Part shown: positions 1 to 33,456 of the stretch, piece by piece
Numbering within the stretch: position 1 is the first letter of the stretch
Layout: the number at the start of each line of letters is the position of its first letter
Virus record (IMG/VR): IMGVR_UViG_3300025108_000204
Coordinates: 1-33,456 of that record
Reading direction: 5' to 3' (one strand)
DNA: 33,456 nt
Origin: a virus
Notes under the pieces: model-generated
Seen by the model: only the letters and a program-made list of their open reading frames with translations
Told to the model about the DNA's origin: nothing
The model's database searches: none
Position numbers and translations under genes: made by a program

Positions 1-1
1 C

Positions 2-178
2 ACAGTTGTTTTATTTACACCCCTAATGTCAGACACAAGAGTAGCAGCCCTAGCAGACTTGCTTGGGTTATTTTACATTGCTCAAACAGGTATCGTAGCA
101 GCCTACATGGGAGCTACAGCTTACATGGCAGGAAAACCTATGGGCAACAAAGTAGCAATGAAAAAGGATATGCGATAA
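2..178 (+). CDS. Membrane protein, C-terminal part only (holin-like?)
   Basis: This reading frame enters from the left edge and ends at the TAA at 176-178, so only its last 58 residues are visible. They contain a hydrophobic stretch rich in Leu, Ala, Ile and Val (about residues 12-48 of the visible part), then a short basic tail ending in KKDMR, which suits a small inner-membrane protein with a cytoplasmic C-terminus. The stop overlaps the next start (TAATG), so it is translationally linked to the following genes, and an endolysin lies 490 bases downstream. In that place a holin is plausible, and the shape is like the last helices of three-TM phage holins, but this is inference from position and hydropathy. 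The upstream part of the gene would decide it. Confidence 0.6.
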   Translation, partial: TVVLFTPLMSDTRVAALADLLGLFYIAQTGIVAAYMGATAYMAGKPMGNKVAMKKDMR

Positions 179-666
179 TGGCACGAAAAGCAGTAGGTAA
201 TGTGGGTACTCAAGCAAGACCACAAAGTTCTAGTATAATGCAACAACTAAAAAGGTTTAATCTGCACCAAGGCAAAAAAGCAAAACCTGCACCAGGTATT
301 GTTGAAAAGTCTGCAACACCAATTGCCAGAATGCCTAAAGCTGCAAAAACAGATAAACCAAAAAGTGTAGTACCTAGAGGTCCAAAAGGAATAGCACCAC
401 CACCACAACAAGATTTTATGAAAAAACGTAGGCAAATGCAACAAAAAATGCCTGGAGGTTTTACGTATGGACGTTCTGCGAGGGGAGCTATGGGTTCACG
501 AGGTAGAGCAAACCCAAAGCAATTTGGTGCACAAACCATGCAGACGCAGCAAGCATTGCCTATGCAAAGACAAGGGCAAATGAGTCTTTTAGGAAGACAG
601 TATTCTAAGGGTGGTCTTCTTAAGTCTGCCAGTAAATTAAGTACAGGTATTAAATCAGGAAAGTAA
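178..666 (+). CDS. Basic, disordered hypothetical protein with C-terminal KGG motif
   Basis: A 162-residue protein that I do not recognise. It is rich in Lys, Arg, Gln, Pro and Met, with Pro-rich stretches (APPPQQ near residue 75), and no predicted globular core, membrane segment or signal peptide. It ends with a QYSKGGLL motif about 20 residues from the C-terminus; the same aromatic-x-KGG-hydrophobic pattern recurs in several other proteins of this window. The start overlaps the stop of the gene before (TAATG) and only four bases separate it from the endolysin gene. Its basic and unfolded nature suggests nucleic-acid or virion association, but this is a guess. The antisense open frame over the same bases is a shadow. 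Confidence 0.75.
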   Translation: MARKAVGNVGTQARPQSSSIMQQLKRFNLHQGKKAKPAPGIVEKSATPIARMPKAAKTDKPKSVVPRGPKGIAPPPQQDFMKKRRQMQQKMPGGFTYGRSARGAMGSRGRANPKQFGAQTMQTQQALPMQRQGQMSLLGRQYSKGGLLKSASKLSTGIKSGK

Positions 667-670
667 GCAC

Positions 671-1138
671 ATGGCATTTAGGTTAAGTCAAAGATCTTTA
701 GATAGACTAGAGGGTGTCCACCCCCATATGACAGCAGTAGTTGAACGAGCCATCCAACTGACAGAGGTAGACTTTGGAGTGACACAGGGTGTCAGAACCT
801 TAGATGAGCAAAAGGCTAACGTAGCTGCAGGAAGATCTCAGACAATGGCTAGTAAGCATTTACTACAAGACGATGGCTTCAGCCATGCTGTAGATGTAGT
901 AGCCTACGTAGGACCAGACGTATCCTGGGAGCTAAACCTGTACGATGATATTTGTGACGCATTCAAGCAAGCAGCAGAAGAAGTTGGTTGCAGTATAAAA
1001 TGGGGAGCAGCTTGGAGTGAAGGAAGTATAAGATCTTACCCAGGCAGTGCAGAAGATGCTATGATGGCATATGTTGATCTAAGACGCAGCCAGGGACGTA
1101 GACCCTTTATCGATGCTCCCCACTTTGAGTTAATGTAG
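671..1138 (+). CDS. Endolysin, M15-type L-alanyl-D-glutamate/D-Ala peptidase
   Basis: A single-domain zinc peptidase of 155 residues, close to the length of T5-type endolysins of the VanY/M15C family, which cut the peptide stems of peptidoglycan to release progeny. The visible zinc site is complete: SKH (His63), the H-A-V-D-V-V-A-Y block (Asp75) and the final P-H-F-E-L (His151, with Glu153 beside it). The N-terminal half carries the usual helix and 'TQGVRTLDEQ' loop of the family. There is no signal peptide or membrane anchor, so it needs a holin to reach the wall. A purine-rich GGAAAG lies before the ATG, and the TAG stop overlaps the GTG of the next gene. Family assignment is secure; the exact bond cut is inferred. 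Confidence 0.9.
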   Translation: MAFRLSQRSLDRLEGVHPHMTAVVERAIQLTEVDFGVTQGVRTLDEQKANVAAGRSQTMASKHLLQDDGFSHAVDVVAYVGPDVSWELNLYDDICDAFKQAAEEVGCSIKWGAAWSEGSIRSYPGSAEDAMMAYVDLRRSQGRRPFIDAPHFELM

Positions 1139-1365
1139 TGGAAATGATAGAGTTTATAATCCAGTGGATAGGCGCACCCCTCGTCTTTGTAGTTTGGTTT
1201 CTGTTTATGAAAGCTACCAAGAACGAAAAGGATATAGCAATTTTAAATGCTCAGTATGAAGCTAACAGAGTTTCATACGACAGAGAGATGAAAGAGATGC
1301 GAGAAACTATCAAAGCAATATTTAACAAGCTAGATAGTATTGAACAATCCTTGAGAGACAAATGA
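1138..1365 (+). CDS. One-TM plus coiled-coil protein of the lysis module
   Basis: A 75-residue protein with an N-terminal hydrophobic segment (about residues 7-24, WIGAPLVFVVWFLF) followed by a charged heptad-like helix to the C-terminus (about 30-73). It starts at GTG 1138, overlapping the endolysin stop by one base; an in-frame ATG at 1144 is an alternative start. It overlaps the next gene by four bases (ATGA). A single membrane helix plus a coiled coil between an endolysin and a spanin-like lipoprotein suits an inner-membrane lysis factor: a small holin/antiholin or an XhlA-like membrane-associated factor, although XhlA has the reverse order. I cannot choose between these from sequence. 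Confidence 0.75.
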   Translation: MEMIEFIIQWIGAPLVFVVWFLFMKATKNEKDIAILNAQYEANRVSYDREMKEMRETIKAIFNKLDSIEQSLRDK

Positions 1366-1745
1366 AGTGGTTAATACTACTCCTCTTTTTATCTGGGTGT
1401 GGACTAACATCCCTACTTCCCTTTGGTGGATCTGGTGGACCTACAGTCAACAGCAATGCCCAAATAGGAAAAGAGAATAGGCAATCAGTCCTGTCTGTAG
1501 AACAGAGTGAAGAAGTATCTGCAGGTAGAGATGTAATTCAAACAGAAGTACTAAAAGAGGTTGAAACAGGTAGTGTGGAAAACCTAGATATTATAAACAC
1601 GAACATACCACCCTGGGTTATTTTACTCCTTATTCTAGGTTGGCTCTTGCCAACGCCTACAGAAATTGCTAGAGGTTTTATAAACTTTGTGCTAAGATTG
1701 TTTGGACGAAAGGATAACCCCAAGTATGACAGGTACAAAACATGA
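1362..1745 (+). CDS. Lipoprotein with C-terminal TM, u-spanin-like
   Basis: A 127-residue protein with a typical lipoprotein signal: a hydrophobic stretch of residues 4-10 followed by the lipobox L-S-G-C (Cys13). A Gly-rich linker leads to a polar Ser/Gln/Glu-rich middle (about 30-80), then a membrane helix at 84-96 (PPWVILLLILGWLLP) and a basic tail. An outer-membrane lipid anchor and an inner-membrane helix in one chain is the topology of unimolecular spanins such as T1 gp11, which fuse the two membranes in the last step of Gram-negative lysis. The periplasmic part is short and not clearly beta-rich, so the function is inferred from topology and position next to the endolysin. Similar proteins occur in other phages. 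It overlaps both neighbours by four bases. Confidence 0.75.
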   Translation: MKWLILLLFLSGCGLTSLLPFGGSGGPTVNSNAQIGKENRQSVLSVEQSEEVSAGRDVIQTEVLKEVETGSVENLDIINTNIPPWVILLLILGWLLPTPTEIARGFINFVLRLFGRKDNPKYDRYKT

Positions 1746-2059
1746 GTATACCTGAACGAGTCAAAAACAAAATGAAAGCTGTTGGCCTAAAAGGTGTCAA
1801 CAAACCTCAACGTTTAAGTGACAGCAGTGGCAAGTCACATCATGTTATGGCATCTGAAGGGGGTAAATATAAATATATTAAGTTTGGTCAGAAGGGTGTA
1901 AAAACCAATCAGACTGCAGGACAGAGAGAGGCGTTTAAGTCTCGCCACGCAAAGAACATATCAAAGGGTAAAATGTCTGCAGCATACTGGGCTGATAAAG
2001 TAAAGTGGAGTCCCTCCAAAACAAAATCACCTTCTAAGAAATGGAAAAAAGGATCGTAA
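1742..2059 (+). CDS. Small basic conserved phage protein
   Basis: A 105-residue, Lys/Ser/Gly-rich protein. Its middle, with FGQKGVK, then REAFKSRHAKNISKGK and MSAAYWADKVKW, matches a pattern I recall from small basic proteins in many marine phages and some large viruses, for which no function is established. No signal peptide or membrane segment is visible. It overlaps the spanin-like gene by four bases (ATGA) and is five bases from the next gene, so it belongs to the same transcript. The conserved RHAKN and AAYWA blocks suggest a small folded domain between flexible basic ends. Nucleic-acid binding is plausible from charge, but not shown. Confidence 0.8.
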   Translation: MSIPERVKNKMKAVGLKGVNKPQRLSDSSGKSHHVMASEGGKYKYIKFGQKGVKTNQTAGQREAFKSRHAKNISKGKMSAAYWADKVKWSPSKTKSPSKKWKKGS

Positions 2060-2063
2060 GATA

Positions 2064-2450
2064 ATGAACAAAAAACAAATCGTAGTATTCACAGCATGGA
2101 TAGGTTTTGCTTCCTTACTAGCAGCAACAACATCTTATGCCAAAGATTTTTCTGTAGCAGGACAAACACTGTCTCTTGGTGCAGACACAGACATTAATTA
2201 CACAACTGGTTCAGAAGACTGGGAATGGGAAATGACACCATCAGCAGGTTTGTCTGCTATGGGTATTGGCCTAACTATGTCTACTGACATTGATATGCTG
2301 ACTCTTGACGAAGGAGATATCTTTCAAGGTCTAGACTTTACAGCAGACTACACAGTTCCAAGCACAAACATTAGCTTGTACACTGAAGTATCTACAGATG
2401 CTGACCTAGAATTTGGTGACGTAACTGTAGGGGCTACAGTCAGCTTCTAA
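2064..2450 (+). CDS. Secreted beta-rich protein, outer-membrane-like
   Basis: A 128-residue protein with a clear Sec signal peptide: KK at residues 3-4, a hydrophobic core at 6-21 and a likely signal peptidase I site after S-Y-A (residue 26). The mature part is acidic and made of alternating polar/hydrophobic stretches typical of amphipathic beta strands. It ends in ATVSF, a C-terminal Phe with aromatic/hydrophobic alternation as in proteins recognised by the BAM machine. About 100 mature residues allow roughly eight short strands. An outer-membrane or periplasmic role is inferred; the closest functional ideas are receptor masking or superinfection blocking, but there is no direct evidence. 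Its stop shares one base with the next start (TAATG). Confidence 0.8.
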   Translation: MNKKQIVVFTAWIGFASLLAATTSYAKDFSVAGQTLSLGADTDINYTTGSEDWEWEMTPSAGLSAMGIGLTMSTDIDMLTLDEGDIFQGLDFTADYTVPSTNISLYTEVSTDADLEFGDVTVGATVSF

Positions 2451-2644
2451 TGTGGATAGCATTTATGCTCCTCTGTACTGGACCTTCTGCGTTAACTTGC
2501 GAGGTCATGGCTAAAACAGAATCAACGTTTGTTACAGAGGAAGCATGTATTCAAGAGGCATTAGTAGTAGCCAGATATTTTCAGAGCCAGGGGTATCTAG
2601 CAATACCAGAATGTAAAAAAATTAAGGTAGGATTGGGTGTGTAA
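2450..2644 (+). CDS. Small cysteine-containing, possibly exported protein
   Basis: A 64-residue protein of unknown function. The first 16 residues are hydrophobic (MWIAFMLLCTGPSALT) but lack a basic n-region, so this may be a weak signal peptide or a short membrane anchor. The rest contains three further cysteines (about residues 17, 33 and 55) and a helix ending in YFQSQGYLAIPEC. The even number of cysteines and the paired position after the secreted protein at 2064-2450 fit a disulphide-stabilised periplasmic peptide. Both ends overlap neighbours by one base (TAATG), indicating strong translational coupling. Confidence 0.7.
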   Translation: MWIAFMLLCTGPSALTCEVMAKTESTFVTEEACIQEALVVARYFQSQGYLAIPECKKIKVGLGV

Positions 2645-2994
2645 TGTCTACAGTAGAAAAAGTATCAGGGGGCTATCGTTACGGTAAAACTGGAAAAGTT
2701 TACAAAAGACGTATCGATGCTGTAAAAGCAGGTGAAAAAGCCAAAGCTAAAAAAAGCAGCACAGGTCACTCTAAAGGTGGGATGACAAAGAAGAAGACCA
2801 CTGGTATGTCTACAGGTGGATCTACTAGTAAAGTTAACGAGTCAGGTAATTATACTCAGCCCACAAAAAGAGAAAATATGTTTAAAAGAATAAAAGCAGG
2901 AGGTAAAGGCGGTAAGCCTGGTCAGTGGTCTGCTCGTAAAGCTCAGATGTTAGCCAAGCAGTATAAAGCTGCAGGAGGAGGATATAAATCATGA
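2644..2994 (+). CDS. Basic KGG protein with N-half of DUF5872-like domain
   Basis: A 116-residue Lys/Gly-rich protein. The first 30 residues form a short beta-rich module (GGYRYGKTGKVYKRR); a flexible linker with a HSKGGM motif follows. The last 45 residues (from about 70) contain RIKAGGKGGKPGQWSARKA and end in YKAAGGGYK, which I recognise as the start of the DUF5872-type domain found in phages and giant viruses. In those proteins this block is followed by a 'KSLxxW' half; here that second half is encoded by the separate gene at 3069-3332. Overlaps: TAATG with the gene before and ATGA with the 24-codon gene after. Function unknown; charge suggests nucleic-acid contact. The domain name is from memory and needs a profile search. 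Confidence 0.8.
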   Translation: MSTVEKVSGGYRYGKTGKVYKRRIDAVKAGEKAKAKKSSTGHSKGGMTKKKTTGMSTGGSTSKVNESGNYTQPTKRENMFKRIKAGGKGGKPGQWSARKAQMLAKQYKAAGGGYKS

Positions 2995-3065
2995 AAAGAT
3001 ATTTAAAAAGATTGTGGTGTGCAATTATCAATCGTAAGTGTCACCCAGAATGTGACTGCTGTTAA
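2991..3065 (+). CDS. Tiny cysteine-rich peptide (24 aa)
   Basis: A 24-codon frame with an ATGA overlap with the preceding gene, the same coupling used by most genes here, and a GGAGGAGG-type ribosome site (AGGAGGAG just upstream in 'gcaggaggaggatataaatc'). The peptide has a basic, partly hydrophobic N-half (MKRYLKRLWCAII) and ends in CHPECDCC, five cysteines in total, one near the middle and four in the last eight residues, plus one His. That is a plausible small metal-binding knuckle or a palmitoyl/disulphide tail. It fills the gap between two genes that look like halves of one domain. It is short, so it could be a leftover, but the ribosome site and overlap favour real translation. Confidence 0.5.
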   Translation: MKRYLKRLWCAIINRKCHPECDCC

Positions 3066-3068
3066 GAA

Positions 3069-3332
3069 ATGAAAGCACCTCAGAAATCGTTGAAGGATTG
3101 GGGGAAACAGAAGTGGAGAACTTCTGATGGATCTCCCTCTAAGGGTAAGAAGAGGTACTTGCCCGACAAGGCTTGGAAAGCTTTAAGTCCTGGAGAAAAG
3201 GCTGCTACTAACAAAGCCAAGGCTGCAGGAAATAAAAAAGGAAAGCAGTTTGTTGCACAGCCTAAAAAAGTAGCAAAGAAAGTTAAACCATATAGAGCTA
3301 GTAAGGGAGGTCTAGCTAGAAAGAAAAAATAG
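3069..3332 (+). CDS. Basic KGG protein with C-half of DUF5872-like domain
   Basis: An 87-residue protein, about one third Lys/Arg. It starts with KSLKDWGKQKWRTSDG and continues with KKRYLPDKAWKALSPGEKAAT and KKGKQFVAQPKKVAKK, the order I remember from the second half of DUF5872-type proteins. The first half is in the gene at 2644-2994. A C-terminal ASKGGLARKKK tail carries the KGG motif common in this phage. It lies three bases after the 24-codon cysteine-rich gene and one base before the next gene. Function unknown; DNA binding or condensation is a possibility from composition. The antisense frame over the same bases is a shadow of the Lys codons. Confidence 0.8.
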   Translation: MKAPQKSLKDWGKQKWRTSDGSPSKGKKRYLPDKAWKALSPGEKAATNKAKAAGNKKGKQFVAQPKKVAKKVKPYRASKGGLARKKK

Positions 3333-3333
3333 A

Positions 3334-4014
3334 ATGCCATTTCTTACTAGCAGCATCCCATACTTCAAAGCATGGGTACGAAGAGAATACACAAAGAACC
3401 TAGAGGAATACGAGGGTGAGTTCTTACACGCAATGGTCATAGGTGTGACCACCATGCCAAATAGAACCCTGAGTTTCCAAGTTATATTTACAGGTTGCGA
3501 GTCAGACTTTGATGACTCAGAGAATATACATGGTGGTGCAATGTGGGCAAGGATGCCTCTTACAGCACTCGTGGCAGATACCCCCCTTGAGGCTTGGCCT
3601 ACACAGCTACCACCATACTTAGCACAACCCTGGGATTGTATGTCTCATACACACTCAGTATACAAATTAGAAAGAGCTTCACCTGCTCCCTGGATAGCAA
3701 AGGTTGATGGTGAGTTCTATCCTGCAAAGTATTACTTCACTGTAGACTACACAGACAACGAAGTAGCAGACGATCCTGCTCAACATAAACAGTCTCATGT
3801 CTTAGAGTTGTTAGACGCAGGAGAATACACAGGTAACATTGTTGCGTTGCCCAATAATAGAGTGAGAGTAACTCACCCTGCTTGGTTTGAAACTGGACAA
3901 GGTGCTCCAGACTTTAAACCTAATCAGCACATATATAACTCAAAAGAAGACGTAGACTATGTATGGGATACGCAACGAGTCTTTAACAATTTGTATAGTG
4001 AGGAAGAACAATGA
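3334..4014 (+). CDS. Hypothetical protein conserved in marine phages
   Basis: A 226-residue soluble, slightly acidic protein with balanced composition that looks like a single compact fold. It is rich in Trp, Pro and Tyr, with a beta-rich first half (residues 30-60: ATTMPNRTLSFQVIFTG-like strands), a WARMPLTALV segment near 70-80, and several His in SHTHS and PAQHKQSH. No membrane segment, signal peptide or known catalytic signature was found. I recognise the general type from uncultured marine phage genomes as a conserved protein of unknown function. It overlaps the repeat-protein gene by four bases (ATGA). Its size and order among structural-type small genes make a virion component possible, but nothing here proves this. 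Confidence 0.8.
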   Translation: MPFLTSSIPYFKAWVRREYTKNLEEYEGEFLHAMVIGVTTMPNRTLSFQVIFTGCESDFDDSENIHGGAMWARMPLTALVADTPLEAWPTQLPPYLAQPWDCMSHTHSVYKLERASPAPWIAKVDGEFYPAKYYFTVDYTDNEVADDPAQHKQSHVLELLDAGEYTGNIVALPNNRVRVTHPAWFETGQGAPDFKPNQHIYNSKEDVDYVWDTQRVFNNLYSEEEQ

Positions 4015-4343
4015 AAAAGATAAAGAAAAAAGGTTACTCTAAAGGTGGAGCTAACATGAAGAAAAAAGGCTACGCAATGGGTGGAGCCAATATGAAAAAG
4101 AAGGGCTACTCTAAGGGTGGTGCTAACATGAAGAAAAAGGGTTATGCAGCAGGTGGCTTGAAAGCTCCTGGCTCAGGTAACACAGGTCTTAAGAAACTAC
4201 CTAAAGAAGTTCGTAACAACATGGGTTACATGAACAAGGGTGGAATGCCTAAAAAGAAAAAAGGTTATGCCAAGGGTGGCATGAATGACATGCGTAAGAC
4301 AGGGATGTTTTATGGTGGCATGACTAAAAAGGGTAAGAAATGA
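4011..4343 (+). CDS. Lysine/glycine repeat protein (KGYxKGGANM repeats)
   Basis: A 110-residue protein, strongly basic and without cysteine. Residues 7-54 are four tandem 12-residue units of the form KGY-[SA]-x-GG-ANM-KK, the fourth imperfect. After a short non-repeated part (about 55-78) come three more GG motifs (MNKGGMP, YAKGGMN, FYGGMTK). The chain is likely disordered, with aromatic and Lys-Gly-Gly spacers. No enzyme motif is present. It overlaps both neighbours by four bases (ATGA). The same KGG motif occurs singly in at least five other proteins of this window, so this gene looks like the concentrated form of a shared element. Roles such as DNA condensation or a docking tag are guesses. 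Confidence 0.8.
   Translation: MKKIKKKGYSKGGANMKKKGYAMGGANMKKKGYSKGGANMKKKGYAAGGLKAPGSGNTGLKKLPKEVRNNMGYMNKGGMPKKKKGYAKGGMNDMRKTGMFYGGMTKKGKK
4029..4172 (+). repeat. 36-bp tandem repeat, four units
   Basis: In-frame tandem repeat within the gene at 4011-4343. The unit is 36 bases (12 codons, Lys-Gly-Tyr-...-Met-Lys-Lys). Three units are close copies, differing mainly at third codon positions and at the Ser-Lys versus Ala-Met pair; the fourth diverges after Gly-Gly. Synonymous differences show that the copies have been kept for some time at protein level, rather than just duplicated. Confidence 0.85.
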
Positions 4344-4561
4344 AAATAGAAGATAACAAAGTAATAGATCAGTATGGTGCTGTTCTAGCTGAGTATATTC
4401 GTGGGGAGTGGCATACTAAAGACCCTGCAGTTTTAGAGTTTGTTATGAGTGAGGATAAACCTGAAAAGAAAAGAGTTCGTGCCAGAGATGAGAAGGGTAG
4501 GCTTAAAGCTGATGATCCTTCTACTCCTAATATTAACGAAGCTTGGATGCCAGAAGCATAA
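4340..4561 (+). CDS. Small acidic-basic hypothetical phage protein
   Basis: A 73-residue protein. The first 35 residues form a short beta hairpin-like region (KVIDQYGAVLAEYIRGEWHT), and the second half carries KKRVRARDEKGRLKADDPSTPNINEAW, a block that I recall from small proteins in other marine phages. No function is known to me. It overlaps the repeat-protein gene by four bases (ATGA) and is the last gene before an intergenic gap that holds a promoter candidate, so it probably ends this transcription unit. Confidence 0.8.
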   Translation: MKIEDNKVIDQYGAVLAEYIRGEWHTKDPAVLEFVMSEDKPEKKRVRARDEKGRLKADDPSTPNINEAWMPEA

Positions 4562-4566
4562 CAGGG

Positions 4567-4595
4567 TTGCAAATTTGTCACTAGTATAGTATAAC
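4567..4595 (+). promoter_or_regulatory. Sigma-70-like promoter upstream of DUF1127 gene
   Basis: TTGCAA (4567-4572), a 17-base spacer and TATAAC (4590-4595) lie in the only gap of note in the first 13 kb, 58 bases before the DUF1127 start. The -10 box is followed by TAC, giving the 9-mer TATAACTAC that also occurs at the stronger promoter at 13848-13856. A second TATAAC (near 4605) could be an alternative. Four of six bases match the -35 consensus and five of six the -10. Predicted only. Confidence 0.45.
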
Positions 4596-4652
4596 TACTA
4601 ACATATAACTATCCTTGCCTAGTTAGGGCTAACACAACAAAAGGGTAGTTAC

Positions 4653-4817
4653 ATGTTTAAAAGAATGTTCAACAGAATAGTAGAAGCAAGAACAGAGTCA
4701 GCAAGACGTAAGATTGCACGTATACAACTTAACAGAATGACTGACAGAGAACTAAAAGATTTAGGTATCGGTAGGCACGATATAGAAAGAGCTATACTCT
4801 ACGGTAAATCTATCTGA
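4653..4817 (+). CDS. DUF1127 (YjiS-like) small protein
   Basis: A 54-residue, highly basic peptide. Residues 13-50 match the DUF1127 pattern: an amphipathic Arg-rich helix (ESARRKIARIQLNRM), the T-D-R-E-L-K-D-L-G-I turn (30-39), then G-R-H-D-I-E-R-A. DUF1127 proteins are abundant in alphaproteobacteria; some have been tied to small-RNA/RNA turnover and phosphate-related phenotypes, but the biochemical role is not settled. The gene stands alone between a promoter-bearing gap and a GTG-started gene, preceded by AAAGGG at 4640-4645. Its presence in a phage suggests capture from an alphaproteobacterial host and use in takeover, for example RNA metabolism. Family call is confident; role is inference. 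Confidence 0.8.
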   Translation: MFKRMFNRIVEARTESARRKIARIQLNRMTDRELKDLGIGRHDIERAILYGKSI

Positions 4818-4869
4818 AAGAAACAAATAATTTTATTGATGATAGTAGGAGTACTTTGGGAGGAGGCTC

Positions 4870-5334
4870 GTGGACCCAGTAACAATAATTTCAGGGGCTT
4901 CTATAGCCTTCAACGCCTTGAAGAAAGGTTTTCAGGTGGGAAAGGATCTCAATGATATGAGTTCCCAACTGACGCAGTGGGCAGGTCATATGGCTGATTT
5001 AGGTCAGGCTGAGAAACAAAATAAGAACCCTCCCTGGTGGAAAGCTCTAAATGGACAGTCGATAGAAAGTGAAGCCTTGGCTATTTTCACTGCGAAGAAA
5101 AAAGCAGAATCCATGCGTCAGGAGCTAAAAGACTGGATTAGTTTTAGCATGGGGCCATCAGCCTGGGATGAGCTTGTAGCCACTGAGGGTAGAATTAGAA
5201 AACAAAAAAGAGATCAAGAGTATCGTAAAGCAGAAATACAAGAAGCAATAGTAACCTGGGGTATTACAGGTATTCTTCTTGTATCAGCAATTGGTATTCT
5301 TGTCCTCGTAGCATATATGGTGAAGAATGGCTAG
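4870..5334 (+). CDS. C-terminally anchored membrane protein next to terminase
   Basis: A 154-residue protein with a mostly helical soluble part (residues 1-125, with a WWKAL patch near 56-60 and a charged helix RIRKQKRDQEYRKAEIQ near 107-123) and one C-terminal membrane helix (about 130-150, GITGILLVSAIGILVLVAYMV). It starts with GTG 4870 after a strong AGGAGG; an in-frame stop at 4846 rules out a longer form. Proteins with the same MDPVTIxxxxxxAFNALKKG-type start occur in other uncultured marine phages, unnamed. It overlaps the small terminase gene by eight bases, so it is expressed with the packaging genes. A role at the inner membrane is inferred only from the helix. Confidence 0.8.
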   Translation: MDPVTIISGASIAFNALKKGFQVGKDLNDMSSQLTQWAGHMADLGQAEKQNKNPPWWKALNGQSIESEALAIFTAKKKAESMRQELKDWISFSMGPSAWDELVATEGRIRKQKRDQEYRKAEIQEAIVTWGITGILLVSAIGILVLVAYMVKNG

Positions 5335-5689
5335 ACAACTTACAGAAAAACAACAAAAGTTTCTTGATGTCCTTTTTGAGGAAGCAAAGGGTGATCCTGT
5401 TCAGGCTAAGAAACTAGCAGGTTATGCTGATGCTGTATCATCAACAAGTATTGTTAATGTGTTGACAGATGAGATTGCAGACCTTACAAAGAAGTTTATA
5501 GCACAATCTTCAACTAAGGCTGCGTACACTATGTTTTCTGTTATGGCTGATCCTACTGATCTAGGTGTAAAAGAAAAGATGTTAGCAGCTAAAGATATTT
5601 TAGATCGTGCAGGTTTTACTAAAACAGATAAGGTAGAAGTAAAAGCTACAGAGCCTTTATTTATTTTACCTGCGAAAGAAGATGAGTAA
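5327..5689 (+). CDS. terS: Terminase small subunit
   Basis: A 120-residue protein placed two genes upstream of the large terminase. The N-terminus (LTEKQQKFLDVLFEEAKGDPVQAKKLAGYAD) has the shape of the small-terminase HTH that reads the packaging site: a first helix containing T-x-K-Q-x-K-F, then a short turn and the 'A..AGY' helix. The middle (about 50-95) is a helical oligomerisation-type segment with KEKMLAAKDILDRAG, also usual in these proteins, and the end is short and acidic. TerS forms a ring that selects viral DNA and stimulates the TerL motor. Family assignment rests on these patterns and gene order. Overlaps by eight bases on both sides. Confidence 0.8.
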   Translation: MARQLTEKQQKFLDVLFEEAKGDPVQAKKLAGYADAVSSTSIVNVLTDEIADLTKKFIAQSSTKAAYTMFSVMADPTDLGVKEKMLAAKDILDRAGFTKTDKVEVKATEPLFILPAKEDE

Positions 5690-6185
5690 AAGAGCTTCAA
5701 AGGCATTACATCCAACTAACATTGATTGGCACATACCTTTAAGAGGAGAACAAGGGGAATGGTATCCTTTAATAAGGGTGGGGAGACACGTACCCTTTGG
5801 GTACAAACAAGACGAAAAAGATGAAATGCTTTTAGTACCAATTCCTGAAGAACTTGAATTATTAGAAAAAGCTAAGTTGTTCTTAAAAGATTATAGTCTA
5901 AGGCAAGTAGCTAAGTGGTTATCAGATAATTCTGGTAGGTATATTTCTCATGTAGGACTTGACAAACGTGTCAGAATGGAAGAAAAAAGAAGAAGAGCAT
6001 CTTCAAACTATCGACAGTATGCCAAAAAATATAAAGAGGCGGCAAGGAAGTCGAAGAAGATTGAAGAAAAAAGAGTTGGTGGTAGAAACACCAGAAGTCT
6101 TGACCCAGATGAGGACTACATCAAACTCGAAAGAGGGGAGTGCTGTCCCTTCTGTGGTCAAACAAGAAGTAATATTTCAACCTAA
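5682..6185 (+). CDS. HTH protein with zinc-knuckle end, terminase-associated
   Basis: A 167-residue protein. Residues 60-95 contain a recombinase-type helix-turn-helix (FLKDYSLRQVAKWLSDNSG followed by the recognition-like SHVGLDKRV). A long basic helix follows (about 100-135), and the end has C-C-P-F-C-G (about 154-159), half of a zinc ribbon or knuckle. DNA binding is therefore likely. It lies between the small and large terminase genes and overlaps both, by eight bases upstream and in another frame downstream. It may be a second DNA-recognition factor for packaging, or an accessory part of the terminase itself, since similar blocks occur directly ahead of the TerL ATPase in related phages (recalled, not verified). 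Confidence 0.8.
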   Translation: MSKRASKALHPTNIDWHIPLRGEQGEWYPLIRVGRHVPFGYKQDEKDEMLLVPIPEELELLEKAKLFLKDYSLRQVAKWLSDNSGRYISHVGLDKRVRMEEKRRRASSNYRQYAKKYKEAARKSKKIEEKRVGGRNTRSLDPDEDYIKLERGECCPFCGQTRSNIST

Positions 6186-7554
6186 CCCAGGTCCACAGAC
6201 TAGGTTTTTAGCTGCGACAGAACAAGAAGTACTATATGGAGGAGCAGCAGGGGGTGGAAAGAGCTATAGCTTAGTTGCTGATCCAGTTAGATATTTTAGT
6301 AATCCACATGCACGAATGCTTCTTGTACGTAGATCAACAGAAGAACTCAGAGAACTCATATCAGTAAGCAAGCAACTTTATCCACAGGCTGTTCCTGGTA
6401 TAAGGTTCATGGAAAGAGATAAGACTTGGGTAGCCCCTAATGGTGCAACTCTCTGGATGTCATACCTCGACAGAGATGATGACGTTATGAGATACCAAGG
6501 ACAAGCTTTTAACTGGATAGGGTTTGACGAATTAACTCAGTGGCCTTCAAGTTATGCCTGGTCATACATGCGTTCAAGGTTACGTAGCACAAAAGCCAGT
6601 GGTCTACCTCTTTACATGAGGGCAACGAGTAACCCAGGAGGACCAGGGCATCAGTGGGTAAAACGACACTTTATAGACCCTAACACTCCAGATCAATCTT
6701 TTTGGGCTACTGATGAAAATGGTGAAGTAATCTGTTGGCCTAAAGGACACACAAGAGAGGGTGAACCTTTATTTAAAAGAAAGTTTATTCCTGCTACGTT
6801 ATTTGATAATCCCTATCTATCTGAAGATGGGATGTACGAGGCAAATCTTTTATCCCTACCAGAACATCAGAGAAGACAACTCCTTCAAGGTGACTGGGAT
6901 ATAAACGAGGGTGCAGCCTTTCCAGAGTTTAACAGACGTATCCACGTTATTGACCCATACGATATACCTAGTAACTGGACAAGATTTAGAGCTTGTGATT
7001 ATGGGTATGGTTCTCACACTGGTGTAGTCTGGATAGCAGTTGTCCCAGGATCTGAACAGCTAATTGTGTACAGAGAGTTATATGTATCTAAGATAATAGC
7101 CACTGATTTGGCTGACATGATCCTGGACATAGAAAGTGGAGAAAAGATAAAGTATGGTGTGCTTGACTCTTCTCTTTGGCATAAACGAGGAGATACTGGT
7201 CCTAGTTTAGCAGAGCAAATGATTATCAAAGGTTGTAGATGGAAACCTGCAGATAGGTCAAAAGGATCTCGTGTAGCAGGTAAGAATGAAATTCATAGAA
7301 GACTACAGGTAGATGAGTTTACAGACGAACCAAGGCTTGTTATATTTTCTAATTGCGTTAATACTATATCTCAGCTTCCCTCTATTCCTTTAGACAAAAG
7401 AAATCCTGAAGACGTAGACACAAATTCAGAAGATCACTTGTATGATGCTCTAAGGTATGGTGTAATGACAAGACCAAGAAGCAACATATTTGATTTTGAT
7501 CCTGTATCACAACGAACAGGTTTTCAAGCTTCAGACCCAACATTCGGATATTAA
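6154..7554 (+). CDS. terL: Terminase large subunit (ATPase-nuclease)
   Basis: Motor protein that cuts and pumps phage DNA into the prohead. ATPase: Walker A G-G-A-A-G-G-G-K-S (Lys36 from the start used here) and Walker B W-I-G-F-D-E (Asp125, Glu126), with the motif R-A-T-S-N-P-G-G-P-G-H at about 155. Nuclease: acidic residues in ACDYGYG (Asp282), GVLDSS (Asp338) and DHLYDALRYG (Asp431). The motif set and length (466 residues) fit the marine podovirus TerL group. Start: the frame is open from ATG 5959, but that would overlap the HTH gene by 227 bases out of frame; ATG 6109 and GTG 6154 are the better choices. GTG 6154 is chosen because related proteins begin just before the VIFQPNPGPQT block. 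Confidence 0.95.
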   Translation: MVKQEVIFQPNPGPQTRFLAATEQEVLYGGAAGGGKSYSLVADPVRYFSNPHARMLLVRRSTEELRELISVSKQLYPQAVPGIRFMERDKTWVAPNGATLWMSYLDRDDDVMRYQGQAFNWIGFDELTQWPSSYAWSYMRSRLRSTKASGLPLYMRATSNPGGPGHQWVKRHFIDPNTPDQSFWATDENGEVICWPKGHTREGEPLFKRKFIPATLFDNPYLSEDGMYEANLLSLPEHQRRQLLQGDWDINEGAAFPEFNRRIHVIDPYDIPSNWTRFRACDYGYGSHTGVVWIAVVPGSEQLIVYRELYVSKIIATDLADMILDIESGEKIKYGVLDSSLWHKRGDTGPSLAEQMIIKGCRWKPADRSKGSRVAGKNEIHRRLQVDEFTDEPRLVIFSNCVNTISQLPSIPLDKRNPEDVDTNSEDHLYDALRYGVMTRPRSNIFDFDPVSQRTGFQASDPTFGY

Positions 7555-7563
7555 GGAATACTT

Positions 7564-9696
7564 ATGGAAGAAGATGACATTATTGGAGGTGACGAATTAT
7601 ATATAGATGATTCAGATTCCTCATTTGTAGAAGATAAAAAAAGTAATGAAAAACTAGACGATCCATCTGTCGGTTCAGTAGTTGGTTTTGTTAAAGGAAA
7701 GTACTCTACAGCAGAAAAAGCTAGGTATTCTGATGAACAACGTTGGATAAAGTCTTATCAAAACTATAGGGGTATCTATGGACCTGATGTTCAGTTTACC
7801 TCCACTGAAAGATCTAGAATATTTATTAAAGTTACTAAGACTAAAGTTCTTGCAGCTTATGGTCAAATTGTAGACGTTCTTTTTGGTTCTAACAAATTTC
7901 CTATTGGTATTAACCCAACTATTATACCTGAAGGTGTTGCAGAGTCTGTTCACTTTGAAACAAATGATCAAGCAAGAAAAGCTAATGAAGAGTTAGGGGT
8001 TTCAGAAGAAGATCAAAAACTTCTCCCAGGCGAAACTATTATTGATTTACAAGAACGTCTTGCAGGTATGAAGCAAAAGTTAGAGCCTGTAATTGATCTT
8101 TTACAAGAAGGACCAGGTTCTACTCCATCACAAGTTACTTTCCATCCTGCTCTTGTAGCAGCTAAGAAAATGGAAAAGAAAATTCATGACCAACTAGAAG
8201 AATCAAATGCTAGGAAGCAGCTACGTACTGCAGCTTTTGAAACTGCTTTATTTGGCACTGGTGTTATGAAAGGTCCGTTTGCCGTTGATAAAGAGTACCC
8301 AAACTGGGACGAAGATGGTAATTACTCTCCTGTGTACAAGACAATACCACAGACTTCTTCAGTAAGTATTTGGAATTTTTATCCTGATCCTGATGCTAAT
8401 AACATGGATGAAGCAGAGTACGTAATTGAAAGACATAAGATGTCTCGTTCTCAGATTAGATCACTTAAGAACAGACCTTACTTTCGTTCTAATGCTATTG
8501 ATACTGCTGTAGAAATTGGTGAGTCCTACTCAAAAGAATGGTGGGAGCAAGTCATGGAGGATGCAGACCAGGAAACAAAAGCAGAACGTTTTAACGTCCT
8601 TGAGTTTTGGGGTTATGTAGACACAGACATTCTAAAAGATCATGATGTAGAAATTCCAAAAGAATTAAAAGACAAAGATCAAGTGTCAGTTAATATCTGG
8701 GTTTGTAATGACCAAGTTTTACGTCTTGTAATGAATCCTTTTACCCCTGCTATCCTTCCATATTATGCTGTACCATATGAAGTAAATCCTTATAGCTTCT
8801 TTGGGGTGGGTATAGCTGAAAATATGGATGACACTCAAACCCTCATGAATGGTATGATGAGGATGTCGGTGGACAATGCTGCATTATCGGGTAACTTGTT
8901 AGTAGAAATAGATGAAACAAACTTGGCTCCAGGTCAAGACTTATCTATGTACCCTGGCAAAGTCCTACGCAGAATGGGGGGTGCACCTGGACAGAGCATT
9001 TTCGGAACCAAGTTCCCCAATGTATCTAACGAGAACATGCAGATGTTCGATAAAGCAAGGGTATTAGCAGATGAATCAACTGGCTTTCCATCTTTCGCAC
9101 ATGGTCAAACAGGCGTTAGTGGTGTGGGCCGTACTGCTTCTGGTATTTCTATGCTTATGTCTGCTGCCAATGGCAGCATTAGGACTGTCGTAAAAAACGT
9201 AGATGACTATCTACTTGGTCCTTTAGGTAAAGCATTCTTTAGCTTTAACATGCAGTTTGACTTTGATCCTGAGATCAAGGGTGACTTAGAGGTTAAAGCA
9301 GAAGGTACAGAGAGTTTAATGGCTAACGAGGTTCGTAGCCAAAGGCTTATGCAGTTTCTTGGTGTAGTACAGAATCCTGCACTTGCACCATTTGCAAAAA
9401 TGGATTATATTATCAGAGAGATTGCAAAGTCTATGGATCTTGACCCTGATAAAGTAGCAAACTCAATGAGTGACGCAGCAATTCAAGCTGAAATACTTAA
9501 AAAGTTTCAAGCACAAAATCCACCTCCTGAAGTTGCGCAAGGTGCACCTGCACCTCAAGGTGCTCCACAGCAACCTCCTGCAGGAGCACAGGTCCAAGAT
9601 ACTCAAGGTTCTGGAGGAGGACAGGTTGGCACAGGAACAGCACCTCTACCAGGAGAGCAGGGTTTTACAGGTAATGTAGGACAAGCACAAGCATGA
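7564..9696 (+). CDS. Portal protein
   Basis: A 710-residue protein immediately after the large terminase. It forms the dodecameric ring through which DNA enters and leaves the head. Visible: an acidic N-terminus (residues 1-35), a helical wing with ARYSDEQRWIKSYQNYRGIYG (about 54-74), a central core with VSIWNFYPDPDA (about 267-278) and PYYAVPYEVNPYSFFGVGIAENMDDTQ-type stem region (about 400-425), then GRTASGISMLMSAAN (about 522-536), all usual in portals of P22-like and marine podoviruses. The last 75 residues are Pro/Gln/Gly-rich and probably disordered. A GGAAT-type site precedes the ATG. It overlaps the next gene by four bases (ATGA). Confidence 0.93.
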   Translation: MEEDDIIGGDELYIDDSDSSFVEDKKSNEKLDDPSVGSVVGFVKGKYSTAEKARYSDEQRWIKSYQNYRGIYGPDVQFTSTERSRIFIKVTKTKVLAAYGQIVDVLFGSNKFPIGINPTIIPEGVAESVHFETNDQARKANEELGVSEEDQKLLPGETIIDLQERLAGMKQKLEPVIDLLQEGPGSTPSQVTFHPALVAAKKMEKKIHDQLEESNARKQLRTAAFETALFGTGVMKGPFAVDKEYPNWDEDGNYSPVYKTIPQTSSVSIWNFYPDPDANNMDEAEYVIERHKMSRSQIRSLKNRPYFRSNAIDTAVEIGESYSKEWWEQVMEDADQETKAERFNVLEFWGYVDTDILKDHDVEIPKELKDKDQVSVNIWVCNDQVLRLVMNPFTPAILPYYAVPYEVNPYSFFGVGIAENMDDTQTLMNGMMRMSVDNAALSGNLLVEIDETNLAPGQDLSMYPGKVLRRMGGAPGQSIFGTKFPNVSNENMQMFDKARVLADESTGFPSFAHGQTGVSGVGRTASGISMLMSAANGSIRTVVKNVDDYLLGPLGKAFFSFNMQFDFDPEIKGDLEVKAEGTESLMANEVRSQRLMQFLGVVQNPALAPFAKMDYIIREIAKSMDLDPDKVANSMSDAAIQAEILKKFQAQNPPPEVAQGAPAPQGAPQQPPAGAQVQDTQGSGGGQVGTGTAPLPGEQGFTGNVGQAQA

Positions 9697-9893
9697 ATTT
9701 AAAACCACTTGTAAACGACAACAATTTATGGAACTCGTTTAACGAAGAAATAGATCGAAGACTTAACTACGTTCATATTCAAATGGAACAAACGATAAAG
9801 CAAGATGACTTATTTAGACTACAAGGTGAAGCAAGAGCATTTCGTAGATTAAAACTTTTGAGAGATGAAGTGAATGGACCAAAACCAGATTAG
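9693..9893 (+). CDS. Small portal-adjacent helical protein
   Basis: A 66-residue, charged, entirely helical protein (LWNSFNEEIDRRLNYVHIQM, then LFRLQGEARAFRRLKLLRDEV). This pattern recurs as a small gene directly after the portal in related phages, where it has no assigned role. No membrane segment or catalytic motif. It overlaps the portal stop by four bases and the following long gene by 20 bases, so the three are translated together. A head-assembly accessory role is inferred only from position. Confidence 0.8.
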   Translation: MNLKPLVNDNNLWNSFNEEIDRRLNYVHIQMEQTIKQDDLFRLQGEARAFRRLKLLRDEVNGPKPD

Positions 9894-12816
9894 TGCTCAA
9901 ATGGAAATGTTTGGTTACACTGCTGAAGGAGCACAGCAGGAAGCTGACAAGTTTGTAGGAGAGGCAGGAAACTTAGAGGAGGATATATCTAAGGCTGCAT
10001 CTTTTATAGTTCCATTCTACGACTCAGGTGTAAACATAGCAAACGTTGCACAGGAGTACATGAAACCTGAACAGGAACGTGACTACGACTACATAAAAAG
10101 TCAGTTTACAGAAGCAGGTCAGAGTGCTGCAATAGAAGGTGGTCTACTTCTTATGGGTGGTGTTGCAGGTAAATACGGAGCCAAAGGTATCAAGGCTCTA
10201 GCTGATAAAGTAAAACAGTACGAGATAGATCCTACAGCAATGTCAGCATTTGGTGCAGGAGCTATCAGGAAAAAACAACGTTTTACACTAGATGATTTTG
10301 GGTACAAAGAAGACAATCCAGTAACTGAAGGTGTTGGAAAATCTGCAGAGGATTGGCTTTCTGAAAATATAGAATATGCCAACAAATCAAAAAATCTTCT
10401 AGATGGGGCAACCACAGCTTTTTTAGGAACTAATAAAGATAAACCTCTTTTTTTAGATACTGATCTTGTCTTTTCTTTAAAAGGAGCTAGAGATGAAGTT
10501 AGAAAAAAAGGAGATCCTCAGTACGACAGACTTAAAGAAACTGTAGATAAAGAAGGTTTTGACCCTAATCAAACTATTCTAATAGAGGTAAACCATAAAG
10601 GTGAAGCTTATATAGTAGAGGGAAACACTAGAGCAGCATTAGCAAAAGAGTTAGATGTTCCAAATATTAAAGCTGAAATTAGATATAAGAATGGGGCAGA
10701 GTTAGTAGACAGTCCTTTTTCTCCACAGAATATTATAGAGAAATCTTCTAAGATTAGTTACCCAGAAGCCCTAGCTATTAGTAAAAAGTTTGATGATGTA
10801 AATGTTCCTACTATAGAGGCAGCAGGTCTTACAGACGAAGCTATTGAAACATGGCGTAGTAAGAATGAGACACCTAAAGAATTTAGAGATTCTCTAAAAG
10901 GTAGAAATCCTGAATTACAAGCTCAAGCAAAACGTTTAGGCATAGCACAAAAGTTTGAACAGGGTGTTGGGGGTAGAGTTGCTTCTGGTATTTCTAATGT
11001 TGTAAGAGATACATATAGAAAACTAGCTGACGAATTAAGACCAATACGTAAAGTAAATAAAGTTCCTAAACCTGCTACCAATAAAGAAATTGTTAGTGCT
11101 CTTAACAGCCGACAAAGAACAAGCCCTATTATAGGTTTAAATCATGAGATACTAGAAAAAGATATTGTTGACGTAAGATTAAATATACCTGCTTATACTG
11201 ATTATGATGTATGGATTCCAACAATTACACACAATAAAAAAGAAAAGTATAAAGCTGCTGTAAGAATACAAAATGTAAAATTTATACAGCCTGATTCTAG
11301 TGGTGTAAGAAAAGCACAAAGAGTTGCTCAAGGTGGTGAAAAGAGTCCATTTGCAGTTATGACAGGCGAATATGTAGAGGGTACTGATGATGAACTTTTT
11401 ACTATGTCAAAAGAAGTTTTTGATAGTAGTGAGTGGACACAAGTAGGATATGACCCAATAAAAAGAGGTTTCTTTTATGACAGAGAAACTGGACAAGCAA
11501 TCCTAGAAGCAGATGAAGTAATTCAGGTAGGACATTTGGTCTTAGCAAAAAACGCAAAGAAGTCAGACCCAGATGTTTTTCCTTTTAACAAAGGTGGTGT
11601 AGCAATGAACGAACAAATGGAAATGGCATTCATGCAGCAGGGTGGTATTAAAGATGATGGTATGAACAAAGATCCTGTCTCAGGTAATCCAATTCCTCCT
11701 GGCTCTATGGCTAGTGAAGTTCGTGACGATATTCCTGCTATGTTATCTGAGGGTGAGTACGTAGTTCCTGCTGATGTTCTTAGGTTCTATGGAGTCAACT
11801 TCTTTGAAGACTTACGCAACAAAGCAAAGTCTGGGTTGCAGAATATGGAGAAGAATGGTAGAATAGGTGGTGAACCACTTAGCCAACAACAAGTACAACA
11901 GAACATGGGTAACGTTCCTGTACAAGCAAACACAGGTATTTTAGCAGGTCAGAATACTGGAACGGTTGGATTTAGTACTATGCAACCTGCAGGAAGTGAT
12001 GCCCCATCGGTCACAACATTTAAGACTTGGGTTCATGCACAGACTGGTGAGCAAAAAATAATTGAGTATATCAATGGTAAACCCAAAACAGAGGAACCAG
12101 AGAGTCCTCCTTTTTACGAGTTTGGTTCTGCTTCTTTAAAAAAAGCACAGACGCAGATTAAAGTTGATGATGATAACGATGATCCTAAAACAACTGAAAA
12201 ACCAGATCCAAATGCTTGGATGGATGGTATAGACTTTTCAGATGCTTCTGCCATGAATGCAAAAGTAGATGAAGTACTTGGTTTAAGTATGGGTGAAAAA
12301 GGTACTCTAGGTGCTGCAGGAATGGTTGCAGGATTACCTGGAATGGCTATTGGTAAAACTCTTGTAGACGGTAACTCAATTTCAACTGCAAGAGCATTGG
12401 AGCTATATACTCGTAATAGTCTTAAAGATACTAATACTGCAGACAAAATGAAATCTAAAATTGATGATGCTCTTGAAAAAAACAAAATATTAGGTTGGCT
12501 AGATAAATCATTTCCTGGTTTAATGCCTGGAACTCAAAGATACGAAAGTATTATAAACAAAGTAGGAGATCTTACTTCTACTACTACTACTCCATACGTA
12601 GCTCAAACCCCAGAGGGACAAGCTGCAGTAGATGCTATTGTTAGAGAAGGAGCAGATAGAGATCCTTCAGATAAAATAGCTGCTAAAGTAGGATCAGATG
12701 CAGGAGATGGTATGGTTTGGGTAGTAGGTGACAACACAAATGCTTTTGTAAGAGTCAGACCAGATGACCCTAAAGCTAAAGGTCAAGTGGCAGCACTTCA
12801 AGGTTACGAAGAATAA
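9874..12816 (+). CDS. Large multidomain virion protein with ParB-like and polyvalent-like domains
   Basis: A 980-residue protein. Residues about 40-110 hold a hydrophobic patch (IEGGLLLMGGVAGKYGAKGI). Residues 215-272 resemble a ParB/sulfiredoxin-type domain: YDRLKETVDKEGF, then ILIEVNHKGEAYIVEGNTRAALA and IKAEIRY, with the E-G-N-T-R-A active-site-like turn. Residues about 435-565 (IPAYTDYDVWIPTIT to VGHLVLAKNAKK) resemble domains of phage polyvalent/MuF-associated proteins. From Met578 a different part begins, MNEQMEMAFMQQGG, with MLSEGEYVVPADVLRFYGV (about 623-641), which in related phages I recall as a separate shorter protein. A FNKGG motif joins the two. The end is low-complexity plus a final helical part. 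It may be packaged and ejected into the host; domain names are from memory. Confidence 0.88.
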   Translation: MDQNQISAQMEMFGYTAEGAQQEADKFVGEAGNLEEDISKAASFIVPFYDSGVNIANVAQEYMKPEQERDYDYIKSQFTEAGQSAAIEGGLLLMGGVAGKYGAKGIKALADKVKQYEIDPTAMSAFGAGAIRKKQRFTLDDFGYKEDNPVTEGVGKSAEDWLSENIEYANKSKNLLDGATTAFLGTNKDKPLFLDTDLVFSLKGARDEVRKKGDPQYDRLKETVDKEGFDPNQTILIEVNHKGEAYIVEGNTRAALAKELDVPNIKAEIRYKNGAELVDSPFSPQNIIEKSSKISYPEALAISKKFDDVNVPTIEAAGLTDEAIETWRSKNETPKEFRDSLKGRNPELQAQAKRLGIAQKFEQGVGGRVASGISNVVRDTYRKLADELRPIRKVNKVPKPATNKEIVSALNSRQRTSPIIGLNHEILEKDIVDVRLNIPAYTDYDVWIPTITHNKKEKYKAAVRIQNVKFIQPDSSGVRKAQRVAQGGEKSPFAVMTGEYVEGTDDELFTMSKEVFDSSEWTQVGYDPIKRGFFYDRETGQAILEADEVIQVGHLVLAKNAKKSDPDVFPFNKGGVAMNEQMEMAFMQQGGIKDDGMNKDPVSGNPIPPGSMASEVRDDIPAMLSEGEYVVPADVLRFYGVNFFEDLRNKAKSGLQNMEKNGRIGGEPLSQQQVQQNMGNVPVQANTGILAGQNTGTVGFSTMQPAGSDAPSVTTFKTWVHAQTGEQKIIEYINGKPKTEEPESPPFYEFGSASLKKAQTQIKVDDDNDDPKTTEKPDPNAWMDGIDFSDASAMNAKVDEVLGLSMGEKGTLGAAGMVAGLPGMAIGKTLVDGNSISTARALELYTRNSLKDTNTADKMKSKIDDALEKNKILGWLDKSFPGLMPGTQRYESIINKVGDLTSTTTTPYVAQTPEGQAAVDAIVREGADRDPSDKIAAKVGSDAGDGMVWVVGDNTNAFVRVRPDDPKAKGQVAALQGYEE

Positions 12817-12837
12817 TCCATATAATAATAAGGCTAC

Positions 12838-12854
12838 CCAGGAATGGTTCCTGG
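12838..12854 (+). other. RNA hairpin in gap before scaffold gene
   Basis: A perfect 7-bp inverted repeat, CCAGGAA / TTCCTGG, around a three-base loop (TGG), in the 60-base gap between the 980-residue gene and the scaffold gene. No T-run follows, so it is not a usual terminator. It could be an mRNA processing or stability element, 22 bases before the scaffold start, or a weak pause site. Confidence 0.5.
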
Positions 12855-12876
12855 CCCCAACATAAGGAGAACTTAA

Positions 12877-13821
12877 ATGCCTGAATTAGCAGAAGTAGAA
12901 ACACCCAAGACAGCAGGTTTTGTTGATCGTGGGTTTAACTACGCAAAGAAACAAAAACGAATAGAAGATGAAGAGGCAGAGATTGCCAAGCTAGAAGCAG
13001 AGGCTCGTGGTGAAGAAACTACTGAAAGTGAACCCAGTGGCAAAGATACTGATGACACCCAAGTACAAGCCACAGACGATTCCAAACAAGAAGAAACCAA
13101 AGAGACACAACAAGCACAAGAAGACGATAGTAGCTTAAGTGCTGAAGAGAAGTCTTTTAAGAAACGTTATGGTGACTTGCGTAGACATATGCAAGACAAA
13201 GAGAAAGAGTGGAATCAACGATTAGAAACTCTTGAAAATCGTAAAGCAACAGATGCTGTTGTTCCTCCTAAGTCTGATGAAGATATTAAAGAGTGGGCAA
13301 AAAAATACCCAGACGTAGCAGGTATCGTTGAAAAGATAGCATCTGAAAAAGCAAAGCAAATGTTCAGCAAGGCTGAGTCACGTCTAAAAGAGTTAGATGA
13401 TGCCCATACTGAGGCTTTACGAATGAAAGCAGAGAATGTTATTCGTAAGTCTCATGATGATTTTGATGATTTACGTCAATCAGATGAGTTTCACACCTGG
13501 GTAGAAGAACAACCTAAGTGGGTTAAGGATGCACTGTACGAAAATTCTGATGATCCTGCTTCTGTTATTCGTGTGATTGATCTTTACAAAGTTGATAATG
13601 GTATGAGTCCTGCTGCAAGACGAGATAATCGTAAGGCTGCAGCATCTACTGTTACAAAGGGAACTCGTGCTTCTATTGATGCCAAGGGTGTGTCAGGACA
13701 AATTAAAGAGTCTGACGTAGCTAAGATGTCAAATAAGGAGTTTGAGGAACGTCAGGACGAAATTACCGAATCAATGAAAAACGGTAAGTTTGTTTACGAT
13801 GTGTCTGGTGCAGCCAGATAA
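12877..13821 (+). CDS. Capsid scaffolding protein
   Basis: A 314-residue acidic, mostly helical protein directly ahead of the capsid gene, the usual place for a scaffold. Residues 20-100 are Glu/Lys/Thr/Gln-rich and disordered; 85-110 carries SLSAEEKSFKKRYGDLRRHM, and 100-125 is coiled-coil-like (QDKEKEWNQRLETLENRK). The later part (about 130-230) is helical with WAKKYPDVAGIVEKIASEKA and FHTWVEEQPKWV. The C-terminus is short and mixed charge. Scaffold proteins guide coat subunits into proheads and leave before DNA fills the head. Assignment is by composition, order and match to the general pattern of marine podovirus scaffolds. AAGGAG precedes the ATG. Confidence 0.85.
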   Translation: MPELAEVETPKTAGFVDRGFNYAKKQKRIEDEEAEIAKLEAEARGEETTESEPSGKDTDDTQVQATDDSKQEETKETQQAQEDDSSLSAEEKSFKKRYGDLRRHMQDKEKEWNQRLETLENRKATDAVVPPKSDEDIKEWAKKYPDVAGIVEKIASEKAKQMFSKAESRLKELDDAHTEALRMKAENVIRKSHDDFDDLRQSDEFHTWVEEQPKWVKDALYENSDDPASVIRVIDLYKVDNGMSPAARRDNRKAAASTVTKGTRASIDAKGVSGQIKESDVAKMSNKEFEERQDEITESMKNGKFVYDVSGAAR

Positions 13822-13825
13822 ATAG

Positions 13826-13853
13826 TTGACACTTAGGTTGTCTTCTATATAAC
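13826..13853 (+). promoter_or_regulatory. Strong sigma-70-like promoter for capsid transcript
   Basis: TTGACA (13826-13831), a 16-base spacer and TATAAC (13848-13853), right after the scaffold stop and about 210 bases before the capsid ATG. The -35 is a perfect consensus and the -10 has five of six. It shares the 9-mer TATAACTAC with the candidate at 4590. The major capsid protein needs very high expression, so an extra promoter here fits. No start site has been measured. Confidence 0.65.
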
Positions 13854-14064
13854 TACATGTATCTGAGTAAAGCCCCCTATATGGACTACCTTTACTGATA
13901 CTATTTCACTAAAAAGTCTAAACTATAAAGAACTACCTGGACAAGTATAGGCCCAGTAGTATTTGGTTGCGCAACTGAATGCTATCTGCACCCTAGAAAA
14001 CGTACAGCCTCTTTCAGATGTTTAAGCTTTCTTCATAAGCCTAATATCATGAAAGGATTTAATC
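13854..14064 (+). other. Structured untranslated leader of capsid mRNA
   Basis: About 210 bases without a coding frame between the promoter and the capsid ATG. Three inverted repeats are visible: AGTAAAG/CTTTACT (13866-13872 with 13890-13896), ACTA-CTGG with CCAG-TAGT (13932-13940 with 13953-13960, one bulged C), and a 10-bp palindrome GTTGCGCAAC (13966-13975). The first two can fold in RNA; the third can only form a hairpin by opening its centre, or it may be a protein site in DNA. A clean AAAGGA ribosome site lies at 14052-14057. No known riboswitch was recognised. Confidence 0.5.
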
Positions 14065-15138
14065 ATGGCTTTTCAAACAGCAGGAGGTTACGGAAATCTT
14101 CCCAATGGGAACTTTTCCAGTGTAATCTACTCCAAAAAGGTACAGCTTGCTTTTCGCAAGAGTACTGTAGTAGGAGACATAACTAACTCTGATTATTTCG
14201 GAGATATCAGTGCCCAAGGTGACACTGTTAAAATTATCAAGGAACCTGAAATTTCTGTGTCGGCTTATGCCAGAGGTACACAAGTTTCAGCACAAGACCT
14301 TGATGATGAAGACTTTTCTCTAGTCGTAGATAAAGCCAACTACTATGCTTTTAAGATCGACGATATAGAAGAGGCGCATAGTCATGCGAATTTCATGCAA
14401 CTTGCAACAGATCGTGCAGCATACCGTTTAGCTGATCAGCATGACCAAGAAGTACTTGGTTATCTATCAGGTTATAAACAGTCTGCTTTACATTCTGATG
14501 CTGACACAGTTAACACAACCGTAAATGGTTCAAAAGCTGTATCAACAGCAGGTTCTGACGAATTGTTGACATCAATGAAACTACGTAAAGATTCATTTGG
14601 CAACATTACAACTAGCTCTGCAGGAGATCATTCGATCCCAGTAGCAGCACGTCTACCAGGTGCGACAGCACTACCAACAGCAACCGTTTCTCCTGCGATG
14701 ATTATATCACGTATGAAACGTTTGATGGACCAACAACAAGTTGATTCACAAGGTAGGTGGCTCGTAGTTGACCCTGTATTCATGGAAATATTATCAGACG
14801 AGGACTCACGGTTCTTGAATGGTGATTATGGTGAGTCAGGTGCTCTACGTAATGGTCTAGTACTGAACAACATGCACGGTTTCAGAATGTATGTTTCATC
14901 AAACCTTCCTGCAGTAGGCACAGGTTCTGGAACAACAGGTTCAGCAAACCAAAACGCCAATTTTGGTGTGATTGTTGGTGGACATGATTCTGCTGTAGCA
15001 ACTGCAGAGCAGATCAGCAAGACTGAAACTTACCGTGACCCTGACAGCTTTGCTGACATTGTTCGTGGTATGCACCTATACGGCAGGAAGATTCTTCGTC
15101 CAGAAGCAATCGTAACTGCTAAATATAACGCAGCATAA
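14065..15138 (+). CDS. Major capsid protein
   Basis: A 357-residue protein with its own promoter and leader, following the scaffold. Recognisable parts include an N-terminal arm (residues 1-30), then SDYFGDISAQGDTVKIIKEP (about 46-65), a beta-rich A-domain with DEDFSLVVDKANYYAFKIDD (about 87-106), a spine-like helix (NFMQLATDRAAYRLADQHD, 113-131) and, near the end, GRKILRPEAIVTAKY. These are features of HK97-fold coats of P22-like and marine podovirus phages. It builds the icosahedral shell. Start fixed by AAAGGA seven bases upstream. The fold is inferred from the pattern, not from a structure search. Confidence 0.93.
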   Translation: MAFQTAGGYGNLPNGNFSSVIYSKKVQLAFRKSTVVGDITNSDYFGDISAQGDTVKIIKEPEISVSAYARGTQVSAQDLDDEDFSLVVDKANYYAFKIDDIEEAHSHANFMQLATDRAAYRLADQHDQEVLGYLSGYKQSALHSDADTVNTTVNGSKAVSTAGSDELLTSMKLRKDSFGNITTSSAGDHSIPVAARLPGATALPTATVSPAMIISRMKRLMDQQQVDSQGRWLVVDPVFMEILSDEDSRFLNGDYGESGALRNGLVLNNMHGFRMYVSSNLPAVGTGSGTTGSANQNANFGVIVGGHDSAVATAEQISKTETYRDPDSFADIVRGMHLYGRKILRPEAIVTAKYNAA

Positions 15139-15152
15139 GGGGAGATTGAATT

Positions 15153-15644
15153 ATGGCTTTAGGTGATAATACACTTCAATCTGCAAGGGGAGCCAATGCT
15201 AACCCAGGTAGAAAACCCTACATGGTTCAAACTGTTTTGAATCTAGCAACTGCTTTGTCTGACAAAGGTTCTGCTCTTGCAGCTTCTGATGTCGTTCCAG
15301 TAATTGCTGTCAAAAAAGGAACTATGATTCTTAATGCAGGTATGGAAGTTGATACAGCTTCTGACGGTTCTACATTAACTCTAGATCTAGGAACAGGGGC
15401 TGATGCTGACTGTTTTGTAGATGGATTTGATGGAACATCTGCAGCAGGAGTCGTTACTCAGAACCCTGCAGCATTCCAACCATTAATGGCTGTAGCTGAT
15501 GATAACATCGACATGACAATTGCAACATTGTCTGGTGGTGCTGTTAGCACAGGCAAGATCCGAATTTGGGCATGGATGATGGATTGCACAGATATAGGTA
15601 ATGACGGTACTGCTAATGAAGTAGATCGTGATGCACTTGCATAA
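15153..15644 (+). CDS. Capsid decoration/head protein
   Basis: A 163-residue protein, all beta by pattern, rich in Ala, Asp, Gly and Thr, 14 bases after the capsid stop. The middle (about residues 40-115) alternates strands with acidic loops (KKGTMILNAGMEV, STLTLDLGTG). The last part has KIRIWAWMMDCTDIG. Size and place match head-decoration or capsid-cement proteins of related phages, which bind the outer shell after expansion. It has GGGGAG as a ribosome site and is followed by a terminator-like hairpin, so it closes the capsid transcript. Decoration is inferred from order and composition. Confidence 0.75.
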   Translation: MALGDNTLQSARGANANPGRKPYMVQTVLNLATALSDKGSALAASDVVPVIAVKKGTMILNAGMEVDTASDGSTLTLDLGTGADADCFVDGFDGTSAAGVVTQNPAAFQPLMAVADDNIDMTIATLSGGAVSTGKIRIWAWMMDCTDIGNDGTANEVDRDALA

Positions 15645-15654
15645 GTAAAACTTT

Positions 15655-15678
15655 AGGGGCAGGGAGACTTGCCCCTTT
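15655..15678 (+). terminator. Intrinsic terminator after capsid/decoration genes
   Basis: AGGGGCA (15655-15661), an 8-base loop and TGCCCCT (15669/15670-15676) followed by TT. The stem is 7 bp and GC-rich in an AT-rich genome; the T-run is short (three T including the closing base), so termination may be partial, letting some transcription reach the tail genes 24 bases further on. Confidence 0.6.
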
Positions 15679-15701
15679 AGCATACCCAAAGGATTTTTGT
15701 A

Positions 15702-16430
15702 ATGGCTACATTTGTTGCACTCACTAACGAGTTGCTTGTAAGACTTAATGAAGTAACCCTAGCTACTACTGGGGATGGATTTGCTTCAGTAAGAAGTGTG
15801 CAAGCTTTAGCTAAACAAGCAATAAATAACTCTATTAGAAATATCTTACAGACAGGCCAAGAGTGGCCTTTTCTTAAAACAACACAAACACAGACATTAA
15901 TAGCAGGGACGAGACAATATTCTTTTCCTACTGATTACTCTAGGGCTGACTGGCAAACCTTCTACATTAAAAAACTTACTTCTGTAGACAACACACCAAT
16001 GCACTTACCTTCTATTAGTTATGAAGAGTATACCCAAAAGTACAGGCATTTTGATGACACAGGAGATCAAACAGGTATTTCTTCTCCAACACTAGTTTAT
16101 CAAACAAACGAAGAAAAATTTGGGGTCACACCTATTCCTGATAACACATATCAGATAGAATATATCTATTGGTTTTTTCCTGCAGACTTAGTAGATTTTA
16201 ATGACTTAGCTGTTATTCCTAACAGATTTAAACATGTGATTATTGATGGTGCTATGATGTACATGATGAGGTTTAGATCTAATGAACAGAGTGCTGCAAT
16301 GCACCAAAGCAATTTTGATGATGGTATAAAAACAATGAGGCGAGTTCTTGTTGATGAACCCCTCAGAGTAAGATCAACAGTAGTTGATAGAGTTACTTCC
16401 TCTAACCAAGTCTTAGGTAGAGTAATGTAG
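15702..16430 (+). CDS. Head-tail adaptor (tail tubular A / gp4-like)
   Basis: A 242-residue protein with a helical start (LVRLNEVTLATTGDG then ALAKQAINNSIRNILQTG, about residues 10-50), a WPFLKT turn, then beta segments (TLIAGTRQYSFPTDYSRADW, about 64-84) and a C-terminal helical part (FKHVIIDGAMMYMMRFR, 169-186). This order is typical of the adaptor that docks below the portal in podoviruses, of the T7 gp11/P22 gp4 type. It starts eight bases after AAAGGA, and the next gene begins one base after its stop. A family call based on pattern; an HHpred-type comparison would settle which adaptor group. Confidence 0.8.
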   Translation: MATFVALTNELLVRLNEVTLATTGDGFASVRSVQALAKQAINNSIRNILQTGQEWPFLKTTQTQTLIAGTRQYSFPTDYSRADWQTFYIKKLTSVDNTPMHLPSISYEEYTQKYRHFDDTGDQTGISSPTLVYQTNEEKFGVTPIPDNTYQIEYIYWFFPADLVDFNDLAVIPNRFKHVIIDGAMMYMMRFRSNEQSAAMHQSNFDDGIKTMRRVLVDEPLRVRSTVVDRVTSSNQVLGRVM

Positions 16431-16431
16431 T

Positions 16432-17973
16432 ATGGCAGACAATCTAGGCTCATTTAAAGTTTTTGCTCAAGGTGGGCTGAACCTCAATCGTGATGTTCTT
16501 TCACAAGGGGAAACTCAACCTGGATCAGCTACAACACTTATAAACTACGAGACTGCTGTTACTGGTGGTTACAGACGTGTGAGTGGTTTTACTAATGCGT
16601 ATGGTACAGTCACAGGAACAGGAAGTGTCCTTGGGGTAGCAGTAGCAAATGGGATCAACGATGGTATTCTAGCTGCTCGTAAACCTTCTAGTGGAAATAA
16701 CTACTTACATAAATGGAATAACTCTAGCTCATCCTGGGATGCAGTAACGACTTCTGGTTCTCCTACAATGGTAGGTGTAACTAAGGTTAGATTCACAAGG
16801 TACAACTTTGGTAGCCCAAAAGTTATTCTTACAGATGGTATCAACCCTGCAGCTACCTATGATGGTACAACCTACACTCAGATTACTCACTCTGATGCCC
16901 CTACAGACCCTAAGTTTGCAGAAGTATTTCACAACCATATGTTCTTAGCAGGTGATCCTGCAGAAAATACTAACCTGTACTTTAGTGCTCCTAACGCAGA
17001 AACAGACTATGCTTCAGGAAATGGTGCAGGAGTTATTAATGTAGGATTTCCTATTGTAGCTATCAAACCTTTTCGTGATGCCTTATTTATTTTTGGTATC
17101 AACAACATAAAAAGATTAGTAGGTAGGAACTCAACCAACTTTGTACTCGAACATGTAACTAATGACCTTGGTTGTCTAGCTTCAGATAGTGTAGTTGAAA
17201 TTGGTGGGGATCTACTCTTCTTATCTCAGGATGGTATTAGACCTATATCAGGTACAAACAAAATTGGTGACGTTCAGCTTGAGTCTCTATCTAAAAATAT
17301 TCAGTCTTTGTTTACTGATGTTATTCTTGAAGAAGACCTAGATGCGTTATCATCTGTTGTTGTACGAAACAAATCTCAGTTCAGAATATTCTATGACGTA
17401 GATAATGCTAACGGTCTTATTGGTGGGTTACGTCTAGGACAACAGGGTGGAATTGGTTTTGAGTTTGGTCAACTACTAGGCATCGAAGTGACTTGTGCAG
17501 ACAGTGGATACATAGGTCAATTTGAGTTTGTAGTACATGGGGATAAAAGTGGTAAAGTCCACAGACAGGAACAAGGGAATAATTTTGGTGGAAACAATAT
17601 TGTAAGTGTCTACCAAACACCATTCTTGCACATGCAAGATCCAGAGCAACGTAAGATTATACATACTGTTGCTACTTACCTTAGATCAGAAGGTGATAAC
17701 GAGATCATAATGTCAGTCGTGTATGACTATGATGATAACACCATTCTTAATCCAACTAACTTTGCTTTGACTACTGAGGGTGCTGCTGCATTCTACAACG
17801 AAGCCATCTTTAATACGACAGCTATCTTTGATGGTAATCCTTCACCAGTGCAAAGGGTGAATGTTTCAGGGTCAGGCAAATCAGTTTCTTTTAGATATGT
17901 AACTAACGACACAAATGCTGCACACAGTATCCAAGGTATTGTTGTAACGTTTGGAGTGGGGGATAGATTATAA
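16432..17973 (+). CDS. Tail hub / DNA-stabilisation protein (P22 gp10-like)
   Basis: A 513-residue, nearly all-beta protein, following the adaptor. It begins FKVFAQGGLNLNRDVLSQG and repeats blade-like units: GVAVANGINDGILAARK (about 65-82), VILTDGINPAATYDG (about 126-140), NLYFSAPNAETDY (about 180-193), IVAIKPFRDALFIFGINNIKRLVG (about 206-229) and GGDLLFLSQDGIRPIS (about 257-272). Such units suggest a beta-propeller as in P22 gp10 and related hub proteins, which close the portal channel and hold the tail needle or fibres. Length is near P22 gp10 (472). Placement in the podovirus tail is inferred from this and from the adaptor before it. Confidence 0.8.
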   Translation: MADNLGSFKVFAQGGLNLNRDVLSQGETQPGSATTLINYETAVTGGYRRVSGFTNAYGTVTGTGSVLGVAVANGINDGILAARKPSSGNNYLHKWNNSSSSWDAVTTSGSPTMVGVTKVRFTRYNFGSPKVILTDGINPAATYDGTTYTQITHSDAPTDPKFAEVFHNHMFLAGDPAENTNLYFSAPNAETDYASGNGAGVINVGFPIVAIKPFRDALFIFGINNIKRLVGRNSTNFVLEHVTNDLGCLASDSVVEIGGDLLFLSQDGIRPISGTNKIGDVQLESLSKNIQSLFTDVILEEDLDALSSVVVRNKSQFRIFYDVDNANGLIGGLRLGQQGGIGFEFGQLLGIEVTCADSGYIGQFEFVVHGDKSGKVHRQEQGNNFGGNNIVSVYQTPFLHMQDPEQRKIIHTVATYLRSEGDNEIIMSVVYDYDDNTILNPTNFALTTEGAAAFYNEAIFNTTAIFDGNPSPVQRVNVSGSGKSVSFRYVTNDTNAAHSIQGIVVTFGVGDRL

Positions 17974-20900
17974 ATGGCAGGTTATACAAGACAGAGTGCT
18001 GCTGATATTGTTGCAAGTGCAGTTATTAAAGCTGCTCCAATAGATGCAGAATTTCAACAAATACTAGCAGCATTTAATGCAAGCACAGGACACAAGCATG
18101 ATGGGACAACTACAGGTGAGGGTGCTTATGTCCCACTTATTGCTGACTCAGATGCTCTTAACAAAGTTTGCATAGATACTTCTAACAATCACATCAGATT
18201 TTTTACTGAGGTTTCTGCTGCTGCAGTAGAGCAAGTACGTATTCAAGATGGTGCGATTGTTCCTATTACTACAAATGATGTGGACTTTGGAACGTCTAGC
18301 TTAAAATTCAAAGATATTCACCTCGCAGGGAATGGAACTGTTGGAGGTACGTTTGGTGTCACTGGTAATGTTACCCTTGGTGGTACTCTTGGTATAACTG
18401 GTGTTACAACATTTTCTGATACTGTTTGTGTTCCTGGCTTTAAAGCTACAGGGACTTCAACACTATCAACAGTAGATATAAATGCAGGTGCAATTGATAA
18501 CACAGCAATTGGTGCTACGACTGCTGCTGCAGGTGCATTCACAACTGTCTCTACTACAGGTCAGGGTACGTTTGCTTCAGTAGATATAAATGCAGGTAAC
18601 ATTGATGGGACTACTATTGGTGCATCTACAGCTTGTCCTGGTACTTTTTCAAGTCTTACTGCAACAACTGCAAACATTGATGGTGGGACAATTGATGGTA
18701 CAGTAATAGGTAGTTCTTCAAGTGCTGCAGGTACGTTTACTGATCTTACTTCTTCAGGTACATCTACTCATGCTACTGTAGATATTAATGGGGGAGCTAT
18801 TGATGGCACTACAATAGGTGCTAGTACTGCTGCTGCCATAACTGGTACAGTAGTTTCAGCCCAAACTTGTTTTGCAGGTTGTTTAGTTGGAAATTCTACT
18901 GGTAATGTTACAGGTAATCTAACTGGCAATGTGACAGGAAATGTCACAGGAGATGTAACTGGGGATGTAACAGGTGATACTACTGGTAATCTCACAGGAA
19001 ACGTAACAGGTAATGTTACAGGAAACGTTACAGGAAACATTACTGGTAACGTAACATCAACAGGAACGTCTACTTTTTGTACTCTTCAACTAAATGGAGA
19101 TATGACAGCTAACAGTAACAAGATTACTAATTTAGCTACACCAGTTGCTGATTCTGATGCAGCCACAAAATTGTATGTGGATAATGCTGTTGAGGGGCTA
19201 GACGTAAAAGGCTCTGTTAAAGGGGCTACTACTGCAAACATTACACTGTCTGGTACACAAACTATTGATGGTGTATCTATCACAGCAGGAGATAGGGTTC
19301 TTGTAAAAGATCAGTCTAGTGCTGAAGAGAATGGTGTTTACGTAGCTTCTGCTAGTTCATGGGCAAGGTCAGACGATGCAGATACTTGGGATAAACATGT
19401 CGGAGCTTTCTTTTTTGTAGAACAGGGTACAGCAAATGCTGATAATGGTTTTGTTGGTACTGTGGATGCAGGTGGCACTCTCAATACTACAGCTATCACT
19501 TTCGTACAGTTTTCAGGTGCAGGGCAGATTACAGCAGGTACTGGTCTTACTAAGTCTGGTAATACTATTAACGTTGTTACTGCAAGTTCTGACAGGATTG
19601 TAACCAATGCTGACAATATTGATTTAGCTACTACAGGTGTAAGTGCAGGAACATTTAAGTCTGTTACTGTAGATACCTATGGACGTATTACTGCAGGTAC
19701 AAATCCTACTACTTTATCTGGGTATGGTATCACAGATGCGTATACTAAGACGTGCTCTGACACACTGCTTAGTTGTAAACTGAACAAAGCAGGTGGTACG
19801 ATGACAGGGGATATTACCCTTGGCTCTAACAAGATTACTTCTACTGCTACACCTGCTACTGATGATACACTGACTCGTAAGGGTTACGTAGATACTATGC
19901 TTCCTCTTGCAGGAGGTACAGTGACTGGTACTATAGACTTAGGATCTAACAAGATCACTACAACCTATACACCAACTAACAATGCTGATTTGACTACGAA
20001 GACATATGTTGATGGTATACTTGGTTCAGCTACTGCTGCAGCATCGTCAGCTACTGCTGCTGCTTCAAGCCAAACTGCTGCTGCTTCCAGTGCAACTGCT
20101 AGTGCCTCTTCAGCCACTGCTGCAGCATCAAGTGCTACATCTGCAGCAAGTTCATTTGATCAATTTGATGACAGATATTTGGGAAGCAAAAGCTCAGACC
20201 CCTCTGTTGACAACGATGGTGACTCTCTTTTAACAGGAGCACTCTACTACAACACCTCTGGAAGTCAGCTAAAAGTTTATACAGGATCTGCTTGGAGCAG
20301 TGCTGCCTTTACTCTTGGTGATGCTCTTACTTGTGTTCAAGAAGATACCTCTCCAACACTAGGAGGAAACCTAGCAGGTAATTCTAAGTGTATTACTGGT
20401 GTAGCTAATCTTTGTGCTACTAATCTTTGTGGTGCAGTCACAGGTAATGTAACTGGTAATGTCACAGGGAATGCTGCAGGATCTCACACAGGAAACTTTA
20501 ATGGTACGATAGGAGCAACAACACCTGGGGCTGTAACAGGAACAACTATTACTGCTAACACTTGTTTTGTGGGAGCAGTCGCAGGGGCTGTCACTGGTAA
20601 TGTCACAGGGAATCTTACAGGTAATGTCACAGGGAATGTCACAGGGAATGTTACTGGAGATGTTACTGGAGATGTTACTGGAGATGTGACTGGTGACGTA
20701 ACTGGAAACTTGACTGGTAATGTAACTTCATCTGGTACATCTGGTTTTGCTACAGTTACAACTTCAGGTAATCTTACAGTGGGTGGTGACTTAACTGTTA
20801 ATGGTACGACTACTACTGTAGCTACAACAAACACAGTTGTATCAGATTCCTTAATAGAATTAGGAAATGGAACATCTGGTTCTCCATCTAATGACTCAGG

Positions 20901-22374
20901 TATTGTTATTGAACGTGGTAGTAGTGCCAACGCATTCATGGGTTTTGACGAGTCAGCAGACAAGTTTATTGTAGGTACAGGTACATTTACTGGTGCAACT
21001 ACAGGAAACCTTTCGATTACGACAGGTACACTCGTAGCTAACGTAGAGGGTAATGTAACAGGTAACGTTACTGGTAACGTGTCAGGATCATCTGGTTCTA
21101 CAACAGGTAACGCAGCTACTGCTACTCAAGCTACAAATGCTGATACTGTTGACAGCCTACATGCAAGCAGCTTCTTACGCAGTGATGCTGCTGACAGTGC
21201 ATCAGGAACTATAACTGTAGCTACTGGCACTAGCCCTGCAATTATTGCTAAATCTGATGATTGGGGTGAACAGCTAGAAGTCATACGTAACCATGCTTCA
21301 TTTTGGCCTAGTGTGAAGTTTAGCAATACGTCTGGAGAAAAAGGCAAAGTATTTGTTGATACAAGCAACAATAACTTAATGTATGCTAAGGGTAGTACAT
21401 CTAACTACGAAACTGTTTGGACAAGTTTAACAGATGGTTCTGGCTCTGGCCTAGATGCTGACTTATTAGATGGTGTGCAAGGCTCTAGTTATCTGCGTAG
21501 TGATGCCAACGATACGTTCACTGGCACACTAACTGTAAGTGGCTCTGCTGTTATTGATGACATCACAATAAACGGCTCAACTATATCTGATGCAGGTACT
21601 TTTACAATAGATGCTGGTGGTAATATTAATTTAGATGCAGATGGAGGAACTGTTCGTATTCAAGATGCAGGTACAACTATCGGTGGTTTTAATAATAGTA
21701 GTTCAAACTTAAATATTTTTGCCTCTGTAAATGATAAAGATATAACATTTACTGGTGAAGATAATGGGTCAACCATCACTGCCCTCACACTTGATATGTC
21801 AGATGAAGGAAGTGCGATATTTAACAATCACGTTTATATATCTGATGGTAGCAAATTACAGTTTGGTGCAGCATCTGATCTCCAAATTTATCATGACGGA
21901 TCACACTCATATATTTCGGACCAAGGGACAGGCAATCTAAGAATACTTGCAGGAGAATTTAACGTTAAATCTGCCAGTGGTAACACTGATTTAATTTATG
22001 GAGTTAATGGTGGTGCAGTAACTTTATATCATAATGGTGCTGCCAAGATTGCAACAAGTAGTACTGGAATTTCAGTGACAGGTGATGTAGACTCTTCATC
22101 AGACATTAACCTCAAAGACAATGTAAAAACTATCGAGAATGCTTATGACAAGGTAAGCAACCTCAGAGGTGTAAACTTCAACTGGAAAGACTCAGGTAAA
22201 TACTCAATGGGTGTGATTGCCCAAGAAGTTGAAGAGATAATTCCTGAAGTTGTTTCAACAAATGAAGAGGGAAGTAAATCAGTCAACTATCAGGCAATGG
22301 TAGGTGTTTTGATTGAAGCAGTAAAAACCTTACAAGCAAAAGTAGAGGATCTAGAGAATGGCTCTAAAGGTTAG
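17974..22374 (+). CDS. Tail fibre with GNVT repeats and S74 chaperone
   Basis: A 1466-residue fibre protein. The N-terminus (to about 120) is the virion-attachment part. It is followed by beta-helical pieces, two long GNVT/GDVT arrays (about residues 306-361 and 871-918), a pair of DAATKLYVD / LTTKTYVDG blocks, and an Ala/Ser coiled segment (about 685-728). The C-terminus is an intramolecular chaperone of the Peptidase_S74 type: S-S-D-I-N-L-K-D-N (Ser1376, Lys1381), then KYSMGVIAQEVEEIIPEVV and a final coiled coil VKTLQAKVEDLEN. These domains trimerise the fibre, then cut themselves off. It likely binds the host surface. The next gene starts inside its last 17 bases. Confidence 0.92.
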   Translation: MAGYTRQSAADIVASAVIKAAPIDAEFQQILAAFNASTGHKHDGTTTGEGAYVPLIADSDALNKVCIDTSNNHIRFFTEVSAAAVEQVRIQDGAIVPITTNDVDFGTSSLKFKDIHLAGNGTVGGTFGVTGNVTLGGTLGITGVTTFSDTVCVPGFKATGTSTLSTVDINAGAIDNTAIGATTAAAGAFTTVSTTGQGTFASVDINAGNIDGTTIGASTACPGTFSSLTATTANIDGGTIDGTVIGSSSSAAGTFTDLTSSGTSTHATVDINGGAIDGTTIGASTAAAITGTVVSAQTCFAGCLVGNSTGNVTGNLTGNVTGNVTGDVTGDVTGDTTGNLTGNVTGNVTGNVTGNITGNVTSTGTSTFCTLQLNGDMTANSNKITNLATPVADSDAATKLYVDNAVEGLDVKGSVKGATTANITLSGTQTIDGVSITAGDRVLVKDQSSAEENGVYVASASSWARSDDADTWDKHVGAFFFVEQGTANADNGFVGTVDAGGTLNTTAITFVQFSGAGQITAGTGLTKSGNTINVVTASSDRIVTNADNIDLATTGVSAGTFKSVTVDTYGRITAGTNPTTLSGYGITDAYTKTCSDTLLSCKLNKAGGTMTGDITLGSNKITSTATPATDDTLTRKGYVDTMLPLAGGTVTGTIDLGSNKITTTYTPTNNADLTTKTYVDGILGSATAAASSATAAASSQTAAASSATASASSATAAASSATSAASSFDQFDDRYLGSKSSDPSVDNDGDSLLTGALYYNTSGSQLKVYTGSAWSSAAFTLGDALTCVQEDTSPTLGGNLAGNSKCITGVANLCATNLCGAVTGNVTGNVTGNAAGSHTGNFNGTIGATTPGAVTGTTITANTCFVGAVAGAVTGNVTGNLTGNVTGNVTGNVTGDVTGDVTGDVTGDVTGNLTGNVTSSGTSGFATVTTSGNLTVGGDLTVNGTTTTVATTNTVVSDSLIELGNGTSGSPSNDSGIVIERGSSANAFMGFDESADKFIVGTGTFTGATTGNLSITTGTLVANVEGNVTGNVTGNVSGSSGSTTGNAATATQATNADTVDSLHASSFLRSDAADSASGTITVATGTSPAIIAKSDDWGEQLEVIRNHASFWPSVKFSNTSGEKGKVFVDTSNNNLMYAKGSTSNYETVWTSLTDGSGSGLDADLLDGVQGSSYLRSDANDTFTGTLTVSGSAVIDDITINGSTISDAGTFTIDAGGNINLDADGGTVRIQDAGTTIGGFNNSSSNLNIFASVNDKDITFTGEDNGSTITALTLDMSDEGSAIFNNHVYISDGSKLQFGAASDLQIYHDGSHSYISDQGTGNLRILAGEFNVKSASGNTDLIYGVNGGAVTLYHNGAAKIATSSTGISVTGDVDSSSDINLKDNVKTIENAYDKVSNLRGVNFNWKDSGKYSMGVIAQEVEEIIPEVVSTNEEGSKSVNYQAMVGVLIEAVKTLQAKVEDLENGSKG
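18889..19056 (+). repeat. GNVT array 1: 14 units of 12 bp
   Basis: Fourteen consecutive four-codon units (Gly-Asn/Asp-x-Thr, mostly GNVT, with GDVT, GNLT, GNIT variants), exact 12-base period, inside the fibre gene. Third positions vary between copies, so the DNA is less uniform than the protein. Such repeats typically form beta-helix rungs and can change copy number by recombination. Confidence 0.9.
20584..20727 (+). repeat. GNVT array 2: 12 units of 12 bp
   Basis: Twelve four-codon units in the same gene. Parts are nearly identical in DNA (three copies of ggagatgttact and repeated acagggaatgtc), unlike array 1, which suggests recent expansion. Short related stretches lie at about 20437-20475 and 21047-21085. 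Confidence 0.88.
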
Positions 22375-22573
22375 TGGTACAACTGTAATAGATGACAGTA
22401 AGAATATTCCTTCAGGAACACCTTCAGTGCAGGGTACAATAGTTACAGCTACAGTTCTTACTGCACCTTCTGGAGATACTTCTTCTCGAACAGCTTCCCC
22501 TAATACAGGTCACATCTATTTTGACACTGATGAAGGAACTCTAGTTGCGTACAATGGAACAGAATGGGTTTGA
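22358..22573 (+). CDS. 71-aa stand-alone fibre-type domain
   Basis: A 71-residue protein beginning MALKVSGTTVIDDSKNI and ending YFDTDEGTLVAYNGTEWV. The same two blocks open the next, much larger protein (MAYKINGTTVVDNSRNV and YFDTDEGALVAYNGTEW), so this is a free copy of that N-terminal domain. The YFDTDE-x-LxxYNGTEW block is common in phage fibre and baseplate proteins as a small attachment module. It overlaps the tail fibre gene by 17 bases in another frame. It may cap or compete with the larger protein for a binding site on the tail; or it may be what is left of a second fibre whose remainder was lost. Confidence 0.8.
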   Translation: MALKVSGTTVIDDSKNIPSGTPSVQGTIVTATVLTAPSGDTSSRTASPNTGHIYFDTDEGTLVAYNGTEWV

Positions 22574-22612
22574 TATTCACGATAGTCTTTAGACTGAGAA
22601 TAGGAATAAACT

Positions 22613-24751
22613 ATGGCATATAAAATTAACGGAACTACAGTTGTTGATAACAGCAGAAATGTTTGTGCTTGTTGTGTAACATCTTGCTGCATTACAGCTA
22701 GTGATAGAATGGACGTACCATCAGGTGATACAGCCAGTAGACCAGGATCTCCTGCTACTGGCTCTTTGTATTTTGACACTGACGAAGGAGCACTAGTTGC
22801 TTATAATGGTACAGAGTGGGCATCCATAGGAGCAGCAGAAGGTGTAGCAAAGTATGGGCTACAACATGGTATTGACGAGAACAGACTACAAAGCCATTGG
22901 GTTTCTTACGGAAATAATTATTCTCATGTTGGAAGTAAGATGGGAGCACAAAGTAATTGGTATACTATGTCTTGTTCAGGCAGAGATTTAGAAGGTTGCC
23001 ATTACTACTGTACTCCTGAAGGAACTCATGAAAGAACAGGAAGATGTTTATTTTTAAAATGTTGGCAATGCTGCTGTTATTCACCAGATGGTGCCTTTGG
23101 TGGTGCAAGTGGCACTTGTTTTTGTACAGCAATGAGTTTTAAAGCACACGGTTGGATACCCTCTATTAACGCAGGAGAGTATGATTCCTCTGAATTAGCT
23201 ACACCAATGTTTCATATGAGTGACGGTAATAGACAATGTACTAGTAGACCCAACACGATAGGATTTTTAAGAAAAGGATCAAATGGATGCTATTTCCTAC
23301 AGGGTAAATGTCTTTGTGTTTCTACATGCTGCTGTTTCTGTTGGATGCTTTATAGCTGTTCAGCCTGGAGATGCTCCGAATTTTCGTCAGGTGATGCAAT
23401 GGGAAAATATGGTAGTTATCATAAATTAGGAAGTAATTTTTCTTGTTGTAAATACCTCTTTAACTTTAGTACTCCTGCAGCAAGCAATGGAGTTGTAGAC
23501 AATAGTTGTAACAGTGTAGTTACCATAATGAATTGTTGGTGTCCTACCAACTTACACAACGATGTGTGTACTGCTCCTTCTGGTAATCAGTGTATGTCTC
23601 AACATGAAAGTTGTTGGACTTGTACAAGACCCTTTTTTGTAGGGGTTCAAAGAGCAGCCTACAACTGTAAGTGTAAAAGGCTTTGGTTTGCAAACAACAA
23701 AAGAATAGTAGTGATTTGTGCTGCAGCAGACGGTCAGTTTAGTTATTGCTCTTGCTTTACAGATTTCTGTTTACCAGAGTTTCCTAATACTGGTTGTTAT
23801 TTTAAGTGTAGCTCTTTTACACAGGCAGCAGCCAAGTGTGATGGCACTGGTTTATTTGCTGCAAGCCAGAATGGTATTGATCAATACTTAATGCAAATGA
23901 CTTCAAATACAGTGTCAGCTTGGCACTTTAAAGGGGGAACAAACTCTAACACGAATGATTGTTTGGCTGTTCACTTTACTCATATGGATTGTGATGGTTG
24001 CATCCACGTATTTTTAAATTCGACTTGTTGTGCATCTGGTCGATTTCAATTTTACCAGTTAATCTTAAATGGGTGTGGAGGTCTTGAAAATAATTCAAGC
24101 CCTGCTGCTTGTGTTTTAACCCACAGGTTAAGACTCACTAATGCTATTGCAGGTGCAAAAGATTCACGTCTTTGTTGTTGGGAAACTTTTGAAAGTCCCA
24201 GTGTTAAAAAAGGTTGGGTAGGTGGAAGTATGAAAGTACATGGTGGGTTAAACTTACTCACAGGTTTAATAGGGGGATATAACTGTTCAAACAACAACTG
24301 CCAAATATTAAATGAGGTTTATCCTGCAGGATATCCCATTGGACCATCTTCTTGGAATAGACCATTAAACTATCCTATAGGGTTTGCTATACCTGCTAGT
24401 TTAAAAACTGCAGGAACTATTTCAGATGGGTCAAACGGAATTTGTTGGATTACGGTAGATTGTGGTAACAGCTACAGATGTTGTAATAATAATGTCAATA
24501 ATTGTATTACAGCTTGTATACAGTCTACATGTAGTTGGTGTCAAAAGTGTGCAGGAAAATTCTGTAATAACTGTGGCTATTCTCTCTACTTAGGTTACAG
24601 ACTAGGTGATAAATGCTGTGATCTTGGAAATGGAGAAAACGGATTAAAAGGCACTGGATGTGGCTGTGGAGGTTATAAAAACTGCTGTGCAGGTCCAGAC
24701 GGATATAAAGTACAAGGAGCAGGAATATCAAGGGATACCCTTTCCTTTTAG
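22613..24751 (+). CDS. Cysteine-rich tail-associated protein
   Basis: A 712-residue protein with about 71 cysteines (10%), often as CC, CCC or CxC. The N-terminal 75 residues are the attachment module shared with the preceding gene, interrupted by a CACCVTSCC cluster. The rest (from about 80) matches no family I know; it is rich in Cys, Gly, Asn and Ser with frequent Trp/Tyr, as in a beta-rich receptor-binding chain. Cys density is highest in about residues 130-260 and 600-690. The protein ends DTLSF. Neighbouring virion genes are poor in Cys. It could be disulphide-knit outside the cell, metal-binding, or a fibre tip. A GAATAGG-type site precedes the ATG. Confidence 0.85.
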   Translation: MAYKINGTTVVDNSRNVCACCVTSCCITASDRMDVPSGDTASRPGSPATGSLYFDTDEGALVAYNGTEWASIGAAEGVAKYGLQHGIDENRLQSHWVSYGNNYSHVGSKMGAQSNWYTMSCSGRDLEGCHYYCTPEGTHERTGRCLFLKCWQCCCYSPDGAFGGASGTCFCTAMSFKAHGWIPSINAGEYDSSELATPMFHMSDGNRQCTSRPNTIGFLRKGSNGCYFLQGKCLCVSTCCCFCWMLYSCSAWRCSEFSSGDAMGKYGSYHKLGSNFSCCKYLFNFSTPAASNGVVDNSCNSVVTIMNCWCPTNLHNDVCTAPSGNQCMSQHESCWTCTRPFFVGVQRAAYNCKCKRLWFANNKRIVVICAAADGQFSYCSCFTDFCLPEFPNTGCYFKCSSFTQAAAKCDGTGLFAASQNGIDQYLMQMTSNTVSAWHFKGGTNSNTNDCLAVHFTHMDCDGCIHVFLNSTCCASGRFQFYQLILNGCGGLENNSSPAACVLTHRLRLTNAIAGAKDSRLCCWETFESPSVKKGWVGGSMKVHGGLNLLTGLIGGYNCSNNNCQILNEVYPAGYPIGPSSWNRPLNYPIGFAIPASLKTAGTISDGSNGICWITVDCGNSYRCCNNNVNNCITACIQSTCSWCQKCAGKFCNNCGYSLYLGYRLGDKCCDLGNGENGLKGTGCGCGGYKNCCAGPDGYKVQGAGISRDTLSF

Positions 24752-24769
24752 AAAGATTTAGTCTATAAT
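24741..24769 (+). promoter_or_regulatory. Weak promoter candidate ahead of sugar cassette
   Basis: A perfect TATAAT (24764-24769) lies 53 bases before the first sugar gene, in a 70-base gap, but the -35 region 17 bases upstream (TTTCCT, 24741-24746) matches consensus at only three of six positions. It would let the cassette be expressed apart from the tail genes. Prediction only. Confidence 0.3.
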
Positions 24770-24821
24770 AAACACCAGACTTTTTGTCTGTAAAGATAAC
24801 AATAAAAAAAGAAAAAAGACT

Positions 24822-25748
24822 ATGAAAACTATTTTTATGATTGATGGTGGAGCAGGAAGGGCTATTGCAGCTATACCTGCTCTTATCAAGTACTCCAAGA
24901 AAAACCAAGACTTTGGTATTATGGTTCATGGGTGGGATACTCTCTACTGGGGGATACCAGAACTTCACGATAAAGTGTTTAACCCAGATCAAAAAGGGGC
25001 ATTTAACCAATTCTTTTTAGATGCTACTGAAGTTATTTCTCCTGAACCATACAGAGTACCTGGTTACTACAAACAGGAAAAGTCTCTTGCTGAAGCTTTT
25101 GATTACTTAATTAACAAGACTGATGATCATTCAGATTTAGGCTTACCAGTTTTAAAAACAAATAAATCTGAAGAGTTACAGGCTGCTACTTTTATGCAGC
25201 AGACTAAACAACAACAACAAAAACAAAAGACTATTGTTATTCAACCCTTTGGCAGAGCAATGGAAAAGCCACAGGAGAATGTTTTACTAGATCAGTCTTC
25301 TCGTTCTATTAACCCAGACACGTATCTTAAACTTGTTAAGAAGTTAGCTACAAAGTACAATCTGATCTTGTTTGCTGAGAAAAACTTTTGGATGCAAGAA
25401 GATACTTACACTATGAAACCAGAGGCTGACTTACGTATGTGGGCAGCTTTTATAGATGCAGCAGATTATTTTATTGGTTGTGACTCTGTAGGTCAACACA
25501 TGGCTAGAGCACTAAACAAACCTGGTACTATAATTATTGGCTCTACTTTTGCCATAAATACTAGCTACCCTAACTATTTCAATATTATAGAAAAGGATGT
25601 TCAAAGAAAATATTCACCTATTCGTATCTCTGGTCTTGAAGGCCATTTAGCAGACCGTATTAACGAAGCTACTGTAGAGTTTACAGACGAAGAAATAAAT
25701 AGTATGTATGCTAACATAGTAAAAGATATTGAAAAGAAGGTGAAGTAA
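24822..25748 (+). CDS. GT9-like (heptosyltransferase-type) glycosyltransferase
   Basis: A 308-residue protein with two Rossmann-like halves. The N-terminal half begins KTIFMIDGGAGRAIAAIPAL, like the G-G-x-G start of GT-B enzymes. The C-terminal half has IVIQPFG at about 138-144 (the 'hPGs' strand), a SINPDTYLKLVKKLATKYNLILFAE helix-strand, and FIGCDSVGQHMARALNKPG (about 218-236), matching the G-x-D-S-G-x-x-H-L-A-x-A motif of LPS heptosyltransferases WaaC/WaaF, family GT9. The two halves are joined by a Gln-rich linker (near 126-137). GT9 enzymes move heptose from ADP-heptose to an acceptor, and this phage encodes ADP-heptose synthesis just downstream. The acceptor is unknown. Confidence 0.75.
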   Translation: MKTIFMIDGGAGRAIAAIPALIKYSKKNQDFGIMVHGWDTLYWGIPELHDKVFNPDQKGAFNQFFLDATEVISPEPYRVPGYYKQEKSLAEAFDYLINKTDDHSDLGLPVLKTNKSEELQAATFMQQTKQQQQKQKTIVIQPFGRAMEKPQENVLLDQSSRSINPDTYLKLVKKLATKYNLILFAEKNFWMQEDTYTMKPEADLRMWAAFIDAADYFIGCDSVGQHMARALNKPGTIIIGSTFAINTSYPNYFNIIEKDVQRKYSPIRISGLEGHLADRINEATVEFTDEEINSMYANIVKDIEKKVK

Positions 25749-27461
25749 ATGAATATCCTAGCAATTAACCCAGGTCACAATGGTTCTGCTGCTTTATTAG
25801 TAGATGGTAAACTAAAGTTTTATATCGAAGAAGAAAGACTTTCTCGTATTAAATATGATGGCAACCCATTTAAAGGAATTATTGAGGCTTTAAAGTACGG
25901 AGTTGATATCCTTGTTCTTGGAGGAACTCAGCAAGAGTTTCCTAAACTTCCTTGGACAGGAGAAGATCCTTACACTGGTCTAGTTAGAAAGTTTAATCCT
26001 AACGTTAAAATTTATAATTTAGGACAAGCACATCACTTAGGTCACGCAGCCTCAGCTTTTTACAACTCAGGCTTTGACGAAGCTGCTGCAGTTGTTGTTG
26101 ATGGATCAGGGACTAGACAGGTCATTACTGTTGACGAAAAGTTTTCTAACCCTGGTTTTGAAACTGAGTCAATATTTGAGTGTAGTTATGACAAAGATAT
26201 AAAACCTATATTTCAAACGTATGGTGGAAACCCAGACACTCAAAGAGTAATCAATGATAATGTAGAGATGGACTCAGCAATAACTATTGTAAAAGCTTAT
26301 GAGGCTGTCTCTGAGTACCTTGGGTTTGGTTATATTGAAGCAGGTAAGACTATGGGTCTTGCCCCTTATGGTAAAAAGTCTGATGAGTTACCTAACTTAT
26401 TTATAAATGGAAGGGGTGACAAAAATGTTTTTGTACCTAACTATCCTGCAGGTGCTCATGTTGATCATCCTCGTTGGGAGTATCTAACTTTAAAAGAAGA
26501 TCCAAAACTTTGGCATAAAGATCCTAGTAAAATAACTGAGGCAGCAAAAGATTTAGCTTGGGCTGTACAGGAAGAAACACAGGAGCTTGTTGGGGATCTA
26601 ATTGAAAAAGCAATTAGCATGACAGGAAAGAAGAATGTTGTTATAGCAGGTGGGTATGGTCTTAACTGTGTAGCAAACTACTACTACAAAAAACGTTTTC
26701 CTGATCTTAACATTTACGTTGATCCTATTTCACATGATGGTGGTACAGCTATTGGACTAGCTTACTTAGTTCATTACTCAGAAACTAAAGATACAGAAAA
26801 GCATCCTTTAAAAACTTTGTATCTTGGCCCTGAGAACAAAGAGACTTACGACTTTAAAGGAGTTAAAACAAAGAAAGTAAAACCTGCTGATGTAGCAAAG
26901 CTTATCTCTGAAAAAAATATTGTTGCTATGTTCCAAGGACGTTCTGAGGCAGGACCAAGAGCACTAGGTAATCGTTCTATCTTGTATGATCCCACAGACC
27001 CACAGGGTAAGGATGTAGTCAACCAAGTAAAAGGACGTGAGTGGTTTAGACCCTTTGCAGGTTCAATGATGCAAGAACACTTTGAAGAGTGGTTTGATAC
27101 TTACGGTATGAAAGAGTCACCATACATGATGTATGCAATGGACTTCAAACTAGAGAAGCATGGTGAAGTTCCTTCTATCACACACGTAGATGGTACTTGT
27201 CGTATCCAGACTGTTACCAAAGAACAGAATAAAACATTCCATACTTTGATTGACGAATTTAGAAAAATTACTGGTGTTCCTATTTTGTTTAACACTAGCT
27301 TCAACCTCGCAGGAGAACCACTAGTAGAGACACTAGAAGATGCAATGAAAACTGTTAAGAACTCAGATATTAATTATCTGTACTTACCAGATCAAGGTAT
27401 TCTTGTAGACTATCCATATAATGACTCAGTAGTAGAAGAAGTACAGGAGGAAGCTGCTTAA
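25749..27461 (+). CDS. O-carbamoyltransferase (NodU/CmcH/TobZ family)
   Basis: A 570-residue protein of the two-domain carbamoyltransferase family, which make carbamoyl-adenylate from carbamoyl phosphate and ATP and pass the carbamoyl group to a sugar hydroxyl. N-domain (Carbam_trans_N, ASKHA fold): start ILAINPGHNGSAALL, HHLGHAASAFYNSGF (about 93-107), VVDGSGTRQ (about 117-125), EAGKTMGLAPYG and GGYGLNC (about 300-306). C-domain: FQGRSEAGPRALGNRSIL (about 397-414) and PILFNTSFNLAGEPLVET (about 511-528). Family length is about 550-600. It starts directly after the glycosyltransferase stop, so the two are probably made together. Its stop interleaves with the stop of the next, minus-strand gene. 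Confidence 0.92.
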   Translation: MNILAINPGHNGSAALLVDGKLKFYIEEERLSRIKYDGNPFKGIIEALKYGVDILVLGGTQQEFPKLPWTGEDPYTGLVRKFNPNVKIYNLGQAHHLGHAASAFYNSGFDEAAAVVVDGSGTRQVITVDEKFSNPGFETESIFECSYDKDIKPIFQTYGGNPDTQRVINDNVEMDSAITIVKAYEAVSEYLGFGYIEAGKTMGLAPYGKKSDELPNLFINGRGDKNVFVPNYPAGAHVDHPRWEYLTLKEDPKLWHKDPSKITEAAKDLAWAVQEETQELVGDLIEKAISMTGKKNVVIAGGYGLNCVANYYYKKRFPDLNIYVDPISHDGGTAIGLAYLVHYSETKDTEKHPLKTLYLGPENKETYDFKGVKTKKVKPADVAKLISEKNIVAMFQGRSEAGPRALGNRSILYDPTDPQGKDVVNQVKGREWFRPFAGSMMQEHFEEWFDTYGMKESPYMMYAMDFKLEKHGEVPSITHVDGTCRIQTVTKEQNKTFHTLIDEFRKITGVPILFNTSFNLAGEPLVETLEDAMKTVKNSDINYLYLPDQGILVDYPYNDSVVEEVQEEAA

Positions 27462-28105
27462 GGTAGCCTCTCTGCAAACTGAAGGAGACTATCAAAAACC
27501 TTAGTCTTTTTTCTTAGCTTCTCTTTTGAGAACTTGTTTAAGTCTTCTTCAGTTTTTAATCCATATCCAGTTCTAACTAATATAGGGGTAGCTCCAATAC
27601 GTTCAGCAGCTTTAAGATCAGACATCTTATCTCCTACATAAAAACCTTTATCTTTAAATCTAATCTTTCCATTAAATATTTCTTTTTCTGTTCTGTGAAA
27701 CATACCAATGTTAGGCTTGGCATAGTAGTCTGTTTTAAGAGAAGACTCAGAGTAAAATAAACCATCAATAGAATAGATACCTGCGTTACCAAAGATCTCA
27801 AACATACGTTGATGAACAGCCTCTACCTGCTCATGTGTTTGCAATCCTTTTGTAATACCACCCTGGTTAGTAAGTATAACTACTTTGTATCCTTTAAGAC
27901 GTAACTTAAGAATAGCTGCTAGAGATTCAGGGTACACCTCAAAGTCATCAGGGTCTGTGATGTAATGATCTCTGTTAACATTTATTACACCATCTCTATC
28001 TAAGCCTACAATAGACTTAGGGAAAACTTTAGGCCAGTCAGGGGGTAAGTCTTGTTGAGATTGTTGACTTGGTTCTTGATCAATAATATGTTTAAATCTA
28101 GACAT
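27458..28105 (-). CDS. gmhB: GmhB/HisB-type HAD phosphatase, minus strand
   Basis: A 215-residue phosphatase predicted to act on D,D-heptose-1,7-bisphosphate (7-phosphate removal). Motif I is G-L-D-R-D-G-V-I-N (Asp36, Asp38), motif II L-T-N-Q-G-G (Thr79, Asn80), motif III K-P-N-I-G-M-F (Lys130) and motif IV G-D-K-M-S-D (Asp159, Asp163); the DRDG-V-I-N and TNQ-G-G forms are typical of GmhB/histidinol-phosphatase HADs. The usual Cys/His zinc loop before motif III is absent and the protein has no Cys at all. It has a 30-residue N-terminal extension rich in Gln/Pro/Ser. It is the only minus-strand gene in the window and shares TTAA with the gene before. The symbol rests on context. Confidence 0.82.
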   Translation of the reverse strand: MSRFKHIIDQEPSQQSQQDLPPDWPKVFPKSIVGLDRDGVINVNRDHYITDPDDFEVYPESLAAILKLRLKGYKVVILTNQGGITKGLQTHEQVEAVHQRMFEIFGNAGIYSIDGLFYSESSLKTDYYAKPNIGMFHRTEKEIFNGKIRFKDKGFYVGDKMSDLKAAERIGATPILVRTGYGLKTEEDLNKFSKEKLRKKTKVFDSLLQFAERLP

Positions 28106-28121
28106 ATTGGACTACTGCCTC

Positions 28122-28532
28122 ATGAAAAAAGTTTTTGTTAATGGTGCATTTGATGTGCTGCACTCTGGACACTTAGATCTCCTTGATTTTGCTAGTATAC
28201 TAGGGGGCAGATTGCTTGTAGCTATTGACACAGATAGACGTATTGAGTATAACAAGGGGAAAGGAAGACCCTTTAACAATCTGTCAACACGTAAATATAT
28301 AATGTCTATGTTAAAGCCTGTCAATAGTGTAGCAGTTTTTGATACAGACGAAGAGTTACTCAGTATTATACGAAACTATAAACCAGACGTTATGGTAAAA
28401 GGATCAGACTGGAAGGGTAAAAGAGTAATTGGGGAGGAGTACTGTAAAGAAGTAGTATTCTATGAGAGAACCAATGGACAGTCTACAACAAACACCATCG
28501 AAGATTTTATTAGTAGGAGACAGTTGTTATGA
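28122..28532 (+). CDS. hldE C-half: HldE-type D-glycero-beta-D-manno-heptose 1-P adenylyltransferase
   Basis: A 136-residue nucleotidyltransferase, the stand-alone version of the C-terminal half of HldE/RfaE. It joins AMP from ATP to heptose-1-phosphate. Motifs: V-N-G-A-F-D-V-L-H-S-G-H (HxGH at 14-17), LVAIDTD (32-38), RPFNNLSTRKYIMSML (about 49-64), PDVMVKGSDWKG (88-99) and G-Q-S-T-T-N-T-I-E (119-127), in the same order as in bacterial HldE. Starts at ATG 28122; TTG 28107 is in frame but would add five residues before the conserved start. Only 16 bases separate it from the divergent start of the phosphatase gene. It overlaps the kinase gene by 59 bases. Confidence 0.9.
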   Translation: MKKVFVNGAFDVLHSGHLDLLDFASILGGRLLVAIDTDRRIEYNKGKGRPFNNLSTRKYIMSMLKPVNSVAVFDTDEELLSIIRNYKPDVMVKGSDWKGKRVIGEEYCKEVVFYERTNGQSTTNTIEDFISRRQLL

Positions 28533-29229
28533 TGAATATCATATAGGGACTGTCACACGAATAAGCCCTGAAGCTCCTGTCCCTATCTTTGACCTTGAGT
28601 CAACTTTAATTAAAAGGGGTATGGCTTATAATGTTTACAATAACTTGGTTAACCTAGGTGCTAAAGTAGATATCATCACAGAGTTTAGAGAACGTAAACA
28701 CAGGTACATAGATAATAAGACTGGTCAGCAATTAATCAGAATAGATGAGAAGAGAAAGGCTGAACAGGTAGACACATCAGAGGAAAACTTAAACAATTAT
28801 GATGCTGCTGTTGTCTCAGACTACAATAAAGGTTTTATTGAAGAAGGTGACATAAAAGAACTAAGACAAAAGTTTGATGGTCCTATCTTTGTAGACACAA
28901 AGAAAAAAGATTTATCTCAGTTTGATGGTTGTTTTGTAAAAATAAATCAGTACGAGTACGAACAGGCTGAGTATCTAACAGATGAGTTAATAATAACTTA
29001 CGGATCAAAGAAAGTAGAGTATAAGAATAGGAGCTATATACCACCTAAAGTAGAAACTCATGACGTGTGTGGAGCAGGAGATACTTTTTTAGCTAGTCTA
29101 ATATTTAAATACTTAGAAGAGTATGATATGGATCAAGCTATAAAGTTTGCAATGCAAGCTGCATCAGTAACAGTGCAACACATTGGAGTGTATGCACCCA
29201 CACTAAAGGAAATACGTAATGAGGCTTGA
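28474..29229 (+). CDS. hldE N-half: HldE-type PfkB kinase (heptose-7-P 1-kinase)
   Basis: A 251-residue PfkB-type sugar kinase, the N-terminal half of HldE/RfaE as a separate gene; it would phosphorylate D,D-heptose-7-phosphate at carbon 1. It starts KILLVGDSCYDEYHIGTVTR, then SPEAPVPIF (31-39), RGMAYNVYNNLVNLGAK (48-64), RIDEKRK (89-95) and V-S-D-Y-N-K-G (114-120, ATP site), with catalytic T-H-D-V-C-G-A-G-D-T-F (Asp203). All are HldE-N landmarks; the usual L-G-G-A-x-N is R-G-M-A-Y-N. It is shorter than typical HldE-N (about 315). ATG 28474 is chosen; the 28462 ATG would lengthen the overlap. Gene order is reversed relative to bacterial HldE (kinase first). Confidence 0.88.
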   Translation: MDSLQQTPSKILLVGDSCYDEYHIGTVTRISPEAPVPIFDLESTLIKRGMAYNVYNNLVNLGAKVDIITEFRERKHRYIDNKTGQQLIRIDEKRKAEQVDTSEENLNNYDAAVVSDYNKGFIEEGDIKELRQKFDGPIFVDTKKKDLSQFDGCFVKINQYEYEQAEYLTDELIITYGSKKVEYKNRSYIPPKVETHDVCGAGDTFLASLIFKYLEEYDMDQAIKFAMQAASVTVQHIGVYAPTLKEIRNEA

Positions 29230-29575
29230 AGGTTATGTAGAAAAAGGTTGGGGGTCAGAGTTTATATGGGCAACTAACGAAAAGTATTGTGGTAAGTTTT
29301 TAAAGTTTAACAAAGGTGCTAAGTTTTCTATGCACTTCCACAAAGAAAAAGATGAATCTTGGTTTGTTCTTTCAGGTAAGTTTAGATTAGTTTGGATTGA
29401 CACAGAGAATGCTGAAAGAAATAAAGAAGAGTTAGTTGAAGGAGATACTTGGCATAACCCACCTCTAGTTCCCCATCAAGTAACTTGTTTAGAAGAAGGA
29501 ACTTTAATTGAGGTTTCAACTCCTGACTCTGTAGAAGACAACTATCGTGTTGGCAAAGGTGACAGCCAAGAATGA
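29219..29575 (+). CDS. Sugar-phosphate cupin (mannose-6-P isomerase-like)
   Basis: A 118-residue single-domain cupin. Metal-site residues fit the family: FSMHFHKEKDESW gives His39, His41 and Glu46, and VPHQVTC gives His86; the GKF...VEGD...P.LVPH and EVSTPDSVEDN order is that of small cupins near sugar nucleotide genes. Its ATG lies inside the kinase gene (11-base overlap) and its stop overlaps the epimerase gene by four bases (ATGA). A role as a sugar isomerase or epimerase on the heptose or another sugar is possible, but members of this group are often of unknown substrate. Identification of the fold is confident; the substrate is not known. Confidence 0.85.
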   Translation: MRLEGYVEKGWGSEFIWATNEKYCGKFLKFNKGAKFSMHFHKEKDESWFVLSGKFRLVWIDTENAERNKEELVEGDTWHNPPLVPHQVTCLEEGTLIEVSTPDSVEDNYRVGKGDSQE

Positions 29576-30342
29576 AGATCTTAGTCACTGGTAGTAATGG
29601 GTTCATTGGTCAGAATATGGTCAATGCCCTAAAAGAAAAGCACAAAGTTTCTACTTACGAATGGGGTCAGCAGTACCCACTGTTAGATGGGCTAGACTGG
29701 GTAGTACACTTAGGGGCTATAAGCTCAACAACAGAAAAAGATGTACGATTAATAGTAAGACAGAATTTAGAGTCTTCTATTTATTTATACGAAGACTGTA
29801 TTGAAAAGGGAGTTAACTTTCAGTTTGCTAGTAGTGCCTCAGTGTATGGCATAGACCCTCCTAGCTTTAAAGAAGATGCTGATCTTAATCCACAGACTCA
29901 CTATGCTAGAAGCAAAGCATTATTTGAGCACTATATCAAAATCAGACAAGCTCCAATAGTAACCCAAGTATTTAGATACTTTAACGTACATGGTCCTAAC
30001 GAAGACCACAAAGGAGATCAGGCAAGTCCTCATACTAAGTTTTTAAAACAAGCAAAAGAAACTGGAAGGGTCAAGCTATTCAAAAACTCAGAATATTTCT
30101 ACAGAGATTTTATTCACGTAGACAAGATTACAGAGTATCATCAAAGATTTTTCTCTATACAAAAGTCAGATGTTTGGAACGTAGGCACAGGGTTTGAGAA
30201 GAGCTTTTATGAGGTTGCCTTAAGTATATGTAAGGAAACAGGGGCATCTATCGAGTGGATAGACATGCCAGAAAAATTAAAAAAGGGTTATCAGAATTTC
30301 ACTAAAGCAGATACAACAAAGCTTTGGAGAACTTTATCATGA
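29572..30342 (+). CDS. hldD: ADP-heptose 6-epimerase-like SDR (HldD/RfaD)
   Basis: A 256-residue extended SDR. It has the NAD(P) motif T-G-S-N-G-F-I-G (6-13), S-S-A-S-V-Y-G (87-93), and Y-A-R-S-K (Tyr111, Lys115). The part F-R-Y-F-N-V-H-G-P-N-E-D-H-K-G (135-148) and KLFKNSEYFYRDFIHVDKI (168-186), together with GYQNFTKADTTKL (239-251), closely follow bacterial HldD, which turns ADP-D,D-heptose into ADP-L,D-heptose, rather than general galactose epimerases. It is about 50 residues shorter than E. coli HldD, mostly in the N-domain and at the C-terminus. It ends the cassette; 17 bases separate it from the next gene. Placed after HldE halves and a GmhB-like phosphatase, this completes the pathway. 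Confidence 0.88.
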   Translation: MKILVTGSNGFIGQNMVNALKEKHKVSTYEWGQQYPLLDGLDWVVHLGAISSTTEKDVRLIVRQNLESSIYLYEDCIEKGVNFQFASSASVYGIDPPSFKEDADLNPQTHYARSKALFEHYIKIRQAPIVTQVFRYFNVHGPNEDHKGDQASPHTKFLKQAKETGRVKLFKNSEYFYRDFIHVDKITEYHQRFFSIQKSDVWNVGTGFEKSFYEVALSICKETGASIEWIDMPEKLKKGYQNFTKADTTKLWRTLS

Positions 30343-30359
30343 TATTAAGGTAAAATAGT

Positions 30360-33300
30360 ATGGCATTATTTAAAACAGTAGAATCAACATTACCTGCAGG
30401 ATCAACAATAGCTGAAGGAGATAATCCTGAGCTTGATAAGCTTATTGCTGCAGGAGATGCAAGTGTTGCAGGTGTAACTGTAAATGCAGATGGAAACTAT
30501 GTGTATGATGGTGTTGAACTTAAAGTTACAGGAGCACCATCTGTAGTTATTGACGAAAGTAAATTGGCAGACTACGCAGATGAAATTGCTGCTGCTGCTG
30601 ACTTGAAGTTTCTTGCTCAAAACACTGGTGTTAACACTAGTGACATGAATGCAGCCTACGAATCTTTAGGTATTGACCCTAATAGTAAAACTGCTCACTC
30701 AGACCTAGATAAAGTTCTTGAAGCTTCAGGGTATAACCCTGGAAAACAAGCTAAATTTTATGGCAGTAACACACCTAACGATGTAGGTGCTCAAATATTA
30801 TCTGACAAATGGCAGACTGCTCCTACTGAGCAAGACTTAATTGATGCAGATTTAGACCCCAATGAAGTAAGTATTGTTAATAGTAGTTCAGCAAACGCCT
30901 TTTACTTAGAACAAAAAATGAAAGAAATGGGGTATAGTGCTGCTAACACAAAAGGTAGATTTGGGTCAACAGCAGGATTCCTTGGAGGTAACTTAAGTAG
31001 TTTTGGTACTAAAGAAGTAGATGGGGTCACTAGTTATAGAGGTGCTTCAACTGCTCAAGAAGCTCGTGATGAAATGGACAGGCAAGCAGGTACAGACAAC
31101 TCTAAGTTTCTTGACATGCTAGAGTGGGATCTTACTAAGAAAAAGACTACTGGAACTACTGGAACTACTGGAACTGGTGGACTCTCAGGAAATGTGTCTG
31201 GTGTAGGTGGTAACGTAGGTGGAGGTCAAACAACTGGGGGAAACACAGGGAGTTATGGTGGCCCTAATTATGTTAGTACACCTAGTATTGGTAATGTTAC
31301 GCCTGTGTATGGAGGTGGAAAGACTGGCACTAGTGAAGTAAATCTTCCTACTTATGAAGCAGGAATTGGCTTACAAAAAACACAGTTTGCTAATAGAGCT
31401 ACTGAAGCTGCTTCACTCATTCAACCTCAAACAGAAGCAGAAAAAGTAGCTGCAGGTTCTTCTTCAGGTTTTAAAAATGTATTGTACCGTAACAGGTTTG
31501 GTATGACTATGTACATTCAACACATAAATGATAAGCCTGTACAGCCGATTCCACCTGGGTATTATAAGGTAGAGACTTTTAATAAAGGTGGTGTAATTCA
31601 AGGATTTAATCCAGGTGGCACAGTAAACCCTGCCCTAAACTATCAACCTGGTGGTGAGGTTGTACAAGCTTCTGACGGTACTTACAAGATTAAGTATCCT
31701 GATGGAACTTACTCCCAAGTATATGACACTGCTCTGAATGCTAAAGCTGCTAATGATGCAGGTCTTTCTGGGATAGGTCTACCTAGTTATAGTGACTATC
31801 TACAGCAGCAAGGCATAGATATGAATCTCCCAGGGTACGATGAGGCTGCATACCAAGGCGCATACCAGTCTTACATTACTGATCCTGCTACTCTAGAACA
31901 GATGAAAGCAGATCAAGCTGCAAAAGAAGCAGAGGAAAACAAACCTGAACCTATTGATGCCAGTGTAGGTTCTGATATACCTACAGGAGAAACAACAGTT
32001 ACACCTGAAGATTTAGCACAGTACCAAGCTAATCTAAATGCTCAAGCCTTTGCACAACCAGGTGGTGCAGTAGCCGCCTCTCCTGTTTCTTATATTGATC
32101 CTAACACTTATGGCACTGTCGTTGAGTCTACTGCAGGTCAGGCTCTTGCTACAGCACCTACTATTCAAGAAGAGCAGGTAGCTCAGATTGATACTGCTAC
32201 TTCTGCTGATGTTCCACAAAAGATAGGTGCTTCACAAATATCAGCTAATCAAGCCTATGGAGATGTAAAGTCTGCTACTGATGATATGGCTGCAGTAACA
32301 TCTACTGGACCTACAAAAAGTATAACAGGACAGGAACAAAAGACAAGCTCTGTCTCAGGTCTTGAGGCTGCGAGTGGAGACTCTATTGATGTTGATGCAC
32401 CAGACCCAAGAAAATTAGAAGATGGGGAAACAGTTGCTAAAGGTAATCAAGGTCTTAGCTCTGTAGACCAATCTAAAGTGGATGCAGCATTTGGTACTGG
32501 TGAGGTGGGGGCTGCATCTGTACAGGATGAACTAGCAGGTCTTATGTCTCAGTTTGAGGGTGGTGAAACACCTGCGTGGGCTGCAGGGTCTATGAGAAAA
32601 GCTTCACAGATGCTTGCTGAAAGAGGGTTAGGTGCTTCTAGTATGGCAGGTCAGGCTGTGATCCAGGCTGCTATGGAAGCTGCTCTTCCTATTGCTCAGA
32701 TTGACACAGCAAACAAACAGCAGATGGCTCTGTTCAAAGCAGAACAAAGAGCTAAGTTTTTACAGATGGACTTTGATCAAGACTTCCAGGCTAAAGTTAT
32801 AAATGCTGCGAAAGTTTCTGATATAGCAAATATGAACTTTACTGCTGAACAGCAGATAGCTTTGGAAAACTCTAGGGCTGCAAACACAATGGAGTTGCAA
32901 AATCTTAGTAATGAACAAGCACTAGTCATGGCAGAAGCTGCTGCGTTATCTCAACTTGACACACAGAATTTGAATAATAGACAACAGGCCGAAGTACAAA
33001 ATGCTCAGAACTTTTTACAAGTTGACATGGCTAACTTGTCTAATGAACAGCAGACAGCCTTGTTTAAACAACAGTCTTTAGTTAGTTCTATACTCTCTGA
33101 TCAGGCTGCAGCTAATGCTGCTCTTCAATTTAATGCTACATCAGAGAATCAGACTAATCAGTTCTTTGCTAATCTGTCTTCTTCAGTCAATCAGTTTAAC
33201 GCAGCACAAATGAATGCTATGAAACAGTTTAATGCTGATGAGGTTAACTCTCTTCTTGAGTTTAATTCTGCACTTCAGAATCAAAGAGAAATGTTTAATG

Positions 33301-33456
33301 CTCAGAACTATCTTGTTGTAGCACAAGCTAATGCTCAGTGGAGACAGAACTTGGCTACCATTAATACTTCTGCAGCTAATGCTTCAAATATGGAGTATGC
33401 TAAGAATGTAAATAACATTACTCAAGCAGGTCTTGATGAGATATGGCAAAGGGAAA
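30360..33456 (+). CDS. Large virion protein, Ala/Asn/Gln-rich (ejection-like), 3' incomplete
   Basis: Open to the window end; about 1032 residues are visible. Starts at ATG 30360 after AAGG. Parts: an N-terminal region (1-250), a Thr/Gly tandem repeat (about 262-270, TTGTTGTTG) and Gly-rich linker, a YYKVETFNKGGVIQGFNPGG patch (about 401-420), a low-complexity middle, then from about 740 GGETPAWAAGSMRKASQM and AERGLGASSMAGQAV, followed by a very long helical region rich in Ala, Asn and Gln (about 780-1032). Similar helix-rich proteins lie at the end of the structural block in marine podovirus-like phages and are thought to be internal/ejected or tail proteins. Enzyme motifs are not visible. 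Function is inferred; the real end lies beyond this window. Confidence 0.85.
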   Translation, partial: MALFKTVESTLPAGSTIAEGDNPELDKLIAAGDASVAGVTVNADGNYVYDGVELKVTGAPSVVIDESKLADYADEIAAAADLKFLAQNTGVNTSDMNAAYESLGIDPNSKTAHSDLDKVLEASGYNPGKQAKFYGSNTPNDVGAQILSDKWQTAPTEQDLIDADLDPNEVSIVNSSSANAFYLEQKMKEMGYSAANTKGRFGSTAGFLGGNLSSFGTKEVDGVTSYRGASTAQEARDEMDRQAGTDNSKFLDMLEWDLTKKKTTGTTGTTGTGGLSGNVSGVGGNVGGGQTTGGNTGSYGGPNYVSTPSIGNVTPVYGGGKTGTSEVNLPTYEAGIGLQKTQFANRATEAASLIQPQTEAEKVAAGSSSGFKNVLYRNRFGMTMYIQHINDKPVQPIPPGYYKVETFNKGGVIQGFNPGGTVNPALNYQPGGEVVQASDGTYKIKYPDGTYSQVYDTALNAKAANDAGLSGIGLPSYSDYLQQQGIDMNLPGYDEAAYQGAYQSYITDPATLEQMKADQAAKEAEENKPEPIDASVGSDIPTGETTVTPEDLAQYQANLNAQAFAQPGGAVAASPVSYIDPNTYGTVVESTAGQALATAPTIQEEQVAQIDTATSADVPQKIGASQISANQAYGDVKSATDDMAAVTSTGPTKSITGQEQKTSSVSGLEAASGDSIDVDAPDPRKLEDGETVAKGNQGLSSVDQSKVDAAFGTGEVGAASVQDELAGLMSQFEGGETPAWAAGSMRKASQMLAERGLGASSMAGQAVIQAAMEAALPIAQIDTANKQQMALFKAEQRAKFLQMDFDQDFQAKVINAAKVSDIANMNFTAEQQIALENSRAANTMELQNLSNEQALVMAEAAALSQLDTQNLNNRQQAEVQNAQNFLQVDMANLSNEQQTALFKQQSLVSSILSDQAAANAALQFNATSENQTNQFFANLSSSVNQFNAAQMNAMKQFNADEVNSLLEFNSALQNQREMFNAQNYLVVAQANAQWRQNLATINTSAANASNMEYAKNVNNITQAGLDEIWQRE

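Follow-up and report, generated by a model that had tools for sequence, protein, structure and literature searches.

The question raised by this locus is why a phage would carry a near-complete ADP-heptose pathway next to its tail fibre genes. The heptose pathway is already known in phages, its purpose is not. The stretch of DNA analysed here (the window, 33,456 nucleotides of IMG/VR record IMGVR_UViG_3300025108_000204) belongs to an HMO-2011-type phage: its TerL matches that of CRP-9 at 89%, the structural module of the group is present and the alignment of the tail protein fits the same group. The phage carrying the module is marine. We give about an even chance to the region being a fibre-glycosylation module that places heptose on the phage's own Cys-rich fibre, probably S-linked and with a carbamoyl cap.

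A sequence-only reading of the window had described seven genes in a row inside a phage structural region. All seven ORFs were found where that reading placed them and with the family relations it gave, but the one for the GmhB-like protein (27458-28105) runs the other way, on the minus strand, as in nearly all relatives, and therefore the cassette is not one seven-gene operon; the other six genes are on the plus strand. The arrangement was seen again in 40+ IMG/VR contigs, so it is not due to chance. The location inside the structural region was also borne out, as tail fibres with an S74 chaperone precede the cassette. The 1032-aa ORF found downstream had no PHROG match.

The HldD-like ADP-heptose 6-epimerase (29572-30342) has the GxxGFIG NAD site and the catalytic Tyr111 and Lys147 (HKG), invariant in 12 phage sequences, and its profile matched PDB 1eq2 with an E value of 3e-74. 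The kinase (28462-29229), a short form of 255 aa similar to the HldE N-domain (heptose-7-phosphate kinase), has invariant GAGD and SDYxKG motifs and matched 4e84 (E 6e-31). The GmhB-like HAD phosphatase (heptose 1,7-bisphosphate 7-phosphatase) has HAD motif I in the form DRDGVIN and a PDB profile match to 4pnh (E 1e-26). The heptose-1-phosphate nucleotidyltransferase, similar to the HldE C-domain (28122-28532, phrog_7878), was assigned by profile and alignment, and more likely starts at the ATG at 28122 than at the also possible TTG at 28107. Every pathway enzyme scores under its NCBIfam equivalog cut-off (TIGR02197, 215.3 bits against 274.6, for the epimerase; NF006506, 126.3 against 178, for the phosphatase; TIGR02198, 132.2 against 345, for the kinase; TIGR02199, 102.8 against 181.5, for the nucleotidyltransferase), yet for the last two these were the best NCBIfam matches. 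Profiles, catalytic residues and folds support the assignment of these relatives of HldD, HldE kinase, GmhB and the nucleotidyltransferase as heptose enzymes, and with it the ADP-heptose pathway previously read from the sequence.

That only GmhA is absent had been noticed before, and this is correct and general: the SIS-type GmhA (PF13580) was found in none of the 27 phage records in which we looked for it. Some cyanophage genes are annotated as phosphoheptose isomerase, but their sequences are small DxDGT HAD proteins and they were discarded as GmhA. The small cupin (29219-29575) has Cupin_2 and MannoseP_isomer matches and an AF2 model (pLDDT 90.9) similar to PDB folds of many activities, including D-lyxose isomerases, KdgF and OxdC. 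It may take the place of the GmhA isomerase, or be a sugar isomerase or epimerase of another kind. T4-like contigs such as L195 hold the cupin and HldD with HldE absent, and hence the cupin could have a different role. Sedoheptulose-7-phosphate would be converted to NDP-heptose, most likely ADP-L,D-heptose, by the kinase, the GmhB-like phosphatase, the nucleotidyltransferase and the HldD-like epimerase, with the cupin as a putative part of the route.

The first gene of the cassette codes for a GT9-like heptosyltransferase (24822-25748, phrog_8954) of 308 aa with a single Cys, with NCBIfam and Pfam matches in its C-terminal part and an AF2 pLDDT of 95.2. Its sequence profile had no match in the PDB and the relation came from the fold search, in which the top of the Foldseek PDB list contained heptosyltransferases only (WaaF, TibC, WaaC and 3tov, E 1e-9 to 1e-8). 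With the LPS heptosyltransferases WaaC and WaaF it shares the fold and the C-terminal D-S-x-x-x-H site, but its PF01075 score (20.2 bits) is just under the gathering score of 22. The family is phage-specific: a search of 84,980 species gave no more than 11 loci, each of them in a MAG. All 67 aligned sequences have GGAGR with Arg13 where LPS heptosyltransferases such as WaaC have the catalytic base Asp13 that follows the first strand, a register of moderate certainty obtained from matched positions and a low-confidence global hhalign, the local alignment covering the C-terminal half only. An invariant Arg in the position of the Asp that activates the acceptor would be compatible with a thiol as acceptor.

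TibC is a protein O-heptosyltransferase of the TibC/AAH group of bacterial autotransporter heptosyltransferases (BAHT), characterized by an iron finger of four conserved Cys (PMC4358343). The window enzyme has the same GT-B heptosyltransferase fold and would work like a BAHT if NDP-heptose goes onto an extracellular adhesin-type protein. However, having one Cys it has no such iron finger, its model starts directly with a Rossmann-like strand and so there is no N-terminal barrel, it has Arg in place of the catalytic Asp (TibC Asp110), and the proposed acceptor is a Cys-rich phage fibre. The next gene (25749-27461) is a NodU/CmcH-type O-carbamoyltransferase (PF16861, 210.5 bits; PF02543, 83.7 bits; phrog_1601), with both Pfam domains scoring over their cut-offs.

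Directly upstream of the GT9 gene, the plus-strand ORF 22613-24751 codes for a putative tail fibre or virion protein in which 71 of 712 residues (10.0%) are Cys, compared to 0-1% in its neighbours. This fibre is the most unusual neighbour of the cassette and was absent from the sequence-only reading. Its N-terminus matches the virion structural protein phrog_20787. In its homologues Cys is kept at 0.84 of the aligned sites, against 0.61 overall, with frequent TGT/TGC switches, which indicates that Cys is selected at the protein level. An artefact of base composition or of a wrong frame was discarded given the Cys-poor neighbours, the codon switching and the homologous N-terminal virion domain. 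Cys and Gly are the best-conserved residues of the Cys-rich fibres, although Cys conservation among fibres at 25-40% identity is 0.58. No periodicity was found in the Cys spacing of the window fibre. Scanning IMG/VR with this fibre gave no matches, and literature searches on phage fibres that are Cys-rich or S-glycosylated gave no relevant paper.

The presence of such fibres follows the GT9 gene. In all five whole cyanophage genomes with GT9, 2-3 proteins of 8-12% Cys are found within about 4 kb upstream of it, whereas no protein with at least 5% Cys occurs in GT9-negative genomes (0/7 cyanophages and 0/4 HMO-2011-type phages). Among HMO-2011-type contigs, a Cys-rich fibre is present in 13 of 14 with GT9 and in none of 17 without it. 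In the deduplicated IMG/VR and MAG GT9 loci with at least 3 kb of upstream sequence, 83 of 90 reach at least 8 Cys per 100 aa upstream, and 43 of the 44 that also carry HldE-N reach 10. Conversely, all nine loci found by homology to Cys-rich fibres and with downstream sequence carry GT9. A dependence on the heptose pathway or on the carbamoyltransferase was ruled out, since HldE is present in four, and the carbamoyltransferase in three, of the GT9-negative genomes devoid of Cys-rich proteins; in addition, L184 and L188 have GT9 and the Cys-rich fibre with no carbamoyltransferase. Actually, Cys-richness tracks GT9 and not the sugar pathway. The association was seen in podoviruses of the HMO-2011 type, in cyanomyoviruses and in further T4-like phages; their Cys-rich fibres are little related and their cassettes vary in composition, including GT9 without carbamoyltransferase or without HldE. 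Independent gains are few, and sign tests on the trees were not significant, the independent-pairs tests being underpowered. No protein with at least 4% Cys was found in five fragmentary contigs with GT9 and carbamoyltransferase (L047, L176, L182, L191 and L215); the GT9 of these contigs has the same Arg13, and therefore GT9 may have other acceptors too.

This nearly one-to-one relation of GT9 with the adjacent fibre in unrelated phages favours virion glycosylation, one of the two hypotheses advanced from the sequence. We infer the donor, the acceptor, the position of the carbamoyl group, the role of the cupin and the benefit to the phage. The upstream Cys-rich fibre is likely the target of heptosylation; that the bond is to a thiol is a closer call, which we hold slightly below even. 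The GT9-like enzyme would transfer heptose to the fibre in the cytoplasm, most likely S-linked to its cysteine side chains, the carbamoyltransferase would cap the heptose, and the product would be a receptor-binding fibre with dense glycosylation. The conservation of Cys would be in line with disulfides or metal sites as well, and an unlikely alternative is that the fibre is O-heptosylated on Ser/Thr as by TibC/AAH, its cysteines having a separate job such as disulfide cross-links or metal binding. TibC, among the nearest folds, does modify Ser (PMC4358343), the conservation of Cys and Gly resembles that of disulfide-rich proteins and some GT9 loci have Cys-poor fibres. However, this leaves unexplained why proteins with at least 5% Cys appear only with GT9, the Cys spacing is irregular, Cys conservation between divergent fibres is low for disulfide knots and the acceptor-activating Asp is invariably replaced by Arg.

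Rather improbable is the other hypothesis advanced from the sequence, a late remodelling of the host surface with heptose on LPS or another envelope glycan, blocking re-adsorption or superinfection. It is the usual published reading of cyanophage LPS clusters (PMC9602691), is in line with the relation of the GT9-like enzyme to WaaC/WaaF, and may apply to some cyanophages that have HldE, HldD, the cupin and several other glycosyltransferases but neither GT9 nor a Cys-rich fibre. But it does not predict their association, and the position of the cassette is that of fibre genes, among which it is found in HMO-2011-type podoviruses; in T4-like phages it immediately precedes gp13. A further point against it is the probable host family, most of which is without the heptose and GT9 machinery: real GmhA is present in about 5 of 100 genomes, the HldE kinase in 1 of 100 and GT9 in essentially none of 31. 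The heptose pathway is probably absent from this family. More improbable still, the Cys-rich fibre type and the pair of GT9 and carbamoyltransferase could travel together in hypervariable fibre regions with no direct enzymatic link. The few independent gains, the ready recombination of fibre regions and the L047 cassette without Cys-rich fibre would agree with such passengers; against them stands an association maintained across several phage groups with little related fibres and differing cassettes.

If correct, S-heptosylation of the fibre would account for a part of the LPS clusters of cyanophages and would be a new glycosyltransferase specificity. Tentatively, it would be a widespread system specific to phages, with a GT9-derived S-heptosyltransferase devoid of the acceptor-activating Asp, fibres evolved to about 10% Cys as its substrate and a carbamoyl cap. 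We know of no earlier case of S-heptosylation or of a cysteine-glycosylated viral adhesin, and these would be the first; cysteine glycosylation would join the ways in which abundant marine and freshwater phages build their receptor-binding proteins. The link of GT9 with the Cys-rich fibre points to a particular acceptor, open to testing in cultured phages.

The closest known system is the LPS cluster of cyanophages P-SSM2, S-SSM7 and S-CAM1 (T4-GC 302-308), that like the window contains a GT9-like gene, a Nol-like carbamoyltransferase, HldE-C, HldE-N, a HAD protein, a cupin and HldD, and adjoins tail fibres and Cys-rich ORFs. The function of this cluster was left unknown or as possible "stuffer DNA" (PMC3037559), the block of superinfection being another proposal for these genes (PMC9602691). 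The window differs in belonging to an HMO-2011-type podovirus, in the strand of the epimerase and in having a GmhB-like phosphatase where cyanophages have a small HAD. For the viral NDP-heptose enzymes of Tang et al. 2024, isomerase, kinase and nucleotidyltransferase activities were reported, according to two articles that describe them (PMC11461863, PMC11573728); the commentary gives the phosphatase as absent in viruses, and the role of the enzymes is stated as unsolved in the second (PMC11573728). In contrast to that set, the window has a GmhB-like phosphatase, no SIS-type isomerase and, in the Cys-rich fibre, a proposed candidate acceptor.

The window is a linear fragment of 33,456 bases in IMG/VR. 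Its large terminase shares 89% identity with the counterpart in Roseobacter phage CRP-9 and 69% with the one in Puniceispirillum phage HMO-2011, which places the window in the HMO-2011-type structural lineage; the host is probably a marine Rhodobacteraceae. Small genes are followed by terminase, portal, coat, tail tubes, fibres, the cassette and a 1032-aa ORF with no PHROG match. The three fibre ORFs before the cassette have 1466 aa (with an S74 chaperone), 71 aa and 712 aa.

The seven cassette genes proposed in the sequence-only reading are all present at the positions proposed, but not on a common strand: the GmhB-like one lies on the minus strand, in the window as in nearly all relatives. 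They code for a GT9-like transferase (24822..25748, +; TIGR02201 30.5 bits, Pfam GT9 slightly under cut-off), a NodU/CmcH carbamoyltransferase (25749..27461, +; both domains far over cut-off), the GmhB-like protein (27458..28105, -; NF006506 126 bits), the HldE C-domain nucleotidyltransferase (28122..28532, +; TIGR02199 103 bits), the HldE N-domain kinase (28462..29229, +; TIGR02198 132 bits), a cupin (29219..29575, +) and HldD (29572..30342, +; TIGR02197 215 bits). None of the pathway enzymes reached the NCBIfam equivalog cut-offs, so they are better described as homologues with the right motifs than as formal equivalogs; the Tyr/Lys pair in HldD, GAGD in the kinase and DRDG in GmhB are conserved. 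Their proposed identity as heptose enzymes was supported by PDB searches with profiles of the phage homologues, which matched HldD (1eq2, E 3e-74), heptose-7-P kinase (4e84, 6e-31) and GmhB (4pnh, 1e-26). A phage heptose pathway is already known from cyanophages and viral heptose enzymes. At 27458-28122, the inverted GmhB gene is convergent with the carbamoyltransferase gene, which it overlaps by 4 bp, and divergent from that of the nucleotidyltransferase; these two start ~16 bp apart, so that a separate promoter would not fit between them. The GmhB homologue of another record (L032:8880-9614, -) probably has no phosphatase activity: the motif-I Asp is lost, with EYDG in place of DRDG, and so is motif IV (GHRMKD), although the rest is conserved.

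In the window, a fibre gene whose end lies 70 bp ahead of GT9 codes for a 712-residue protein with 71 Cys. Most cassette loci have a Cys-rich protein upstream of GT9, including those of P-SSM2 and S-CAM1, where these proteins are little related to the window fibre; some of the Cys-rich proteins match the glycine-rich fibre domain PF21722. Position and N-terminal domains suggest that they are in the virion; the published virion proteomes are of other phages, S-SM1, S-PM2 and Syn9 (PMC3037559). In each of the GT9-containing whole genomes S-CAM1, S-CAM3, P-SSM2, S-SSM7 and Sf-FS3, 2-3 proteins with 8-12% Cys are encoded directly upstream of GT9, and S-CAM1 and S-CAM3 additionally have a few shorter predicted ORFs (5-7% Cys) elsewhere. 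No protein with at least 5% Cys was found in genomes with HldE and no GT9 (S-SM2, P-TIM68, S-T4, Sf-CH8), with the carbamoyltransferase and no GT9 (S-SSM5, S-RIM44, S-CAM8), or in CRP-9, CRP-2, CRP-3 and HMO-2011. Within the HMO-2011-type tail-protein set 13 members have both GT9 and the Cys-rich protein, 17 have neither, one (L047) has only GT9 and none only the Cys-rich protein. Of 90 deduplicated GT9 loci for which 3 kb or more of upstream sequence is available, 83 have at least 8 Cys per 100 aa upstream, and among the 44 with HldE-N, 43 have at least 10; Fisher p values for these loci ignore kinship and should not be read as probabilities. Conversely, GT9 was present in 9/9 loci found by homology to the Cys-rich fibre and having downstream sequence, some of these contigs being already in the set. 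Every independent pair differing in Cys-richness was concordant, in a few pairs that are too few for significance. A 7%-Cys ORF accompanies GT9 even without the carbamoyltransferase (L184, L188). The fibre cysteines are kept at 0.84 of sites vs 0.61 for residues overall, with codons switching between TGT and TGC. In contig L164, Cys-rich ORFs (687 aa, 12%; 337 aa, 9%) are downstream of GT9 and the carbamoyltransferase, and the contig end cuts the upstream side.

There are exceptions to this association. Five GT9-containing contigs examined over their full available length have no protein with at least 4% Cys, and further ones have no Cys-rich protein near GT9; this may come from the contigs being fragments, or from GT9 using other acceptors. 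The fibre cysteines may also serve disulfide or metal roles.

A possible heptosylation of the fibre on cysteine can also be considered from the side of the enzyme. The proposed relation of the GT9-like protein to WaaC/F was recovered by structure search, its model (pLDDT 95.2) matching WaaF, TibC, WaaC and a GT9 structure, and the C-terminal D-S-x-x-x-H site is kept in the family. Position 13 is Arg in 67/67 aligned family members and Asp in WaaC and WaaF; we take WaaC Asp13 to be the counterpart of TibC Asp110. The latter is the catalytic base of TibC, which heptosylates serines of autotransporters (PMC4358343). Arg13, in an alignment register that is moderately certain, would fit a cysteine acceptor: a thiol would not need a strong base, and the Arg could stabilise the thiolate. 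Carbamoylated heptose occurs in the Pseudomonas LPS core, making a carbamoyl cap reasonable.

A search of 27 phage records, among them complete cyanophage genomes and contigs of ~55 kb, yielded no GmhA of the SIS-domain type. The "phosphoheptose isomerase" of P-SSM2, S-CAM1 and others (T4-GC 306) was rejected as GmhA, these being small DxDGT HAD-type proteins of ~110 aa; their genes (L051:14312-14656, L050:8710-9033, L055:22642-22977 and homologues) occupy the place where the pathway would need a GmhB-like gene. Among genomes of the family to which the Rhodobacteraceae MAG G019 belongs, ~5 of 100 have a convincing GmhA, 1 of 100 has an HldE kinase, and of 31 essentially none has GT9. With GmhA absent in these phage records and scarce in this family, the isomerase step probably has to come from the cassette. 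The cupin is a candidate to which we give somewhat less than an even chance. It has weak relations to mannose-6-phosphate isomerase and sugar isomerases, the conversion of sedoheptulose-7-phosphate to D-manno-heptose-7-P has the same stereochemistry as that of fructose-6-P to mannose-6-P, and a cupin accompanies HldE also in phages without GT9; against this role, T4-like contigs such as L195 have the cupin and HldD without HldE.

In T4-like IMG/VR contigs (L195, L196, L199, L166, L174 and others) the cassette directly precedes gp13, as it does in cyanomyoviruses, and GmhB, HldD and the cupin are often inverted. The record of Marine virus AG-345-O18 (L058) combines a set of the cyanophage type (HldE-C, HldE-N, HAD, cupin, HldD) with a second, distinct set of Cys-rich fibre, GT9, carbamoyltransferase and GmhB. 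The cassettes of S-SSM7 (L055:17441-20585) and Sf-FS3 (L056:13239-22520) contain a second carbamoyltransferase and several 2OG-Fe(II) oxygenases, together with a tryptophan halogenase in S-SSM7, enzymes that are possibly involved in further fibre modification. The GT9 family also appears, with Cys-rich ORFs upstream, in MAGs labelled as archaea, Flavobacteriales, Rhodobacteraceae and others (L219-L228), which are probably viral contigs binned with cells.
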